64,000 nucleotides of DNA from Rhodovulum strictum (GTDB lineage: Bacteria > Pseudomonadota > Alphaproteobacteria > Rhodobacterales > Rhodobacteraceae): assembly GCF_009649175.1 (NCBI RefSeq), contig NZ_WJPO01000005.1, positions 62,001-126,000 on the forward strand. The letters run 5' to 3'. Under the pieces are notes generated by a model. That model saw only the letters and a list, made by a program, of their open reading frames with translations, did not search any database and was not told the DNA's origin. A program made the translations under genes and the position numbers. Positions 1 through 64,000 of the stretch are shown piece by piece. How positions within the stretch are numbered: the first letter of the stretch is position 1; the number at the start of each line of letters is the position of its first letter.

Positions 1-443
1 CGCGCCCGCGCGCCGGTGGCCAGCACGATGGCGGGTGCGGTCAGTTCCTCGCTGCCGGTGTCGGTTGCAACGGACACCCGGCCCGGACCGGCCAGAGTCG
101 CCGCCCCCATGACGACCGTGACCTTGTTCTTCTTCAGCAGATGCCCGACGCCCCCCGCCAACTGCTTCGCCACCCCGCGCGAGCGTTTCACCACCGCGTC
201 AAGGTCATAGCCGATGCCATCGGCCGTCAGCCCGAATTCGCTGGCCCGGTGCATCAGGTGAAAGACCTCGGCCGAGCGCAGCATCGCCTTGGTCGGGATG
301 CAGCCCCAGTTCAGGCAGATGCCGCCCAGATGCTCGCGTTCCACGACGCAGACCTTCATGCCAAGCTGCGCGCCCCGGATCGCGGCGACATAGCCCCCCG
401 GCCCCGCGCCGATCACGATCATGTCGAAGTTGCGCGCGCTCAT
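1..443 (-). CDS. lpdA: Dihydrolipoyl dehydrogenase, N-terminal part (runs off the window)
   Basis: Flavin disulfide reductase that reoxidises dihydrolipoamide in 2-oxoacid dehydrogenase complexes. Translating the minus strand from the ATG at 443 gives an FAD-binding start (IVIGAGPGGYVAAI, residues 9-22) and the redox-active disulfide motif GGICLNWGCIPTK with Cys43 and Cys48, both diagnostic of the family. The remaining two thirds of the protein, including the NAD and dimerisation domains, lie beyond the left edge. The DUF924 gene lies 34 bp upstream on the same strand, so the two are probably cotranscribed. Which dehydrogenase complex it serves cannot be told, because any neighbouring E1/E2 genes are outside the window. 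Confidence 0.93.
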   Translation of the reverse strand, partial: MSARNFDMIVIGAGPGGYVAAIRGAQLGMKVCVVEREHLGGICLNWGCIPTKAMLRSAEVFHLMHRASEFGLTADGIGYDLDAVVKRSRGVAKQLAGGVGHLLKKNKVTVVMGAATLAGPGRVSVATDTGSEELTAPAIVLATGARA

Positions 444-477
444 GCCGCCCCCCTGTCAGACCACCCGTGCCCGGCGC

Positions 478-1056
478 TCAGGCCTCGGCGCGAAACTGCT
501 CGACGCAGGCGGCATAGCCGCCCTCCTCGAGAAAGGCGATCTCCTCGGGCGAGGAGCCGCGATGCAGCGCATCGTTGCGGAAGGGGAAGCGGCCGAAGCG
601 TCGGATCAGTTCGCGATGGGCCTTGGCGTGCAGCAGGTTCTCGGCCCCGGTCTCGGGCATCCGGGTCAGCATCAGCCGCACGCAGCGGTCCTGATCCATC
701 AGACATTCCGAATGCATCAGCGGCATGTAGAAGAACTGCCGTTCGGGTTCGCTGACGCGCGTATCGAAATTCTGGTCGATCGCCTGTTTCGCCGCCGCCC
801 GCGCCAGCACATCGGTCGCAAAGGACCGCCAGTCGCCGCGGAACATGTTGCGCGGGAACTGGTCGGTCAGGATCAGGAAGGCCAGCGCGCCGGTGGGGTT
901 GGTGGGCCAGTCATGCAGCGCGCCGGAATGGGCGGCCTCCCAGTCGGACTTGAACCGCGCGGTGATCGCGGCGTCGATGTCGGTATCGGCCTTGTACCAG
1001 CCTTCGGGGCCGACCTCGTTCAGCCAGAACTCGATGATCTCGTCGCGGCTTGCCAT
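478..1056 (-). CDS. DUF924 family protein
   Basis: A 192-residue soluble protein of the DUF924 family (PF06041), alpha-helical and of unknown biochemical role. Family hallmarks are the N-terminal EIIEFWLNEVGPEGWY, the central LTDQFPRNMFRG and the HSECLMDQD stretch. The ATG at 1056 gives the usual length of about 190 residues. No signal peptide or membrane segment is visible, so it should be cytoplasmic. It lies directly upstream of lpdA on the same strand. Confidence 0.85.
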   Translation of the reverse strand: MASRDEIIEFWLNEVGPEGWYKADTDIDAAITARFKSDWEAAHSGALHDWPTNPTGALAFLILTDQFPRNMFRGDWRSFATDVLARAAAKQAIDQNFDTRVSEPERQFFYMPLMHSECLMDQDRCVRLMLTRMPETGAENLLHAKAHRELIRRFGRFPFRNDALHRGSSPEEIAFLEEGGYAACVEQFRAEA

Positions 1057-1129
1057 TCCACTGCTCCTGCCTGCCCCTGCGCTGGGGGGATCGTTTCAGA
1101 TTAAGCCCTGTCGCGCAAGACGAACGGGC

Positions 1130-2404
1130 CTAGCGCGCCGGGTCGGACCGGCCCTCCCCGGCCTCGTCCTCGCGCGCCTCGGCCGCAACCTCGCCGGCGA
1201 CCTCGACGGCGACCGGCGAGGCGGTGGGCAGAACCGGCGCATAGGATCCGGTCTCGTCCACGGGAACGGGCGCGCGCTGGGTCATCCGGTAGGCGGTAAA
1301 GGCGGCCAGCGACAGCATCAGGATCGCGATGAACAGAAAGAAGCCCTGCGGCCCGATCAGCCCCATCATCCAGCCCGTGACCAACGGCCCCAGGATCGCG
1401 CCCACCCCGTTGATGAACAGCAACCCCCCCGAGGCCGCGGCCATGTCGTCACGGTCCAGATAGTCGTTGGTATAGGCGATCAGCAGTGCATAAAGCGGGT
1501 TCGACATGCCCCCGATCACGAAGGCCGTGACCAGAAGTGCCGCGAAGCTGCCCCCCAGCACCAGCGCCACGCCCGCCGCAACCCCGCCGATGGCCGCCGC
1601 GGCCAGGATCAGCGTGCGCCGGTCCATCCGGTCCGACAGCCAGCCGATCGGATATTGCAGGAACAGTCCGCCAATATAGATCGTCGCGATGAAGCCCGAG
1701 ATCTGGGCCACGCTGAGCCCGGCCGAGGTGCCATAGACCGAGGCCATGCCGAACAGCGCCGAGAACACGCCGCCCATCAGGAACATGCCCGCGGCCCCCG
1801 TTGGCGAGGTCCGGATCAGCCGACGCAGCGACATCGGCTTGGTCGTCTCGAAGGCGGGGGTGGGGCTGACCGACAGCAGGATCGGCGCGAACGAGATCGA
1901 GACCAGCACCGAGGGGATGATGAACAGCACGAACCCCGCCGGATCGGCGATCAGGATCAGCCCCTGCGCGCTGACGATCCCGGCCATCTGGGTAATCATG
2001 TAAAGCGACAGCGCCTTGCCGCGGGTCTCGTTCGTGGCGGCATTGTTCAGCCAGCTTTCCGCGGTGACATAGACAGCCGAGAAGCAGAACCCGATCAGCA
2101 CCCGGCCGATGGTCCAGGCGATGGGATCGGCAAGCGTGGGGTAAAGGATCAGGATGGCCGAGATCAGCGAGGCCAGCGCCGCAAAGACGCGCACATGGCC
2201 GACCCGCCGGATCAGCCCCGGCGCCAGCCGCGAGCCGCCCAGGAAGCCCACGAAATAGGCCGACATGACGATGGACATCTCGAAGGTGGAAAACCCCTCG
2301 ATGCCGCCGCGGATGCCCAGAAGCGTGCCCTGGATGCCGTTGCCGACCATCAGGAACAGCATGCCCAGAAGCAGCGCCCAGGAGCTGGCCAAGACCTGAA
2401 ACAT
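1130..2404 (-). CDS. MFS transporter, YcaD-like
   Basis: A 424-residue major facilitator superfamily permease with about 12 hydrophobic helices in residues 5-390 and a hydrophilic acidic tail of about 35 residues rich in Ala, Val and Glu. The inter-helix stretch LSDRMDRRTL between helices 8 and 9, with a related loop after helix 2 (LIRRVGHVR), is the typical MFS signature. The overall pattern, including AESWLNNAA, matches the YcaD/UMF2 group, whose substrates are largely unknown. The gene sits between queA and the DUF924 gene on the same strand. No substrate can be assigned from context. Confidence 0.85.
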   Translation of the reverse strand: MFQVLASSWALLLGMLFLMVGNGIQGTLLGIRGGIEGFSTFEMSIVMSAYFVGFLGGSRLAPGLIRRVGHVRVFAALASLISAILILYPTLADPIAWTIGRVLIGFCFSAVYVTAESWLNNAATNETRGKALSLYMITQMAGIVSAQGLILIADPAGFVLFIIPSVLVSISFAPILLSVSPTPAFETTKPMSLRRLIRTSPTGAAGMFLMGGVFSALFGMASVYGTSAGLSVAQISGFIATIYIGGLFLQYPIGWLSDRMDRRTLILAAAAIGGVAAGVALVLGGSFAALLVTAFVIGGMSNPLYALLIAYTNDYLDRDDMAAASGGLLFINGVGAILGPLVTGWMMGLIGPQGFFLFIAILMLSLAAFTAYRMTQRAPVPVDETGSYAPVLPTASPVAVEVAGEVAAEAREDEAGEGRSDPAR

Positions 2405-2456
2405 GCGCGCCGTCCTTTCGCGTGACTGGCCCGTGAATAGGCGGGATCGACGCGAC

Positions 2457-3545
2457 TCAGATGCCCGTCTGCGACCCCTGCCTGACCGCTTGCGGCCCCG
2501 GGATCAAGAGCGAGGCATCGCCATATGAGAAGAAGCGGTAACCCGAATTCACCGCATGGGTGTATATTCGCCGGATCCGTTCCGTCCCCATCAGCGCCGA
2601 GACCAGCATCATCAGCGTCGAGCGCGGCAGGTGGAAATTCGTCATCAGCGCATCCGCGATGCGAAAGCGATAGCCCGGACGGATGAAGATGTCGGTCTCG
2701 CCCGTCCAGGGATGCAGCACGCCCGCCTCGTCCGCCGCGCTTTCGATCAGCCGCAGCGCGGTGGTGCCGACCGGGATGATCCGCCCGCCCGCGGCGCGCG
2801 TGGCGTTGATCTCGGCCGCGGCGCGGGCCGTCACCTCGCCCCATTCGGCATGCATCCGGTGCGCCGACACATCATCGGTCTTGACCGGCAGGAAGGTGCC
2901 CGCGCCCACATGCAGCGTCACATGGCTGAAACCGACGTCCCGTGCGGCCAGCGCCGCCAGCAGCGGTTCGTCGAAATGCAGCGATGCGGTGGGGGCCGCG
3001 ACCGCGCCGGGCCGGGCGGCCCAGACGGTCTGGTAATCCTCGGCATCCTGCGCATCGGCGGGGCGTTTTGCGGCAATATAGGGCGGCAGCGGCATGGCGC
3101 CCGCCTCGGCCAGCGCGGTATCGAAGGCCGCGCCGGTCTGGTCGAACTCCAGCACCGCATCCTCGTCGCCGCGGGCGGTCACCTGCGCGCTCAGCCGGTC
3201 CGAAAAGATCACCCGGTCGCCCGGCTTCAGCTTCTTCAGGGGCCGCGCCATCGCCCGCCAGCGACCGCCCGGCGCGGGCTCCATAAGGGTCACCTCGATG
3301 CGCGCCTCGACCGGGCCTTGCGCGCTGTCGCGCCGACGCAGCCCGCTCAGCCGGGCGGGGATCACGCGGGTATCGTTCAGCACCAGCCGGTCGCCGGGCT
3401 GCAACAGGTCGGGCAGGTCGCGCACATGCAGGTCGCGGGTTCTATCACCCTCGGCCACCAGCAGGCGCGCCGCGGATCGCGGCCGCGCGGGCCGGGTCGC
3501 AATCAGGGCCTCGGGCAGGTCGAAATTGAAATCCGACAGCTTCAT
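2457..3545 (-). CDS. queA: tRNA preQ1(34) S-adenosylmethionine ribosyltransferase-isomerase QueA
   Basis: Transfers and isomerises the ribose of SAM onto 7-aminomethyl-7-deazaguanine at the wobble position of tRNA, giving epoxyqueuosine. The start [19 protein letters not shown], the [13 protein letters not shown] block, the [12 protein letters not shown] block and the C-terminal [17 protein letters not shown] motif are all standard for QueA, and 362 residues is the normal length. The ATG lies inside the end of the upstream AsmA-like gene (ATGA, 4-bp overlap), so the two are translationally coupled. No tgt gene is visible nearby. Confidence 0.96.
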
Positions 3546-6500
3546 TGCGCGGCCTCCTGCCGGGCGCGCGGCGGCGGGCTGCGGAAGATCTCGCGGAACA
3601 TGCCTGGTGTCAGGATCGACAGCGGGTTGACGCGCACCGTGGGATTTTCCGCTGCCCCCGACAGGCGATAGTTGAAGCCGAACAGCCCCTCGCCGCGCCG
3701 GGTCAGCACCGAACCGACCGCGTTCAGCATGTAGATCGGCGAGATCACGCCCTGCATGTCGATCCGTCCCTCGCGCGTGCCATAGACCCCGGCCATCGAA
3801 ATCCCCAGCGAGGGGCCGACCGCGCTGGCCCGCCGCAACTCGACCGCACCCGGCATCAGCCGGAACCGCGCCTCGACATTCGAGAACATCAACCCCTCGC
3901 GATTCAGCAGATCGACCAGCCCCACGACCGAAATCGCCGACAACAGTTCCGCCAGAACCGGCGTACCGCGCACGCGCAGATCGTCGATCCGAAGCTGGCC
4001 GAGGTAATGCCCCTCCTGCCCGTCCGGTTGCAACACCAGATCCAGCGTTCCGCCATGCGCGCGCCGGTAGATGCCCGCGCCCCGCAGCGCCGCGCCCGCA
4101 TCGCCCGAGCGCACGCGGATCGCGGTGCCGCCCTGTGCGGGCACCAGCGTCGCAACGACCGGCCCGCCCCCCTCAAGCGTGCCGGTCACCTGGCCGTTCA
4201 GCCCGCCCTGCCCCGACACCCGCCCGCGCAGCCCGGTCAGCGCGATGCCGTCGCTGACGATCAGCCGGTCCAGCGCCACCTCGACCGCGCCACCGCCCCG
4301 CGTCGCAGAGGGACCGCCGCCCGAGGGCAGCGCGCGCAGATCGACCCTGCCGCCGGTGATCGCGACGGCAGGCGGGCGGCCCGCACCCCGGCCGCTGAGC
4401 ACGACGGGCGCATCGAACCAGCCGCCCAGCCGCACCCGCGACAGCCGCGCCGCGTCCAGCCCGCCATCGCCGGTCAGCGCGACGGACCCGGTGGCCGACA
4501 GCCCAGGCGCCTCGAGGACCAGCCGTTCGATGGCGGGCGCATCGCCCAGCCGCCCGGCCAGTTCCAGCCGCCCCGCGCTGCCCGCAGGCTTGGACCAGCC
4601 CAGTTCCGGCAACGCAAGCCGCAGCCCCACAAGGTCAGAGCCCAGCGTGAACCGCGGCGCCGCACCGGGGTCGAGATCAAGCGTGAAACCGGCCCGCGCG
4701 GCCCCGGCCAGACTGCCCTCGGGCAGACCGATCCCGAAGGCCGCATTGGTCGCGGGCGACAGTTCCAGCGTGCCCTCGACCCGCGATGCCCCGCCATTCC
4801 CCGGTCCGCCCGGCAGCGTCCAGGCCGCGCGCAGCGGCACGCCGTCCAGCGCCGCCATGCCCGAGATCGCGACCGTCTCGGGGCTTGCCTCCAGCCGCAG
4901 GCTGCCTGCCTCGAACCGCCGCCCGGGCACCAGATCGTCCGAGCCGACCCCGCGCAGATCGCCCGTCACCTGCCAGCCGACATCCTCGACCGCCAGATCC
5001 GCGATCAGCGGCAGATCGAGCCGGATTTCGATCAGGGCCTCGCCCGTGGCAAGTTCGGGCGCGATCCCGGCAGCGGTGGCGATGCCAAGCGGCGGCTGGT
5101 CGATCAGCGACAGGGCGGCCGGAATGGTCGAGCGGGTGCGCAGCACGATCCCGGCCTGCGGCAGATCCGCGAACACGTCGGGCACCTGAAGGATCGAGCC
5201 CGCCACATCCACCGGACCCTCGGGCGTGGCGACGCTGCCCTGCTCGACCGCCAGCGTAAAGCGTTCGTCGTCGATCGCGACATAGCCCATGCCCTGCCGG
5301 ATCGGCGGCATCCCGTCGAGAACGCGCACCTCGGCATCGCGGATGGCATGGGTCAGCGACAGCCGCAAAGGCCCCGCAGGCGGGCGGCGCAGCGCGGCGC
5401 GGCCATCGTGAACGGTGCCCGCGAGCACGTTCTTCGCGATCCAGTCCCGCGTGTTGGGCGCCAGCGTCAGCGGCCAGAGCGCCAGCAGGCGCTGGCGGTC
5501 GATCTCGGGGATGGCGGCATCGACGGCGATATCCCAGCCCTCGGGCAATGCGCGCACCCGGCCCCGGCCGCGATAGCTGCGCCCCTCGTCCAGCAGCACG
5601 ACCTGCCCCAGCGTCGCGGTGAACGGGAACAGCCGAAGCTGAAGGTCCAGCGCCCCGCCGGTAAAGATCGCGGGGGCCTCGAACACGCCATCGGGGTCCA
5701 GCGCCACCTCGCGAAAGGCAAGCTGGGCAACCAGCGTCTCGGGCCAACCGCCCTCCATGTCGCGCAGATAGGCATGGCCCTCGGCGCTCAGCCGCAGGAT
5801 CGCGGTATCGACGGCGATGCGGTCGAAATTCAGCCGCCGCGCCTCGGGGTCATAGGTAAAGAGCGACCGGCCCGAGGCAAAGCCGATGGGCGGCGCCCCC
5901 CCGGCGGGCCGCAGCGCCCCCGCGCCGATCTCCAGCGCCGCGGCCAGCGGGCCAAGGCTGCCATCGGCAAAGACCTCGGTGCGGATCGCCCCGGAAATCG
6001 GCGCGTCGATCACCGCAAGCGCGGCCAGCGCGGGCGATTGCGTCGCGATATCGGCCGAGGGCACATCCGAAAACGTCGCCGCAAAACTGGCTGCGGGGCT
6101 GCCCTTGAACGAGACGAAATCAAAGGCAAGTTCGGCCGGAAACGCCTCCTGCCCCCGCAGCGACAGGAAGGCGCGGATCGCCACCTCGTCGGCATCCTGG
6201 TCAAGCGTCATAAGACCGTTCTCGACCCGCCAGATCCGGCCCGCCCGGCCATCCTCGAAGGTCACGCCCAACCCCTCGACGCTGATCGCCCGGATCGCGG
6301 CAAGCCCGGGCGCCGACAGCCCGCGGTCGATCTCGTCCAGCAATTCGCCGATGCTGGCCGCCGCGCTGACCGGCGCACCTGCGCGCCCCAGCGCCAGGTC
6401 CAGCCGCCCGTCGGGCGCGCGGCGCAGCGTCAGTTCCGCCCCGCTCAGCGCGACATGGGTCACATCGAGCCGCCCGGCCGCCAGCCCCGCCGCCGACACA

Positions 6501-6835
6501 GTCGCCCCGATCAGGGGCAGCGCGGCCACATCGCGCCCCGCCCCGTCCAGCACCACCACGTCGCGAAACCGGACCGAAGGCACCGCATTGCGCGAGAACA
6601 TCACGCCCACCCCGCCGATCCGCATCTCGGCGGGCGCAAAGGCGCTGTTCAGCCGTGCCTCGATCCGCGCGGTCGCCCAGCCCGGCAATTCGACCATGCG
6701 CCCGGTCAGCGCCAGACCGGCAAGCCCGGCCAGCCCCATCAGCATGCCAAGGCTTAACAGAAGCCACAGGCCGAACCGCTGATGCGGCTCGATCATGCGG
6801 TCTGCGGTGCTGGTCCGTTGCCCTGCGTCGCTCAT
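3542..6835 (-). CDS. Large AsmA/DUF3971 (YhdP-like) envelope protein
   Basis: A 1097-residue protein with one N-terminal membrane helix (about residues 22-46) followed by a very long beta-rich periplasmic region, as in the AsmA/TamB/YhdP superfamily. Members of that superfamily form bridge-like grooves that carry phospholipid between membranes. The C-terminal part (about 930-1080) with the INGXMYMLNAVG-like and [15 protein letters not shown] patterns corresponds to the DUF3971/AsmA_2 end. The start is the ATG at 6835, with a basic segment just before the membrane helix. It overlaps queA by 4 bp. Assignment to the superfamily is firm; lipid transport by this protein is inferred from the family only. 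Confidence 0.82.
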
Positions 6836-6999
6836 CCCGACAGCCCGCCCCCGCGGCCCGCGCGGTGGGGGATCTCCTGCTTGCCTGCCCGCGCGCGCCG
6901 CCTATTCTCTGCCGCGTCGCGCTGTTTCCAAGGCGCCTGCCTGCCAACCCGAAGGCCCGTCCGACCGACAGGCCGCAACCCCGAAGGACCGACAGCCCC

Positions 7000-7461
7000 A
7001 TGATCGACACCGGCCAGACCGCGCCCGATTTCACCCTGCCCCAAGACGGAGGCCCCGACATCACGCTTTCGGCGCTGCGCCCTGCCCCCGTGGTTCTCTA
7101 TTTCTATCCCAAGGATGACACGTCGGGCTGCACGAAGGAAGCCATCGCCTTCTCGGGCCTGATGGCCGAGTTCGAGGCGGCGGGCGCCCGGGTGTTCGGC
7201 ATCTCGAAGGACAGCGTCGAGAAGCACGGCAAGTTCCGCTGCAAGCATGACCTGAGCGTGCCGCTTCTGTCCGACGACGGTACGGATGTCTGCGAGCGTT
7301 ATGGCGTGTGGGTCGAGAAGTCGATGTATGGCAAGAAATATTTCGGCATCGAGCGGTCCACCTTCCTGATCGACGCCTCGGGCACGGTCGCGCGGGCCTG
7401 GCACAAGGTCAAGGTGGACGGCCATGCAGACGAGGTTCTGGCGGCGGTCCGCGCGCTCTGA
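7000..7461 (+). CDS. bcp: Peroxiredoxin, Bcp/PrxQ type
   Basis: Thiol peroxidase of 153 residues that detoxifies hydroperoxides in the cytoplasm. The peroxidatic cysteine is Cys44 in KDDTSGCTKEA. The family signatures YFYPKDDT and FGISKDSVEKHGKF are present, and ERSTFLIDASG marks the C-terminal strand. The usual resolving cysteine five residues after the peroxidatic one is replaced by Ile49; other cysteines are Cys81 and Cys98. The ATG at 7000 was chosen because the family begins right at this point (GQTAPDFTLP); longer readings run into GC-rich non-homologous sequence. It is transcribed divergently from the AsmA-like gene. Confidence 0.93.
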   Translation: MIDTGQTAPDFTLPQDGGPDITLSALRPAPVVLYFYPKDDTSGCTKEAIAFSGLMAEFEAAGARVFGISKDSVEKHGKFRCKHDLSVPLLSDDGTDVCERYGVWVEKSMYGKKYFGIERSTFLIDASGTVARAWHKVKVDGHADEVLAAVRAL

Positions 7462-7486
7462 GCGACCCGGCCCGGACGACGACCGG

Positions 7487-7509
7487 CCGGGCGCCGCCTT
7501 GGCGCCCGG
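7487..7509 (+). terminator. Hairpin downstream of bcp, without U-tract
   Basis: A perfect 9-bp stem (CCGGGCGCC / GGCGCCCGG) with a 5-base loop lies 26 bases after the bcp stop. There is no run of T after it, so it may act as an RNA 3'-end stabiliser or need Rho. Seen directly; function inferred. Confidence 0.5.
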
Positions 7510-7703
7510 AACCGCCTGATCTGCCCCCGCGACAGGCAATTCACAACCGGCGGTGTTCCGCGGACCGGAAAGGGCAGAATCGGCGGATTATTGCCCAACA
7601 GCACGGAGCCGTTGATAAAACGCAAAAAAAATTTGCGACATGGCCGCGCGGTGGCTAGTCACGAACAGCGTCAGAGACCCGGATGGTGTCCTGACCGATC
7701 CAG

Positions 7704-9068
7704 ATGGCAGATGAGGCGAAGGCATTGACGAGGCGTTTCCTCCACCGCATCGACATGGCGCTTGGGCGCTATCTTCCCGAACAACGACTTTTCCTGCGTA
7801 CCGACCACAGCACGCGCTTTCTGCGGCTCTCGCCAAAGGCGCAGGCCCTGGGGCTGGCGGGCGGCGCGACGGTGATGGCCTGGGCGATGCTGTCCACGTC
7901 CATCGTGCTGATGGACCAGGTCGGCGCGGGCAACCTGCGCGATCAGGCCAAGCGCGAACAGGCGCTCTATGACGAGCGGATCAATGCGCTGGCTGCCGAG
8001 CGCGACCTTGCCGCCGAAGAAGCCGCCGCCGCACGCGCACGCTTCGAGATGGCGATGGGCGAGGTGTCGCGGATGCAGTCCGAACTGCTGACCTCGGAAG
8101 AGCGCAACCGCGAGCTGGAAACCGGCATGGACGTCTTGCAGAAGGGCCTGCGCAAGACCGCCGCCGAACGCGATGCCGCCCGCGCCCGGACCCGCGAACT
8201 GGCCGCGACGCTGGCCGGTCAGCCGGGCGGCGAAATGGCCGAAGCCCCGCGCGCGGCCGAGATGCCCGAGATCCTGGCCTTCCTGACCGGCGCGCTGGAA
8301 GACACCGCCTCTGAACGCGATACCGCCTCGGCCAATGCCTCGGCCGCGCTGGAACTGGCCGAGGCGCTGGCCTACGAGCAGGAATTGCAGGCCGAGCGCA
8401 ACGACAAGATCTTCACCTCGCTGGAAGAGGCGCTGACCGTGTCGGTCGTGCCGCTGGAAAAGATGTTCAAATCCGCCGGCCTGTCCCCCGACCGCCTGAT
8501 CGACCGGGTGCGTCAGGGCTATTCCGGCGTGGGCGGTCCGCTGGTGCAGATCTCGGCCTCGACCAAGGGCGACTACGCACCCTCGGCCGACGAGTTGCGC
8601 GCCCAGGCCCTGCTCGACCGGATGGACGAGCTGAACCTTTACCGCATCGCGGCCGAGAAGCTGCCCTTTGCCCAGCCGCTGAAATCCGCCTACCGCTTTA
8701 CCAGCCCGTTCGGCGACCGGCGCCACCCGATCACCGGGTCGCGCACCACGCATGAGGGGGTCGATTTCGCCTCGTCGCACGGGACGCCGATCCATGCCAC
8801 CGCCGATGGCGTGGTGACCAAGGCGGGCTGGCAGTCGGGCTATGGCCAACTGGTGACGATCCGGCACGAATTCGGGCTGGAAACCCGCTATGCCCACATG
8901 TCGAAGATACGGGTACGCGAGGGTCAAAGGGTCTCGCGCGGCGAGTTGATCGGTGATATGGGAAGTACCGGACAGTCGACCGGGACGCATCTGCACTACG
9001 AGGTGCGAGTCGACGGAACACCCGTCAACCCCATGACCTACATCAAGGCAGCCAGAGATGTTTTCTAA
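7704..9068 (+). CDS. DUF5930/M23 family murein metallopeptidase
   Basis: A 454-residue inner-membrane-anchored peptidoglycan hydrolase or hydrolase-like regulator. Residues 1-40 are cytoplasmic, a membrane helix spans about 48-70 (AGGATVMAWAMLSTSIVLM), and an Ala/Glu/Arg-rich coiled coil covers about 85-235. The LytM/M23 domain lies at about 315-450. Zinc-site motifs are intact: HEGVDFA (HxxxD) and HLHYEVRVDG (HxH), so the domain is probably catalytic. The ATG at 7704 fits the DUF5930 N-terminus. The last 11 bases overlap the bactofilin gene, a tight coupling typical of bactofilin/M23 pairs that act in cell-shape control. Confidence 0.9.
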   Translation: MADEAKALTRRFLHRIDMALGRYLPEQRLFLRTDHSTRFLRLSPKAQALGLAGGATVMAWAMLSTSIVLMDQVGAGNLRDQAKREQALYDERINALAAERDLAAEEAAAARARFEMAMGEVSRMQSELLTSEERNRELETGMDVLQKGLRKTAAERDAARARTRELAATLAGQPGGEMAEAPRAAEMPEILAFLTGALEDTASERDTASANASAALELAEALAYEQELQAERNDKIFTSLEEALTVSVVPLEKMFKSAGLSPDRLIDRVRQGYSGVGGPLVQISASTKGDYAPSADELRAQALLDRMDELNLYRIAAEKLPFAQPLKSAYRFTSPFGDRRHPITGSRTTHEGVDFASSHGTPIHATADGVVTKAGWQSGYGQLVTIRHEFGLETRYAHMSKIRVREGQRVSRGELIGDMGSTGQSTGTHLHYEVRVDGTPVNPMTYIKAARDVF

Positions 9069-9603
9069 GAGCAGGATCAACGAGCCCGGTCCCAAGGCCG
9101 GCGAACCGGACAAGGCCAGGCCGCCCGAAACAGGCTTTCAACGCCCCGGTGCCGACAGCCCCGTTCCGACTGCGCCCAAGGCCAAGCCGCCCGCCTCTAT
9201 GCTGTCCTCGGACCTTGTCGTGACGGGCAATCTCAAGACAACGGGCGATATTCAGGTCGAGGGCACGATCGACGGCGACATCCATGCGCATCTGCTGACC
9301 GTTGGCGAATCCGCCACGGTCCGGGGCGAGGTGGTGGCCGATGACGTCGTCATCAACGGCCGGGTGATCGGCCGGGTGCGCGGGCTCAAGGTGCGGCTGA
9401 CCTCGACCGCGCGGGTCGAGGGCGACATCATCCACAAGACCATCGCGATCGAAAGCGGTGCGCATTTCGAGGGCTCGGTCCAGCGTCAGGACGACCCGTT
9501 GAACACCGGACAGCGCAGCGCCGGGGGCAAGGCCACGCATGGCATGGGCGACACCGCGCCCGCCCCGCGCCCCCCAAACGAGACCGGCCAGCCCAAGGGC
9601 TGA
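9058..9603 (+). CDS. Bactofilin family cytoskeletal protein
   Basis: A 181-residue polymer-forming protein. After a Pro-rich disordered N-terminus (residues 1-45) comes the bactofilin beta-helix (about 48-145). It is made of short repeats such as GDIQVEGTIDGDIHAH and GRVIGRVRGLKVRLTSTARVEGD, with the conserved IESGAHFEGSV at the end. The C-terminal tail is again disordered. The ATG lies within the end of the M23 gene, so the two proteins are made together; bactofilins are known to localise such hydrolases. A strong terminator follows at 9633. Confidence 0.93.
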   Translation: MFSKSRINEPGPKAGEPDKARPPETGFQRPGADSPVPTAPKAKPPASMLSSDLVVTGNLKTTGDIQVEGTIDGDIHAHLLTVGESATVRGEVVADDVVINGRVIGRVRGLKVRLTSTARVEGDIIHKTIAIESGAHFEGSVQRQDDPLNTGQRSAGGKATHGMGDTAPAPRPPNETGQPKG

Positions 9604-9632
9604 GCCGCACGATCCTCAGGGAGGAGGAGAAG

Positions 9633-9665
9633 GGGCCCCGCGCCGGAAACGGCCGGGGCCCTTTT
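9633..9665 (+). terminator. Rho-independent terminator after the M23-bactofilin operon
   Basis: A GGGCCCC stem pairs with GGGGCCC, extended inward by a GCC/GGC segment, and is followed directly by TTTT. It starts 30 bases after the bactofilin stop codon. Confidence 0.8.
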
Positions 9666-9769
9666 GCGCGCATCGGTCAAGCCGCGGGCCGCATGGCGAA
9701 ATGCGGCCCCGTGGCGTCCGCTGCGCGCAAGACCTGCACCATGCCATCCCCACACAGGAAGACCCGCCC

Positions 9770-10402
9770 ATGAGCCCCATCGACATTCTGGACTATGCCG
9801 GTGTCGCGCTGTTTGCCGCGACCGGCGCGCTGGCAGCCTCGCGCAAGCAGCTCGACATCATCGGCTTCCTGTTTCTGGGCGCGGTCACCGGCATCGGCGG
9901 CGGCACGCTGCGCGATCTGGTGCTGGGGGTTCCGGTCTTCTGGGTGGCGCAGCATCTCTATCTTGTGGTCTGCGCCGCGACGGCCGTTCTGGTCTATTTC
10001 ACCGCGCATCTGCTGGAATCACGCTATCGGCTGCTGCTCTGGCTCGATGCGGTGGCGCTGGCGGCCTATGGCGTCTTCGGCGCCTACAAGGGGCTTCTGG
10101 TCACGGAATCCGCGACGATCGCCATCGCGATGGGGATGCTGACCGGCACCTTCGGGGGCATCCTGCGCGATGTGCTGGCGCGCGAGCCGTCGGTACTGAT
10201 GCGGCAGGAAATCTATGTGGCCGCCGCCATGACGGGCGCGGTTGCCTATGTCGCGCTGCGCGGGCTGGGCATGGGGCTACCGGTTGCGGCGGGCGGGGCG
10301 TTCGTTCTGGCACTGGGCGTGCGCGGCGGGGCGCTGGCCTTTGGCTGGACCCTGCCCGCCTATCGCTCGCGCCCCGGACGCGCACCCGAGGATCTGCGCT
10401 GA
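9770..10402 (+). CDS. TRIC-like (UPF0126) membrane channel protein
   Basis: A 210-residue protein with seven predicted membrane helices built from a duplicated three-helix unit, as in the UPF0126/YicG family related to trimeric intracellular cation channels. The two glycine-rich motifs GAVTGIGGGTLRDLVLG and GTFGGILRDVLA are the family hallmark, and KQLDIIGF precedes the first one. The ATG at 9770 gives the standard family start. It probably conducts K+ or other small cations or solutes across the inner membrane; the true substrate in bacteria is not settled. It is convergent with prfB, only 12 bp away. Confidence 0.88.
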   Translation: MSPIDILDYAGVALFAATGALAASRKQLDIIGFLFLGAVTGIGGGTLRDLVLGVPVFWVAQHLYLVVCAATAVLVYFTAHLLESRYRLLLWLDAVALAAYGVFGAYKGLLVTESATIAIAMGMLTGTFGGILRDVLAREPSVLMRQEIYVAAAMTGAVAYVALRGLGMGLPVAAGGAFVLALGVRGGALAFGWTLPAYRSRPGRAPEDLR

Positions 10403-10414
10403 GAGCCCGGTGGA

Positions 10415-11542
10415 TCAGCCCTCGGCCTGGGCCTCGGCGCGGGTCTTGCCCGCGACCTTCAGCGCCAGCGTCGCGGCCATGAACTGGTCCAGATCGCCGT
10501 CCAGAACGCCTGCGGTGTCCGAGGTCTCGACCCCGGTGCGCAGATCCTTGACCATCTGGTAGGGCTGCAAGACGTAGGACCGGATCTGGTTGCCCCAGCC
10601 GGCATCGCCCTTGGCGTCGTGCTGGGCCTGGATGTCGGCGTTCCGGCGGTCCAGCTCAAGCTGGTACAGCCGCGATTTCAGCGCCTTCATGGCGATGTCG
10701 CGGTTCTGGTGCTGGGATTTTTCCGACGACGTGACCACGATGCCGGTGGGAATATGGGTGATCCGCACCGCCGAGTCGGTGGTGTTGACGTGCTGCCCGC
10801 CCGCGCCCGAGGAGCGGTAGGTATCGACCCGGATATCCGAGGGGTTCACCTCGATCTCGATATTGTCGTCCACGACCGGATAGACCCAGACCGACGAGAA
10901 CGAGGTGTGCCGCCGCGCCGCGCTGTCATAGGGCGAGATGCGCACCAGCCGGTGGACGCCCGATTCCGATTTCAACCAGCCATAGGCATTGCGGCCCGAG
11001 ATCTTGTAGGTCGCGGACTTGATCCCCGCCTCCTCGCCGCCGTTCTCGGATTGCAGCTCGACCTCGTAGCCATGCGCCTCGGCCCAGCGCACATACATCC
11101 GCGCCAGCATGCTGGCCCAGTCGCAGCTTTCGGTACCGCCCGCACCCGCGTTGATCTCAAGGAAGGTGTCGTTGGCATCCGCCTCGCCATCCAGCAGCGC
11201 CTCAAGCTCTTTCTGGGCGGCCCTTTCGCGCAGCGCCTTCAGCGCCGCCTCGGCCTCGGTGACCACTTCCTTGTCGCCCTCGGCCTCGCCCAGTTCGATC
11301 AGTTCGATATTGTCCTCAAGCTCGCGCGAGATGGTGCGATAGGTCTCGATCGCGTCGGACAGCGCCTGACGGTCGCGCATCAGCTTCTGCGCGCGTTCGG
11401 GATCGTTCCAGAGGTTCGGATCCTCGGTCATCGCGTCGAATTCTTCCAGCCGGTGCGTCGCCGTCTCCCAGTCCAGCCGCTGGGCCAGCAGCTTGAGCGA
11501 TTTGCGGATCTCCGCGACGGTGTTCTGCGCCTCTGCACGCAT
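10415..11542 (-). CDS. prfB: Peptide chain release factor 2
   Basis: Recognises UGA/UAA stop codons and triggers peptide release. The GGQ motif lies in [17 protein letters not shown], and the anticodon-like tripeptide site reads SPY in [15 protein letters not shown] instead of the enterobacterial SPF. The reading frame is uninterrupted from the ATG at 11542: the region corresponding to the E. coli UGA frameshift reads RLDWETA with a plain GAC, so this gene is not autoregulated by +1 frameshifting. At 375 residues it is full length. It lies downstream of the PBP1A gene on the same strand, with an 86-bp gap. Confidence 0.97.
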
Positions 11543-11628
11543 GGCGTCTGTGCCCTTTCAAGCTCTGGTCGGACGGTATCAGATGGGGGTGATAGCCCGG
11601 TGCGCAATCCCGGGCAAGCCGACAGCGT

Positions 11629-14160
11629 TCAGTAAAGCCCGCCCGAGGAGATCGTGCCGAAATTCGCCTTGGGCGCGACCACGGCCTTGCGGCCGGTCGA
11701 GGTGGTAACCTCGCGCGGCGGGTCTGCGGGGTCGACGTCCCCCTCGCCGCGGCCGAAAAGCGGCAGGTCAGAGCCCATCGCAAAGCCGCCATCGACCATG
11801 GCGCCGATGCCGAAGATCGGTTCCTCGCCGGTGCGGAAATACTCGGCCACGACATGCTCGCCGGTCGCATCATCGGGCAGCCGCCCGCCCGAATAGCGGT
11901 CGATCTTGATGAAGCGGCCCCCCGGCGGCACCTTGAACGGCCCGCCGCCATATTTCGCGGTCGCCTTGCGCATGAAATCGTTGAAGACCGGCGCGCAAAG
12001 CGTGCCGCCCGCCGCCCGCCCGCCCAGGCTGCGCGGCCGGTCATAGCCCATGTAGCACCCCGCCACGATGTTCGAGGTGAAGCCCACGAACCACACATCG
12101 CGCGCGTCATTGGTGGTGCCGGTCTTGCCCGCGGTCGGAACGCCCAGATTGATCCGCCCCGCCGCCGTGCCGCGCTCGACAACGCCCTGCATCATCGAGG
12201 TCAGCTGATAGGCGGTGACCGCGTTCATCACCCGTTCGCGGTTGGTCACGATGCCCGGCGCCCGGCCCGGCGCAAGGTTCGGATCGTCGCAATCGGTGCA
12301 GATGCGGGTGTCGTGCCGGTAGATCGTGCTGCCAAAGCGGTCCTGCACCCGGTCGACCAGCGTGGGTTCGACCCGTTCGCCGCCATTGGCAAACATCGCA
12401 TAGGCCGCCACCATCCGGTACAGCGTCGTCTCCTGGCTGCCCAGCGCGTTCGCAAGGAAGGGTTCCAGCCGGTCATAGACGCCGAAGCGTTCGGCATAGG
12501 TCGCGACCGTGTCCATGCCAACCTCCTTGGCCAGACGCACGGTCATCAGGTTGCGCGAGCGTTCGATCCCGGTACGCAGGGGCGTCGGCCCGTAGAACCG
12601 GTTCGAGGCGTTCTTGGGCCGCCAGATCCCTGCGCCCGTGTCCACCTCGATCGGCGCATCGATCACGATGGTCGCGGGCGTGAACCCGCTGTCCAGCGCC
12701 GCGGCATAGACGAAGGGCTTGAAGGCCGAACCGGGCTGGCGCGTGGCCTGCGTGGCGCGGTTGAAGACCGAGTCCTGATAGGAAAAGCCGCCCTGCATCG
12801 CCAGCACGCGGCCCGTGTTGACATCCATCGCGACGAATCCGCCCTGCACCTCGGGCACCTGGCGCAGCGTCCAGCGGATGAAGCTGCCATCGGAATCCGA
12901 CAGCATCCGGCGGACATGGACGACATCGCCCGGATCGAAATTCTGGCGCAGATCGCCGCGGAACCAGGACGTATCGGCGCGCGGCAGTTCTGCCGTGCCC
13001 TCGACCCCCTCGATGCCGATCACCAGCCGCTGTTCCTCGACGGCCAGCACCACCGCGGGCAGCCAGGGGCTGACCAGGTCGATATCGCGGGCGATCTCGG
13101 TCTCGGCCAGCGCGCTGCGCCAGGCGGTCTCATCGGCCAGCGCGGCGGGGTCGATCTTCTTGCCGGTGCCGCGCCAGCGCCCCTGGCTGCGGTCGAATTC
13201 CTCCAGCGCGCTGCGAAGCGCGCGGGCAGCCTCGATCTGCAATTCGGGATCGACGGTGGCGCGGATCGCCAGGCCGCCGCCGAAGAACTCGGCCTCGCCG
13301 AAATGGCCCGAAAGCTGGCGCCGGATTTCGTCGGTGAAATAGTCGCGCTGCGGCAGGCTGGCGGCGAAGGGCGGGTAATCGCCATTCTGCACGGTGCGCA
13401 GCGGCTGCGCCAACGCGGTCTGAAAGGCGTCGGCATCCAGATAGCCGTTCTCGTGCATCTGACGCAGGACGTAATCGCGCCGCTCGATGGCGCGGTCCAT
13501 GGCGCGCACCGGATGATAGGTCGAGGGCGCCTTGGGAAGTGCGGCCAGATAGGCGGCCTCTTCGGGGGCAAGCTGGGCCAGCGTCTTGTTGAAATAGGTC
13601 TGGGCCGCGGCCGCCACGCCATAGGAGTTCTGACCGAGGAAGATCTCGTTGAGATAGAGTTCCAGGATCCGGTCCTTGGACATCGTCTTCTCGATCCGCA
13701 CGGCCAGGATCAGTTCCTTGACCTTGCGCTCGCCCGTCCGCTCGCCGCCCAGAAGGAAGTTCTTCATCACCTGCTGGGTGATGGTCGAGGCACCGCGCAG
13801 CGTCTCGCCCCGGGTTTCCAGCGCCTCGATCCCCGCCGCAACGATGGAGCGGGCATCGAACCCCTTGTGGCTGTAGAAATTCTTGTCCTCGGCCGAGATG
13901 AAGGCGTGCTTGACCAGATCGGGGATTTCCTCGGCGGGGGCGAACAGGCGGCGTTCATCGGCAAATTCGTCGATCAGCCGACCCTCGCCGGAATAGATCC
14001 GGCTGATGGTCTTGGGCTGGTAGGTCGCCAGATCCTCGTGGTTGGGCAGATCGCGCGCATAGGTCCAGAACACGCCGCCCAGAAGCAGCGCGGCGCCGAC
14101 AAGCCCGAGGGTGACCAGGGAAAAGATTACCCCGAGCGACGAGAGAATGAAACGGATCAA
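11629..14160 (-). CDS. mrcA: Penicillin-binding protein 1A (bifunctional transglycosylase/transpeptidase)
   Basis: Class A PBP that polymerises and cross-links peptidoglycan. It has one membrane helix (about residues 5-27) and a GT51 glycosyltransferase domain (about 50-225, with EDKNFYSHKGFD and RGASTITQQVMKN). An OB-type insert follows, then the transpeptidase domain with SAFK in GSAFKPFVYAA, SRN in IERSRNLM and KTG in AGKTGTTND. The chosen start is the TTG at 14160, preceded by an AGGAAAGGCAAGGG ribosome-binding region and giving the family-typical (M)IRFILSSLG start. In-frame upstream codons up to 14361 would overlap the amidase gene and encode an Arg-rich non-homologous stretch. The resulting length is 843 residues. 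Confidence 0.95.
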   Translation of the reverse strand: MIRFILSSLGVIFSLVTLGLVGAALLLGGVFWTYARDLPNHEDLATYQPKTISRIYSGEGRLIDEFADERRLFAPAEEIPDLVKHAFISAEDKNFYSHKGFDARSIVAAGIEALETRGETLRGASTITQQVMKNFLLGGERTGERKVKELILAVRIEKTMSKDRILELYLNEIFLGQNSYGVAAAAQTYFNKTLAQLAPEEAAYLAALPKAPSTYHPVRAMDRAIERRDYVLRQMHENGYLDADAFQTALAQPLRTVQNGDYPPFAASLPQRDYFTDEIRRQLSGHFGEAEFFGGGLAIRATVDPELQIEAARALRSALEEFDRSQGRWRGTGKKIDPAALADETAWRSALAETEIARDIDLVSPWLPAVVLAVEEQRLVIGIEGVEGTAELPRADTSWFRGDLRQNFDPGDVVHVRRMLSDSDGSFIRWTLRQVPEVQGGFVAMDVNTGRVLAMQGGFSYQDSVFNRATQATRQPGSAFKPFVYAAALDSGFTPATIVIDAPIEVDTGAGIWRPKNASNRFYGPTPLRTGIERSRNLMTVRLAKEVGMDTVATYAERFGVYDRLEPFLANALGSQETTLYRMVAAYAMFANGGERVEPTLVDRVQDRFGSTIYRHDTRICTDCDDPNLAPGRAPGIVTNRERVMNAVTAYQLTSMMQGVVERGTAAGRINLGVPTAGKTGTTNDARDVWFVGFTSNIVAGCYMGYDRPRSLGGRAAGGTLCAPVFNDFMRKATAKYGGGPFKVPPGGRFIKIDRYSGGRLPDDATGEHVVAEYFRTGEEPIFGIGAMVDGGFAMGSDLPLFGRGEGDVDPADPPREVTTSTGRKAVVAPKANFGTISSGGLY

Positions 14161-14287
14161 ACCGCCCTTGCCTTTCCTGATCGCATGGACCTCTATACGC
14201 CGCCCGCCGTCCGGGGTCAAAACGAACGGGTCCGCACCGGGCGGTTTCGCGCGCGCCTGCCGGTCACGTCCTCGGGAGGATGCGGTC

Positions 14288-15520
14288 CTAGCGGCGTAAC
14301 AGCGCCGCCTGCGCCGCATCCTCGGCCGCCCATTCCCCGATCGCGGCAACGATCCCGGCAATCGCCCGCGCGCGCCATTCGGGCGAGACGAGGTTGCGCC
14401 GGTCGCGTTCCGAGGACAGGAAGCCCAGTTCGACCAGCACCGAGGGGATGTCGGGCGATTTCAGCACCGAGAAACCCGCCGACAGCCGCGGCCGCTTGTG
14501 CAGACCGCCGACATGCGCCTGCAACCCTGCCACGATGGCATCCGCCAGCCGGTCGGCCCGCGGCGCGGTCTCGGTCCGGGCGATGTCCATCAGCAGGGTT
14601 GCGATCTCGTCATCCTTGTCGGTCAGATCCACCCCCGCCAGCAGCGCGTCGCGGTCATGCCGCTCGGCCAGCAGGGCCGAAGCCTTGTCGGACGCGGTGT
14701 CCGACAGGGTGTAGACCGTTCCACCGCTGGCCTGACCATCGGCCAGCGCATCGGCATGCAGCGAGATGAACAGATCGCCCCGGGCCGCGCGCGCGATGTC
14801 GATGCGGGTTTCCAGCGGCACAAAATGGTCGCCATCGCGGGTCAGCACCGGTTCGTGCCCTGCCCGGATCAACGCCTCGGCCAGTTCACGGGCAAAGCTC
14901 AGCATCAGGTCCGATTCGCGCAGGCCGCCCCGCTCGGCGCCGGGGTCGATGCCGCCATGGCCGGGGTCGAGCACGACGCGCAGGGGCCGCGTGCCGTCCT
15001 GGCGGCGCTGCGGCGGGGCCAGTTCCTCGGGCGGCGGCAGGCCCCAGAGCGCCGCGGCGGGCGGGCGCGCGGCGGCGGCGAAACTGGCGGGATCGGTGGG
15101 GGTCAGGCGGACCGACAGCAGCGCCCGGCCGCTGGCCCGGTCGCGCGCCATCTGGGCCGTCTCGATGACAAAGGGTCCGCCAAGCTCCAGCACCAGCCGC
15201 GACCAGCCCGGTTGCAGCGCCCCAGCCCGCGCCGCGACGACCCGGCCCGTGGCGACGAGTTTCGCAGGGTCGGTGCCGCGCCAATCCACCTCGCGGAAAT
15301 CGGCGACCAGCCGGGGCGGGTTGTCGAGCATGTAGACCCGGTAGGGCACCGGCTGCGACAGGTCGAGCACAAGCGCAACCCCTGCCCCGGCATCGGCCAC
15401 CCGCGAATTCGCCGCGTCGGGCCGGGCCAGCGCCGTCCGTTCCTGCGCCAGCACCAGAGCCGGCGCGGCAAGGCCCAGCACAAGCGCCACAAGGCGCAGG
15501 ACGGAAAGGGGATGTCGCAT
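14288..15520 (-). CDS. amiC: N-acetylmuramoyl-L-alanine amidase with AMIN domain
   Basis: Periplasmic zinc amidase that cuts stem peptides from peptidoglycan during cell separation. The ATG at 15520 starts a clean signal peptide (MRHPLSVLRLVALVLGL, cleavage after ALAQ-like VLAQ). An AMIN targeting domain covers about residues 35-145 and the Amidase_3 domain about 185-400. Zinc ligands are visible in VVLDPGHGGIDPG (His), GGLRESDL (Glu) and SLHADAL (His), and the catalytic Glu is in VLVELGFLS. Two in-frame ATG codons further upstream (15550 and 15631) add only a basic tail ahead of the signal peptide. PBP1A follows downstream on the same strand. Confidence 0.94.
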   Translation of the reverse strand: MRHPLSVLRLVALVLGLAAPALVLAQERTALARPDAANSRVADAGAGVALVLDLSQPVPYRVYMLDNPPRLVADFREVDWRGTDPAKLVATGRVVAARAGALQPGWSRLVLELGGPFVIETAQMARDRASGRALLSVRLTPTDPASFAAAARPPAAALWGLPPPEELAPPQRRQDGTRPLRVVLDPGHGGIDPGAERGGLRESDLMLSFARELAEALIRAGHEPVLTRDGDHFVPLETRIDIARAARGDLFISLHADALADGQASGGTVYTLSDTASDKASALLAERHDRDALLAGVDLTDKDDEIATLLMDIARTETAPRADRLADAIVAGLQAHVGGLHKRPRLSAGFSVLKSPDIPSVLVELGFLSSERDRRNLVSPEWRARAIAGIVAAIGEWAAEDAAQAALLRR

Positions 15521-15637
15521 GGCTGCCCGCTCTTGTTTTGCCGCGATCATAGCGCAGCCGCGCGGCAGGCGGAACCGCAAGCCGGAATGCAAACGGCCGC
15601 CCCGGGGGACGGCCGCAAGCCTGGCGGACAACAGGGC

Positions 15638-16246
15638 TCAGCCGGTCGAGAGCCGCGCGGCCACGTTTTCCCAGTTCACCAGATGGTCAAGGAAGTTCGT
15701 CAGATAGGCCGGACGCTTGTTGCGGAAGTCGATATAGTAGGAATGTTCCCACACATCGCAGCCCAGAAGCGCGGTCTGGTTGAAGCAAAGCGGGTTCACG
15801 CCATTCTCGGTCTTGGTCACCTTGAGCGTGCCATCGGTGTCGACCACCAGCCAGCACCAGCCCGACCCGAACTGCCCGGCACCCGCGGCCGCGAATTCCT
15901 CCTTGAACTTGCCGACCGAGCCGAAGGCGTCATTGATCCGCGCCTCAAGCTCCGAGGGCATGGCGGATTTGCCCGGCCCCATCATCTCCCAGAACTGGCA
16001 ATGGTTCCAATGCTGCGAGGCGTTGTTGAAGATGCCGTTCTGCGCGACGGCGCCCTTCTGATAGGTGCCCCGGACGATATCCTCGAGGGATTTGCCCTCC
16101 CATTCGGTGCCCGCGATCAGCTTGTTGCCGTTGTCCACATAGGCCTTGTGGTGCAGGTCGTGGTGATACTCCATCGTCTCCCGCGACATGCCCAGATCGG
16201 CGAGCGCGTCATGGGCATAGGGAAGGTCGGGAAGTTCGAAGGCCAT
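15638..16246 (-). CDS. sodB: Superoxide dismutase, Fe/Mn family
   Basis: Dismutates superoxide in the cytoplasm. Metal ligands are recognisable: His in MEYHHDLHHKAYVD, His in NNASQHWNHCQFW, and Asp/His in GCDVWEHSYYID. The QFGSGWCWL and HCQFW patterns favour the iron type of alphaproteobacteria. The ATG at 16246 is preceded by an AGGGGG ribosome-binding site and gives 202 residues, the normal length; an in-frame upstream codon would add ten non-homologous residues. It appears to be a single gene. Confidence 0.96.
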   Translation of the reverse strand: MAFELPDLPYAHDALADLGMSRETMEYHHDLHHKAYVDNGNKLIAGTEWEGKSLEDIVRGTYQKGAVAQNGIFNNASQHWNHCQFWEMMGPGKSAMPSELEARINDAFGSVGKFKEEFAAAGAGQFGSGWCWLVVDTDGTLKVTKTENGVNPLCFNQTALLGCDVWEHSYYIDFRNKRPAYLTNFLDHLVNWENVAARLSTG

Positions 16247-16440
16247 GGATCCCCCTGTTGGTCTGTGATGCGTCACTTTGACCTAGATGGAGCGGCTGGG
16301 GCGGGGAGGTCAAGCCCCGGGGGCGAAATTGCCCGATGCGGTCCACGGCACGGCAGCACCCCGCCGCAGGTGAAATGAAAGAAGCGGCCCGATCAGGAAA
16401 ATCCGCGGCCGCGTGTGAAATCATACCGAAAGAAGGATGC

Positions 16441-16478
16441 GCGCCCCCGGACCGGATCGACACCGGACCAGGGGGCGC
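16441..16478 (-). terminator. Terminator after the 55-residue membrane protein gene
   Basis: A 38-base interrupted inverted repeat with outer arms GCGCCCCC/GGGGGCGC and an inner GG.CCGG pairing. On the minus strand it is followed by a pyrimidine-rich ATCCTTCTTTC tract. It lies 13 bases past the stop of the small gene. Confidence 0.65.
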
Positions 16479-16491
16479 GGATCGCTGCGCC

Positions 16492-16659
16492 TTATTCCTC
16501 GGGCAGCGGATAGACCTGAACCGAGCTGCTGCCGCCGCTGGTGCCGTAAAGCTGGGCGCCGACCGCGCCAAAGAAAACCGGCAGCAGCAGGCCGGCGACA
16601 ATGCCGAACCATTTGGCGGCCGATTCGGGAACGAGAACGTCGTAATTGTTGTCGGACAT
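16492..16659 (-). CDS. Small single-pass membrane protein (55 residues), unknown function
   Basis: Short gene starting at ATG 16659 with a GGAG ribosome-binding element about 8 bases upstream. The product begins MSDNNYDVLVPESAAKWFG, carries one hydrophobic helix (IVAGLLLPVFFGAVGAQLYG, residues 20-39) and ends with a Ser-rich, acidic tail. It has its own terminator, and its N-terminus and helix look like a designed protein rather than GC-rich noise. I do not recognise a family. Function unknown; inner-membrane location is inferred from the helix. Confidence 0.7.
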   Translation of the reverse strand: MSDNNYDVLVPESAAKWFGIVAGLLLPVFFGAVGAQLYGTSGGSSSVQVYPLPEE

Positions 16660-17109
16660 GGGCGGGACTCCGAATGGGGTTTGGCGCCTGTTATGCGAAG
16701 CGGCCGCGCACACGTCAAGGCGACCAAATGCGCAGGACAGCCCCCTGCGACAGAGCGGCCCAGCCGCAGGATCACCCGCGAACCGCCCGTCAGCACTGCG
16801 AAACGCCACCCGAACGGCAAAGGGGCGCCTGCGTGATGGATCGCCCCCGGGCGCGACACCCCCGCCGGGATCACATCATGGTGAGAAACCGCCGCCCGGA
16901 CGGCCCATCCCCGCTGCACGCAGGCCATGACCGCGGCGCAGGAAAGCGGGCACTCGCCTTGTTTGCCGGGCTTTCGCGCCGCCTGCCCGACCGGCGCGGC
17001 CGCCCCCCCGACCTGCCCGCGCGCGGCGGTTCGGGCGCGCCGCTTTGCCCTTTCGATTCCGGTCCTTCCGTAATAGATCGGCGGAAGGACTGGAAAGGGG
17101 TGGACCTTC
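16660..17109. other. 450-bp gap between the small membrane gene and ccmI
   Basis: Divergent intergenic region, very GC-rich. Open frames exist on both strands but show no ribosome-binding sites, codon bias or recognisable protein. An AT-richer stretch around 17065-17085 (CCGTAATAGATC) may hold the ccmI promoter; no convincing -35/-10 pair was found. Confidence 0.4.
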
Positions 17110-18342
17110 ATGGCCTTCACGCTTGTCGCCCTGGGGCTGGCCGCGGCAATCGCGGTGCTTCTGGCCATCACGCTGGCGCGCGGGCGGTCGGGCGATGCCC
17201 CGGCCGCGGCCTATGATCTTCAGGTCTATCGCGACCAACTGCGCGAGGTCGAGCGCGACCTTGCCCGCGGCGTCATCACCGCAGACGAGGCCGAGCGCAT
17301 CCGTACCGAGGTCGCGCGCCGGGTGCTGGAGGCCGACCGCCAGCTCAAGGCCCAGACGACCGGCACGCAAGCGCCGCGCGCGGCCAATCTTGCGGTCGGG
17401 GGCGTGCTCGTGCTGCTGCTTCTGGGTGGCACATGGGGTCTTTATCGCGCGGTCGGCGCACCCGGCTATCCCGACCAGCCGATGGCCGCGCGCATCGCCG
17501 AAGCGGCCGAGTTCCGCGCCACCCGCATGCGCCAGACCGAGGCCGAGGAGACCGCGCCGCCGATCCCCGTCCCCGCCCCCGAACCCCAGCATATGGAACT
17601 GGTCGAGCGGCTGCGCGAGGCGGTGGCCGAACGCGGCGACGATCTGCGCGGCCAGATCCTGCTGGCCCGCAACGAGGCAGCACTGGGCAATTTTGCCGCC
17701 GCGCATGCTGCGCAGGCCCGGGTAATCGACCTGAAACAGGGCCGCGCCACCGCCGAGGATTACGCCACGCGCGCCGACATGATGGTGCTGGCCGCAGGCG
17801 GCTATGTCTCGCCCGAGGCCAAAGCCGTGCTGGAAGAGGCGCTGAACCGCGACCCGCGCAATGGCCTCGCGCTCTATTACTGGGGGCTCATGCATATCCA
17901 GACCGGCCGGCCCGACATCGCCTTCCGGGTGTGGCGCGAACTTCTGACGGTCTCACAGCCGGACGATCCCTGGCTCGGCCCGGTCCATGCCCAGATCCGC
18001 GATCTGGCCTGGTTCGCGGGCGATGACGACTACACCCCGCCGCCGCTGCCCCAGGCCGGCACGCGCGGGCCGAGTGCCGAGGATATCGAGGCCGCCGCCG
18101 ACATGACCCCCGAACAGCGCCGCCAGATGATCGTCGGCATGGTCGCGAACCTGTCCGACCGGCTGGCCCGGCAGGGCGGCAGCCCCGAGGAATGGGCGCA
18201 ACTGATCCGTGCGCTCGGCATGCTGGGCGATACCGAACAGGCGGGCGGCATCTGGGCCGAGGCGCAGCAGGTCTTTGCGCCGCACCCGCAGGCGCTGGAG
18301 ACCGTCCGCGCCGCGGCCATCGCGGCAGGTGTGGCCGAGTGA
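17110..18342 (+). CDS. ccmI: c-type cytochrome biogenesis protein CcmI
   Basis: Component of the system I cytochrome c maturation machinery that chaperones apocytochrome c to the heme ligation complex. It is a 410-residue inner-membrane protein. Helix 1 (about 2-24) and helix 2 (about 96-114) flank a cytoplasmic loop with the conserved VYRDQLREVERDLARGVI and EAERIRTEVARRVLE leucine-zipper-like motifs. A periplasmic TPR domain follows (about 160-300). The ATG at 17110 is the only sensible start. Stop and downstream ruvX start overlap (GTGA). Other ccm genes are not in the window. Confidence 0.94.
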   Translation: MAFTLVALGLAAAIAVLLAITLARGRSGDAPAAAYDLQVYRDQLREVERDLARGVITADEAERIRTEVARRVLEADRQLKAQTTGTQAPRAANLAVGGVLVLLLLGGTWGLYRAVGAPGYPDQPMAARIAEAAEFRATRMRQTEAEETAPPIPVPAPEPQHMELVERLREAVAERGDDLRGQILLARNEAALGNFAAAHAAQARVIDLKQGRATAEDYATRADMMVLAAGGYVSPEAKAVLEEALNRDPRNGLALYYWGLMHIQTGRPDIAFRVWRELLTVSQPDDPWLGPVHAQIRDLAWFAGDDDYTPPPLPQAGTRGPSAEDIEAAADMTPEQRRQMIVGMVANLSDRLARQGGSPEEWAQLIRALGMLGDTEQAGGIWAEAQQVFAPHPQALETVRAAAIAAGVAE

Positions 18343-18818
18343 GCGTCTTCGACAGCACCGAAAGCTTCGCCGCCGCCCTGTCCGACCGCGGCGCGCTGAT
18401 CGGCCTCGATCTGGGCGACAAGACGATCGGCGTGGCGGTCTCGGACGGGCTGCGCAGCGTCGCGACACCGCTGGAAACGATCCGGCGCAGCAAGTTCACC
18501 CTCGATGCCGCGCGCCTGCTGGACATCGCGACCGGACGCAGCGCCGCGGGCCTGCTCCTGGGCCTGCCGCGCAACATGGATGGCAGCGAGGGGCCGCGCT
18601 GCCAGTCGACCCGCGCCTTCGCGCGCAACCTCTCGCGCCTGACCGACCTGCCCATCGGCTTCTGGGACGAACGGCTCTCGACCGTCGCGGCCGAACGCGC
18701 CCTGCTCGAAGCCGATACCTCGCGCAGACGCCGCGCCGAGGTGATTGACCATGTCGCCGCGGGCTATATCCTTCAAGGGTTACTTGACCGCCTGCGCCAC
18801 ATGAAGGACGCCCCATGA
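18339..18818 (+). CDS. ruvX: Holliday junction resolvase-like RuvX (YqgF)
   Basis: A 159-residue RNase H-fold nuclease family protein implicated in 16S rRNA 5'-end maturation and pre-rRNA processing. The start is a GTG overlapping the ccmI stop by 4 bp. Signature regions are LIGLDLGDKTIGVAVSD (residues 20-36), LLLGLPRNMDGSEG, and FWDERLSTVAAERAL with the conserved Asp/Glu pair, followed by DHVAAGYILQ. The gene also overlaps the DUF1289 gene by 4 bp, making a tightly coupled trio. Confidence 0.94.
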   Translation: MSVFDSTESFAAALSDRGALIGLDLGDKTIGVAVSDGLRSVATPLETIRRSKFTLDAARLLDIATGRSAAGLLLGLPRNMDGSEGPRCQSTRAFARNLSRLTDLPIGFWDERLSTVAAERALLEADTSRRRRAEVIDHVAAGYILQGLLDRLRHMKDAP

Positions 18819-19030
18819 GCGAAGACCGCCCCGCCCGCGTCCAGGGCGCCATCGAAACCCCCTGCATCCAGGTCTGCGTTGTCGACCGCGCCTCCCGGCT
18901 CTGCACCGGCTGCCTGCGCTCGATCGACGAGATCGCCGCCTGGACAAGGATGAGCCCCGAGGACCGCCGCCGCGTGATGGCCGAGCTGCCCGCCCGGCGC
19001 GACCGCCTGCCGCCGCCGGCCCTGTCCTGA
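18815..19030 (+). CDS. DUF1289 domain protein (YdhL-like)
   Basis: A 71-residue protein with the family's cysteine pattern (TPCIQVCVVDRASRLCTGC) followed by RSIDEIAAWTRMSPEDR. DUF1289 proteins are small and probably bind a metal or cluster through these cysteines; their function is unknown. It is the third member of the ccmI-ruvX transcription unit, with the ATGA overlap as evidence of translational coupling. It ends in the convergent gap facing aroB. Confidence 0.88.
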   Translation: MSEDRPARVQGAIETPCIQVCVVDRASRLCTGCLRSIDEIAAWTRMSPEDRRRVMAELPARRDRLPPPALS

Positions 19031-19044
19031 AGCGCCGCCCGCCC

Positions 19045-19067
19045 CTTCTTCTGGCCTGAAATATCCC
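19045..19067 (+). repeat. Dispersed intergenic repeat, copy A
   Basis: CTTCTTCTGGCC-TG-AAATATCCC (plus strand) in the 80-bp gap between the convergent DUF1289 and aroB genes. The same 23-base core recurs at 24966-24988 on the minus strand with 21 identities; see copy B. Both copies sit beside terminator hairpins between convergent genes. Confidence 0.7.
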
Positions 19068-19086
19068 GGGGGGAGTCCGCAAGGAC

Positions 19087-19103
19087 GGGGGGCAGCGCCC
19101 CCC
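19087..19103. terminator. Bidirectional hairpin between DUF1289 and aroB
   Basis: Perfect 7-bp stem GGGGGGC/GCCCCCC with an AGC loop, lying 7 bases after the aroB stop and 57 bases after the DUF1289 stop. No U-tract on either strand. Confidence 0.55.
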
Positions 19104-19110
19104 TGCCCGG

Positions 19111-20238
19111 TCAGCCGCGGCGCGCGGCCAGCGCCTCGTCCAGCATCGCGCGCAACAGCCCCGCATCCACCTGCGAGGTGACGAAGGCCGCGCCGATCCC
19201 GCGCGCCAGCACCAGCCGCAATTGGCCGTCCTGCACCTTCTTGTCCTGCGCCATCAGGCCGATCAGCGCATCCGCATCGGGCAGATCGCCGGGGATGTCG
19301 GCCAGATCGCGCTTCATCCCCATCGCCGCCAGATGGGCGCGGACGCGGCTTGGGTCTTCCTGACTGCACAGCCGCATCCGGGCCGACAGCTCGAAGGCCA
19401 GCGCGCAACCGATCGCCACGCCCTCGCCATGCAGCAGACGGCTGGAATAGCCCGTCGCCGCCTCGAGCGCGTGGCAGAAGGTGTGACCAAGGTTCAAGAG
19501 CGCGCGTTCGCCCTGTTCGGTCTCGTCCCGCTCGACGATGCCCGCCTTCATCTCGCAGGACCGGCGCACGGCATGGATGCGCGCGGCCAGATCGCCCGCG
19601 GCCAGCGCCGGGCCATTGCGCTCCAGCCAGTCGAAGAAGGCCGCATCGCCCAACAGGCCGTATTTCACCACCTCGCCGTAACCGGCCAGGAAATCGCGCC
19701 GGTCCAGCGTGTCCAGCACGCCGGTATCGGCCAGCACGAGGCTCGGCTGGTGGAAGGCGCCGATCAGGTTCTTGCCGAGGGGCGAGTTGATGCCGGTCTT
19801 GCCGCCCACCGAACTGTCGACCTGGGCCAGCAGCGTGGTCGGCACCTGCACGAAGCGCACGCCGCGGCGCAGGACGGCCGCGGCAAAGCCCGCCAGATCG
19901 CCGATCACGCCGCCGCCAAGCGCCACCACCATGTCGCGGCGCTCGACCTTCTGTTCGATCAGCCATTCCACCGCGCGCGAGAATTGCGCCCAGCCCTTGG
20001 TCGCCTCGCCGGGCGGCAGGGCCAGCGCCGCCGCCTCGATCCCCGCGGCCGCCAGCCCCGCGCGGAACGGCTCCAGATGCAGGGCGGCCACCGTCTCGTC
20101 GGTCAGGATCGCGACGCGGGGCCGCGCCAGCAGCGGGCCGATCTCGGCGCCCGCGCGGGCGATCAGGCCGGGGCCGATGCGGATGTCGTAGTCGCGGCCC
20201 GGCAGGGCCACATGCACGGTTTCGGCTGTCGGGCTCAT
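19111..20238 (-). CDS. aroB: 3-dehydroquinate synthase
   Basis: Second enzyme of the shikimate pathway; converts DAHP to 3-dehydroquinate using NAD and a divalent metal. Recognisable are the NAD-binding GGGVIGDLAGFAAA, VPTTLLAQVDSSVGGKTGIN, the metal-site region LNLGHTFCHALE and LLHGEGVAIG. At 375 residues the length is typical. The ATG at 20238 overlaps the end of aroK by 4 bp, giving the classic aroK-aroB operon. Confidence 0.97.
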   Translation of the reverse strand: MSPTAETVHVALPGRDYDIRIGPGLIARAGAEIGPLLARPRVAILTDETVAALHLEPFRAGLAAAGIEAAALALPPGEATKGWAQFSRAVEWLIEQKVERRDMVVALGGGVIGDLAGFAAAVLRRGVRFVQVPTTLLAQVDSSVGGKTGINSPLGKNLIGAFHQPSLVLADTGVLDTLDRRDFLAGYGEVVKYGLLGDAAFFDWLERNGPALAAGDLAARIHAVRRSCEMKAGIVERDETEQGERALLNLGHTFCHALEAATGYSSRLLHGEGVAIGCALAFELSARMRLCSQEDPSRVRAHLAAMGMKRDLADIPGDLPDADALIGLMAQDKKVQDGQLRLVLARGIGAAFVTSQVDAGLLRAMLDEALAARRG

Positions 20239-20780
20239 GCCGCCTCCAGAACGTCGGGACGGGCGGCAAGCGCCTCGATCACCTTGTCGGCCATTTCCTC
20301 GATCGAATAGCGCGGCAGCGCCGTCACCGCCAGATCGGCCATCGCATAGAACGGCCGGCGGTCGTGATAAAGCTGCGCCAGCGTGCCGAAGGGGTCGGGG
20401 GTCTGCAACAGCGGCCGCGTCGCCTTGTGCCGCACGCGGTTCCACAACAGCTCCAGATCGGCATCGAGCCAGACCGACACACCGCGCGCCGAGATCGCGG
20501 CGCGGTTGGCCTCGGCCAGGAACGCGCCCCCGCCGGTCGACAGCACGCCCGGCGGCCCGTCCAGCAGGCGCGCGATCACCTGCGCCTCCTTGGCGCGAAA
20601 GAACGCCTCGCCGTCGCGGGCAAAGATCTCGGCGATGGTCATGTTCGCGGCCTTGACGATCTCGGCATCCGAATCGCGGAACGGCACGTCCAGCTTTCGC
20701 GCCAGCGCGGTGCCGACCGCGGTCTTGCCCGCGCCCATCAGCCCGACCAGGGCAATGGTCTTCTTCAACCGTGCCCCCAC
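20235..20780 (-). CDS. aroK: Shikimate kinase
   Basis: Phosphorylates shikimate at O3. Walker A is ALVGLMGAGKTAVGTALA, and FRDSDAEI and LSTGGGAFL are the shikimate-binding blocks; HKATRPLLQ belongs to the lid. I place the start at the GTG at 20780: it has GGGAGG 8 bases upstream and gives 181 residues, the family length. A longer reading to 20918 would run across the divergent promoter and start region of the next gene. Coupled to aroB by a 4-bp overlap. Confidence 0.94.
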   Translation of the reverse strand: MGARLKKTIALVGLMGAGKTAVGTALARKLDVPFRDSDAEIVKAANMTIAEIFARDGEAFFRAKEAQVIARLLDGPPGVLSTGGGAFLAEANRAAISARGVSVWLDADLELLWNRVRHKATRPLLQTPDPFGTLAQLYHDRRPFYAMADLAVTALPRYSIEEMADKVIEALAARPDVLEAA

Positions 20781-20825
20781 CTGGGCAACCTCCCGCCAAG
20801 TTGTTCCCTGCGGCCCTTCAATGGC

Positions 20826-20854
20826 GTGAACTCCCCGGGAATGCCAGTTATAAT
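20826..20854 (+). promoter_or_regulatory. Probable sigma-70 promoter of the small ORF-xerD operon
   Basis: A perfect TATAAT at 20849-20854 with GTGAAC 17 bases upstream (20826-20831). It lies 47 bases before the ATG at 20902 in the gap between divergent genes. The -35 is poor, the -10 ideal. Confidence 0.6.
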
Positions 20855-20901
20855 CGAGCCAAAGCGGGAAACGCGCGGACAGAAACGGAAGGCAGGGCAG
20901 T

Positions 20902-21036
20902 ATGTTGCGGCTTCTCAAGGCATTGGTTTTCCTGATCGTTGTGGGATTCGCCGGGCTTGTCGGCTTTGCCTATCTGGGCGATCTGACGCCCGATCAGGGA
21001 GTGGTGAGCGAAAGCCTGACGCTTGATGTGGACTAG
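20902..21036 (+). CDS. 44-residue single-pass membrane peptide
   Basis: ATG at 20902 preceded by GGCAGGG at the right distance and by the TATAAT promoter. The product starts MLRLLKALVFLIVVGFAGL, a basic tip followed by one hydrophobic helix (residues 8-27), then a short acidic tail ending SLTLDVD. The stop overlaps the next gene by 11 bases, which argues for genuine translation and coupling. No family recognised. Probably inner membrane. Confidence 0.7.
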   Translation: MLRLLKALVFLIVVGFAGLVGFAYLGDLTPDQGVVSESLTLDVD

Positions 21037-22567
21037 AACGCTTCATCTGCTGGCCGGGCTGTCGCTGGTGCTGACGGCTGCGACCGGGCCCGTCCCGGCC
21101 GATCAGCCGCTATCGGCGATCGACTGGCTGTCGGATTCGGTGACCGATCCGGCGGTGCGAAGCGTGCCGCCCGCACTCAGCCCCGGCCCGCCGATCGAGA
21201 CCATCGAGGTGCAACCGCTGGCGGGTATCAGCGTCGATGCGGTCGGGCTGTTGCCTGCGCAGGTCACGGGGCTGCCGCGCGATCTGTGGGGGCCAGGGCA
21301 GCCCGAGGCCATCGCCCGCGCGATCCGGTCCGAACGGGTGGACACGCTGCCCGCGGTGCAGGCGCTGTTGCTGACGCTGCTTCTGGCCGAGCTTGACCCG
21401 CCCGCGACGATGCGGGCCGGCGAAGACGGCGTGCTGCTGCTGGCGCGGCTGGACAAGCTTCTGGACATGGGCGCGCTCGATCAGGCGCAGGCGCTGGTGG
21501 AACGCGCCGGGCCGACCGATCCGGAACTGTTCCGCCGCTGGTTCGACATCTCGCTTCTGACCGGTCAGGAGGATCGCGCCTGTGCGGCGATGCGGCTGAC
21601 ACCCGATGTCGCGCCGACCTTTCCGACGCGGGTCTTCTGTCTGGCCCGGCGCGGCGACTGGAACGCCGCCGCGCTGACGCTGGAGACGGCACGCGCGCTG
21701 GGTTACGTCACCGACGAGGAGGACGCGCTGCTGGCGCGCTTTCTCGACCCCGAACTGGCCGAACTGGGCGAGCCCCTGCCCGCCCCCTCGCGCCCCAGCC
21801 CGCTGATCTTTCGGATGCGCGAGGCGGTGGGCGAACCGCTGGGCACGGTCACGCTGCCGCTGGCCTTTGCCCGGTCGGACCTGCGCACAAACGCGGGCTG
21901 GCGCGCGCGGATCGAGGCGACCGAGCGGCTGGCGCGGACCGGGGCGCTGCCGCCGAACCAGTTGCTGGGCATCTGGACCGAACGCAAGCCCGCCGCCTCG
22001 GGCGGGATGTGGGGCCGGGTCGCGGCGCTTCAGGCTTTTGACGTGGCAATGATCGCGGGCCAGCCCGGCCCCGTCGCCGCCGCGCTGCTGCCCGTCTGGG
22101 AGGCGATGCTGGCCGCCGAGCTGGAGGTGCCCTTTGCCCAGATTTACGGCGCGCGGCTGGCCCGGCTGGGGCTGCCCGGCGAGGCGGGCGCGCTGGCCTT
22201 CCGGATCGGGCTGCTGACCGACGAATACGAGGCCATCGCCCGGATCCGCGAGCCGGTTTCCGACGAGGAACGGCTGCTGATCGGGCTGGCCACGGGCGAA
22301 GTTGCGGGGCTTGCGCCCGGCACGGCGCTGGGCGCGGCGCTGGTCGAGGGCTTTGCCGGGGCCGAGCCCGGCACGGCCGAGGCGCGGCTTCTGGCCGAAG
22401 GACGATTGGGCGAGGCGATCCTGACCGCCATCGACCTGATCACCGACGGCGCGCGCGGCAATCTGGGCGAGGTCACACGCGCCCTGGTGCTGATGCGGCG
22501 GCTGGGGCTGGAATCGGTTGCGCGGCAAAGCGCGCTGCAACTGATACTGCTGGAGCGCCGGGGATGA
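21026..22567 (+). CDS. Exported helical-repeat protein of unknown function
   Basis: A 513-residue protein with a probable signal peptide (MWTRTLHLLAGLSLVLTAAT, cleavage near residue 25). The rest is rich in Ala, Leu, Arg and Glu in helix-pair patterns resembling TPR-like solenoids (for example about residues 150-240). I do not recognise a catalytic motif. The ATG at 21026 is preferred over the TTG at 21023. It overlaps both the 44-residue peptide gene and xerD (4 bp), so the three are one translational unit. A role in the cell envelope is a guess from the signal peptide only. Confidence 0.75.
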   Translation: MWTRTLHLLAGLSLVLTAATGPVPADQPLSAIDWLSDSVTDPAVRSVPPALSPGPPIETIEVQPLAGISVDAVGLLPAQVTGLPRDLWGPGQPEAIARAIRSERVDTLPAVQALLLTLLLAELDPPATMRAGEDGVLLLARLDKLLDMGALDQAQALVERAGPTDPELFRRWFDISLLTGQEDRACAAMRLTPDVAPTFPTRVFCLARRGDWNAAALTLETARALGYVTDEEDALLARFLDPELAELGEPLPAPSRPSPLIFRMREAVGEPLGTVTLPLAFARSDLRTNAGWRARIEATERLARTGALPPNQLLGIWTERKPAASGGMWGRVAALQAFDVAMIAGQPGPVAAALLPVWEAMLAAELEVPFAQIYGARLARLGLPGEAGALAFRIGLLTDEYEAIARIREPVSDEERLLIGLATGEVAGLAPGTALGAALVEGFAGAEPGTAEARLLAEGRLGEAILTAIDLITDGARGNLGEVTRALVLMRRLGLESVARQSALQLILLERRG

Positions 22568-23499
22568 GTGCAGAGGCGCTGCGCTGGATCGCCACCTTCC
22601 TTGAGGCGCAGGCCGCCGAAAAGGACGCCGCGACCAACACGCAACTGGCCTATGCGCGCGATCTGCGCGATTTCGCCGGGTGGCTGGAGCGGCGGGGGCT
22701 GGCCCTGGACAGCGTGAGCGAGCGCGACATCACCGCCTATCTGGTCGCCTGCGAGGCCGAGGGGCTGGCGCTGGCCACGCGCGCGCGGCGGCTTTCGGCG
22801 ATCCGGCAATTGTTCCGCTTTGCCTATGAGGAAGGCTGGCGCAGCGACAACCCGGCCTTGCAGATCAAGGGGCCGGGCAAGGCGCGGCGGCTGCCCAGGA
22901 CGCTGAGCCATGACGAGGTGGACCGGCTGCTGGCCGCGGCCGAAGCCTCGCCGCGCGACGCAGGGCGCAATGCCTGCCTGGTGCAACTGCTTTACGCGAC
23001 GGGGATGCGGGTCAGCGAACTGGTCTCGCTGCCGGTGTCCTGCGCGCGGGGCGATCCGCGGATGCTGCTGATCCGGGGCAAGGGCGGCAAGGAACGGATG
23101 GTGCCGCTGTCGCGGCCCGCGCGCGCGGCCTTGGCCGAATGGCTGGTCGAACGCGACGCGGCCGAAGCCGCGGCACGCGCCGAAGGGGCGTCGCCCAGCC
23201 GGTTCCTGTTCCCCTCGCATGGGCGTCTGGGGCATCTGACGCGGCACCGCTTCTATTCGCTGATCAAGGAAATCGCCGTGGCGGGCGGCATTTCGCCCGA
23301 CAAGGTGACACCGCACACGCTGCGCCATGCCTTTGCGACGCATCTGCTGGCGGGCGGGGCGGATCTGCGCTCGATCCAGACGCTGCTGGGTCATGCCGAT
23401 GTCTCGACCACCGAGATCTATACCCATGTGCTGGACGAGCGTCTGCGCGCGCTGGTGCTGGAGCATCACCCGCTGGCGCGCGGCGGCAAGGCGACTTGA
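22564..23499 (+). CDS. xerD: Tyrosine recombinase XerD
   Basis: Site-specific recombinase that, with XerC, resolves chromosome dimers at dif. The 311-residue protein has a SAM-like core-binding domain (about 5-90) and a catalytic domain (about 110-305). The catalytic set is complete: Arg in ATGMRVSEL, Lys in GKGGKERMVPL, HxxR in HTLRHAFATHLL, His in LLGHADVSTTEIY, and the Tyr nucleophile in IYTHV. Being chromosomal, in an operon with conserved genes and without attachment sites or phage genes nearby, it is the housekeeping enzyme rather than an integrase. Confidence 0.95.
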   Translation: MSAEALRWIATFLEAQAAEKDAATNTQLAYARDLRDFAGWLERRGLALDSVSERDITAYLVACEAEGLALATRARRLSAIRQLFRFAYEEGWRSDNPALQIKGPGKARRLPRTLSHDEVDRLLAAAEASPRDAGRNACLVQLLYATGMRVSELVSLPVSCARGDPRMLLIRGKGGKERMVPLSRPARAALAEWLVERDAAEAAARAEGASPSRFLFPSHGRLGHLTRHRFYSLIKEIAVAGGISPDKVTPHTLRHAFATHLLAGGADLRSIQTLLGHADVSTTEIYTHVLDERLRALVLEHHPLARGGKAT

Positions 23500-23553
23500 T
23501 CCCCGCCGGGGCACGCCCCATAACAAAGGGCAACGCCCCCGGCCGAGAGAGAC

Positions 23554-24861
23554 ATGGACAGCCCCGCACCGCTGCTTGACGCAGCCTTCATCCTGACGAT
23601 CGCCGCGATCGTGCTGTTGCTGTTGCTGTCGGCCTTCTTCTCGGGTTCGGAAACCGCGCTGACAGCGGCATCGCGCGCCAAGCTGCGTGCGCGGGCCGAC
23701 CGGGGCGATCAGGGCGCCGAACAGGCGCTGAAGATCACCGAGGACAACGAACGGCTGATCGGCTCGGTCCTGCTGGGCAACAACCTGGTCAACATCCTGG
23801 CGGCCTCGCTGGCGACGGCGCTGTTCACGCGGGCCTTCGGCGAATCGGGGGTGGCGCTGGCGACGCTGGTGATGACGCTTCTGGTGCTGATCTTTGCCGA
23901 GGTGCTGCCCAAGACCTATGCGATCACCAATGCCGAGACGGCGGCGGCGCGGGTCTCGCCGCTGATCCGGATCGTGATCCTGGTCTTCTCGCCCGTCGTG
24001 TCGGCAGTGCGCGCGCTGGTGCGCCGGATCCTCGCGCTGTTCGGGGTCAGGGCGGACCCCGACAGCCATATCCTGGCCGTGCGCGAGGAGATCGCGGGCG
24101 CGCTGCAACTGGGCCATTCCGAGGGGCTGGTCGAGAAGGAGGACCGCGACCGCATCCTGGGCGCGCTGGATCTGGGCGAGCGTACCGTCGAAGAGATCAT
24201 GCTGCACCGCTCACAGATCGAGATGATAGACGCCGACCTGCCGACCGAGGAAATCCTGTCGCGCGCGCTGGACAGCACGCATACGCGGCTGCCGCTGTTC
24301 CGCGGCGACCCCGAGAACATCGTCGGCGTGATCCATGCCAAGGACCTGCTGCGCGCGATGGACCGGCTGTTGCGCGGCCCTGAGGCGAGTGCTGAAAAGC
24401 TGAAGGAATTCCGGGCGCTGGACGTGGCGCGCAAGCCCTATTTCGTGCCCGAGACCACCACTCTGGACGACCAGATGCGCGAATTCCTGCGCCGCCACAC
24501 CCATTTCGCGCTGGTGGTGGACGAATATGGCGCGCTGCGCGGGCTGATCACCCTTGAGGACATCCTGGAGGAGATCGTCGGCGAGATCACCGACGAGTTC
24601 GATGTCGATGCCGGCCATCCCCTGCGCCAGACCGAGGACGGTACGGTGCTGGTGGACGGGGCGATGACGATCCGCGACCTGAACCGGGCGATGGACTGGA
24701 CGCTGCCCGACGAGGAAGCGAACACGATCGCGGGGCTCGTGATCCACGAGGCGCAGTCGATCCCGACGCAAGGTCAGGTGTTTTCCTTCCACGGCTTCCG
24801 CTTCGAGGTGTTGCAGCGGCAGGCCAACCGCATCACCCGGTTGAAGATCCGGCAATTATAG
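23554..24861 (+). CDS. CNNM/CorC-type transporter with CBS domains (HlyC/CorC family)
   Basis: A 435-residue inner-membrane protein. A DUF21/CNNM membrane domain with three to four helices covers about residues 10-185, with SAFFSGSETALTAASRAKL and GNNLVNILAASLATALF as family motifs. A CBS pair follows (about 200-330, with HTRLPLFRGDPENIVGVIH and FALVVDEYGALRGLITLEDILEEIVGEI split over it). The end is a CorC_HlyC domain (about 345-430). Relatives mediate Mg2+/Co2+ efflux or Na+-coupled Mg2+ transport. The old name hemolysin is not supported by mechanism. It lies 54 bp after xerD. Confidence 0.92.
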   Translation: MDSPAPLLDAAFILTIAAIVLLLLLSAFFSGSETALTAASRAKLRARADRGDQGAEQALKITEDNERLIGSVLLGNNLVNILAASLATALFTRAFGESGVALATLVMTLLVLIFAEVLPKTYAITNAETAAARVSPLIRIVILVFSPVVSAVRALVRRILALFGVRADPDSHILAVREEIAGALQLGHSEGLVEKEDRDRILGALDLGERTVEEIMLHRSQIEMIDADLPTEEILSRALDSTHTRLPLFRGDPENIVGVIHAKDLLRAMDRLLRGPEASAEKLKEFRALDVARKPYFVPETTTLDDQMREFLRRHTHFALVVDEYGALRGLITLEDILEEIVGEITDEFDVDAGHPLRQTEDGTVLVDGAMTIRDLNRAMDWTLPDEEANTIAGLVIHEAQSIPTQGQVFSFHGFRFEVLQRQANRITRLKIRQL

Positions 24862-24867
24862 GGGCGG

Positions 24868-24887
24868 CGGGGGCGCTCCCGCCCCCG
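24868..24887 (+). terminator. Hairpin after the CorC-type gene
   Basis: Perfect 8-bp stem CGGGGGCG/CGCCCCCG with a CTCC loop, 6 bases after the stop codon. No U-tract. Confidence 0.6.
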
Positions 24888-24934
24888 TCCGGCGCAGGGC
24901 GCAGGCGCGCCCGGCTTGTCCGGGGTTGGGCGTG

Positions 24935-24955
24935 GCGCCCGGCAAAGCCGGGCGC
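24935..24955 (-). terminator. Hairpin downstream of the HerA-like gene
   Basis: Perfect 9-bp stem GCGCCCGGC/GCCGGGCGC with an AAA loop (read on plus). It lies 40 bases past the HerA-like stop on the minus strand and immediately beyond repeat copy B. Confidence 0.55.
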
Positions 24956-24965
24956 GCCTCCGGCG

Positions 24966-24988
24966 GGGATATTTGGGGCCAGAAGAAG
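24966..24988 (-). repeat. Dispersed intergenic repeat, copy B
   Basis: Minus-strand CTTCTTCTGGCC-CC-AAATATCCC, matching copy A at 19045-19067 in 21 of 23 positions. It is 6 bases past the stop of the HerA-like gene, again between convergent genes and beside a strong hairpin. Confidence 0.7.
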
Positions 24989-24994
24989 GATGGA

Positions 24995-26509
24995 TCAGCG
25001 GCCCTTGAACAGCCCGCCGAGGATGCCGCGGACGAGGCGTTTGCCGGTGGTGCCGGACAATTCCTTGATGAGCGCATCGCCCAGCGCAGCGCCGAGGGTG
25101 TCGGGGGGCTGGCGGCGGCGGGGGGCAGGTGTGCCGCGGGCGGGCGGGGAATAGCGGCGCTGGTCGCGGTCGGCTGCCTGGGCGGCATCCTCGGCCGCGC
25201 GCGCGGCCTGGGCGGCGCGGCGGGTCAGCATTTCATGCGCGGAATCGCGGTCGATCAGGCGGTCATATTTGCCCGCGAGCGGCGAGGCGGCGATCAGCGC
25301 GGCGCGCTGGGCGGGCTCGATCGGGCCGAGTAGTGAGGCGGGCGGGCGGATCAGGGTGCGCTGCGCCATGCCGGGCACGCCCTTGTCCTCGAGCAGCGAG
25401 GTGACCGCCTCGCCCACACCGACCTCGCGGATCGCCTGCGCCGTGTCGAATTCGGGATTGTCGCGATAGGTTTCGGCGGCGCGTTTCAGCGCGGTGCGGT
25501 CGCGCGCGGTGAAGGCGCGCAGCGCATGCTGGACCCGGTTGCCGAGCTGGCCGAGCACGTTCTGCGGCAGGTCGTCGGGGCTCTGGGTGACGAAATAGAC
25601 GCCGACCCCCTTGGACCTGATCAGCCGGGCCACCCGTTCGACCTTGTCGGTCAGGGCCTTGGGCGCGCCGTCGAACAGCAGATGCGCCTCATCGAAGAAG
25701 AAGACCAGCCGCGGCTTGTCGGGATCGCCCACTTCGGGCAATTCCTCGAACAGTTGCGACAGCAGCCAGAGCAGAAAGGTCGCGTAAAGCTGCGGCGCGC
25801 CCATCAGGCGGTCGGCGGCCAGGATGCTGATCCGGCCGCGGCCATCGGGATCGAGGCGCATCATGTCGGACAGATCGAGCGCAGGTTCGCCGAAGAGCAG
25901 CGCCCCGCCCTGGCTTTCCAGCACCAGAAGCCGACGCTGGATCGCGCCGATCGAGGCGGGCGCGATATTGCCCCAGCTCAGCGAAAGCGTGGCGGCGTTC
26001 TGGCCGACCCAGGCGAGCAGGCTGCGCAGATCGGCAAGGTCGAGCAGCGGCAGCCCCTCGTCATCGGCGACGCGGAAGGCGATGGTCAGCACGCCCTCCT
26101 GCACCTCGTTGAGTTCCAGCAGGCGCGACAGCAGCAGCGGCCCCATCTCGGCGATGGTGGTGCGGATCGGGTGGCCCTGTTCGCCGAACAGATCCCAGAA
26201 GGTGACCGGGAAGGCCGTATAGGCATAATCGGCCAGTCCGATGGTGGCCGCGCGGGTCTGGAAGGCGTCATGCGCGCGGGCATCGGTCCGCCCCGGTGCC
26301 GCGAGCCCGGCAAGGTCGCCCTTGACGTCCGCCATAAAGACCGGGACGCCCGCCGCCGAGAAGCCCTCGGCCATGACCTGCAAGGTCACGGTCTTGCCGG
26401 TGCCGGTGGCGCCCGCGATCAGCCCGTGGCGGTTGGCGTAATCGAGCCGGAGATATTGCGCCGCCATGTGGTCCGGGCCGGCGCCGCCGATGAACAGCCG
26501 TTGCGACAA
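24995..26509 (-). CDS. HerA-like ATPase (DUF853, YjgR family)
   Basis: A 504-residue P-loop ATPase of the HerA/FtsK superfamily. Walker A is GLIAGATGTGKTVTLQ (about residues 29-44), Walker B is LVFFFDEAHLLFD (about 268-280), and a sensor-like VYFVTQSPDDLPQNVLGQLGN-type region follows near 305. The C-terminal 90 residues are Ala/Arg-rich and partly disordered. The start is the TTG at 26509, with GGAAGGAGC upstream and the family-typical SQRLFIGG. HerA proteins translocate DNA; YjgR-type members have no established role. Confidence 0.9.
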   Translation of the reverse strand: MSQRLFIGGAGPDHMAAQYLRLDYANRHGLIAGATGTGKTVTLQVMAEGFSAAGVPVFMADVKGDLAGLAAPGRTDARAHDAFQTRAATIGLADYAYTAFPVTFWDLFGEQGHPIRTTIAEMGPLLLSRLLELNEVQEGVLTIAFRVADDEGLPLLDLADLRSLLAWVGQNAATLSLSWGNIAPASIGAIQRRLLVLESQGGALLFGEPALDLSDMMRLDPDGRGRISILAADRLMGAPQLYATFLLWLLSQLFEELPEVGDPDKPRLVFFFDEAHLLFDGAPKALTDKVERVARLIRSKGVGVYFVTQSPDDLPQNVLGQLGNRVQHALRAFTARDRTALKRAAETYRDNPEFDTAQAIREVGVGEAVTSLLEDKGVPGMAQRTLIRPPASLLGPIEPAQRAALIAASPLAGKYDRLIDRDSAHEMLTRRAAQAARAAEDAAQAADRDQRRYSPPARGTPAPRRRQPPDTLGAALGDALIKELSGTTGKRLVRGILGGLFKGR

Positions 26510-26539
26510 GAATTTCGCTCCTTCCCCGGATCCCGCTGG

Positions 26540-26662
26540 TCAGACAATACAAATTTAACAGCTTCGTGCGAGTCTCAATCCATCCCGCAGACCGGGCCGC
26601 TGGTTCGGGCGGGTCTTCCTCCCTGATGGACTGGGCCGCATCCTCGTGATGCGGCCTTTTTT
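26540..26662 (+). ncRNA. Candidate small RNA 1 with anti-Shine-Dalgarno-like motif
   Basis: An intergenic plus-strand segment ends in a textbook terminator at 26634-26662: stem GGCCGCATC/GATGCGGCC, 5-base loop, then TTTTTT. No gene precedes it on this strand; the HerA-like gene starts at 26509 and points away. Just before the terminator lies TTCCTCCCTGATG, whose CCUCCC core is complementary to ribosome-binding sites, as in CCUCCUCCC-type small RNAs known from alphaproteobacteria. The 5' end is a guess and I found no clear promoter. Confidence 0.45.
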
Positions 26663-26704
26663 CGTGCGCGATCGTGCCGCGGCGAAAGGGTGATTCATTG
26701 TCTG

Positions 26705-26733
26705 TTGACGGACGCAAACAAAGCCCGTAGCCT
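26705..26733 (+). promoter_or_regulatory. Sigma-70-type promoter of candidate small RNA 2
   Basis: TTGACG at 26705-26710, a 17-base spacer and TAGCCT at 26728-26733. It lies 7 bases before the inferred RNA start. Confidence 0.6.
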
Positions 26734-26739
26734 GCGCCC

Positions 26740-26810
26740 AATCAAAAGGTCGGCCCGTCCGACAGGGAGCAAGAAAACATGAGGAAAGGGCTGCCGAGCG
26801 GCCCTTTTTT
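26740..26810 (+). ncRNA. Candidate small RNA 2 (about 71 nt)
   Basis: The promoter at 26705-26733 points to a start near 26740. The transcript would fold a GTCGG/CCGAC hairpin (26749-26763), carry a single-stranded purine-rich AGGGAGCAAGAAAAC stretch, and end in a terminator of 7-bp stem GGGCTGC/GCGGCCC with a CGA loop and TTTTTT (26788-26810). Promoter and terminator only about 70 bases apart, in a gap without a gene, are the usual small RNA signature. An AUG after the purine stretch opens a 32-codon frame, but it runs straight through the terminator. Confidence 0.55.
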
Positions 26811-26912
26811 CTTTTGCCGCGCAAGGCTCCGCCGCCGCCCGCGATTGCCCGCTGACAGTGACGCGCCGCCATGCTAGAGCGCGGCAAGCAACGCAGCAAA
26901 GGCAGGCGAACC

Positions 26913-27548
26913 ATGCGTGAACTACTCAGACCCCTCGGACTTGCAGCGCTTGTGGCGCTGGCCGGCCCCGTGCTGGCGCAGGACGCGGGCGGCACCGCAA
27001 CCCCCGAGGCCGGAACCGTGGCCCCGCCCAACGTCACCACCGCCGAGGTCGACAGCCTGCCGATGGCCGAGCAGGAGGCCGACAACGGCCCTCAGGCCTA
27101 TCTCAAGGAGACCTTCCAGGATTGGCGGGTCGTCTGCGTCAAGCTGGATGACGAGCGGGAATCGTGCAACATGCAGCAATTGCTGCGGGACTCGAACAAC
27201 AACCCGGTCAGCCAGGTCTCGATCGCACCGCTGCCGCCCGCCGCCGCGCCGCGCGCCGCCGCGGTCGAGATCGCCACGCCGATGGAAACCCTGCTGAGCG
27301 AGGATCTGCGGCTGGCCATCGACACCGCCGCGCCCAAGCGCTATCGCTTCACCTTCTGCGTGCCGCAGGGCTGTTACGCCCGCTTTGCGCTGACGCAGGA
27401 AGAGGTTGCCGCCTTCAAGGCCGGGCGTTCGGCCAAGGTCATCATCGTGCCGCTGATGGCACCGGACCAGACCGCCGAGATCCCGATGTCGCTGTCGGGC
27501 TTTACCGCGGCCTATGACATGGTGGCCAAGACCATGGCCGACCAGTAA
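26913..27548 (+). CDS. Invasion-associated locus B (IalB) family protein
   Basis: A 211-residue exported protein. The ATG at 26913, preceded by AAAGGCAGG, gives a signal peptide (MRELLRPLGLAALVALA, cleavage after VLAQ). The IalB domain (about residues 55-205) shows the typical opening FQDWRVVC, the cysteine pairs in ESCNMQQ and FTFCVPQGCYARF, and the closing GFTAAYDMV. IalB was named from Bartonella invasion, but members are widespread in free-living alphaproteobacteria, where the role is unknown. Convergent with fabF. Confidence 0.88.
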   Translation: MRELLRPLGLAALVALAGPVLAQDAGGTATPEAGTVAPPNVTTAEVDSLPMAEQEADNGPQAYLKETFQDWRVVCVKLDDERESCNMQQLLRDSNNNPVSQVSIAPLPPAAAPRAAAVEIATPMETLLSEDLRLAIDTAAPKRYRFTFCVPQGCYARFALTQEEVAAFKAGRSAKVIIVPLMAPDQTAEIPMSLSGFTAAYDMVAKTMADQ

Positions 27549-27564
27549 CGCACCTGAACCTGCC

Positions 27565-27591
27565 GCGGTCCGGGGCCTGCGCCCCGGCCGC
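27565..27591. terminator. Bidirectional hairpin between ialB and the ketoacyl synthase gene
   Basis: Stem of 11 bp with one bulged T (GCGG-T-CCGGGGC / GCCCCGG-CCGC) and a 4-base loop. It lies midway in the 55-bp convergent gap. Confidence 0.6.
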
Positions 27592-27603
27592 AAGCCTCGA
27601 ACC

Positions 27604-28812
27604 TCAGGCCCGGCGCAGCGCCAGAACCGCGTTGAGCCCGCCAAAGGCAAAGGCGTTCGACAGAACGACATCCACCTTCGCCTCGCGTGCCTCGTTCGGC
27701 ACCACGTCGAGCATGCATTCGGGATCGGGTTCCTCGTAGCCGATGGTCGGCGCGATCACCCCGTCCTTCAGCGCCATGATGCAGGCCAGAAGCTCCACCG
27801 CACCGGTGCCGCCGATCAGATGGCCATGCATCGACTTGGTGGACGAGATCATCAGCCGGTCGGCATGCGCGCCGAACACATCCGCCACGGCGGCACATTC
27901 GGTCTTGTCATTTGCGGCCGTGCCGGTGCCATGGGCGTTGATATAGCCCACATCCGCGGGCGCGAGCCTTGCATCGCGCAGCGCGCCCGCGATGGCGCGG
28001 GCCGCCCCCTGGCGCGAGGGCATGACGATGTCCGAGGCATCCGCGGTCATCGCGAATCCGACCACTTCGGCCAGGATCTCGGCGCCGCGGGCGCGGGCAT
28101 GGTCGTATTCCTCGAACACGAAGACCGCCGCGCCTTCGCCCTGAACCATGCCGTTGCGGTTGGCGCTGAACGGGCGGCAGGCGTCCCTGGACATCACGCG
28201 CAGCCCTTCCCAGGCCTTGATGCCGCCAAAGCACAGCATCGATTCCGACCCGCCGGTGACGATCACCCGGCTGACGCCCGACCGGATCAGGTAGAACGCC
28301 TGGCCCATCGCGTGGTTCGACGATGCGCAGGCCGTGGCCACGGTAAAGGACGGCCCGCGCAGGTTGTAGGTCATCGAGACATGGCTGGCCGCGGCATTGT
28401 TCATCAGCTTCGGCACGACGAAGGGATGGACGCGGTTCTTGCCCTCCTCGTAGACCGAGCGGTAATTCTCGTCGAGCGTGGTCATGCCGCCGCCCGACGT
28501 GCCCAGCACCACCCCCGCCTCGTTCGAGAGCTGGCCCGAGAAATCCAGGCCCGACTGCGTGATCGCCTCGCGCGCGGCCATCAGCGTGAACTGGGTGAAC
28601 CGGTCATAGAGCGCGATCTGCTGGCGGTTGAAATGGTCTTCGGGCTCATAGCCCCTGACCTGTCCGCCGATGCGGATCGACAGCCGGTCGAGATCGCGGA
28701 TGTCGATCTCGCCGATGCCGCAGCGCCCCTCGCGGAACGCGGCCAGCGTGTCGGGGACGTTATGGCCAAGCGCGTTGATCGTGCCCTGGCCGGTGATGAC
28801 GACGCGCCTCAT
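27604..28812 (-). CDS. Beta-ketoacyl-ACP synthase, FabF-like
   Basis: Condensing enzyme of 402 residues that elongates acyl chains on ACP. The catalytic triad is present: Cys162 in VATACASSNHAMG, His294 in NAHGTGTAAND and His331 in KSMHGHLIGG, plus Lys326 and the GFGG-like NAFAFGGLNA end. The gene overlaps a dedicated acyl carrier protein gene by 4 bp and follows lpxD. This suggests synthesis of a special acyl chain for lipid A rather than bulk fatty acid synthesis; that role is inferred. Whether the housekeeping fabF lies elsewhere cannot be seen. Confidence 0.92.
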   Translation of the reverse strand: MRRVVITGQGTINALGHNVPDTLAAFREGRCGIGEIDIRDLDRLSIRIGGQVRGYEPEDHFNRQQIALYDRFTQFTLMAAREAITQSGLDFSGQLSNEAGVVLGTSGGGMTTLDENYRSVYEEGKNRVHPFVVPKLMNNAAASHVSMTYNLRGPSFTVATACASSNHAMGQAFYLIRSGVSRVIVTGGSESMLCFGGIKAWEGLRVMSRDACRPFSANRNGMVQGEGAAVFVFEEYDHARARGAEILAEVVGFAMTADASDIVMPSRQGAARAIAGALRDARLAPADVGYINAHGTGTAANDKTECAAVADVFGAHADRLMISSTKSMHGHLIGGTGAVELLACIMALKDGVIAPTIGYEEPDPECMLDVVPNEAREAKVDVVLSNAFAFGGLNAVLALRRA

Positions 28813-29075
28813 GCTTTCTGGTCGGCAACCAGCCCCTCGACTGCGCGGACGATCGCGGCCACCGACGAGATGTCGAACTCGCTTTCCGAGGGATCGTTGG
28901 CGTTGAACGGCACCTGGATGTCGAACGCTTCCTCGATGGCAAAGATCGATTCCACCAGGCCCAGACTGTCGATGCCCAGATCCTCGAGCGTCGAGTCCAG
29001 TTTGACGTCCGAAGGTTCGAGCACGGCCTGCTCGGCGATGATCGCGATCACCTTGTCCTTCACGCTGTCCGACAT
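28809..29075 (-). CDS. Acyl carrier protein (dedicated, lpxD-linked)
   Basis: An 88-residue acidic carrier protein. The phosphopantetheine serine is in LGIDSLGLVESIFAIEEAF (DSL motif, about Ser38). It differs from the housekeeping AcpP consensus (GADSLDTVELVMALEEEF), with Leu-Gly after the serine and a longer C-terminus. This and its place between lpxD and a ketoacyl synthase suggest a specialised carrier, analogous in role to AcpXL of rhizobia though not closely alike. It is coupled to the downstream synthase by a 4-bp overlap. Confidence 0.9.
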   Translation of the reverse strand: MSDSVKDKVIAIIAEQAVLEPSDVKLDSTLEDLGIDSLGLVESIFAIEEAFDIQVPFNANDPSESEFDISSVAAIVRAVEGLVADQKA

Positions 29076-29111
29076 GGGGGCCCCTTTTGCCTTGCTTTGT
29101 CGTGCGTGGAT

Positions 29112-30203
29112 CTAGTCGCTCGCGGAGCGCTTTGAAACCGCTTTCTGCAATTCGGCCACCTGCGCGAAAAGCCGCGGCAGGCGGCGCAGCGCCTTGTAGC
29201 TTTCGACATGGGTTTCCATGCGCATGGCGGGATATCCCAGCAGGACGCGGCCCTTGGGCGCATTGGTAAAGATCTTGGTGGCACCGCCCGCGATCACGTC
29301 ATCGCCGATAAAGATGTTGTCATTGACACCCACCTGCCCGGCCAGAACGACCCGGTCGCCAATCCGGACCGATCCCGCGATGCCGACCTGCCCGCAAAAC
29401 AGGCAGTCGCGGCCGATCTGGACGTTGTGGCCGACATGAACAAGGTTGTCGAGCTTGCTGCCCGAACCCACCACCGTATCGCGGATCGTGCCGCGGTCGA
29501 TGCAGGCATTGGCCCCGATCTCGACATCGTCGCCGATGGTGACGGCGCCCAGCGAATGGATGCGCGTCCAGCCCTGCGCCTCGGCCGCGCCCGCATCGCC
29601 CAGCGACTGGCGCACGTTCTCGACCGCGGATTTCTCGGGCGTGACAAAGGAGAACCCGTCCGCCCCGATCACCGCGCCGGGTTGCAGGATGACCCGATCC
29701 CCGATCTGCACCCGGGCGCCGATCCGGACGCCTGCTTGGATCAGCGCGTCGGCGCCGATGCGGGCATCCTCGGCGATGAAGCCATGCGGTGCGATCCGGG
29801 CGCGCGGGCCGATCACGGCACGGGGACCGATGACCACAAGCGGCCCGATCGCGGCGCCTTCGCCGATCTCGGCGCTGGGGTCGATCACGGCCGAAGGGTG
29901 GATGCCCGGGGCAATCTCGGGGCCGGGATCCATCAGCCGGGTCAGCCCCGCCATGGCATAGCGCGGGCGCGGCACGAACAGCGCCGCGCGCAGCCCCAGC
30001 GCGCGCCAGTCGGCACCGTCCCACAGGATCGCAGCCTGCGCAGCACCCTGCGCCAGACCCTCGGCATAGGCAGGCTTCATCGCCAGCGCCAGCGCGTCCG
30101 CGCCGGCCTCCGCCGGTTCGGCGGCGCGCGCGATCCGGAGCGATCCGTCGCCTTCGAGCCGCGCGCCAAGCGCGACCGCGATCTGGTCGAGTGTGAACGC
30201 CAT
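29112..30203 (-). CDS. lpxD: UDP-3-O-(3-hydroxyacyl)glucosamine N-acyltransferase
   Basis: Third step of lipid A synthesis: N-acylation of UDP-3-O-acylglucosamine with a 3-hydroxyacyl-ACP. The N-terminal uridine-binding domain (about residues 1-100) starts [14 protein letters not shown]. The left-handed beta helix of hexapeptide repeats covers about 105-315, with the catalytic His in [13 protein letters not shown], and a C-terminal helix binds ACP. The ATG at 30203 gives 363 residues. It follows the L,D-transpeptidase gene by 31 bp and precedes the ACP gene by 36 bp. Confidence 0.96.
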
Positions 30204-30234
30204 GTCGGCCCCCTGCCCTTGCCCGGGCCCGGGT

Positions 30235-31842
30235 TTACCCCCGAACCGGCAGGACCGCCACCCCGGCGGCCTGCAACGCATCGAAAATCGCCGCATCCCG
30301 GCCATAGACATCGCGGCGATACTGCATCCGTCCCTTGGGATCGGTGACCGCGGTGCGATAGATGATGTGGATCGGCAGCGGCTGTTCCAGATCGACCCGC
30401 GTCTCGCGCCCCGAAGCCAGCCGCGCGGCAAAGAACCCCTTGGGATCGTCGGTCTGCGCGGCCAGCAGCGCATAGGCGAAGTCGAACGGATCGCCCAGCC
30501 GGATGCAGCCATGGCTGAAGGTGCGCACCTCACGCGCGAACAGCGATTTCGACGGCGTGTCGTGCAGGTAGATGTTGTAGGGGTTGGGGAACATGAACTT
30601 GACCTGCCCCAGCGCATTGGCCTGCGAGGGCGGCTGCTTGAGCGCGAAGGGGAAGGTGCGCGCGGTGTAGTTCGAGAAATCGACCGCGCCGCGGCTGACA
30701 ACCCGGCCACGCGAATCCACCAGTTGCAGATAGCCATGCGCATTGGGGTTGGCCTGCATCTTGGGCAGGTATTCCTTGACGGTGATCGAGCGCGGGACAT
30801 GCCAGGACGGGTTGATGACCATGTGATCCATCACGTCCGAAAACTCGGGCGTGCGCTGGTCGTTCACGTTCTTGCCCACGACCGAGCGGGTCTGGAACAC
30901 CACCTCGCCCGCGTCGATGATGCGGGCGTGGAAATCGGTGATGTTGACCAGCACATGCCGGTCGCCACGGTCATTGCCCAGCCAACGCTCGCGCTCCATC
31001 GCGACGAGGATGGATTTCAGCCGCTCCTCGGGCGCGACGTTGATCTCGTCGACCGTGCCCGCACCGGCAATGCCGTCGGGTTCCAGCCCGTGGTCAAGCT
31101 GGAACGCCTGCACCGCCTTTTGCAGCGCCACGTCATAGCTGGCCGCCGCGCTGCGCGCGAGATAGCCCATGGAAATCATTCGGTTGCGCAGCGCAACGAC
31201 GGCCTCGCCGGTCTGGCCCGGGCGCAGCGTGCCCGCTGGCACGCGCGGGCCCCATCCGCCCTCGGCGATGCGCTGTTCCAGGCGCATCTTCTCGCGCAAG
31301 AGCCTGGCATATTCGGGGCTGCGCGGGGCAAGGCCACGCAGGAAGACGCCGGGATTATCGGCCGCGGCCAGCCCGGCCAGCAGGTCGCCCGGTTCGGGCC
31401 GGTCGATCTGGCGCTTGATGTCGGCGACCACGCGGCGCGGCTCGATCACGCCCGAGTGGATGTCGCGGGCATAGGACAGGAACATCCGCGTCGCCGCGAC
31501 CTCGGCCCGGCCGATGGCGCGCAGCGTGCGGGCATCGCTGAATGTGGCGATCAGCGCGTGCGGATCGTAGCGCCCGGCGGGCAGCCCATGGGCCGACGCC
31601 TGCGAAAACGCGGTCAGCAGCGCGGCGCGGCGGTCCGCGGCCTCGGCCGATGTCCAGAACGGCGCGTAGTCGCGTGCGCGGTAGAATTCGGCGATGGCGG
31701 CATCGTCCGACGCCGCCTCGGCCACGGCCTGGCGGAAGGCGGCCATGTCCATGCTTGCCTGCGCGGGCAGCGGCCCCGTCAGGCCCAGAACGACAGACGC
31801 AGCCCCTGCCATCAGCACGCGGCGCAGATCAACAAGACGCAT
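30235..31842 (-). CDS. L,D-transpeptidase, LdtD/YcbB type
   Basis: Periplasmic enzyme of 535 residues making 3-3 cross-links in peptidoglycan or attaching proteins to it. A signal peptide (about residues 1-30, ending PAQA) is followed by the YcbB scaffold domain. A peptidoglycan-binding domain lies at about 210-265 ([17 protein letters not shown] and [11 protein letters not shown]), and the YkuD catalytic domain at about 295-475. The active-site motif [11 protein letters not shown] and the upstream HDTPSK are intact. The ATG at 31842 is preferred over the adjacent TTG. It heads the lpxD-acp-KAS unit and is divergent from a MepK-like gene. Confidence 0.93.
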
Positions 31843-32171
31843 CAAATCAATTCCCTGTCAGACTTTTCACACGCGAGGATGCGGGGTACCTTCGGCCAAT
31901 CGCGGCAACCTGTCCACAGGGAAATCCACACCCTTCCATCGAAACTCAACTCCCTGTTGCAGAAATCCAGCGCCCTGCCGACCCCATCCTAAGCCGCAAA
32001 AATGAGCAAGTTCTTGCCGGTTTGCCGGGGCTCCGGCCCCCTGCGGCGAATCCAGTCTTGGCTGGAAATGCCGAATATGTCATAGACATGGCGGGTCGGA
32101 ACCAATGGTCCGAGGAAAAAAACGCCGTGAAATCGCGGCACTGGAACGAAATTGGGGCGGGCGGAGATATC
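31843..32171. other. 329-bp divergent promoter region (L,D-transpeptidase / MepK-like)
   Basis: No gene seen. A TTGGCT / CATAGA pair with a 17-base spacer at about 32053-32081 could serve the MepK-like gene. A TGTCCACAG element near 31913 resembles a DnaA box but is isolated. Neither is strong. Confidence 0.35.
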
Positions 32172-32738
32172 ATGAACATGACCCGGAACGGCATCTCGCG
32201 CCGTGGCCTTCTGGCCGCGTTTGCAGCAACCACACTCGTCGCTGCGCCGACATATTCCAACGCTTTCGGAGTTCTGAGGGGCGCAGGCGACATCCGGCGG
32301 GTCCGGATGTATTCCGGCCGCACCGGCGAGAGCATGGACACGATCTACTGGATCGAGGGCGAGTACATCAAGGAAGCGGTGAGGGAAATCAACCACTTCA
32401 TGCGCGACTGGCGGAACGATCAGACGGTGTCGATGGATCTGCGCAATCTCGACATCATGGCCGCCGCACACAGGCTGCTTGATGTGGACGAACCCTACAT
32501 GCTGCTGTCGGGCTACCGCAGCCCGCAGACCAACGCGATGCTGAGCGCCCGCTCGGGCGGGGTCGCCAAGAACTCGCTGCACATGAAGGGCCAGGCGGCG
32601 GATCTGCGGCTCAAGAGCCGGACGGTCGGCCAGATGGCGCGCGCGGCAAGCGTCTGCAAGGCGGGCGGCGTCGGCACCTATTCCAGCTCGAACTTCGTGC
32701 ATATGGATTGCGGCCCGGTGCGGACCTGGGGCCGCTGA
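32172..32738 (+). CDS. DUF882/M15 murein endopeptidase, MepK (YcbK)-like, Tat-exported
   Basis: A 188-residue peptidase-like protein. It opens with a twin-arginine signal (SRRGLLAAFAATTLVAAP). The M15-type zinc site is complete: His/Asp in SLHMKGQAADLRL and His in FVHMDCGPVRTW, with the substrate loop LLSGYRSPQTNAML before them. E. coli MepK (YcbK) has this fold and cleaves 3-3 cross-links. The divergent L,D-transpeptidase makes the same bonds, so the pair may build and trim them; this is inference. Start ATG 32172 with GGAG 6 bases upstream. Confidence 0.88.
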   Translation: MNMTRNGISRRGLLAAFAATTLVAAPTYSNAFGVLRGAGDIRRVRMYSGRTGESMDTIYWIEGEYIKEAVREINHFMRDWRNDQTVSMDLRNLDIMAAAHRLLDVDEPYMLLSGYRSPQTNAMLSARSGGVAKNSLHMKGQAADLRLKSRTVGQMARAASVCKAGGVGTYSSSNFVHMDCGPVRTWGR

Positions 32739-33023
32739 GGCCACAACGCCACCCTTTCTGGCGTCAGGCGCCCCCGCCTGTGCGCCATTATGGCATTGTG
32801 ACGTAGACCTTGCCACAGTTCACCCTGTCGGATCCTGCCGCTCTGGCATTGTTGACCCTACGAAAACTCTAAGTTCCCCGGCTTGCATCGCCCGAACAGG
32901 GCTTTGCGGCATTTTTGCGTTCAAATTTCGTCACGATCGCGTTAACATTTAGAGACTCGGGGCACTGTATTTTTCAGGGGTCTGGTTGTGTGCCGCCGAG
33001 GCAACCATGGGAAGGTTAAAAAC

Positions 33024-33799
33024 ATGCTTAATCTGTAAAGGCGAGCCTCGCGGCCGGCGCAGCCGTTCTGGCGCTTGCATCCGCGGCCAACGCGACCATC
33101 GTGACCGTGTTCGACGGCATTGCCGCGGGCCGGACATCGTTCGATTCGACGGTCACGGCCGCCGGTGGTACCGTTGTCTCCGACACCTGGGCCGGTCTGT
33201 CGGGCGGCACGTCGATCGACCGCGGTGACTACACGATCACGCGGAACGGCGGTGGCTCGTTCTGGGTCAGCAGTTACGGCTCGATGTCGGGCCAGACGGT
33301 CGATATCAGCCCCGCCCGCAACGACGGCGGCTGGTGGGACGCCTCGGGGCGGACCGATCCGATGGATTACTACAACGCGGGCGTCACGCTGACCTTCAGT
33401 TCGGCGATCAACTCGATCGGCTTCGAGGTGGGCGACTGGGCGACCTGCTGCTACGATCCGGTGACCGAACTGTTCATCTCGTTCGATGACGGCGCGCCGA
33501 TCAAGGTGGCCTCGGCGACCACCTGGAGCCAAGGGCTGTTCCCGTCGCAAACCAACCCGGCAAGCAGCGTCTACGAGATCTTCGTGGCCGCTTTCGACGA
33601 CTCGGGCGAGTTCACCAAGGTCTCGTTCTGGGGCAACGGCCTGGGCGAATATCTGGTGTTCGGCGGCCAGGTCCGCTATGCGCTGCTCGACGAAGGCAGC
33701 CTGCCGCCCATCGGCGACGTGCCGCTGCCGGCCTCCAGCCTGCTGCTTCTGGGCGGTCTGGGCGGCATCGCCGCACTGCGCCGCAAGCGCACGAAATAA
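33024..33799 (+). CDS. VPLPA-CTERM surface protein with apparent 5' frameshift
   Basis: Secreted protein with the VPLPA-CTERM sorting tail (VPLPASSLLLLGGLGG, then RRKR), a PEP-CTERM variant recognised by exosortases. The body (about 200 residues) is a Gly/Ser/Asp-rich beta-type domain. The only good start is ATG 33024 with GGAAGG 8 bases upstream, but this frame reads M-L-N-L and then stops at TAA 33036. One base further the frame reads VKASLAAGAAVLALASAANA, a perfect signal peptide continuous with the protein. One base is therefore missing near 33033. In the uninterrupted frame the first start codon is GTG 33101, which would lack the signal peptide. Confidence 0.75.
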
Positions 33800-34130
33800 G
33801 GCGATGACATTTCGGCGCGCGGGCAGGTTGAACCGCGCGCCATTGAAATTCCGACGCCGGGCCTCAGGGTCCGGCGTCTTTCTTTTCGGATCAGGTTCGG
33901 CCGGGCCGATTCCGCAGCGCTTGTGATCGACCAGCCACAAGTTCTCGTGCGGCGTGGTTGTGCCACCCTGGCCGGGATGGCCTCCAGCCCCCGAAGCCCC
34001 GTCAGCGCCCGCGGCATGTGACCGGGCGCGCATTTCTGTCAGGCCCCGATCTGCATCGCTTCGGGTTGCCTCCGGCCCAAGCCGGATTGATGGTCGCCGT
34101 CCGGCTCTGTGCGCAGATCGCTTTCCGGCC
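33800..34130. other. 331-bp gap after the VPLPA-CTERM gene
   Basis: Holds the terminator at 33853-33886. The remaining 240 bp up to the FGE-like stop contains no supported gene or RNA. Confidence 0.4.
33853..33886 (+). terminator. Terminator of the VPLPA-CTERM gene
   Basis: 8-bp stem GACGCCGG/CCGGCGTC with further inner pairing, followed by TTTCTTTT. 54 bases after the stop codon. Confidence 0.8.
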
Positions 34131-35141
34131 TCATGGGGCCGGTGCCTGATCCAGCGTCTTGCAGCAGCGAAAGCCCAGATGGTAATTCTCGTGGCTGCCG
34201 GGGCTCATCACCCGGTCGCCATGCCAGTAGGGCGCGCGCCAGCGGCACCAGTCGGGATGGGCGCGGTATTTGTCCCAGATGAACCACGATCCCTTCATCT
34301 CGGTGACGCCCAGCGTGGTGCTGCCCGCGCTGGCCATCTGGTCGGGGGCCAGCGGCAGGTTCATGTGCTCGGCCGCGTTGCCGTTCAGGTCATAGACCCT
34401 GAGCGGGCTGGTACATCCTGCAAAACTGCCCGCCGGATAGGTGTTCGAGCCGCAATTCTTCCAGCCGCCGCCGGGACAGGTCGGGCTTTTCTCGCTGTTC
34501 TGGGCGCAGATTCCGGTCTGAAAGGCGGGGCCATAACTCCAGCGCGCGGCGGGTTCGTGCCTGGCGTTATGCGCCGCGCGCATCCGGTTGACCGCGGCCG
34601 AGGCCGACAGCCCGCGCGCAAGGTCGAAGCGGTAATCGGGTGGGGCAAGCGCGCCCTGGCAGGCACCTTCCCATTCATGGGCATCGCACAGCCGCTTGCC
34701 TTCGGCGGCGCAGATCAGGGCGGCTTCGCGTGCCTTGACCCAGACCACGGGATAGGCGCAGGGGATGTTGGGGTATTCGAACTGGTCGATGCAGGCTTTC
34801 GCATCCTCGGGGCGCTGGGTCGCGGGGTCGTAGAGCGGCGCCATGAACTTCGCGCCGCAGATCCGTTCGAAGCGGCGGTCGGCATGGGCCGCCAGCGCAT
34901 TGCCGCCCGCACGGGCATTGCATTCCTCGCGGGTCATCGGGTGGCGGGTGATGGCGGGGTTGCCCTGACCCAGCACCGACGAGACCGCAAAGATCGCCCG
35001 GATCCGGTCAATCTGCGCCGGGCTGACACCGCGCGCCGCGGCGATCTCGTCGAACAGGCGCGCGTTGCGCTCGGCCAGGCTCTGTGCGGCGGCGGGGATT
35101 GCCCAGAGAAGGCAGGCAAGGACGATCGCAACCTGCCTCAT
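34131..35141 (-). CDS. Secreted SUMF1/FGE-like domain protein
   Basis: A 336-residue exported protein. The ATG at 35141 starts a signal peptide (MRQVAIVLACLLWAIPAAAQ). The C-terminal 250 residues carry the formylglycine-generating-enzyme (SUMF1) pattern: CIDQFEYPN, GKRLCDAHEWEGAC, YDLNGNAAEHMN, KGSWF and the closing NYHLGFRCC. Many cysteines suggest disulfides. No sulfatase is encoded nearby, so a true formylglycine activity is doubtful; such domains often serve as binding or structural modules. It overlaps the upstream gene by 4 bp. Confidence 0.82.
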   Translation of the reverse strand: MRQVAIVLACLLWAIPAAAQSLAERNARLFDEIAAARGVSPAQIDRIRAIFAVSSVLGQGNPAITRHPMTREECNARAGGNALAAHADRRFERICGAKFMAPLYDPATQRPEDAKACIDQFEYPNIPCAYPVVWVKAREAALICAAEGKRLCDAHEWEGACQGALAPPDYRFDLARGLSASAAVNRMRAAHNARHEPAARWSYGPAFQTGICAQNSEKSPTCPGGGWKNCGSNTYPAGSFAGCTSPLRVYDLNGNAAEHMNLPLAPDQMASAGSTTLGVTEMKGSWFIWDKYRAHPDWCRWRAPYWHGDRVMSPGSHENYHLGFRCCKTLDQAPAP

Positions 35142-36913
35142 TCCGCATCCTCCTTGCGCAGAAGATAGAAGAAGTCGCGATTGTCGGCCGATCCGACAAA
35201 GCGCGGCACGCGGCTGCCATCGGCGCGGCGCGCGTCGATCTGGGCCATGCCCGCAACAAGATGGTGCAGCGCGATGCCGCCGCCGGGGGCAGCGGTGTAG
35301 GCCGCCATATAGGTGTGTTCCATCGCGTTCATGTCCAGAAGCATCGCGTAGTCGCAGCCATAGGCCTGAAACACCCGCGCCATGGCCGAGGGCGTGGCCG
35401 TCGAGAACCAGGCATAGACCAGGAAGGGGCCGTTCGGTCCGGGCCGCAGGCAGGCGCCCGCGCGCAGCGTCCTGAGTTCGGCCTTGTCCGAGCCCGACCA
35501 GTTGCCCGGTAGCCATTGGCGCACCATCGTGCCGGGCAGGGGCTGGCCGGTGTCGGGGTCAGGCTCGACCAGCGCCACGCCGTTCTGGCGGGCAAAGCGG
35601 ATCTCGCGCAGCGGCGGCGCGTCCGCGCTATCCCATGTGCGCATCCCCACCCTGCCATCGGTCAGGACGTAGAGCGTGGCAAGCCCGGGCTGCAACCGGC
35701 TGAGCACCGTGCCATGGACGACAAAGCCGTAATGGTGGCCGTGGTTCGTGGCAGCCAGCGGCCCCGCGCGAAAGGCGCCATGCTCGCGCTTGAAACCGCC
35801 GGTGAAGGTGGCGGCGACGCGGCGCGCCTCGGCCGGGGACAGCATGCCGGTGGGCACAAGGGGGGCGGGACGGGCCACACCATCGGGGCCGGGCAGCGCG
35901 CGGTTGCGCGCGCCCTCGGGCGGGCGGGGCGACCAGTCGAGGCGGGGATGTTCGGTGCCGGTCTCGTAGCCCAGATCGAACAGCGACAGATCGAAGCCCA
36001 CCAGATAGACATCGGCCTTGCCCTCGACCGGGTCCAGCGGGTTGGCGCGCTGATCGCCGCGCAGGATGGCAGGGTCGATCATCCGCGGTTGCAGCGCCGA
36101 GGCATAGATGCCGGGCGCCCCCTCCACCGCGTACCAGGCGCCCATCTCCATCCGGGTGGGGCTGGCGCCGACCAGATCGAAGGTCATCGTGGTATACATC
36201 ACTGGATGATCGGCCAGCCGCGCGCGCCCCAGCGCCGCCGCTGCCCGGCCCGGATCGGCATCGGCCACCAGCGCCCCGCTTTCGAGGTAGCGATCCTTGT
36301 ATAGCGTGCCCTTGACGAAGCCAACCAGGCTTTCGCCAAAGGCCACCCTGTCGCGCAGGAATTCGGCGGTACGCTCCAGGCTGGTGCGGCTGCCCGCGAC
36401 CGGGTTGCGCAGATATAGCCGCTCGCCGCAGATCGGCGCAAAGGGCAGGCCGGTGGCGCGGGCGCTGTCAAGCTCGGGCGGCTCCCCGGTCCAAGGGCGG
36501 CAGAGCCCGGTACCGCCCAGCGAAAGCGCGGGGTCGGGGCCGCCGGTCAGCGCGATCTGGCGGGCAAGCGGGGCGGGGTTCTCGATGTGATAGGTTTCGC
36601 GCCCCTTGCCGGGGCGAAACAGCTCAAGCAGCAACCAGCCATTCGCACCGGGGTTCAGCGCGGTCAGGGCAAGCCGCGTGCCATCGGCGGCGCGCGCCTC
36701 CTGACGGGTGCGAAAGACCTGAAGCTCGACCACCGAGCGCGCACGGTCCTCCTGCGCCAGCGCGTTCTGCCGCGCCAGCACCACCGCGCCGGGATGATCC
36801 ATGGCGTCCGCCAGCGCAAGCCGGGGCCAGAGCGCCAACAGCACCAGACCCGCAAGGCGGGGCCACAAGCGCATCAGGTCGCGCGGCCGGATATGGGACA
36901 AGACGGCAATCAT
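35138..36913 (-). CDS. Secreted protein with phosphodiester-glycosidase-like (NAGPA) C-terminal domain
   Basis: A 591-residue exported protein. After a basic N-terminus and hydrophobic segment (MRLWPRLAGLVLLALW, about residues 14-35) comes a 300-residue region I do not recognise. It is followed by a domain with FTGGFKREHGAF, HYGFVVHGTVLS, ATLYVLTDGRVGMRTW and GCDYAMLLDMNAMEHTY, resembling the phosphodiester glycosidase (NAGPA/DUF2233) fold. The ATG at 36913 has an AGGTCGG element upstream; ATG 36874 is possible. Coupled by a 4-bp overlap to the FGE-like gene, so the two products probably act together outside the cytoplasm. Confidence 0.72.
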   Translation of the reverse strand: MIAVLSHIRPRDLMRLWPRLAGLVLLALWPRLALADAMDHPGAVVLARQNALAQEDRARSVVELQVFRTRQEARAADGTRLALTALNPGANGWLLLELFRPGKGRETYHIENPAPLARQIALTGGPDPALSLGGTGLCRPWTGEPPELDSARATGLPFAPICGERLYLRNPVAGSRTSLERTAEFLRDRVAFGESLVGFVKGTLYKDRYLESGALVADADPGRAAAALGRARLADHPVMYTTMTFDLVGASPTRMEMGAWYAVEGAPGIYASALQPRMIDPAILRGDQRANPLDPVEGKADVYLVGFDLSLFDLGYETGTEHPRLDWSPRPPEGARNRALPGPDGVARPAPLVPTGMLSPAEARRVAATFTGGFKREHGAFRAGPLAATNHGHHYGFVVHGTVLSRLQPGLATLYVLTDGRVGMRTWDSADAPPLREIRFARQNGVALVEPDPDTGQPLPGTMVRQWLPGNWSGSDKAELRTLRAGACLRPGPNGPFLVYAWFSTATPSAMARVFQAYGCDYAMLLDMNAMEHTYMAAYTAAPGGGIALHHLVAGMAQIDARRADGSRVPRFVGSADNRDFFYLLRKEDAE

Positions 36914-37036
36914 CTGTGTCCGACCTAGCAGCATAGTCGTTTAAATGGTGTAACCCCGATGCCGCGGCATGCGGATCACCCCTACCCGACCGGCAGCCTA
37001 GTCAGCCACCGCCCCCCGGGGCAAGCCCGTTCGGCC

Positions 37037-38047
37037 CTATAGCCGGTAATAGTCCCGAAACCAGGCCACGAACCGCGCCACGCCTTCGCGGAAATCGGTT
37101 TCGGGGCGATAGCCGGTCAGCCGGTGCAAAAGCGTGGCATCCGCCCAGGTGGCAGGCACGTCGCCCGGCTGCATATCCATCAGGTTGCGGATCGCGGGAC
37201 GGCCCAGTTCGGCCTCGAGCGCGTCGATGAAATCGGTCAGCTTCACGCTGGTCGAATTGCCGATATTCACCACGCGGAACGGCGCCACGGGGCTGAGGCT
37301 GTCGCCCTCGGGCACCACGCCATCCGCCGGGCGCACGGGTGCGGCATCCATCAACAGCCGGATGCCGCGCACCAGATCGGTGACATAGGTGAAGTCGCGG
37401 AACATCTCGCCGTGATTGTAGACGTCGATGGGTTCGCCCCGCGCGATCCTGAGCGCGAACTTGATCGGCGCCATGTCGGGGCGCCCCCAGGGGCCATAGA
37501 CGGTGAAGAAGCGGAACATCGTGGTGGGCAGATCGTGCAGATGGGCATAGGCATGGCCCATCGCCTCGGTCGCCTTTTTCGTGGCGGCATAGATCGTCAG
37601 CGGTGTGTCGGCCTTTTGCGTTTCGGAAAAGGGCATTTCCGTATTCGCGCCATAGACCGACGAGGTCGAGGCCATCAGCAGGTGGCGCACGTCATGGCGG
37701 CGCGCGGCCTCCATCACGTTGAAGGTGCCTACGATGTTCGAGTCTATATAGGCGCGGGGGTTTTCAAGGCTGTAGCGCACGCCCGCCTGCGCGGCCAGAT
37801 GCACGACGATCTCGGGGGCAAAGCCGTCGATGGCGGATGACAGCGCCGCCTCGTCCTCCAGCATTGCCTCGGTCGCGGAATAGAAGGGGGATTGCAACAG
37901 CCGTTCATGGCGGCGGCGCTTGAGGTTCAGGTCGTAGTAATCGGTGAAACCGTCGAGGCCGTGAACCTCGTGCCCTTCGGCCAGCAGAAGTTCGGCAAGG
38001 TGATAGCCGATGAACCCGGCCGTGCCGGTGATGAAGACGCGGGTCAT
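37037..38047 (-). CDS. UDP-glucuronate 4-epimerase-like NAD-dependent epimerase
   Basis: Extended short-chain dehydrogenase of 336 residues, converting UDP-glucuronate to UDP-galacturonate for surface polysaccharide or lipid A-type glycans. NAD-binding FITGTAGFIGYHLAE at the start, DGFTDYYDLNLKRRRHE (typical of the glucuronate group), the SSVYG block and the catalytic YAATKKATE are present, with FRFFTVYGPWGRPDMA as the substrate loop. No polysaccharide cluster surrounds it; the phosphomannomutase gene 640 bp upstream could belong to the same supply route. Confidence 0.9.
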   Translation of the reverse strand: MTRVFITGTAGFIGYHLAELLLAEGHEVHGLDGFTDYYDLNLKRRRHERLLQSPFYSATEAMLEDEAALSSAIDGFAPEIVVHLAAQAGVRYSLENPRAYIDSNIVGTFNVMEAARRHDVRHLLMASTSSVYGANTEMPFSETQKADTPLTIYAATKKATEAMGHAYAHLHDLPTTMFRFFTVYGPWGRPDMAPIKFALRIARGEPIDVYNHGEMFRDFTYVTDLVRGIRLLMDAAPVRPADGVVPEGDSLSPVAPFRVVNIGNSTSVKLTDFIDALEAELGRPAIRNLMDMQPGDVPATWADATLLHRLTGYRPETDFREGVARFVAWFRDYYRL

Positions 38048-38149
38048 GCGGGGCCTTTCGCCGGATGCGGAAACGCGCCACGTCTATATCGGCAGGGCGG
38101 CCTTGGCCAGACGGGCGCCGCCGCTCGGGCAGCGCCCGGAATCCGCGTG

Positions 38150-38461
38150 TCAGCGGATCAGGAAGCTTTCAAGCTGGGCGCCCTTCTTCAGCGCATCTTC
38201 CAGCCAGTTCGGCCGGCGGCCACGCCCGCTCCAGGTTTCCGAGGCGTTGTTCGGGTTGCGGTATTTCGCGACCGTCTTGCTGCGCCGGGTCTTCTTGCCG
38301 AAGATATCGTCCAGCGAAAACCCGAACTCCTTCGCCTTTTCCTCGAGCGCGGCACGCGCCTTCGCCTTTTCGCGGTCGTTGTAGGACGCGATCGCCGCAT
38401 CGACATCCTTGCGGAGCTGTTTGAGCTCGGCGAGCGAGAGCTTGTCCAGGTCTTTTGTCAT
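38150..38461 (-). CDS. hvrA: H-NS family nucleoid protein, HvrA-like
   Basis: A 103-residue DNA-binding protein. Residues 1-60 form a charged coiled coil for dimerisation (LSLAELKQLRKDVDAAIASY), and the C-terminal domain carries the H-NS core YRNPNNASETWSGRGRRPNWL. HvrA of Rhodobacter capsulatus, with this architecture, regulates photosynthesis and nitrogen-fixation genes; whether this is the orthologue or another paralogue cannot be said. Its upstream region (38462-38684) holds a CTGTC-N6-GACAG dyad at 38545-38560, a possible control site. Confidence 0.9.
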   Translation of the reverse strand: MTKDLDKLSLAELKQLRKDVDAAIASYNDREKAKARAALEEKAKEFGFSLDDIFGKKTRRSKTVAKYRNPNNASETWSGRGRRPNWLEDALKKGAQLESFLIR

Positions 38462-38684
38462 TCCGGTTTCCTGCTACGCTGGGTTTCTTGGCCGTTTTCC
38501 CGACACTGACGATTTTTCTGCCTGCATGAGAACGGGAAAACCACCTGTCATTTTAGACAGTCTCCGCACAAAAGGCCAGTCCCCGCGAAGCAGCGGGAAT
38601 CGGGCACGGGACAGAGGCGCTTTGCTCGGCGAGAGATTGCCGAAAACCCGATGGCATCCAATCGGCACGTCCCCCCTGCCCCGG

Positions 38685-40181
38685 TCAAAGCCTCTGGTCG
38701 TAATCTCCAACGGCCGGTTCGGTGCGGATCACCGCGTCGAGATCGGCAAAGATCGCGCGCAATTCCTCCTCGCTCTCGGGGCTTTCGCAGACCACAACCA
38801 GATTGGGCGTGTTCGACGAAGCGCGCACCAGACCCCAGCCGCCGTTCTCAAGCATGACGCGCGCGCCGTTGACGGTGACGATATCGGAAATCGCCCGCCC
38901 GCCAAGGGGTTCGCCGCGCGCGCGCCGATCCTGAAGTTTCGCCACCAGCCGGTCGAGCACGGCATATTTCTCGGTATCGGCGCAAAAGGGCGACATGGTG
39001 GGCGAGGAAAAGGTCCGGGGCAATGCGCGGCGCAGGTCCGAGAGCGAGCGGCCGGGATTGCGGTCCATCAGCTTGCAGATCTCGACCGCCACCCGCATCC
39101 CGCAATCGTAGCCCCGCCCCACGGGACCGGCGAGGAAATAATGGCCCGATTTCTCGAAGCCCGCCAGCGCGCCGGTGGCATGAACGCGCCGCTTCATGTG
39201 GCTGTGGCCGGTCTTCCAGTATTCGGTGCTGGCCCCCAGCGCCCGCAATTCCGGGTCGCTGTGGTAAAGCCCGGTCGATTTCACATCGACCACGAATTTT
39301 GCACCGGGATACAATCTGGCATAGTCGCGCGCCAGGATCACGCCCATCTTGTCGGCGAAGATCTCCTCGCCCTCGTCATCGACCACGCCGCAGCGGTCGC
39401 CATCGCCGTCAAAACCCAGCGCCAGATCCGCGCCGCTTTCGCGGACCGCGCGGGCCATGTCGTGCAGCATCTCCATGGCTTCGGGATTCGGATTGTAGTT
39501 GGGGAAGGTGTAATCCAGATCGCAATGCAGCGGCACGACATCGACACCGATCCTGTCCAGAATCTCGGGCGCGAAATCCGAGGCGGTGCCATTGCCGGTG
39601 GCGCAGACCACTTTCAGCGGACGCGACATGCGGAAATCCGCGACAAGGTCGTGGATATACGCCTCGCGCACGCCATCCTCGCGCTGCCAGCCGCCACCGG
39701 GACGGGCCTCGCCCAGCCCGCCCAGCACGATATCGCGCAGCTCGGCCATTTCCTCGGGGCCATGGGTCAGCGGCCGTTCGAACCCCATCTTGACCCCGGT
39801 CCAACCATTCGGATTGTGGCTGGCCGTCACCATCGCAACGGCGGGCGCGTCAAGGTGGAACTGGCTGAAATAGGTCATGGGCGACAAGGCCGGGCCGATA
39901 TCGCGCACCGTGATCCCCGCCTGCACCAGCCCCAGCATCAGCGCCTGCTTGATCGCCAGCGAATAGTCGCGATAGTCGTTGCCCACCGCAATTTCCGGCC
40001 GGATGCCGCGGCGCATCATCTGGGTTCCGAGCCCAAGCCCCAGGGCAGTCATTCCGGGCAGGTTGATTTCCTGCGGATAACGCCAGCGCGCATCGTATTC
40101 GCGAAAGCCCGTGGGCACGATCATCGGGTCACGCAGGAAATCCCAGGTGTTCGGGCGAACCTCGGCATGCGGTCTGGTCAT
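38685..40181 (-). CDS. Phosphomannomutase/phosphoglucomutase
   Basis: A 498-residue alpha-D-phosphohexomutase that interconverts hexose 1- and 6-phosphates for sugar nucleotide synthesis. The catalytic phosphoserine motif is VTASHNPNGWTGVKMG, the metal loop is GFDGDGDRCGVVDD, and the sugar-binding loop is near GHSHMKRRVH (Gly-Glu-x-Ser equivalent replaced by EKSGHYF). The C-terminal domain-4 phosphate loop reads VRASSNTPNLVV. Length and start (ATG 40181) are typical. It is a single transcription unit between hvrA and luxI. Confidence 0.93.
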   Translation of the reverse strand: MTRPHAEVRPNTWDFLRDPMIVPTGFREYDARWRYPQEINLPGMTALGLGLGTQMMRRGIRPEIAVGNDYRDYSLAIKQALMLGLVQAGITVRDIGPALSPMTYFSQFHLDAPAVAMVTASHNPNGWTGVKMGFERPLTHGPEEMAELRDIVLGGLGEARPGGGWQREDGVREAYIHDLVADFRMSRPLKVVCATGNGTASDFAPEILDRIGVDVVPLHCDLDYTFPNYNPNPEAMEMLHDMARAVRESGADLALGFDGDGDRCGVVDDEGEEIFADKMGVILARDYARLYPGAKFVVDVKSTGLYHSDPELRALGASTEYWKTGHSHMKRRVHATGALAGFEKSGHYFLAGPVGRGYDCGMRVAVEICKLMDRNPGRSLSDLRRALPRTFSSPTMSPFCADTEKYAVLDRLVAKLQDRRARGEPLGGRAISDIVTVNGARVMLENGGWGLVRASSNTPNLVVVCESPESEEELRAIFADLDAVIRTEPAVGDYDQRL

Positions 40182-40320
40182 CGGCGGCTCCCTGGCGCGC
40201 TGTGGCTTTGCGGGGCCGGTTTATCCGATGCCGCCGCTTCTGCCCATAGACCGAAAAGATAAGCCAATCCATCCGGCTGCGGATGGCAGCCGGGCAATGC
40301 GGAACGCCCGCGCGCCCGGA

Positions 40321-40947
40321 TCAGGCGGCGCAATTCTCCCTGACCGGGGCGCGCGCCTCGCCGGCCAGACATGCGGGCATTGCGAGCACGGCGTAATTGC
40401 GGCCATCCTCGGAATTTCGATAGCTTTCGCCCAGTTGCCGCACGTCATAGCCAAGCTGCCGCAGCGCCCGCATCAAGGCCAGCGAGGACAGGCAGATCAT
40501 CTGCGACGCCCCCCGCGCCCGGGCGATGCCGACCAGCCCATCGACGATCAGCCGCAGACATTCCGCCCGCTCGGCCCCGGTCTGAAGACTGTCGTCGATT
40601 ACCAGACGGGTACATTCCCAGACGCCAGGGCTGGCAATGTCCTCGGGCATGATGCGGGGCGGGATATGCGGCAGCTTGCCCTGAAAGGCATCGCGCAGCA
40701 TGTAGGTATGCGGTCCCCAGGTCGAGGTGGTGGGCATGGTCCGCGCTCCGCCGACCACGCGACCCTCGCGCAGCACGACCGAGTAATGGGCCTGCGGCGT
40801 GTCGTACTGGTCCATCTCGACGATCCCGTCATGGGGAACGTCCCAGCCCAGTTGATCGACAAAGACCCGTTTTCGCAGCGCGAGGAAATCATAGAACGCA
40901 GGACCGTGCCGGTGCAGATCGGCGAAGGTGAAGCTCAGGTTGTGCAT
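40321..40947 (-). CDS. luxI: Acyl-homoserine-lactone synthase (LuxI family)
   Basis: Makes N-acyl-homoserine lactone from SAM and an acyl-ACP or acyl-CoA. The conserved N-terminal set is complete: Arg in LRKRVFVDQLGW, the EMDQYD acidic cluster and Arg in VGGARTMPTT, then WECTRLVID. The ATG at 40947 was chosen for its GAGAGG site 7 bases upstream and the family-typical start; 208 residues results. The luxR gene lies upstream on the same strand (186-bp gap with its own promoter-like sequence). Acyl length cannot be predicted reliably. Confidence 0.94.
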   Translation of the reverse strand: MHNLSFTFADLHRHGPAFYDFLALRKRVFVDQLGWDVPHDGIVEMDQYDTPQAHYSVVLREGRVVGGARTMPTTSTWGPHTYMLRDAFQGKLPHIPPRIMPEDIASPGVWECTRLVIDDSLQTGAERAECLRLIVDGLVGIARARGASQMICLSSLALMRALRQLGYDVRQLGESYRNSEDGRNYAVLAMPACLAGEARAPVRENCAA

Positions 40948-40998
40948 GGGCGGCCTCTCTTGTGCTTGCCGCCGCAAGTCTGGGCAGAGCCGGAGAGG

Positions 40999-41043
40999 TC
41001 TATAAACCTTAAAGTTGTATCACGAAGGCGTCACACACCCTTC
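40999..41043 (-). promoter_or_regulatory. Probable luxI promoter with a 20-bp dyad near -42
   Basis: On the minus strand a TATAGA -10 element lies at 41004-40999. A 20-bp element with arms GAAGG/CCTTC spans 41024-41043, its centre about 42 bases before the inferred start, the classic lux-box position. Only the outer 5 bp of each arm are symmetric. Confidence 0.4.
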
Positions 41044-41076
41044 AGGCAAGTCATTGTTGCAGAAAGGAAAACGAAT

Positions 41077-41091
41077 ACAACCATTGGTTGT
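41077..41091. repeat. Perfect 7-1-7 palindrome upstream of luxI
   Basis: ACAACCA-T-TGGTTGT in the AT-rich 186-bp gap between luxR (end 41134) and luxI (start 40947). A candidate regulator site; which regulator is unknown. Confidence 0.5.
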
Positions 41092-41133
41092 TTGTTGCCG
41101 ACTGAATTCCCGCAGGAATCGCAACCCGCAGGG

Positions 41134-41745
41134 CTACAGGACGCCCCGGATCCGCGCGATCGACGCCGCCTGCGAGGGGGTTTGCGCCCCCAGCTTGCGC
41201 TTGGCATTGGACAGCCGCGCCTTGACCGCGCTCATCGAGATATCCAGCTCAGCCGAGATCTCCTTGAGCCGCATCCCGTTGGCCTGCATCCGCAGCGCCT
41301 CGGTCTCGGCGCGGGTCAGCTTGCGCGGCGGCACCCCGGCCTTGTGCAACTGGGTCACGATGGACAGCAACTCGCGCATCTCGACGACGTTGAAGGGCCG
41401 GTCATGCCGCACGAAATTGCCGTAACTGCGCCGCCCCTTTTCCTCGGTGCACAGCACGCTGGTCACCGCGCCATGGCGCAGCCCGTGGCGTCGCGCCTCG
41501 CGCAGAACGCCGCGGGGATCGTCGATGCCCATCAGATCCCACGAGGTGACGCCGGTATTGGAGTAGACCCATTTCATCACGGGATCATGCACCACAAGCC
41601 CGTGCAGGGTGTAATGCTCGACCCAGTCATCGGGCAGGCGGTTCAACTCCTCGGCCGGATAGGAAAAACCGACGCGCAACGCAACGTAGCAGCCCCCGGG
41701 GGCAAGCTCGTTCAGGCGGTCGGAAAATCTCTTGATCAGGCTCAT
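41134..41745 (-). CDS. luxR: LuxR family quorum-sensing transcription factor
   Basis: A 203-residue two-domain regulator. The N-terminal autoinducer-binding domain keeps the ligand-contact residues Trp41, Tyr45, Asp54, Pro55 and Trp69 (in DDWVEHYTLHG, VVHDPVMKW and NTGVTSW). The C-terminal LuxR HTH (about 140-195) shows LTRAETEAL and LKEISAELDISMSAVKARL. It is the natural partner of the adjacent synthase. It is divergent from a shorter homologue that lacks the HTH, with 111 bp between the two starts. Confidence 0.93.
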   Translation of the reverse strand: MSLIKRFSDRLNELAPGGCYVALRVGFSYPAEELNRLPDDWVEHYTLHGLVVHDPVMKWVYSNTGVTSWDLMGIDDPRGVLREARRHGLRHGAVTSVLCTEEKGRRSYGNFVRHDRPFNVVEMRELLSIVTQLHKAGVPPRKLTRAETEALRMQANGMRLKEISAELDISMSAVKARLSNAKRKLGAQTPSQAASIARIRGVL

Positions 41746-41856
41746 CAGGGGGTATGCGTCCTGTGTTCAATTACCGCGCCGAAACGTGTAATGGACCTTC
41801 CTAACAGGTGGCATCACAGAAAGCCACTCAACTTTTACGCGAGGGCGCGAAACATC

Positions 41857-42336
41857 ATGGACCGGGTAAGGAAAGTGGCCGAGCTGCTGTCCAGAATGGA
41901 TCAGGTTTGCGACACGGGTTTCGCACTTGCCATCCACATTCGTTTCACGCGCCCGCTCCTGCTTTATCAAAGCTATCATCGGGCGTGGAGCGATTTCTAT
42001 TCCGAGAACGGCCTGATGCTGACCGATCCCGTCGTGCGCTGGGGGCTCGAGAATACCGGCGTCCTGCTCTGGGACGATCCTGAACTTGACGATCCGGCCG
42101 ACGTCGTGGCGCTGGCGCGCAAGCACGGGCTGCGCAATGGCGTAACGGTATCCACCGGGGCGCGGGCCTCGCGCACGATTTCGGGCCATACACGGTCAAC
42201 GGGGCCGTTCACCGCCGACGAGATCGCGCATCTGCAATGCCTGGTCGAGACGGTACATGAGGTGACCGAGGGGCTTGATGCCCTCGACGCCCCCGAGATG
42301 CAGGCGCTGCGCGCGCTCGATTTCTCGCGGCCCTGA
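41857..42336 (+). CDS. HTH-less LuxR-type autoinducer-binding protein
   Basis: A 159-residue homologue of the neighbouring LuxR that consists of the ligand-binding domain only. Ligand-contact residues are kept: Trp44, Tyr48, Asp57, Pro58 and Trp72 (RAWSDFYSENG, TDPVVRWG, NTGVLLW), and the following ARKHGLRNGVTV matches ARRHGLRHGAVT of LuxR. The frame ends normally after DFSRP with no HTH remnant downstream, so it is not a recent truncation of a longer gene. Start ATG 41857. It could bind signal, or pair with LuxR and block DNA binding as truncated TraR-like proteins do; both are inferences. Confidence 0.85.
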   Translation: MDRVRKVAELLSRMDQVCDTGFALAIHIRFTRPLLLYQSYHRAWSDFYSENGLMLTDPVVRWGLENTGVLLWDDPELDDPADVVALARKHGLRNGVTVSTGARASRTISGHTRSTGPFTADEIAHLQCLVETVHEVTEGLDALDAPEMQALRALDFSRP

Positions 42337-42354
42337 CCGCGTCGCAGTCCCGTT

Positions 42355-42379
42355 ACGCAGATCGCTTAACGCTCTGCGT
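42355..42379. repeat. Inverted repeat between the LuxR-like gene and the DUF3141 gene
   Basis: ACGCAGA-N11-TCTGCGT, perfect 7-bp arms, 18 bases after the stop. No U-tract. May be a hairpin terminator or an operator of the downstream operon. Confidence 0.4.
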
Positions 42380-42502
42380 GCAATGCCGAACGCCAGCGGA
42401 TATGCTCGCCGCGCGTCAGGACAGGGAGGGTGCGGTGCGCGGAAATTGCGGAAAGCCTTGCGGCACGCGGCGGGGATGCGGCGCTTGCATGGGGAACGCG
42501 CG

Positions 42503-44332
42503 ATGACGGGGCGCGGGCTTGCCCCTTTCGATCCGTTCGGGCTTGGCCGCAGCGCCTGGCGGGTGAACGCGGTCGCGCTGGGCCATGCCGGGGAAATCGC
42601 CCGCGATCAGGGCGAGCGCTGGCAGGCGGCATGGGCGCAGACCGCAACCGTGATGCGCGCGGCGCGGATGAGCGGGCGGCATGCGACGGCGGCCGACTGG
42701 GCCGGGCATTGGCGCGACTATCTGCGCGATTCGGCCGAACGCGGGGTGCTGGCTGCCGACATCCTGCGCGAGCGTGCCGACGCCCTGCGCGCGGCCGAGG
42801 ACGAGGGCGCGCCCCCTGCCCTGCCCCATGCGCAAGAGCCGGTGATGGATGCCGAGACGCTGGCGCGGCCCTGCAATGCGCGGCTGGTACGTCTGCTGCC
42901 CGCCAAGGCGCCCGAACCGGCTGCGCGGCCCGTGCTGCTGATCGCGCCGCGTGCGGGCGGGGCTGACGGGTTGCAGGGCGCGGCGGCGGCGGCGCTGGCC
43001 GCCGGGCTGCCGGTCTATGCAGCCGGTTTTGCCCGCCAGCCGGTGCCGGGTCAGACCATGGCCGATGTGATCGACGCGCTGGCCGCCTTTGCCGCCGCAA
43101 TTGCCCGCCGTCACCCCGACGCACCCGCGCCGCTGGTGCTGGGCCAGGGGCCGGGCGGCGGGCTGCCGCTGGCTCTGGCCGCCGCCCATCCCGGGACGCC
43201 GGGGCTGGTGCTGCTGGATGCGGTGGCGCTGGCGCCGGGGCGGCCGGGCACCGGGGGGGCGCTGGCCGGGATGCTGTCCGATCTGGGCGGTGGGCTGTTC
43301 GACGGGGCGACGCCTGCGCTGGCGGCCATGCTGGACGATCCGCATGGCGGCTGGCTGCGCCCGCTGGCCACGATCCTGGCCGAGGCCGACCGCGCCGGGC
43401 CGCGCGTCACCGAGGCGGCGCGCCGGGGTGGCGGCCCCGCCCTGCTGACCGCAGAGGAGGCGCGCTGGGCCGCCGCAGCGCTGCCGCCGGGCGATCTGCT
43501 GGCGCGCAACGCCTTGGCATTGGCGCCGGGCCGTCCGCTCGATCTGCGCGCGATTTCGGTGCCGGTGCTGATCTGCCTGCGCCCGGGCGATCCCGCCGCC
43601 CGCCCGGCCGAGGTGCTGGGTTGGCTTTCCGGTACCCACGGCGACGCCGACGCGATCCGCGTCGCGGGCCAGCGCGTCGTGCTGCTGGACCATGCCGAGG
43701 CGCGGCCGGGGCTGGTGCTGGCGGGCCGGGTGGGCGAACGCCCCGCGCTTGATGCAATCGCGGCACTTGCACCGGGGCTGTACCGGATGAGTGTCGAGGC
43801 GATCGAGGGGCGTGGGTCTGCGCGGCGGGCCGTGCTGTCGCTCGCTCCCTGCGCGCTGGATGGCCCGGATGCTAACGCCCCGACCCATGCCGCCGCCGCC
43901 CGCGCGCTGCGCATGCAGGCCGAAAGCTACGAGGCGTTCGCCCCTGCCCTGCGCGCCACCATCGCCCCGCCGCTGGCCGACGCCTCGCGCGCGCTGCACC
44001 CGCTGCGGCTGGGCCGGGCGGCGCTGTCCTCGCAGAACCCCCTGCTTGGACCGGTCAAACCCGCCGCCGCGCGCCTGCGCGAAACGCGCCAGCCCGCGCC
44101 GCCCGACAACCCCTTTCTCTGGATGGAGCGGATGGGGTTCGAACTGGCCGGGCAATGGCTGGATCTGGGCACCGCGATGCGCCGGGCCGCCATCGAGACC
44201 GGCTTTCACGCAGTCTGGGGCAATCCCTGGATGCGTGCCTTCGGCGCCTTCGCGCCCGCCCCCGCAGCACCCGAAGCCCAGGCCGCCCCGGTCCGCAGCC
44301 GGACCCAGCCCACGGAGACTGCCGCCGAATGA
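42503..44332 (+). CDS. DUF3141 protein (PHA synthase/depolymerase-like alpha/beta hydrolase)
   Basis: A 609-residue protein of the DUF3141 family, annotated as related to poly-hydroxyalkanoate synthases. The alpha/beta-hydrolase core runs from about residue 130 (PVLLIAPRAGGADG) to 430. The nucleophile elbow position reads LGQGPGGGLPLALA, so the expected Ser or Cys is replaced by Gly-Pro, which raises doubt about catalysis. The C-terminal part (about 490-580) has the DUF3141-specific NPFLWMERMGFELAGQWLDLG. The ATG at 42503 has GGGGAA upstream. It overlaps the next gene by 4 bp; the partnership with hydratase/phosphotransacylase and acetate kinase suggests polyester or acyl-CoA turnover. Confidence 0.82.
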   Translation: MTGRGLAPFDPFGLGRSAWRVNAVALGHAGEIARDQGERWQAAWAQTATVMRAARMSGRHATAADWAGHWRDYLRDSAERGVLAADILRERADALRAAEDEGAPPALPHAQEPVMDAETLARPCNARLVRLLPAKAPEPAARPVLLIAPRAGGADGLQGAAAAALAAGLPVYAAGFARQPVPGQTMADVIDALAAFAAAIARRHPDAPAPLVLGQGPGGGLPLALAAAHPGTPGLVLLDAVALAPGRPGTGGALAGMLSDLGGGLFDGATPALAAMLDDPHGGWLRPLATILAEADRAGPRVTEAARRGGGPALLTAEEARWAAAALPPGDLLARNALALAPGRPLDLRAISVPVLICLRPGDPAARPAEVLGWLSGTHGDADAIRVAGQRVVLLDHAEARPGLVLAGRVGERPALDAIAALAPGLYRMSVEAIEGRGSARRAVLSLAPCALDGPDANAPTHAAAARALRMQAESYEAFAPALRATIAPPLADASRALHPLRLGRAALSSQNPLLGPVKPAAARLRETRQPAPPDNPFLWMERMGFELAGQWLDLGTAMRRAAIETGFHAVWGNPWMRAFGAFAPAPAAPEAQAAPVRSRTQPTETAAE

Positions 44333-45723
44333 ATGTTCAGGAAAACCGGGTATTTGGCGAGGTCGCCATCGGCGACAGCGCCGAGGTGGTGCGGATCTGT
44401 ACCGAGGATGATTTCTACGTCTTCGCGACGGCATCGGGCAATCACAACCCGATGCATCTGGCGGGGCTTGATGGCGATGGGGATGGCACGGTCGAGGCGG
44501 TGGCCCCGGCGATGTGGGTCGCCTCGCTGGTTTCGGCGGTGATCGGCAATATCCTGCCCGGGGCGGGGGCGCTTTACCGGGCGCAATCGCTGCGCTTTCT
44601 GGCCCGTGCCCATGCCGGGGACGAACTGGTGGCGCGGGTGCGCGTGACCGAAAAGCGGCCGCCCGACGGGCTGGTGATGGCGACCGAGGTGGTGCGGAAA
44701 TCCGACGGCGCAACGATCCTGAGCGGCGAGGCCGAGGTGCAGGCGCCCGCGCGCAAGATGCGCTTCGACGATCTGGAGATCCCCGGCCTGCTGATCGAGC
44801 GGCACCGCCATTTCGACGCGATCATCGCCCGCGCCGAGCCCCTGCCGCCGCTGCCGACCGCCGTTGTCGCGCCCGAAGAGCCCAATTCGCTGGGCGGCGC
44901 GCTTCTGGGGGCGCGACACACCATTATCGCGCCAATCCTGGTCGGCGATCCGACCAGGATCGCGGCGGCGGCAGACGCGCTGGGGGCGTCGCTGGACGGC
45001 ATCGAGATCGTCGCGGCGCCCGATCATGCGGCTGCGGCCCGTCTGGCGGTCGATCTGGTGGCGCAGGGCCGGGCGGCGGCGCTGATGAAGGGGCATCTGC
45101 ATACGGATGTGCTGCTCAAGGCGGCGCTGCGCAAGGAAAACGGGCTGCGCGCGGGCCGTCGCTTTACCCATGTCTTCGTGATGGATGTGCCGGGCGTGGC
45201 GCATCCGCTGCTGGTCACCGATGCCGCGATCAACATCGCACCCGATCTGCGCACCAAGATGGATATCGTGCAGAACGCCATCGACCTTGCGCGCTCGATC
45301 GGGATCGACGAGCCCAAGGTGGGGGTGCTGTCGGCGGTCGAGACGGTGAACCCCGACATCCCCTCATCGCTTGATGCCGCGCTGCTGTCGAAGATGGCCG
45401 AGCGCGGGCAGATCACGGGCGGGATCGTCGACGGGCCGCTGGCGATGGACAATGCCGTGGACATCGCGGCCGCCCGCACCAAGGGCATCCTCGGCCCGGT
45501 CGCGGGCCGGGCCGAGGTGCTGGTGGTGCCCAATATCGACGCGGGCAACATGCTGGCCAAGCAGTTGACCCATATCTCGCATGCCGAGGGGGCGGGGGTG
45601 GTGATGGGGGCGCTTGTGCCGATCATCCTGAACTCGCGCGCCGATGACGACAAGGCGCGGCTGGCCTCCTGCGCGGTGGCGGCGCTGCATGATGCGCGGC
45701 TGCGCGGGCGGCTGGCGGAGTAG
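44329..45723 (+). CDS. Bifunctional MaoC-like hydratase / phosphate acyltransferase
   Basis: A 464-residue fusion. The N-terminal hot-dog domain (about 5-145) has the MaoC-type catalytic region ATASGNHNPMHL. The C-terminal domain (about 165-460) is a phosphate acetyl/butyryltransferase with LMKGHLHTDVLL, THVFVMDVPG and VLSAVETVNPDIPSS. Such fusions hydrate enoyl-CoA and convert acyl-CoA to acyl phosphate. The next gene, acetate kinase, would then yield ATP. Start ATG 44329, overlapping the DUF3141 stop. Confidence 0.92.
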   Translation: MNVQENRVFGEVAIGDSAEVVRICTEDDFYVFATASGNHNPMHLAGLDGDGDGTVEAVAPAMWVASLVSAVIGNILPGAGALYRAQSLRFLARAHAGDELVARVRVTEKRPPDGLVMATEVVRKSDGATILSGEAEVQAPARKMRFDDLEIPGLLIERHRHFDAIIARAEPLPPLPTAVVAPEEPNSLGGALLGARHTIIAPILVGDPTRIAAAADALGASLDGIEIVAAPDHAAAARLAVDLVAQGRAAALMKGHLHTDVLLKAALRKENGLRAGRRFTHVFVMDVPGVAHPLLVTDAAINIAPDLRTKMDIVQNAIDLARSIGIDEPKVGVLSAVETVNPDIPSSLDAALLSKMAERGQITGGIVDGPLAMDNAVDIAAARTKGILGPVAGRAEVLVVPNIDAGNMLAKQLTHISHAEGAGVVMGALVPIILNSRADDDKARLASCAVAALHDARLRGRLAE

Positions 45724-45726
45724 GCC

Positions 45727-46917
45727 ATGGCGGATGTGCTGACGCTGAACGCGGGGTCGTCGTCGCTGAAATTCGGGCTGTTCGAACTGGGCGGCCCCGG
45801 CGCCGAGCCCGCGGCCCGCATCCTGGGCGAGATCGACCGGATCGGCAACGGGACGCAGATGCGGGCGCGGACTGCCGAGGGCGCGGTGCTGGCGGACGCG
45901 CCGCTGCCGCCCGGGGACGCGGCCGATCACGCCGGGGCGCTGGCGCATGCGCTGGACCTGATCGCGCGGGTCCGCCCCGATGCCCGGATCGCCGCGGTCG
46001 GCCATCGCGTGGTGCATGGCGGCCCCGATCACGCCGCGCCGGTCCGGCTGACGCCCGAGGTTCTGGCGGCGCTGGCCCGGCTGGAACCGCTTGCACCGCT
46101 GCACCAGCCGCACAACCTGGCGGGCGTGCGCGCGGCGCTGGCGGCCTTTCCGCAGGCGGTGCAGGTCGCCTGTTTCGACACCGCCTTTCACCGCCATCAC
46201 CCCTGGGTGAACGATACGTTCGGGCTGCCGCGGGCCTATTACGACAAGGGTGTTCGGCGCTACGGCTTTCACGGGCTGAGCTATGACTACATCGCCGGGC
46301 GGCTGGCCGGGCTTGCGCCGCATCTGCATGCCGGGCGGGTGATCGTCGCGCATCTGGGCAACGGGGCGTCGATGTGCGGGATGATCGGCGGGCGGTCCAT
46401 CGCCTCGTCGATGGGATTCTCGGCGCTGGACGGGCTGCCGATGGGCACGCGCTGCGGCCAGCTTGACCCCGGCGTGGTACTTTACCTGATGCAGCACGAG
46501 GGCATGGGCGCGGCCGAGATTGCCGATCTGCTGTATCGCCAATCCGGGCTTCTGGGGCTGTCGGGGCTGTCGCATGACATGCGCGAACTGGAAGCCGCGG
46601 GGACCGACACCGCGCGGCAGGCCATCGGCTATTTCGTCTTCCGCATCCGCCGCGAACTGGGCGGGCTGGCGGCGGCGCTTGGCGGGCTTGATGCGCTGGT
46701 CTTCTGCGGCGGCATCGGCGAGCACTCGGCCCATATCCGGCAAAAGGTCTGCGAGGGCATGGGCTGGATCGGCATGGAACTGGACGAGAGCCGCAACCTT
46801 GGCAGCGAAACCGTCATCAGCACCGATCTCAGCCGCGTGCGCATCCTCGTCATCCCGACCGACGAGGAAATCGTCATCGCACGGGCGGCACGCGATCTGG
46901 TCACCCCGCCCGGCTGA
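45727..46917 (+). CDS. ackA: Acetate/propionate kinase
   Basis: Transfers phosphate between acyl phosphate and ADP (396 residues, ASKHA fold). Signatures are VLTLNAGSSSLKFGLF at the N-terminus, the catalytic region FDTAFH (Asp), GFHGLSYDYIAGRL, HLGNGASMCGM and the ATP-binding FCGGIGEHSAHIR. It starts 3 bp after the hydratase/phosphotransacylase gene, so acyl-CoA to acyl phosphate to acid plus ATP is encoded in one unit. The last 17 bases overlap the convergent ceramidase-like gene. Confidence 0.95.
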   Translation: MADVLTLNAGSSSLKFGLFELGGPGAEPAARILGEIDRIGNGTQMRARTAEGAVLADAPLPPGDAADHAGALAHALDLIARVRPDARIAAVGHRVVHGGPDHAAPVRLTPEVLAALARLEPLAPLHQPHNLAGVRAALAAFPQAVQVACFDTAFHRHHPWVNDTFGLPRAYYDKGVRRYGFHGLSYDYIAGRLAGLAPHLHAGRVIVAHLGNGASMCGMIGGRSIASSMGFSALDGLPMGTRCGQLDPGVVLYLMQHEGMGAAEIADLLYRQSGLLGLSGLSHDMRELEAAGTDTARQAIGYFVFRIRRELGGLAAALGGLDALVFCGGIGEHSAHIRQKVCEGMGWIGMELDESRNLGSETVISTDLSRVRILVIPTDEEIVIARAARDLVTPPG

Positions 46918-47572
46918 CGCCGTCCGCGCCTGCGCATGCGGCATGGTAGCGGCGATGGACCTCGATCATCCAGCCCAGCATCGCGGCGTTCAGGATGTGC
47001 CACAGGAAATGCGTCCCCAGGGGCAGCACCGCGCAAAGCGGTTCGTCCAGCGTGCGGAAGGTCAGCGACAGCACCAGAAGCCCGCCGCCGATCGCCAGCC
47101 CCCGTGCCGTTTCGGGCGCCCGCCGCGCCAGCAGCCCCGCATGGATCAGGATCAGCAGCGCCACCGGCGCATAGCCCGCGGATGAGCCCAGAAAGCCAAG
47201 CTGCCCGAACAGCCAGCCCGCCCCCGCCGCATAGGGCAGAAACAGCGCCGTCAGCCCCAGCGCGGGCCATCTGCCCAGACCCCAGAAATCCCGATGCGCC
47301 GCATAAAGGTAAAGCAGGATGAAACCCAGGATCGGCAGGACATCCGCCATCGCCGCCCAGAGCGTCGCATGGGTGTGGAACAGGAAGCTGCCCAGCCCGA
47401 TCACCGCCAGCACGACACACAAGGCCCGGCCCAGCACCAGCCCGCGCGTCCGCCGCCACATCACCGCCGCCGCGATCAGGAAGGCCGCGTTCGTCACCGC
47501 GTTCACCGGTTCCGACCAGTATCCTGCATCCGTGCGTTCGCAATAGGCGTTCACCTGGGCCATCCAGTCCAT
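46901..47572 (-). CDS. Ceramidase-domain (alkaline ceramidase-like) membrane protein
   Basis: A 223-residue, seven-helix membrane protein of the alkaline ceramidase/CREST family (PF05875). The zinc-site motifs are present: GLGSFLFHTHATLWAAMADVL-type Ser/His/Asp block and GTHFLWHILNAA with two histidines. The start ATG 47572 has GGGAGG 8 bases upstream and the family opening YCERTDAGYWSEPVNAVTN. Bacterial members may be lipid amidases; whether this strain makes ceramides is unknown. Its 3' end overlaps ackA by 17 bases, tail to tail. Confidence 0.85.
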   Translation of the reverse strand: MDWMAQVNAYCERTDAGYWSEPVNAVTNAAFLIAAAVMWRRTRGLVLGRALCVVLAVIGLGSFLFHTHATLWAAMADVLPILGFILLYLYAAHRDFWGLGRWPALGLTALFLPYAAGAGWLFGQLGFLGSSAGYAPVALLILIHAGLLARRAPETARGLAIGGGLLVLSLTFRTLDEPLCAVLPLGTHFLWHILNAAMLGWMIEVHRRYHAACAGADGVSRAG

Positions 47573-47646
47573 GGAAATTGCCTCCCGCTCTGCTAGTCTT
47601 GCCCCCGACCTAGGCCGCAGGGCCGCCAATTCACAGGGAGGCAGAC

Positions 47647-48339
47647 ATGAAAATCACCTGGCTCGGCCATTCCGGCTTTCGCATCGAGATCGCAGACCGG
47701 ATCCTGCTGGTCGATCCCTGGCTTGCCGGCAATCCCATGTTTCCCGCCGAACGCCGCGCCGAGGCGATTGCGGGCGCCACCGATATCCTTGTCACCCATG
47801 GCCATTTCGACCACATGGCCGATGCCGTCGCGATTGCGCGCGAATTGTCGATCCCCTGCGTCGGCATCTACGACCTGATGAGCTGGTGGGAGGAAAAGGA
47901 GGGCATCGCCACCATCGGCTTCAACAAGGGCGGCACCGTGACGCTGGGCGAGGTGCGCGTCACCATGGTCAACGCCACGCATTCCTCGTCGGTTTCGGGG
48001 CCGCACGGGCCGGTCTATACCGGCACCGAATCCGGTTTCATGATCTCGGGCGAGGGTCATACGATCTATGTTTCGGGCGATACCGATGTCATGGCCGACA
48101 TGGAGGTGTTCAACGACCTGCACGCCCCCGATATCGGCATCCTCTGCGCGGGGGGGCATTTCACCATGGACATGAAACGCGCCGCCTATGCCGCCCGCAC
48201 CTTCTTTGACTTCCGCATGGTGATCCCCTGCCATTACCGCACCTTCCCGGTTCTGGAACAGAACGCCGACGCCCTGCGCCAGGGCCTGCCCGACGTCAAG
48301 GTGGTGGAACCCGAAGTGCTGGTGCCAATCGAGATCTGA
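47647..48339 (+). CDS. UPF0173 metal-dependent hydrolase (metallo-beta-lactamase fold)
   Basis: A 230-residue cytoplasmic protein of the UPF0173 family. The opening MKITWLGHSGFRIE, the metal-binding HGHFDHMAD, the SGDTDVMADM block and the late HYRTFPVLEQ are characteristic. The reaction is unknown. It is divergent from the ceramidase-like gene (74-bp gap), and its 3' end faces the IS remnant. Confidence 0.9.
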   Translation: MKITWLGHSGFRIEIADRILLVDPWLAGNPMFPAERRAEAIAGATDILVTHGHFDHMADAVAIARELSIPCVGIYDLMSWWEEKEGIATIGFNKGGTVTLGEVRVTMVNATHSSSVSGPHGPVYTGTESGFMISGEGHTIYVSGDTDVMADMEVFNDLHAPDIGILCAGGHFTMDMKRAAYAARTFFDFRMVIPCHYRTFPVLEQNADALRQGLPDVKVVEPEVLVPIEI

Positions 48340-48661
48340 GCGGTCCGGGGAGGGACGGAGGTTGCAAGGAGCCCTTCTCAGACCTTGGTGGAAGGCGCAG
48401 CATTCTTTCCGCAGGGCAGAGAGCGGTCATTCGATGCGCTTGGGCGCGAATGTCCAATGTCGGCTCCGGGCACTCGCCTCTGGCCGTTGCCACTTCAGCG
48501 CGGACGATGTCGTGATCGCAGGGCGCTGTGAACCGCCCCGGGTTTACCGGAGAGTAAAACACTCAAAGGATGAGCCCTATGACGAAGCAGAGATTCACCC
48601 CCGCCTATCCTGCCGAACTGCGCGAACGCGGTGTTCGGCTTTTTCCCTCCCTGACGGCCGT
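48340..48661. other. 322-bp convergent gap with an IS remnant
   Basis: Between the UPF0173 and cytochrome b stops. The right third is the transposase fragment described at 48529. The left part (48340-48528) shows no gene or RNA I can name; it includes an AATGTCGGCTC-type stretch that may itself be a worn repeat. Confidence 0.4.
48529..48644 (+). mobile_element. IS3-family remnant: left end plus start of orfA
   Basis: TGAACCGCCCCGGGTTTACC at 48529 looks like an IS3-family terminal inverted repeat. 50 bases later an ATG (48579) opens MTKQRFTPAYPAELRERGV, the beginning of an IS3-type OrfA. Homology-like sequence stops after about 22 codons (near 48644), 17 bases before the cytochrome b stop codon. 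The rest of the element and its right end are missing. Family assignment is from memory of such ends, not from a search. Confidence 0.6.
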
Positions 48662-49381
48662 TCAGTCGATCAGGCGCCAGGTCTCGTGCCGTTCGAGATA
48701 GGCTTCCTGTTCGGGGGTCAGGGCGACCTTTTCGGTGCCGGTGATCATCGGGCGCACGCCGTCGCGGAAGGAATGGCCGATGGTCAGCAGATAGATGTGC
48801 AGGATCACGAAGCCCGACACGATCCAGGCCACCGCCAGGTGGATATTCGCCACCACCTCCAGCCAGAACGAGGCATTGGGCAGCGTTTCCCAGAAATTGT
48901 AGGTCAGATAGATCAGCCCCGTGCCCCAGACCAGCGGGAAGACCACCGTCTTCAGCGCGGAATAGGCCAGCGTCTGCAACGGGTTCAGCCGCTGGGCCAG
49001 GCTTTTCTGATAGGGGTGGTGTTCGCCCTTGAACACGCCATAGGCATAGTAGCGCGCCACCGCGATCAGCCCGAAGACGCGCGGCAGGAACACCTTCCAG
49101 TTGCCCGTGGTGACCAGCCAGAAGGTCGCAAAGACCCATAGAAGCAGCAGCGCCAGCGCAACGATCATGTGCAGCCGCACGGCCAGTTCGAAGCCGATCA
49201 GGCTGTGCCAGCCGTTCATCGCCAGCCCCGTGAACATCAGGATCACGATGGACCCCGCCTGCGACCAGTGCCAGAGCCGCTCGAAGCGGGGATAGATCAG
49301 CACCTCGCGTTCGGCGCAGTCGGGGCATGGCGTCAGGCCGCGTTCAAAGGGCGCGGGGGGTTTGGCGAGTGCGTCAGTCAT
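48662..49381 (-). CDS. Cytochrome b561-like subunit partnered with the octaheme cytochrome
   Basis: A 239-residue inner-membrane di-heme cytochrome b (Ni,Fe-hydrogenase b-subunit/b561 family). A CPDC motif lies in the soluble N-terminus (about residue 19). Four or five helices carry heme-ligand histidines in RLWHWSQAGS, RLHMIVALAL and NIHLAVAW/LHIYLLTIGHSF. It overlaps the octaheme gene by 8 bp, so it very likely passes quinol electrons to it. The C-terminus (ERHETWRLID) appears complete although the IS fragment begins 17 bases past the stop. Confidence 0.88.
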   Translation of the reverse strand: MTDALAKPPAPFERGLTPCPDCAEREVLIYPRFERLWHWSQAGSIVILMFTGLAMNGWHSLIGFELAVRLHMIVALALLLLWVFATFWLVTTGNWKVFLPRVFGLIAVARYYAYGVFKGEHHPYQKSLAQRLNPLQTLAYSALKTVVFPLVWGTGLIYLTYNFWETLPNASFWLEVVANIHLAVAWIVSGFVILHIYLLTIGHSFRDGVRPMITGTEKVALTPEQEAYLERHETWRLID

Positions 49382-51011
49382 GGCGTCCTCCCTTTCCGCC
49401 GCGGGTGATCAGCCGCAGCACCGTATGAAGCATCACGCCCGAGGCCATCGCGAGGAAGACGGCCATGCCGATCAGCGCGCCGGGACTTTTCGGGTTCGAG
49501 CCCGGCATGTAGACCCCCGCGATCCCGGCCAGCCGCCCCTGCGGCGCATGGCAGTCGCGGCAATCCAGCGCATCGCGGGCCGGGGCCACCATATGGGTGA
49601 TCGGCCAGTACATATGCGTATCGACGAAGCCGAATTGCCCGGAATATTCGGCGCCCGCGGCCGCCATCCCCGCCTCGATCGCCTTGGCCCAGTCGAAATT
49701 GGTCCAGTAGGCACTGTCGGTGGTCGGCCCCCAGACATTGGAATAGACCAGCCGGTTGAGCCCGGCATCATAGGCCTGCCGCCCCTCCATCCGCTTGAAC
49801 GGCCAGATCCGCGAACGGCCATCCTGCGGGCTGCCCTCGACGCGGTTGATCTCGACCACCTCTGTCGGGTCGATCTCGCGGTCGGCCAGGGTGTAATCGA
49901 CCTGACCGTTGAACCAGGCGTAATGCGGCACGACATTCTCGCCCCAGTCAAAGGCGCCCTTGGTGGTCAGATAGGTGTGCAGCGCGCTGCCATCGCCCTG
50001 AACATACTCCTCCTCGTGCATCGGCTTGCCGTCCGGCCCCATCCGGCCCGCCACGGACCAGTCCCAGCGGGTCTTGGTGGCGATGCCGCCGCGGGCGAAG
50101 CTGGGGATGTGGCAGGTCTGGCAGGCGATGCGGTCGACATGGTCGTTCAGCTTCATTCCCGTGACCGACAGCGTCTTGTGCGGCGCGGTGCCATGGCAGC
50201 TTTCGCAGGTCGCGACATCGGTGCGGATCATGCCGGGCTTGCCGGTGCCCTCGGTATCCATCGCGTGAACGTCATAGCGCGAGCCGGCAAAGATGTGCTT
50301 GTCGGAATGGTGGCAGGTCGAACAGGTGAAGTTCCCGCCCTCGGGCGACATGTGGACATCGACATCGAGCGCGGGATGGAACAGGGCGGAACTGAGATCG
50401 CCATGTTTCACGTTGTCCCCGCCGCCGCCGTAGAAATGGCACGAGCCGCAATTCTCGCGCCCGGGCGCGCCCACGCTTTGCGCGGCTTCCTTCAGGTCCA
50501 CCGCCCAGGCATCGGCGCCGGTGATGGTCTTGCCCCGGGCTTCGAGCGGCGGATGACCGGCGGCGGAATCGAGCTTGGTGTATTGCCCCGAAGTGTCATG
50601 GCAGACCAGACAATCGACCGCCGACGCCTCGCTGGGCGGAGGTTCGCTCATGTCGGTCCAGCCATAGCCGGTATGGCACGAGGTACAGCGCGGTTCGTTC
50701 GAGGCCACCGTGCCGCAGAACGAGTTCACGACATGGCTCTTGCCGAGGATCTGGCCGGTCGAGGGATTCTCGAACTCCCATTTCCAGTGGATCGAATGCT
50801 TGACCTGGGTCGCGGCCTCGGTGTGGCAGGACAGGCAGGCCGCCGTCACCTCGGGGCCAGAGGTGAATTCCCGCTGCAATTCCTTGAGCTTGGAGTGATC
50901 CGTAGTACTTTGCGAAAGCTGCGGGGCCTGCCCCTGCGCCAGGGCGCCAAGCGTCCCCGCAAGCCCCAGAAGCATTGCCAGCAGAACCGCGCGCAAACCT
51001 GCCTTGCCCAT
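49374..51011 (-). CDS. Octaheme c-type cytochrome, tetrathionate reductase (Otr) family, membrane-anchored
   Basis: A 545-residue periplasmic multiheme protein. After a signal peptide (MGKAGLRAVLLAMLLGLAGT) there are exactly eight CxxCH heme sites in order: CLSCH, CTSCH, CLVCH, CGSCH, CSTCH, CESCH, CQTCH, CRDCH. The spacing and the WKWEFENP, FWTNF-like and YAWFNGQVDY blocks match the Otr family, which reduces tetrathionate, nitrite and hydroxylamine in vitro. A C-terminal helix (ALIGMAVFLAMASGVMLH) anchors it, unlike soluble Shewanella Otr. ATG 51011 with AGGGGGG upstream. The physiological substrate is not known. Confidence 0.9.
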   Translation of the reverse strand: MGKAGLRAVLLAMLLGLAGTLGALAQGQAPQLSQSTTDHSKLKELQREFTSGPEVTAACLSCHTEAATQVKHSIHWKWEFENPSTGQILGKSHVVNSFCGTVASNEPRCTSCHTGYGWTDMSEPPPSEASAVDCLVCHDTSGQYTKLDSAAGHPPLEARGKTITGADAWAVDLKEAAQSVGAPGRENCGSCHFYGGGGDNVKHGDLSSALFHPALDVDVHMSPEGGNFTCSTCHHSDKHIFAGSRYDVHAMDTEGTGKPGMIRTDVATCESCHGTAPHKTLSVTGMKLNDHVDRIACQTCHIPSFARGGIATKTRWDWSVAGRMGPDGKPMHEEEYVQGDGSALHTYLTTKGAFDWGENVVPHYAWFNGQVDYTLADREIDPTEVVEINRVEGSPQDGRSRIWPFKRMEGRQAYDAGLNRLVYSNVWGPTTDSAYWTNFDWAKAIEAGMAAAGAEYSGQFGFVDTHMYWPITHMVAPARDALDCRDCHAPQGRLAGIAGVYMPGSNPKSPGALIGMAVFLAMASGVMLHTVLRLITRGGKGGRHD

Positions 51012-51056
51012 CCATGTCCCCCCTCGGATCACGGGGCGCGGAACGCATGCGCCCCC

Positions 51057-51076
51057 ATGTATTCCAAGGTATACAT
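51057..51076. promoter_or_regulatory. 20-bp imperfect palindrome upstream of the octaheme gene
   Basis: ATGTATTCCAAGGTATACAT: symmetric except for one central T/T pair, 46 bases before the octaheme start in an AT-rich stretch. Likely operator or promoter element for the octaheme/cytochrome b operon. Confidence 0.5.
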
Positions 51077-51297
51077 ACGACAAAACATTACTCTTAGAAA
51101 CAGCTTATAATCGTTACAGGCGGCGACACTCGGTCGCAGGGGCCGCGGGACTGGAAAGGAGGCGGCGTTTGTGGCCAAATCGGCGCAGCGGGCGCGGTGA
51201 CACAAAAGCTTCAAGAGAAAGCGGGAAAAGGCCCTCGTGACTGCACCTGTGCGGGGACGGCATGCGCGCCCTGCCCCCACTCCGAAAGGAAAGCTCT

Positions 51298-52515
51298 ATG
51301 AAGATTGCGGTTCTTGGCGGCGACGGGTTCTGCGGCTGGCCGACCTCTCTGCATCTGTCCGACATGGGCCACGAGGTCCATATCCTCGACAATCTCAGCC
51401 GCCGCTGGATCGACGCCGAACTCGGCGTGCAGTCGCTGACGCCGATGGATTCGATCCAGGAACGCTGCCGGGTCTGGAAAGAGGTCTCGGGCCAGACGAT
51501 CCGGTTTCACCTGATCGACCTGGCCAAGGAATATTACCGCCTGCGCGACTGGCTGGCCGAGGAACGCCCCGACGCGATCATCCATTTCGCCGAGCAGCGC
51601 GCCGCGCCCTATTCGATGATCTCGGACCGCCACAAGATCTATACCGTCGACAACAACATCAACGCGACCCACAACCTGCTGGTGGCGATGGTGGAAACCG
51701 GCATCGACGCGCATCTGGTGCATCTGGGCACGATGGGGGTCTATGGCTATTCGACGATCGGCGCACCGATCCCCGAGGGCTATCTGGATGTCAATATCGA
51801 CACGCCGGCGGGCGCCAAGGGGATGGAGATCCTCTATCCCACGCGGCCCGGCTCGGTCTATCACATGACCAAGTCGCTGGATCAGATCCTGTTCCAGTTC
51901 TACGCCCAGAATGACGGGCTGCGCATCACCGACCTGCATCAGGGCATCGTCTGGGGCACCAATACCGACCAGACAAGGCGCCATCCGCAACTGATCAACC
52001 GTTTCGATTATGACGGCGATTACGGCACGGTGCTGAACCGCTTTCTTGCGCAGGCGGCCATCGATTATCCGCTGACGGTTCATGGCACGGGCGGCCAGAC
52101 GCGCGCCTTCATCCATATCCAGGATACGGTGCGCTGCGTCGCGCTGGCGCTGGGCGATGCGCCCCAGGCCGGGGACCGGGTAAAGATCTTCAACCAGATG
52201 ACCGAAACGCATCGGGTGCGCGATCTGGCGGAACTAGTATCGAAACTCACCGGGGCACGGATCGCCTGGTTGCCGAACCCGCGCAAGGAGGCGGCCGAGA
52301 ACGAACTGGTGGTCAGGAACGACCATTTCCTCGATCTCGGGCTTCAGCCGATCACCTTGCAGGAGGGTCTGCTGGAGGAAGTGGTCGAGATCGCCCGCAA
52401 GTTCGCCCATCGCGTCGACCGCTCGCGCGTGCCCTGCGTCTCGGCCTGGACCAAGGACATCGCGGCGCGCGTCGTGCATGATGTCGAGGGCAAGCAGCTC
52501 AAGTCGGTATCGTGA
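51298..52515 (+). CDS. sqdB: UDP-sulfoquinovose synthase
   Basis: Forms UDP-sulfoquinovose from UDP-glucose and sulfite, the head-group donor for sulfolipid SQDG. The 405-residue protein has the SQD1-specific GGDGFCGWPTSLHLSD NAD site, DNLSRRWIDAELGVQSLTP and the conserved HLGTMGVYGYS and catalytic VYHMTKS (Tyr-x-x-x-Lys). ATG 51298 is preceded by GAAAGGA. First gene of a sqdBDC operon, with a 4-bp overlap to the next gene. SQDG can replace phospholipid under phosphate limitation; no Pho box was identified. Confidence 0.97.
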   Translation: MKIAVLGGDGFCGWPTSLHLSDMGHEVHILDNLSRRWIDAELGVQSLTPMDSIQERCRVWKEVSGQTIRFHLIDLAKEYYRLRDWLAEERPDAIIHFAEQRAAPYSMISDRHKIYTVDNNINATHNLLVAMVETGIDAHLVHLGTMGVYGYSTIGAPIPEGYLDVNIDTPAGAKGMEILYPTRPGSVYHMTKSLDQILFQFYAQNDGLRITDLHQGIVWGTNTDQTRRHPQLINRFDYDGDYGTVLNRFLAQAAIDYPLTVHGTGGQTRAFIHIQDTVRCVALALGDAPQAGDRVKIFNQMTETHRVRDLAELVSKLTGARIAWLPNPRKEAAENELVVRNDHFLDLGLQPITLQEGLLEEVVEIARKFAHRVDRSRVPCVSAWTKDIAARVVHDVEGKQLKSVS

Positions 52516-53348
52516 CCGAGGGGCTGCGCCCCGCCCGGCCGGCAAGCGCGCCACACGCCTTTGTCACCCTTGTCACCAACGCGGATTTCGCGTTGGGGGC
52601 AAAGGCGCTGGTGCGCTCGCTCGGGCAGACCGGCACGGCGGCCGATATCTGCGTGTTGCATACCGGCGGCGTGGGCGATGCCGATCTGGCGCCGCTGGCC
52701 GATCTGGGCGCGCGTCTAGTGGAAACGGACCTCTTGCCGACCTCGGACGCGTTCAACGCCGCCCACGCGAAGGATCGCATCCACGGCCTCGCCCCCTTCA
52801 CCAAGGGGACCAAGCCCGCCTTCCACACACCGCTCGACAATTTCTGTAAGCTGCACCTGTGGCAACTCGACTACAGCCGGGTGATCTTTCTTGACGCCGA
52901 CACGCTGGTACTGCGCCCCATCGACCGGCTGTTCGACTATCCCGAGCTTTGCGCGGCCCCTAATGTCTATGAAAGCCTTTCCGATTTCCACCGGATGAAT
53001 TCGGGCGTGTTCACCGCGCGGCCGAACCCCGAAACCTTTCAACGGATGCTGGCCCGGTTGGACGCGCCCGGCGCGTTCTGGCGGCGCACCGACCAGACCT
53101 TTTTGCAGGAGTTCTTTCCCGACTGGCACGGGCTGCCGGTCTTTGACAACATGCTGCAATATGTCTGGCTCAACCTGCCCGAATTGTGGTCCTGGTCCGA
53201 CATCCGGGTGCTGCATTTCCAGTATGAAAAGCCGTGGCAGGACCATGCCAAGGCCGACCGCCTGCGCCCGCTGATTGAGCTGTGGCGCGCCTATGAGCGG
53301 GGCGCGGATATTCCCGATCCCGCCACCCTGCCCGGCCCCGCGCCATGA
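52512..53348 (+). CDS. sqdD: GT8 glycosyltransferase, SqdD
   Basis: A 278-residue glycogenin-like glycosyltransferase. The donor-site DxD is in VIFLDADTLVLRPID; FVTLVTNADFALGAKALV opens the Rossmann-type domain, and NSGVFTARP and DNMLQYVWLN are family blocks. In Rhodobacter, sqdD is needed for sulfolipid and is the probable sulfoquinovosyltransferase to diacylglycerol. Start GTG 52512 overlaps the sqdB stop; the end overlaps sqdC by 4 bp. Confidence 0.9.
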   Translation: MTEGLRPARPASAPHAFVTLVTNADFALGAKALVRSLGQTGTAADICVLHTGGVGDADLAPLADLGARLVETDLLPTSDAFNAAHAKDRIHGLAPFTKGTKPAFHTPLDNFCKLHLWQLDYSRVIFLDADTLVLRPIDRLFDYPELCAAPNVYESLSDFHRMNSGVFTARPNPETFQRMLARLDAPGAFWRRTDQTFLQEFFPDWHGLPVFDNMLQYVWLNLPELWSWSDIRVLHFQYEKPWQDHAKADRLRPLIELWRAYERGADIPDPATLPGPAP

Positions 53349-54214
53349 GCCTGGCCGTCACCGGCGCAACGGGGCTGGTCGGGCGTTTCTTCGTCGAGGA
53401 GGCGTTGGCGGCGGGCGAGGCGGTCACCGTGCTGACCCGCACCCCGCCCGCGCCCGGCTTCTTTTCCGGCCCGGTCACGCATCGGACCTATGCGCTGGGC
53501 GACCGGCCCGATCTGGCCGAGGTCGCGGCGGTGATCCATTGCGCCTTTGCCCATGTGCCCGGGCGCTATCGGGGCGGCGAGGGCAATGACCCCGAGGGCT
53601 TTCTGGCGGCCAATCTGGCAGGCTCGGTCGCGCTGTTTCAGGCGGCGCGGGACGCGGGCGTGCGGCATATGCTGTTCCTGTCGAGCCGCGCGGTGCAGGA
53701 CGGCTGGCCCTTGGGGGCCGAGTTGACCGACGATCTGCCCGCAAGGCCCGACACGCTTTACGGCGTGGTCAAGGCGCGGGCCGAGGATGCGCTGTTCGCG
53801 CTGGCAGGCCCGGGTTTCGTGCCGGTATCGCTGCGGGCGACGGGGGTCTACGGGCCGCCGGGGCCGGGGCAGCGGCACAAATGGGCCGATCTTTTCGACG
53901 ATTTCCGCGCAGGCCGCCCCATCGCGCCGCGCCGGGGCACCGAATTGCACGGCGCCGATCTGGCCGCTGCTGCCCGGCTGATCCGCGCCGCCCCGGCCGA
54001 GGCGGTGGCGGGCTGCGCGGTGAACCTGTCGGACATCCTGCTTGACCGGCACGATCTGCTGGCGCTGGTGGCCCGGGCCGAGGGGATCGGCCATCCCCTG
54101 CCCCCGCACAGCGAGGCCCCGGTCAGCGCGCTGCGTTGCGACCGGGCCAGCGCGCTGGGCTGGCGGCCGGGCGGAATGGACCGGCTGCGCACCAGCCTGC
54201 CCGCCCTGCTCTGA
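53345..54214 (+). CDS. sqdC: NAD(P)-dependent epimerase/reductase, SqdC-like
   Basis: A 289-residue extended SDR. LAVTGATGLVGRFFVEEAL is the nucleotide site, FLSSRAVQDG and the catalytic TLYGVVKARAEDAL (Tyr-x-x-x-Lys) follow, then LRATGVYGPPGPGQRHKWADL. The assignment to sqdC rests on its place behind sqdB-sqdD, the order seen in Rhodobacter and Sinorhizobium, rather than on a diagnostic motif. Its exact step in sulfolipid synthesis is not established. It ends 4 bp from the convergent fmdB stop. Confidence 0.78.
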   Translation: MSLAVTGATGLVGRFFVEEALAAGEAVTVLTRTPPAPGFFSGPVTHRTYALGDRPDLAEVAAVIHCAFAHVPGRYRGGEGNDPEGFLAANLAGSVALFQAARDAGVRHMLFLSSRAVQDGWPLGAELTDDLPARPDTLYGVVKARAEDALFALAGPGFVPVSLRATGVYGPPGPGQRHKWADLFDDFRAGRPIAPRRGTELHGADLAAAARLIRAAPAEAVAGCAVNLSDILLDRHDLLALVARAEGIGHPLPPHSEAPVSALRCDRASALGWRPGGMDRLRTSLPALL

Positions 54215-54218
54215 GCGC

Positions 54219-54548
54219 TCAGTGCGAGATCATCCAGGGGCGCTTGGCCGGAAAACTCTTGGACCCGTCCGGGCGGTGCAGCGTGCCGCTGTTCTTCTTG
54301 GCGCCGCCCGAACAGCAGCCACAGCCCGGCCCGTGGCCCGAGCGTTTCGGCTCGTGGCGGGCGCGTTCGTTGGTCTCATGCGCCTTGCGGGTGGCGGCGC
54401 CCACGATGGCCAGCTTGGGCGGCGTGAACAGCGCGCGCGGCGCGGAGCCGCCGCAATCGGGACAGGCGGTGGGCTTGTCGTAATCGGCCATTGCGGCAAA
54501 GCCGGTGAAGGGGCCGCAGGTATCGCAGCAGTAATCGTAATAGGGCAT
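54219..54548 (-). CDS. fmdB: FmdB family zinc-ribbon protein
   Basis: A 109-residue protein with a zinc ribbon: CCDTC in YDYCCDTCGPF and CPDCGG. A Lys/Arg/His-rich tail follows with GCGCCSGG. FmdB of Methylophilus is a regulator of the formamide operon. Here it is the last gene of the formamidase/transporter operon, 53 bp after fmdA, which supports the same role. Confidence 0.88.
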   Translation of the reverse strand: MPYYDYCCDTCGPFTGFAAMADYDKPTACPDCGGSAPRALFTPPKLAIVGAATRKAHETNERARHEPKRSGHGPGCGCCSGGAKKNSGTLHRPDGSKSFPAKRPWMISH

Positions 54549-54601
54549 CTTTCACTCCGCTCGGGAAAGGGGCCGCGACGCGCGCCGCGGCCCCGGTCAT
54601 G

Positions 54602-55831
54602 TCACAGATCGGGCGCCAGCGGCACGTCGATCGAGCCATCAAGGAACCTGGTCGGCCCGGCGCTGCCCGGCTTGATGTCGAAGGCAAAGATGTCGGTCGG
54701 CAGCCAGAGCGTTGCGCAGGCATTGGGGATGTCGACCACGCCCGAGATATGCCCCTGCACCGGCGCGGTGCCGAGGATCGCATAGGCCTGTGCGCCCGTA
54801 TAGCCGAATTTCTTGAGATATTCGATGGCGTTGAGGCAGGCCTGGCGATAGGCGATATGGACGTCGAGGTAATGCTGCTTGCCCTGTTCGTCGACGGAAA
54901 TCCCCTCGAAGATCAGGTAGTCGTCATATTTCGGCGCGATGGGCGAAGGCTTGAAGATCGGGTTCCGGATCCCGTATTTCGCCACGCCGTCCTTGATGAG
55001 ATCGACCTTCAGATGCAGCCAGCCCGCCATCTCGATGGCGCCGCAGAAGGTGATCTCGCCATCGCCCTGGCTGAAATGCAGGTCGCCCATCGAAAGCCCT
55101 GCGCCATCCACATAGACGGGGAAGTAGATCTTGCAGCCGCGGCTGAGATCCTTGATGTCGCAATTGCCGCCATGCTCGCGCGGCGGCACGGTGCGGGCAC
55201 CCTCGGCGGCGGCCTTGTCGCGGGCCTCGCCGGTCAGCTTGCCCATATGGGCGGACTGGGTGTTGGGCAGCGCTGCCAAGGGGGGCACGCGGGCCGGATC
55301 GGTGTCGAACAGCGCCTTTTCGCGGCTGTTCCACATGTCCAGCATCTTGCGGTCGGGCAGACAGCCGATCAGGCCGGGATGGATCAGCCCCGCATATTTC
55401 ACCCCCGGCACATGGCGCGACGAGGTGAACATGCCGTGGAAATCCCAGATCGACTTCTGCGCCTCGGGGAAATGCTCGGTCAGGAAGCCGCCGCCATTCT
55501 TCTTGGAGAAGAAGCCGTTGAAGCCCCAGAGCATTTCCTCCTTGGCGCCGATATCGAGGATCTCGACCACCAGAAGATCGCCGGGCTTGGCGCCCTTCAC
55601 GCCGACGGGACCGGACAGGTAATGCACCTGTTCCAACTCGACATCGCGCACGTCGGAGGCATCGTCATTGTTGAGGATCTGGCCGCCGGTCCAGTCATAG
55701 GTCTCGATCTTGAACTCGTCGCCGGGCTCGACCCAGACGGCGATGGGGATGTCGGGGTGCCAGCGGTTGTGCACGCAGTCATTCGTGTGCGGGCTTTCGC
55801 CGAGGTTCACCGAGATCAGGGTATCAGCCAT
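54602..55831 (-). CDS. fmdA: Formamidase
   Basis: Hydrolyses formamide to formate and ammonia (FmdA/AmdA family, PF03069, 409 residues). Typical blocks are NLGESPHTNDCVHNRWHPDI, TGGQILNNDDASDVR, REHGGNCDIKDLSRGCKIY, GDLHFSQGDGEITFCGA and the C-terminal ACATLWLPTDIF. ATG 55831 gives the family length; in-frame upstream codons would add twelve residues overlapping the ATPase gene. Cytoplasmic. The upstream ABC transporter genes presumably supply its substrate. Confidence 0.94.
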   Translation of the reverse strand: MADTLISVNLGESPHTNDCVHNRWHPDIPIAVWVEPGDEFKIETYDWTGGQILNNDDASDVRDVELEQVHYLSGPVGVKGAKPGDLLVVEILDIGAKEEMLWGFNGFFSKKNGGGFLTEHFPEAQKSIWDFHGMFTSSRHVPGVKYAGLIHPGLIGCLPDRKMLDMWNSREKALFDTDPARVPPLAALPNTQSAHMGKLTGEARDKAAAEGARTVPPREHGGNCDIKDLSRGCKIYFPVYVDGAGLSMGDLHFSQGDGEITFCGAIEMAGWLHLKVDLIKDGVAKYGIRNPIFKPSPIAPKYDDYLIFEGISVDEQGKQHYLDVHIAYRQACLNAIEYLKKFGYTGAQAYAILGTAPVQGHISGVVDIPNACATLWLPTDIFAFDIKPGSAGPTRFLDGSIDVPLAPDL

Positions 55832-55863
55832 GGTCTTCCTCTCTTTCTGCCAGGGTTGAAGGG

Positions 55864-56553
55864 TCAAACGGACAGGAACTTTGCGACCTTCGCCTCGTCG
55901 ATGCCGTCGCGCGGGCTGTCATGGACGAAGGTGCCGTTCTCGATCACCAGCACGCGGTCGGCGACGTCCAGGGCAAAGCTCAGCACCTGTTCCGAGACGA
56001 CGATGGACAGGCCGCGCTGGTCGCGGATGCGGCGCAGGGTGCGGGCCATCTCGCGGATGATGTTGGGCTGGATGCCCTCGGTCGGCTCGTCCAGCAGCAG
56101 CACCTTGGGGTCCGAGGCCAGCGCGCGGGCAATCGCAAGCTGCTGCTGCTGGCCGCCCGACAGGTTGCCGCCGCGGCGCGACTTCATCTCCAGCAGCACC
56201 GGAAAGAGTTCGTAGATATCGCCCGGCACCTCTTTCCTGCCGGTGACGGTCAGGCCGGTCTCGACATTTTCCTGCACCGTCATGGCGGAAAAGATCATCC
56301 GGCCCTGCGGCACATAGCCGATGCCGCTGGCCACGCGCTGGTGCGATTTCAGCCCCGTGACCTCGGTCTCGCCCACGCGCACGCTGCCGCCGGTGGCCGG
56401 CACGATGCCCATCAGCGTCTTCATCAGCGTGGTCTTGCCCATGCCGTTGCGGCCCATGATCGCGACGATCTCGCCCGGCGCGACGTTCAGGTGCAGCCCG
56501 TGCAGGATTTCCGACTGGCCATAGGCGGCATGCAGGTCGGTGACGTTCAGCAT
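55864..56553 (-). CDS. urtE: Urea/short-chain amide ABC transporter ATPase, UrtE-like
   Basis: A 229-residue ABC ATPase of the branched-chain amino acid/urea (HAAT) type. Walker A is IMGRNGMGKTTLMK, the signature is LSGGQQQQLAIARAL, Walker B is VLLLDEPTEGIQPN. The IMGRNGMGKTT and TEGIQPNI wording is typical of UrtE. It lies 12 bp after urtD and 32 bp before fmdA. With formamidase in the operon, the cargo is more probably formamide or short amides than urea alone. Confidence 0.92.
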   Translation of the reverse strand: MLNVTDLHAAYGQSEILHGLHLNVAPGEIVAIMGRNGMGKTTLMKTLMGIVPATGGSVRVGETEVTGLKSHQRVASGIGYVPQGRMIFSAMTVQENVETGLTVTGRKEVPGDIYELFPVLLEMKSRRGGNLSGGQQQQLAIARALASDPKVLLLDEPTEGIQPNIIREMARTLRRIRDQRGLSIVVSEQVLSFALDVADRVLVIENGTFVHDSPRDGIDEAKVAKFLSV

Positions 56554-56565
56554 CTTTCGCCCTCC

Positions 56566-57315
56566 TCAATGGCCCAGATAGACTTCGATGACCTTGGGAT
56601 CGTTCTTGACCTTGTCCATCTTGCCCTCGGACAGGGTCTTGCCCTGGTGCAGGACGGTGACGCGGGTCGCGATATCCTCGACAAAGCCCATGTCATGCTC
56701 GATCACGATGACCGAGCGGTGGTCGATGATGCGGTTCAGAAGCTCTGCGGTCTTCTTGCGCTCGGCCACCGACATGCCGGCAACGGGTTCGTCCAGCATC
56801 AGAAGTTCGGGATCCTGGATCAGCAGCATCCCGATTTCCAGCCATTGCTTCTGGCCATGGCTGAGAAAGGCGGCCTTTTCGTCCAGCAGATCGGCCAGAA
56901 AGATCGTCTCGGCGATCTCCTCGATCCGCGCCTTGACCTCGGCATCGCGGCGGAAGAACAGCGAGCCGAAGACCGAATGGCCGCGCGGATAGCTGAGTTC
57001 GAGGTTCTCGAAGACGCTGAGATCCTCGTAGACCGAGGGCGTCTGGAACTTGCGGCCCACGCCGGCCAGAACGATCTGGTCCTCGCGCATGGTCAGCAAT
57101 TCCTGGTCCTTGAACCGGACCGAGCCGCTTGTGGCCCTAGTCCGGCCGCAGATCAGGTCCAGAACGGTGGTCTTGCCCGCACCGTTCGGCCCGATCATCA
57201 CCCGGCATTCGTTGGGCTCGACATAGAAGGTCAGCCCGTCCACCGCCTTGAACCCGTCGAAGGAGACGGTCAGATCCTCGACCGACAGTACGAAACTGGT
57301 CTGATGAATTGACAT
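56566..57315 (-). CDS. urtD: Urea/short-chain amide ABC transporter ATPase, UrtD-like
   Basis: A 249-residue ABC ATPase, the second of the HAAT pair. Walker A is MIGPNGAGKTTVLDLI, the signature is LSHGQKQWLEIGMLL (the LSHGQKQW form is typical of UrtD), and Walker B is LLMLDEPVAGMS. The N-terminal VLSVEDLTVSFDGFKAVDGL is standard. ATG 57315, 9 bp after urtC. Confidence 0.92.
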   Translation of the reverse strand: MSIHQTSFVLSVEDLTVSFDGFKAVDGLTFYVEPNECRVMIGPNGAGKTTVLDLICGRTRATSGSVRFKDQELLTMREDQIVLAGVGRKFQTPSVYEDLSVFENLELSYPRGHSVFGSLFFRRDAEVKARIEEIAETIFLADLLDEKAAFLSHGQKQWLEIGMLLIQDPELLMLDEPVAGMSVAERKKTAELLNRIIDHRSVIVIEHDMGFVEDIATRVTVLHQGKTLSEGKMDKVKNDPKVIEVYLGH

Positions 57316-57324
57316 GGGATCACC

Positions 57325-58506
57325 TCACTCGGCTGCGGCCTTGGCCGCCGGGCGGTCCGGGGCCGATGCGGAATTGGCGGGGACCGGCGCGGCGGGGGGC
57401 GTGGCCCCTGCCCCGCGACCGGCGAACAGCTTGCGCAGGCGCGGCCTGACCTGTTCGGACCAGAGCCCGGCAAGCCCGTTCGGAAAGAACATCACGACCG
57501 CGATGAACAGCGCGCCGAGGCCCAGAAGCCAAAGTTCGGGGAAGCTTTCCGAAAGCGTGGTCTTGGCCCAGTTGACCAGAAGCGTACCATAAACCGCGCC
57601 CAGGATCGACAGGCGCCCCCCCACGGCGGCAAAGATCACCATCTCGATCGAGGGCACGATGCCGACCAGCGTGGGCGACATGAAGCCGACCTGAAGGGTG
57701 AACATCGCGCCGCCGATGCCAGCGAAGGCCGCGCCAAGGCAGAAGACGAAGACCTTGAAGCTGGCCACGTCATAGCCCGAGAAACGCACCCGGTCCTCCT
57801 GGTCGCGCATGGCGATCAGCAGGCGGCCCAGCTTGGAGCGGCGGACATATTGCGCGGCGAAGAGGCAGGCGAAGAGCAGCCCCGCATTGACGAAGTAGAG
57901 GATTTCCTTGGCCTCGTCGCTGCGGATGTCCCAGCCCTTTAGCGTGCGCAGGTCGGTGATGCCGTTGACCCCGCCGGTAAAGCCCTGCTGGCCGATGATG
58001 AGAATGGTCAGGATCGCGGCGATGGCCTGGGTGATGATCGCGAAATAGACGCCCCCCACCCGGCGGCGGAACATCGCGACCCCGATGATGAAGGCGAAGG
58101 CCACCGGCACCGCCACCACCGCGACCAGCGTGAAGGCCAGCGAGTTGAACGGCTCCCACCACCAGGGCAGCGCGGTGACCTGGTTCCAGTCCATGAAGTC
58201 GGGGATGCCCGGCGTGGACTGGATCGCGGTCGCCTCGGGCGTCGAGGCTTCGAGCTTGAGGAACATCGCCATGGCATAGCCGCCAAGCCCGAAGAACACC
58301 CCCTGCCCGAGGCTGAGGATTCCCCCAGCCCCCCAGCAGAGCACAAGGCCGATGGCGACGAAGGCATAGGACAGGTACTTGCCGAACAGGTTCAGCCGGA
58401 AGCTGTCCAGCGCCATCGGCAGGATCAGGAAGATCACTGCGGCGAGCAGGCCGAAATAGATCGCCTCTTCGCGGGTCAGGAAGCGGGTCTTGCGGTCGCT
58501 TTGCAT
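57325..58506 (-). CDS. urtC: Urea/short-chain amide ABC transporter permease, UrtC-like (FmdF)
   Basis: A 393-residue permease with about ten helices. GYDVASFKVFVFCLGAAFAG and VGGRLSILGAVYGTLLVNW are HAAT permease motifs, with the ATPase-coupling loop near DQEDRVRF (EAA-like). The C-terminal 35 residues form an Ala/Pro-rich cytoplasmic tail. It corresponds to the FmdF/UrtC subunit. 10 bp after urtB. Confidence 0.92.
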   Translation of the reverse strand: MQSDRKTRFLTREEAIYFGLLAAVIFLILPMALDSFRLNLFGKYLSYAFVAIGLVLCWGAGGILSLGQGVFFGLGGYAMAMFLKLEASTPEATAIQSTPGIPDFMDWNQVTALPWWWEPFNSLAFTLVAVVAVPVAFAFIIGVAMFRRRVGGVYFAIITQAIAAILTILIIGQQGFTGGVNGITDLRTLKGWDIRSDEAKEILYFVNAGLLFACLFAAQYVRRSKLGRLLIAMRDQEDRVRFSGYDVASFKVFVFCLGAAFAGIGGAMFTLQVGFMSPTLVGIVPSIEMVIFAAVGGRLSILGAVYGTLLVNWAKTTLSESFPELWLLGLGALFIAVVMFFPNGLAGLWSEQVRPRLRKLFAGRGAGATPPAAPVPANSASAPDRPAAKAAAE

Positions 58507-58516
58507 GGGTCTTCCC

Positions 58517-59443
58517 TCACTTGCGGAGTTTAAGGGCGAACAGGCCCTGCGGGCGCAGCATCAGGATGCCGACGACCACCAGAAGCGTGATGACCTTGGC
58601 CATCGAGCCCGAGAGGAAGAATTCGAGGACGGATTGCGCCTGGCTGATCGTGAAGGCCGAGGCGATCGTGCCCAGAAGGCTGCCCGCGCCGCCGAAGACG
58701 ACCACGAGGAAGGTATCGACGATGTAAAGCTGGCCCGAGGTCGGCCCGGTCGAGCCGATCATGGTGAATGCCGATCCCGCCACGCCCGCAATCCCGCAGC
58801 CGATGCCGAAGGTCAGCCGGTCGGTGCGTTCGGTATTGATGCCGACCGCACCGGCCATCACCCGGTTCTGGTTGATCGCGCGCACCTGCTGGCCCCAGCG
58901 CGAGCGGAACATCAGCGCATAGATAGAAACCGAGATCCCGACCGCCAGCACCATGACGAAGAGCCCATTGATCGGCACCTCGATCATGTCGGTCAGCGGC
59001 AGCGAGCCCATCATCCAGTTCGGAATGGTGACGCCCACCTCGCGCGCGCCAAAGACCGAGCGGTAGATCTGTTGAAGGATCAGGCTCAGCCCCCAGGTCG
59101 CCAGCAGCGTGTCCAGCGGGCGGCGATAAAGATGCCGTATCAACCCCCATTCCACCAGCATCCCCAGCGCACCCGAGGCGAGGAAGGCCAGCACCATCGC
59201 GACGAAGAAATAGATCGAGAACAGGTCGGGCAGATGCGTGGCGAAGGCGTTGGACACCAGATAGGTGACATAGGCGCCGAGGATCATGAACTCCCCATGC
59301 GCCATGTTGATGACGCCCATCTGGCCGAAGATGATCGCCAGACCCAGCGCCATCAGCACGAAGACCGAGAACAGTATCAGACCGGCGAAGCCCTGCATCG
59401 CGAAGATCGCGGTGAGCTCGCCCGCGGAATAGCCGGCAAACAT
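58517..59443 (-). CDS. urtB: Urea/short-chain amide ABC transporter permease, UrtB-like (FmdE)
   Basis: A 308-residue permease with about eight helices. GQMGVINMAHGEFMILGAYV is the LivH-type signature, and FGGAGSLLGTIASAFTI is the conserved second motif; the coupling loop is near AINQNRVMAGAVGIN. The start ATG 59443 is preceded by GGAGG at 7 bases. It lacks the long N-terminal domain found in some UrtB proteins and matches the shorter FmdE form. Confidence 0.92.
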   Translation of the reverse strand: MFAGYSAGELTAIFAMQGFAGLILFSVFVLMALGLAIIFGQMGVINMAHGEFMILGAYVTYLVSNAFATHLPDLFSIYFFVAMVLAFLASGALGMLVEWGLIRHLYRRPLDTLLATWGLSLILQQIYRSVFGAREVGVTIPNWMMGSLPLTDMIEVPINGLFVMVLAVGISVSIYALMFRSRWGQQVRAINQNRVMAGAVGINTERTDRLTFGIGCGIAGVAGSAFTMIGSTGPTSGQLYIVDTFLVVVFGGAGSLLGTIASAFTISQAQSVLEFFLSGSMAKVITLLVVVGILMLRPQGLFALKLRK

Positions 59444-59524
59444 CGGAAATCCTCCAGGCACGGGAAGGTAGGGGGAACGCGGCCCGGACAGCGGGACTTC
59501 TGCCGGGCCGCGCGGGTGCGCCGC

Positions 59525-60793
59525 TTACTGGTAGCCTTCCGGGAACGGATCGGGCTCGACCAGATCGGCGGTCTCGAAGACCACGTCATATTGCCCGTCC
59601 GCCCGGGCCCGGCCGACGCGGGTCTTGGACCACAGGTGATGGTTCTCGTGGATCTTGACATAGCCCTCGGGCGCGGTCGGAAGCTCGATGCCGGGCGAGG
59701 CCTCGCGTACCTTGTCGATGTCGAAGCTGCCCGCCTTCTCGACCGCCGCCTTCCACAGCCACGGCCCCAGATAGGCGGCTTGCGTCACGTCGCCGATCAC
59801 CATGTCGGCGCCCCACATCTTCTTGAACGCATCGACAAAGGCGATGTTGTTGGGATTGTCGAGCGACTGGAAGTATTTCATGCAGGCATAGGAGCCTTCG
59901 ACATTCTCGCCGCCGATGCCGCGGATCTCGTCCTCGGTGACGGAGATCGTCAGCACGATGGGCGATTCCTTGGTCGGGTCGATGCCCGCGGCCTTGAGCT
60001 GCTTGTAGAAGGCCACGTTCGAGCCGCCGACGACGATGGCATAGATCACGTCGGGCTTGCGCAGCTTGATCTTGTTGATGACCGAATTGAACTGCGTGTG
60101 GCCGAGCGGGTAGTATTCCTCGCCCACGACCTCGCAGCCCTCCATGAAGTTCTCGATATGCTTGCGGGCGATCTTGTTCGAGGTGCGCGGCCAGATATAG
60201 TCCGAGCCCAGCAGGTAGAAGCTTTTCGCGCCCTTGGTCTGGTTGACCCAGTCGAGCCCGGCAATGATCTGCTGGGTGGCTTCCTGGCCCGTGTAGATCA
60301 CGTTCGGCGACTGTTCGAGCCCCTCGTAGAAGGTGGGATAGTAGAGCATGCCGTTATGCTGTTCGAACACAGGCAGCACCGCCTTGCGGCTGGCCGAGGT
60401 CCAGCAGCCCATGACGGAGGCCACCTTGTCGTTGACCAGCAGCTTGCGCGCCTTTTCGGCGAATGTCGGCCAGTCCGAGGCGCCGTCTTCCTGGATGAAC
60501 TGTATCTTGCGGCCCAGCACGCCGCCCATCGCGTTGATCTGCTCGATGGCCAGTTTCTCGGCCTGGACCGAGCCGGTTTCCGAGATCGCCATGGTGCCCG
60601 TGACCGAATGCAGGATGCCGATGGTCACCGTGCTGTCGGTGACGGCAAGCCCGGTCGTGTTGACCGCGGCAGTCGGGAAGTCCTGGGCGCGCAGCCCCCT
60701 CGGCGCAAACAGCGATGCGGTCAGCGCGGCACCGCCGGCCAGAACGGCGCGCCGGCTCATGCCCGGCATGGTGGGTTTGGAAAAATCGGTCAT
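59525..60793 (-). CDS. fmdD: Periplasmic amide/urea-binding protein, UrtA/FmdD-like
   Basis: Substrate-binding component of 422 residues. A twin-arginine signal (SRRAVLAGGAALTASLFAP) suggests folded export. The mature type-I periplasmic binding fold starts TVTIGILHSVTGTMAISE, with GCWTSASRKAVLPVFEQ, LYYPTFYEG, YLLGSDYIWPRTSNKI and GGSNVAFYKQLKAAG, all typical of UrtA/FmdD. First gene of the seven-gene minus-strand operon, 81 bp before urtB. Its promoter must lie in the 197-bp divergent region with the 18-bp dyad. Confidence 0.93.
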   Translation of the reverse strand: MTDFSKPTMPGMSRRAVLAGGAALTASLFAPRGLRAQDFPTAAVNTTGLAVTDSTVTIGILHSVTGTMAISETGSVQAEKLAIEQINAMGGVLGRKIQFIQEDGASDWPTFAEKARKLLVNDKVASVMGCWTSASRKAVLPVFEQHNGMLYYPTFYEGLEQSPNVIYTGQEATQQIIAGLDWVNQTKGAKSFYLLGSDYIWPRTSNKIARKHIENFMEGCEVVGEEYYPLGHTQFNSVINKIKLRKPDVIYAIVVGGSNVAFYKQLKAAGIDPTKESPIVLTISVTEDEIRGIGGENVEGSYACMKYFQSLDNPNNIAFVDAFKKMWGADMVIGDVTQAAYLGPWLWKAAVEKAGSFDIDKVREASPGIELPTAPEGYVKIHENHHLWSKTRVGRARADGQYDVVFETADLVEPDPFPEGYQ

Positions 60794-60893
60794 CTCGCCT
60801 CCTTGTCAGATCAGACTGGTCCGTGTGTGGGAGAGCGGCGGGTGTGATCCCCGCCCGTGACCTGAAGGCTCGCAGAGAATGCCGCAGTGCAGT

Positions 60894-60911
60894 ATACGTC
60901 GAATGACGTAT
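60894..60911. promoter_or_regulatory. Perfect 18-bp dyad between the amide operon and the sensor kinase
   Basis: ATACGTC-GAAT-GACGTAT, 7-bp arms, lying 100 bases upstream of fmdD and 80 bases upstream of the kinase gene. A good candidate for the binding site of the kinase's response regulator, which would act on one or both promoters. Confidence 0.55.
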
Positions 60912-60990
60912 GGGACTGCGCGTTTTTCCACCTATCATCCCTTGCGGTGGGTGACCGCCGGGCGACGCCCGGGCGGTATGGCATGACGGG

Positions 60991-63900
60991 ATGACAGGGA
61001 ACATGCAGGTTCCGTTCAGCGCGACCGGCGGGCGGCGCAGCTATAACCGCTGGGTCGCCAACGAGACGATGGAGGATTTCGCGCTGCGCTTCACCGCGCG
61101 CCGCGCGCGCCGTTGGAGCCATGCGCGGGTTGCCAACACGGCGCTGGGCTCGATCTCGTTCCTGGCGCTGGAGGCAATCGGCGGCGCGATCACGCTGACC
61201 TACGGCTTTGATGCCGCGATCATCGCGATCATGCTGGTGGGGGCCGTGCTGTTCCTGACCGGCCTGCCGATCAGCTATTACGCCGCGCGCTACGGCGTCG
61301 ATATCGACCTTCTGACCCGCGGCGCGGGCTTTGGCTATATCGGCTCGACCGTCACCTCGCTGATCTATGCCAGCTTCACCTTCATCTTCTTCGCGCTCGA
61401 GGCCGCGATCCTGGCGCTGGCGCTGGATCTGTGCTTCGGCATCCCGGTCACGCTTGGCTACATCCTGTCGGCGCTGATCGTGATCCCGCTGGTGGTGAAC
61501 GGGTTTTCCAAGATCTCGGCGTTCCAGACCTGGACCCAGCCGTTCTGGATCGTGCTGCACCTGATGCCCTTTGCCTTTCTCGCCTGGGCGGGGACCGATC
61601 TGGGCGTCTGGACCGGGTTCGACGGCGCCCATGGCAAGGAGGGGGCGACGATCCTGATGATCGGCGCGGCCTCGGGCGTGGCGCTGTCGCTGATCGCGCA
61701 GATCGGCGAACAGGTCGATTTCCTGCGCTTCCTGCCCGAACCCAAGACGCGGGCCGAGCGGCGCAAATGGTGGGCGGCGCTGCTGGCCGCGGGGCCGGGC
61801 TGGTCGGTGCTGGGCGTGGCCAAGATGCTGGCGGGATCCTTTCTGGTGACGCTGGTGGTCGCGGCGGGCGTGCCTGCAAGGGACGCCACCGATCCGACGC
61901 GGATGTATCACACCGCCTTCGAACAGGTTCTGGCCTCGCCCGCGCTGGCGCTGGCGCTGACCGGGGCCTTCGTGATCCTGAGCCAGCTCAAGATCAACGT
62001 GACCAATGCCTATGCCGGCTCCATCGCCTGGTCGAACTTCTTCTCGCGGCTGACCCATTCCCATCCGGGCCGCGTGGTCTGGCTGGTGTTCAACGTCGCG
62101 ATTGCGCTGATGCTGATGGAACTGGGCGTGTTCGGGGCGCTGGAACATATCCTGGGCCTTTATTCCCATGTCGCGCTGGCCTGGATCGGGGCGCTGACCG
62201 CGGATCTGGTGGTCAACAAGCCGCTCGGCCTGAGCCCGCGGGGGATCGAGTTCCGCCGCGCGCATCTATACGACATCAACCCGGTCGGCATGGGGGCGAT
62301 GGGCGGCGCGGTGGTGATTGCCTTTGTCGCCCATGGCGGGCTGATGGGCGAAACGGCCGAGGCGCTGTCGGCCTTCATCGCGCTCGGCACCGCCTTCGGC
62401 ATGGCGCCGGTGATCGCCTGGGCCACGCGCGGGCAGTTCTACATCGCCCGCCCGCTGCCCCAGTTCGCTGCCCCCGCGCGGCACGAGACGGGCGCGACCT
62501 GCGCATGCTCGATCTGCGAATACCGCTTCGATGCCGAGGACATGACCCATTGCCCGTTCTATGCCGGGCCGATCTGTTCGCTGTGCTGCACGCTGGACAG
62601 TTCCTGCCGGGACAGTTGCAAGCCGCATGGCCGGGTCGATGCGCTGGCGGTGCGGATGCTGCACGCGGCCCTGCCCGACCCGGTGGCACGCGCGCTGATG
62701 TCGCGGCTGTCGGTCTTTTTGATCGGCACGGCGATTCCGGCGGCGATCATCGGGGGGCTTTTGCTGCTGGTGCGGGCGCATGCCGCCAGCCCCGATCTGG
62801 ACGCGGTGCTGACGGTGATCTTCTGCACCGCGCTGGTGGTGATCGGGGTGATCGCCTGGACGCTGATCCTGGCCATCGAAAGCCAGCACAAGGCCCGGGA
62901 CGAGGCCGACCTGCAAACCCAGCGGCTGCTGCGCGAAATCCGGGCGCATGAGCGCACCGATGCCCAGTTGCAGAAGGAAAAGGAAAAGGCCGAGGCCGCA
63001 AACCTGGCCAAGACGCGCTACATGGCCGGGATCAGCCACGAGCTGCGCACGCCGCTGAACGCGATCTACGGCTTTGCCCAGGTGCTGGAAAACAGCCCCG
63101 AGATCCCGGCCGGGCGGCGCGAGGCGGTGCGCGCGATAAGGCGCGGCTCGGAACATCTGGCGGGGCTGATCGAGAACCTGCTCGACATCTCGAAGATCGA
63201 GGCCGGGCGGCTGGAAATCTATCGCGACCGGATCAACCTGCCGATCCTGTTGCGCCATGTCGCGGCGATCTTCGAGGCCCCTGCACGCGAGAAGGGGCTG
63301 GATTTCGGCATCCATACCAGCGGCAATCTGCCCGAATGGATCGATTTCGACGAGAAGCGGCTGCGCCAGATCCTGATCAACCTGCTGTCGAACGCCATCG
63401 GCTATACCGAGCGCGGCTCGGTGTCGCTGAGCGTGCGCTATCGCAACGAGGTGGCGGTGATCGAGGTCAGCGACACCGGCATCGGCATCGCGCCCGATCA
63501 ACTGGACCGGATCTGGAAACCCTTCGAGCGGCTGACGCCCCGGGGCGGCGGGCCGGGCTCGGGGCTGGGGCTGACGATCACGCGGCTGCTGGTCGAGATC
63601 CTGGGCGGCGAGATCACCGTGGACAGCGTGCCGGGCGAGGGCACGACCTTTCGCGTGCGGCTGATGCTGCCCTCGGTGCTGCCCGAGGCCGACCAGCCCC
63701 GCGCCGCCGCGCCCGCGCCCGAGCGGCTGAAGGCACGGGGCTATCTGGGGCCGCGCAAGACGATCATGGCGGTCGATGACGATCTGGACCATCTGCGGCT
63801 GCTGGATACCGTACTGCGGCCGATGGGGTTTCTGGTGCAGACCGTTCCCGATGCCGAAACCGCGCTGGGTATCCTGGACGATTGCGCGCCAGACCTGTTC

Positions 63901-64000
63901 CTGCTCGACATCGACATGCCGGGAATGGATGGCTGGGAACTGGCGCAGCGGCTGCGCGCCCGGCCCGAGCACCGATCGACGCCCATCGTGATGGTCACGG
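60991..64000 (+). CDS. NCS1-transporter-like / hybrid histidine kinase fusion (3' end outside window)
   Basis: At least 1003 residues, open to the right edge. Residues about 45-470 form a 10-12-helix purine/cytosine-permease (NCS1)-like body. A nine-cysteine cluster follows (Cys504, 506, 509, 521, 529, 532, 533, 539, 543), then two membrane helices (about 575-600 and 607-630) and a coiled coil. HisKA carries His683 in GISHELRTPLNAI. The ATPase domain has N box RQILINLLSNAIGYTERG and G boxes DTGIGI and GSGLGL. A receiver domain has Asp973 in LLDIDMPGMDG. ATG 60991 was taken; ATG 61003 is possible. Divergent from the amide operon, so it probably senses amides or their transport; inferred. Confidence 0.88.
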   Translation, partial: MTGNMQVPFSATGGRRSYNRWVANETMEDFALRFTARRARRWSHARVANTALGSISFLALEAIGGAITLTYGFDAAIIAIMLVGAVLFLTGLPISYYAARYGVDIDLLTRGAGFGYIGSTVTSLIYASFTFIFFALEAAILALALDLCFGIPVTLGYILSALIVIPLVVNGFSKISAFQTWTQPFWIVLHLMPFAFLAWAGTDLGVWTGFDGAHGKEGATILMIGAASGVALSLIAQIGEQVDFLRFLPEPKTRAERRKWWAALLAAGPGWSVLGVAKMLAGSFLVTLVVAAGVPARDATDPTRMYHTAFEQVLASPALALALTGAFVILSQLKINVTNAYAGSIAWSNFFSRLTHSHPGRVVWLVFNVAIALMLMELGVFGALEHILGLYSHVALAWIGALTADLVVNKPLGLSPRGIEFRRAHLYDINPVGMGAMGGAVVIAFVAHGGLMGETAEALSAFIALGTAFGMAPVIAWATRGQFYIARPLPQFAAPARHETGATCACSICEYRFDAEDMTHCPFYAGPICSLCCTLDSSCRDSCKPHGRVDALAVRMLHAALPDPVARALMSRLSVFLIGTAIPAAIIGGLLLLVRAHAASPDLDAVLTVIFCTALVVIGVIAWTLILAIESQHKARDEADLQTQRLLREIRAHERTDAQLQKEKEKAEAANLAKTRYMAGISHELRTPLNAIYGFAQVLENSPEIPAGRREAVRAIRRGSEHLAGLIENLLDISKIEAGRLEIYRDRINLPILLRHVAAIFEAPAREKGLDFGIHTSGNLPEWIDFDEKRLRQILINLLSNAIGYTERGSVSLSVRYRNEVAVIEVSDTGIGIAPDQLDRIWKPFERLTPRGGGPGSGLGLTITRLLVEILGGEITVDSVPGEGTTFRVRLMLPSVLPEADQPRAAAPAPERLKARGYLGPRKTIMAVDDDLDHLRLLDTVLRPMGFLVQTVPDAETALGILDDCAPDLFLLDIDMPGMDGWELAQRLRARPEHRSTPIVMVT

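What the first reader, a model, noticed from the sequence alone, without database searches (positions are those of the whole stretch)
60991..64000. Transporter-histidine kinase chimera with a nine-cysteine linker, facing a formamide uptake operon
Seen: one uninterrupted frame encodes an NCS1-like permease body, a 40-residue stretch with nine cysteines, two extra helices, HisKA (His683), HATPase and a receiver (Asp973). Established: transporter-fused kinases are known mainly with sodium/solute symporter bodies (CbrA, CrbS). An NCS1 body joined through a dense cysteine cluster is far less familiar. Inferred: the permease part acts as a substrate sensor or sensing transporter for short amides or urea, and the cysteine cluster may bind zinc or a redox cofactor and gate the kinase.
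Basis: partly seen in the sequence, partly recalled or inferred. Interest (0 to 1): 0.85.

Follow-up and report, generated by a model that had tools for sequence, protein, structure and literature searches.

The report
Transporter-built sensor kinase for formamide uptake
A bacterial sensor made by joining a nucleobase-type membrane transporter, a probable zinc finger and a histidine kinase sits opposite the genes for taking up and splitting formamide, and probably switches them on through a newly recognised DNA site; it belongs to a widespread family for which we found no name.

Summary
The frame runs past the window to 1,128 residues and overlaps a LuxR-type regulator gene. The N-terminal half has no Pfam match (0 of 56 sequences) but its predicted fold is NCS1, closest to CodB and Mhp1. 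Eight of the nine cysteines are in 87 of 87 sequences and form a predicted treble-clef, probably zinc-binding module. Permeases without a kinase carry it too, one behind ureG, two beside the kinase. Of 398 Pseudomonadota genomes, 39 of 40 with FmdA have the kinase, 13 of 358 without. A palindrome TACGTC-N4-GACGTA lies midway between urtA and kinase (60894-60911); 55 of 62 homologous gaps hold it with at most one mismatch; the own genome has no second copy with under two mismatches. Best reading: an NCS1-bodied receptor kinase senses formamide (urea in some relatives) and drives urtABCDE-fmdAB. Ligand, zinc and direction of control are inferred. A new variant of transporter-fused kinases such as CbrA.

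The parts
60991..64000 (+). hybrid histidine kinase with NCS1 body; 1,003 of 1,128 codons lie in the window (a conserved second ATG is at 61003)
61120..62427 (+). NCS1-type permease body, residues 44-479, 12 predicted membrane helices
   Evidence: AF2 model mean pLDDT 86.3; Foldseek top five are CodB and Mhp1
62497..62619 (+). cysteine module, residues 503-543; Cys506, 509, 521, 529, 532, 533, 539, 543 invariant; Cys504 is not
   Evidence: 87 of 87 sequences; beta-hairpin, beta-hairpin, helix
62704..62907 (+). two extra membrane helices, residues 572-597 and 603-639, the second running on towards the kinase
63010..63207 (+). HisKA, residues 674-739, phospho-acceptor His683 at 63037-63039
63349..63669 (+). 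HATPase_c, residues 787-893
63763..64000 (+). receiver domain, from residue 925, Asp973 at 63907-63909; it continues beyond the window
60894..60911 (.). predicted operator ATACGTC-GAAT-GACGTAT between the divergent operons
59525..60793 (-). UrtA-type substrate-binding protein of the amide/urea ABC transporter
   Evidence: TIGR03407, 550.6 bits, cut-off 492.75
58517..59461 (-). UrtB-type permease
   Evidence: TIGR03409
57325..58506 (-). UrtC-type permease
   Evidence: TIGR03408
56566..57315 (-). UrtD-type ATPase
   Evidence: TIGR03411
55864..56553 (-). UrtE-type ATPase
   Evidence: TIGR03410
54602..55867 (-). FmdA formamidase
   Evidence: NF045496, 762.3 bits, cut-off 500
54219..54548 (-). FmdB-family zinc-ribbon protein (RPWMISH domain)
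   Evidence: NF053663 141.9 bits, cut-off 120; TIGR02605 51.8 bits, cut-off 31.3

Best explanation
The protein is a receptor kinase made from a transporter. Its NCS1 body binds a small acyclic amide (formamide here, urea in some relatives) from outside in the usual central site. The conformational change is passed through a cytoplasmic treble-clef zinc module at the permease's C-terminus and a two-helix membrane hairpin to the HisKA/HATPase core. Phosphate goes to the LuxR-type regulator whose gene overlaps the kinase gene; the kinase's own receiver tunes this. The phosphorylated regulator binds the palindrome TACGTC-N4-GACGTA midway between the two operons and switches on urtABCDE-fmdAB (and probably its own operon). 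Shown here: the architecture, the predicted fold, the invariant cysteines, the conserved gene pair, the conserved DNA site, the co-distribution and, in one genome, decay of the kinase where its presumed target genes are deleted from the locus. Inferred: the ligand, zinc, signal path, phosphotransfer, DNA binding by this regulator, and activation rather than repression.
For: Fold: CodB/Mhp1 are the five best PDB matches. At least one of fmdA, urtA, urtB, urtC, amidase amiE or urease ureC lies in the DNA held around the kinase in 68 of 80 loci; a regulator gene starts within 200 nt of the kinase's end in 64 of 80, some contigs being cut. FmdA and kinase: 39 of 40 FmdA genomes of 398 have the kinase, 13 of 358 others; Fisher p 1e-41, not corrected for kinship. 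Site: 55 of 62 urtA-kinase gaps have it with at most one mismatch, 39 exactly; none of 12 shuffled-half palindromes came below two mismatches in any gap, other spacers (2, 3, 5, 6) none below three. The site stays with the targets where the kinase is elsewhere: upstream of urtA in Sinorhizobium, between urtA and amidase (by likely start codons) in two Pseudorhodoferax loci, upstream of a porin-urtA run in Catenovulum. Kinase plus regulator lie next to a stand-alone sister permease in Acinetobacter (divergent) and Methylovirgula (downstream). The aromatic pair with which NCS1 holds ring substrates is half lost: CodB Phe204 falls on Leu234, Trp108 on Phe133, Gln105 on Thr130 in three MAFFT modes (CodB roles from passages of PMC9379551), as expected for a small ligand without ring. 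In same-genus genome G013 urtABCDE and most of fmdA are missing from the locus and the kinase is broken, while the five genomes of 16 with FmdA over the cut-off are the five with an intact kinase. In M. [quoted passage not shown]
Against: No ligand, phosphorylation or DNA-binding datum exists. In CbrA, the studied analogue, deletion of the transporter domain still allowed target expression and histidine did not change autokinase or phosphotransfer (passages of PMC7096432), so a transporter body need not be the ligand sensor. 12 of 80 loci have none of the named amide or urea genes in the DNA held. Four of 62 gaps (L014, L067, L068, L069) have no site with two mismatches or fewer. Neither Acinetobacter, nor P. 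kondratievae, nor Methylovirgula, nor the urea- or urease-linked loci L091, L093, L098, L099 has a copy with one mismatch or fewer. Three of the five exact copies in 190 alphaproteobacterial genomes have no related gene within 1.5 kb, and L080 has a one-mismatch copy at an unrelated frame. The receiver on the kinase, with no HPt domain found by Pfam (window part only), leaves the phosphate route unclear.
Confidence: 0.7

Rival explanations
1. The NCS1 body is a working amide/urea transporter and the kinase reads flux or occupancy of the transport cycle (a true transceptor), rather than being a receptor that has lost transport.
For: CbrA transports histidine with its SLC5 body (passages of PMC7096432 and PMC13022988). 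Arg246 and Tyr341, equivalent to the conserved CodB pair Arg216 and Tyr285, are invariant in 56 sequences. The Methylovirgula and Paracoccus kondratievae loci lack a full urt set near the kinase; Methylovirgula has a short urtA-like fragment, P. kondratievae another ABC transporter.
Against: The Na2 region departs from CodB: Asn275 falls on Lys334 and Thr278 on Val337, although Thr279 falls on Thr338. The stand-alone permeases share Lys334, so this speaks against sodium coupling rather than against transport.
Confidence: 0.35
2. The cysteine module is the sensor (zinc, redox or metal state) and the permease body is only a membrane anchor or interaction surface.
For: Eight cysteines in 87 of 87 sequences; weak likeness to zinc ribbon, RING and FYVE Pfam models in single members of 40 (best E 0.013).
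Against: The module also occurs on permeases without kinase, in an eight-cysteine and a four-cysteine form, so it belongs to the permease; many positions of the permease core are as conserved; the neighbouring genes are amide/urea genes.
Confidence: 0.12
3. The kinase reports nitrogen status or a partner such as UrtA rather than binding an amide itself.
For: For CbrA the true signal is unknown. In S. meliloti the orthologue SMb20609 is repressed by PhaR, tying it to carbon storage (passages of PMC12542648).
Against: Some kinase relatives lie beside formamidase, amidase or urease genes with no full urtA gene in the DNA held (L018, L020, L087, L091, L097), and the substrate pocket is altered but strongly conserved.
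Confidence: 0.2

Closest known systems
CbrA/CbrB, CrbS (MxtR)/CrbR and RpuS/RpuR: SLC5/STAC histidine kinases (passages; RpuS from the search listing)
   Same: LeuT-fold transporter body at the N-terminus, small coupling domain, histidine kinase, neighbouring response regulator; control of uptake or use of a small nutrient
   Different: Body is NCS1-like, not SLC5; coupling element is a cysteine-rich treble clef plus a two-helix hairpin, not the four-helix STAC; no PAS found by Pfam
NCS1 transporters CodB and Mhp1
   Same: Predicted fold; Arg216-Tyr285 pair of CodB kept
   Different: No Pfam match for the fused branch; one aromatic of the substrate pair lost; altered Na2 residues; cysteine tail; fused kinase
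MetT, NCS1 transporter for metformin (PMC13390362, passages)
   Same: NCS1 protein with a nitrogen-rich substrate without ring, a precedent for acyclic ligands
   Different: Transporter only; relatedness to this branch not tested
Urease-linked 'cytosine permease' of Klebsiella (L015)
   Same: Same permease branch (43-44% identity), same tail with four of the eight cysteines
   Different: No kinase; it has a PF02133 match (1.1e-9)
Methylophilus fmdCABDEF system (review PMC10781810, passages)
   Same: Formamidase, putative positive regulator and short-amide/urea transporter as one inducible cluster
   Different: No sensor kinase in the passages read; its genome was not examined here

Membership tests
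Histidine kinase, hybrid | HisKA with phospho-His, HATPase_c, receiver with phospho-Asp | tested here: met
NCS1 transporter family | LeuT-type fold closest to CodB/Mhp1 | tested here: met
   ranks 1-5, TM-score by target length 0.65-0.76, on a predicted model
NCS1 transporter family | Match to Pfam PF02133 | tested here: not met
   0 of 56 fused sequences at E 1; met by the stand-alone Klebsiella relative, not by the Arthrobacter or Methylovirgula one
NCS1 transporter family | Two aromatic residues that sandwich the substrate | tested here: not met
   Trp108 to Phe133 stays aromatic, Phe204 to Leu234 does not; sequence alignment at 16-24% identity
NCS1 transporter family | Ion-coupled transport activity | not testable with these tools
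   needs uptake assay
SLC5/STAC histidine kinases (CbrA type) | SLC5 body | tested here: not met
   SLC5 structures rank below NCS1; no sodium-symporter family among the Pfam matches
SLC5/STAC histidine kinases (CbrA type) | STAC four-helix domain between body and kinase | tested here: inconclusive
   The stretch is a cysteine-rich module plus short helices; no STAC model was searched by name
Treble-clef zinc finger | CxxC knuckle, beta-hairpin, helix starting at second CxxC, zinc bound | tested here: inconclusive
   Secondary structure and cysteine order fit (motif recalled); best structure match, a RING finger, only at E 0.53; zinc not testable

The most novel reading that the evidence does not exclude
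An unnamed, widespread family of NCS1-bodied receptor kinases for the smallest acyclic nitrogen compounds (formamide, urea) arose by fusing a kinase to an NCS1 amide/urea permease that already carried a zinc-finger tail. The stand-alone 'cytosine permeases' of this branch, found behind urease genes and beside the kinase itself, are then misnamed urea/amide transporters, and the receptor controls, in some bacteria, its own sister transporter.
Probability: 0.5. Interest if true: 0.8.

Novelty: new variant of a known kind. Interest (0 to 1): 0.7.

Why it matters
Induction of fmd genes by formamide and urea was reported in the 1990s (as cited in review PMC10781810; in its main text 'two-component' occurs 0 times and 'kinase' once, for carbamate kinase). 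Here a kinase, a regulator and a DNA site are named that go with 39 of 40 formamidase-bearing genomes in the sample, so one deletion and one footprint can decide the question. It also offers a case, besides SLC5 kinases, in which a LeuT-fold transporter appears to have become a receptor, with a different coupling element, and it points to a likely regulator of the Klebsiella plasmid urt-amiF cluster, apparently the one in print as 'UTS'.

Tried and rejected
Rejected: that the N-terminus is not a transporter (Pfam silence), because the fold is clear. Rejected: that the cysteine cluster is unique to this genome or a free-moving domain; in 398 genomes all 57 strong hits lie in frames of 894 residues or more, and the 30 loci fetched of these 57 (own genome included) all carry permease and kinase; a 58th hit, G127, is weak and in a 100-residue frame. 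Led nowhere: sequence search of PDB with the body, two profiles and the Klebsiella permease (no relevant match); Foldseek on the isolated cysteine module (nothing below E 0.5); global hhalign to CodB (badly set; the local run gave probability 29%, E 6e-4); sigma-54 motif in the gaps (1 of 64); neighbours of kinase loci without amide genes (nothing telling); order of fusion from the tree (44 rows: four stand-alone permeases group at SH-aLRT 98, but the outgroup branch is too long to root). The TM8 alignment to CodB has a three-residue gap inside the helix; a gapless reading by eye would put Lys334 on Thr278 instead of Asn275. One shuffled control half-site (TCGATC) is itself common in these loci (45 matches in 35 loci over 1.54 Mb, against 62 in 58 for the site; the other 11 controls 0-8) but not in the gaps. 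Rows dropped or sampled: L092 has a gap in the module and was left out of the cysteine count and of alignments A2 and A3; A3 used 40 of 52 prepared rows, A4 26 and A5 29 chosen rows; L076 and L078 were left out of the 62 gaps because the kinase is 4-5 kb away. The 62 gaps are not independent: L019/L034 and L037/L040 gave the same values. In some searches only the best four candidates per genome were scored, and the match list was cut.
Full report
WHAT IS THERE. The window ends inside the gene. In the window's own genome (contig C55) the frame runs on to 1,128 residues and overlaps by 11 nt a second gene of 306 residues with a receiver and a LuxR-type DNA-binding domain. On the other side, reading away, lie urtA, urtB, urtC, urtD, urtE, fmdA and an FmdB-family gene. 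The genome holds a second UrtA on contig C7, so the window copy may be a specialised one. The nearest named relatives are Rhodovulum tesquicola and R. steppense, 96% identical over the first 593 residues.

THE PERMEASE HALF. PF02133 matches neither the window protein nor any of 56 sequences (window included) at E 1, and a search of the own genome with PF02133 is empty. The AlphaFold2 model of residues 1-640 is good (mean pLDDT 86.3, pTM 0.87) and its five best PDB matches are CodB and Mhp1, TM-score by target length 0.65-0.76. A stand-alone relative from Klebsiella, 43-44% identical, does match PF02133 (E 1.1e-9). Basic residues sit in the loops predicted to be inside: 28 against 3 outside, added up by me from the loop table with the N-terminus inside, as in known NCS1 proteins (recalled). 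This puts the cysteine module in the cytoplasm and makes the two extra helices a hairpin that leads to the kinase.

THE POCKET. Against E. coli CodB (sequence) three MAFFT modes agree for TM3 and TM6: Gln105 falls on Thr130, Trp108 on Phe133, Phe204 on Leu234. The CodB paper says the two aromatics are conserved throughout NCS1 (passages, PMC9379551). This branch has kept one and lost the other, as one would expect if the ligand has no ring. In TM8, Asn275 falls on invariant Lys334, Thr278 on Val337, Thr279 on Thr338; a three-residue gap nearby makes TM8 less sure. CbrA has a lysine in its Na2 site and is proton-driven (passages, PMC13022988). These are leads, not proof of ligand or coupling.

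THE CYSTEINES. Of the nine, Cys504 is found in 6 of 87 sequences; the other eight are in 87 of 87 (the set includes the window, six plasmid records and one stand-alone permease; the genome scan that gave most of it used a pattern from the module, but the plasmid records were found with the whole 593 residues). The predicted order of strands and helix is that of a treble clef (motif recalled), with Cys506/509 on the knuckle and Cys529/532 at the helix start. Likeness to RING, PHD, FYVE or LIM structures is not significant, nor are single Pfam matches. The telling evidence is natural variation: stand-alone permeases of Klebsiella and Acinetobacter end in a shorter version that keeps exactly those four cysteines, Methylovirgula's keeps all eight, and Arthrobacter's has one left. 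So the module is a tail of the permease branch; the kinase was added behind it, or lost from behind it. The tree groups the four stand-alone permeases apart from the 39 fused ones (SH-aLRT 98) but cannot be rooted.

DISTRIBUTION. In 398 Pseudomonadota genomes the module is found in 53 (one, G127, is weak) and the body in 55 (three, G234, G253, G295, are weak or partial). 52 genomes have the fused protein, judged by frames of 894 residues or more. The 30 module loci fetched, of 57 strong hits, all have body and kinase. Plasmids: 527 of 72,556 records hold a relative of the first 593 residues, 342 of them Klebsiella.

NEIGHBOURS. Of 80 fetched genome loci (the best 80 of 115 found), 54 hold fmdA, 65 urtA, 4 an aliphatic amidase, 2 urease ureC, 68 at least one of these or urtB/urtC, counted at 35% identity or more; 57 have urtA divergent within 700 nt; 64 have the regulator gene adjacent. 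The 12 without any such gene are partly short contigs and partly myxobacteria and betaproteobacteria whose neighbours told nothing. FmdA itself was found in 40 of 398 genomes, 39 of which have the kinase; the odd one is G173. Of the 13 genomes with kinase but no FmdA, at least 9 have UrtA within 10 kb on the same contig by my reading of the coordinates. Of 16 genomes of the window's genus, 5 have FmdA over the cut-off and the same 5 have an intact kinase; a sixth, G013, has lost urtABCDE and most of fmdA from the locus (whether urt genes lie elsewhere was not tested), and its kinase is in pieces with an insertion whose frame looks like a transposase (recalled, not searched). A regulator that decays when its targets are deleted is what the reading predicts.

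THE SITE. A k-mer count in the urtA-kinase gaps brought out TACGTC-N4-GACGTA. In the window it is perfect and extended, ATACGTC-GAAT-GACGTAT at 60894-60911. Of 62 gaps, 39 hold it exactly, 16 with one mismatch, 3 with two, 4 not. Twelve shuffled half-sites never came below two mismatches and other spacers never below three. The own genome has this one site with no mismatch, one place with two, and up to three mismatches fewer sites than the reversed control pattern (12 against 29), so no wider regulon is indicated. Exact copies are rare, 5 of 190 alphaproteobacterial genomes; two of these lie by the kinase (own, G587) and three have none of the tested genes within 1.5 kb. Where the kinase is away from its targets, the site is at the targets: 98 nt before annotated urtA in Sinorhizobium, in the urtA-amidase gap of two Pseudorhodoferax loci, before a porin-urtA run in Catenovulum. 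The urea- or urease-linked loci L091, L093, L098 and L099, and the Acinetobacter, Methylovirgula and P. kondratievae loci, have no copy with one mismatch or fewer, so those regulators may read another site or none. That the LuxR-type regulator binds the palindrome is inference from these facts.

KINASE AND SISTER TRANSPORTER. In Acinetobacter the kinase and regulator face a stand-alone permease, with no other fmd, urt or urease match in the 17.5 kb read except a general ABC ATPase; in Methylovirgula such a permease follows the regulator, with fmdA, fmdB and an amidase around; in Klebsiella one follows ureG. The simplest account is that body and sister permease handle the same small amides or urea.

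LITERATURE. Searches (full text, open-licence PMC only; I saw the listed rows, for example 20 of 86) listed no paper that describes this fusion, its cysteine module or its site; two listed genome papers with some of the words were not opened beyond the passages cited (PMC13209695) or not at all (PMC13296017). Four papers on SLC5/STAC kinases hold the word NCS1 0 times in the main text. One paper reports the S. meliloti orthologue SMb20609 as an uncharacterised histidine kinase repressed by PhaR (passages, PMC12542648); I matched it by position, kinase hit at pSymB about 1622198 against their motif at 1622073-1622093. The Klebsiella CG307 preprint lists UrtA, UrtB, UrtC and AmiF as 'UTS' and holds none of the words histidine kinase, two-component or sensor; in the Klebsiella plasmid record that I read, the kinase and regulator sit opposite urtABCDE-amiF, which I take to be the same cluster. 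Subscription papers, including the original Methylophilus and STAC papers, were not seen.

VERDICT. Real, conserved and loosely named in records ('ATP-binding protein', 'response regulator', 'ArcB'). It is built like a CbrA-type transceptor kinase but is not a member of that family by its body. My odds: control of formamide/urea uptake and hydrolysis about 0.85; the body as direct amide receptor about 0.65; zinc about 0.7; transport by the fused body about 0.35.

Noticed in passing
L182 (G013, C1:945000-963000): Same-genus genome where urtABCDE and most of fmdA are missing from the locus, the fmdA remnant abuts the kinase start, and the kinase is broken by frame changes and an insertion with a transposase-like frame (recalled); the regulator's matches change frame too.
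   Followed up: partly
L017 (Klebsiella plasmid CP024516.1): The plasmid urtABCDE-amiF cluster, apparently the 'UTS' of a preprint, has this kinase and regulator divergent to it and the palindrome with one mismatch between them.
   Followed up: partly
L015:6944-8551: Gene behind ureG annotated 'cytosine permease' belongs to the permease branch of the sensor and ends in a four-cysteine tail; a urea permease is a better guess.
   Followed up: partly
L013 and L176 (S. meliloti pSymB): Orthologue of SMb20609/SMb20610 with the palindrome (one mismatch) at urtA, 7.9 kb from the kinase frame in L013.
   Followed up: yes
G000:C7:17364-18455: Second UrtA in the window's genome, perhaps the ordinary urea system.
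   Followed up: no
window 60880-60935: Conserved outer half-sites GCAGT and ACTGC flank the palindrome at unequal distances in the 55-sequence consensus, perhaps a second protein's site or promoter elements.
   Followed up: no
L161:7949-9442 and following frames to 12373 (G252): A distant NCS1-type permease (29% identity) followed by an amidase-like and an UrtA-like frame, another NCS1-amide pairing.
   Followed up: no
L084:13083-13098 and L080:219-234: Extra copies of the palindrome: exact before a frame without Pfam match in L084, one mismatch at an unrelated frame in L080.
   Followed up: partly
window 54219-54548: The FmdB-family protein matches NCBIfam NF053663 (RPWMISH domain) over its full length and ends in PWMISH.
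   Followed up: no
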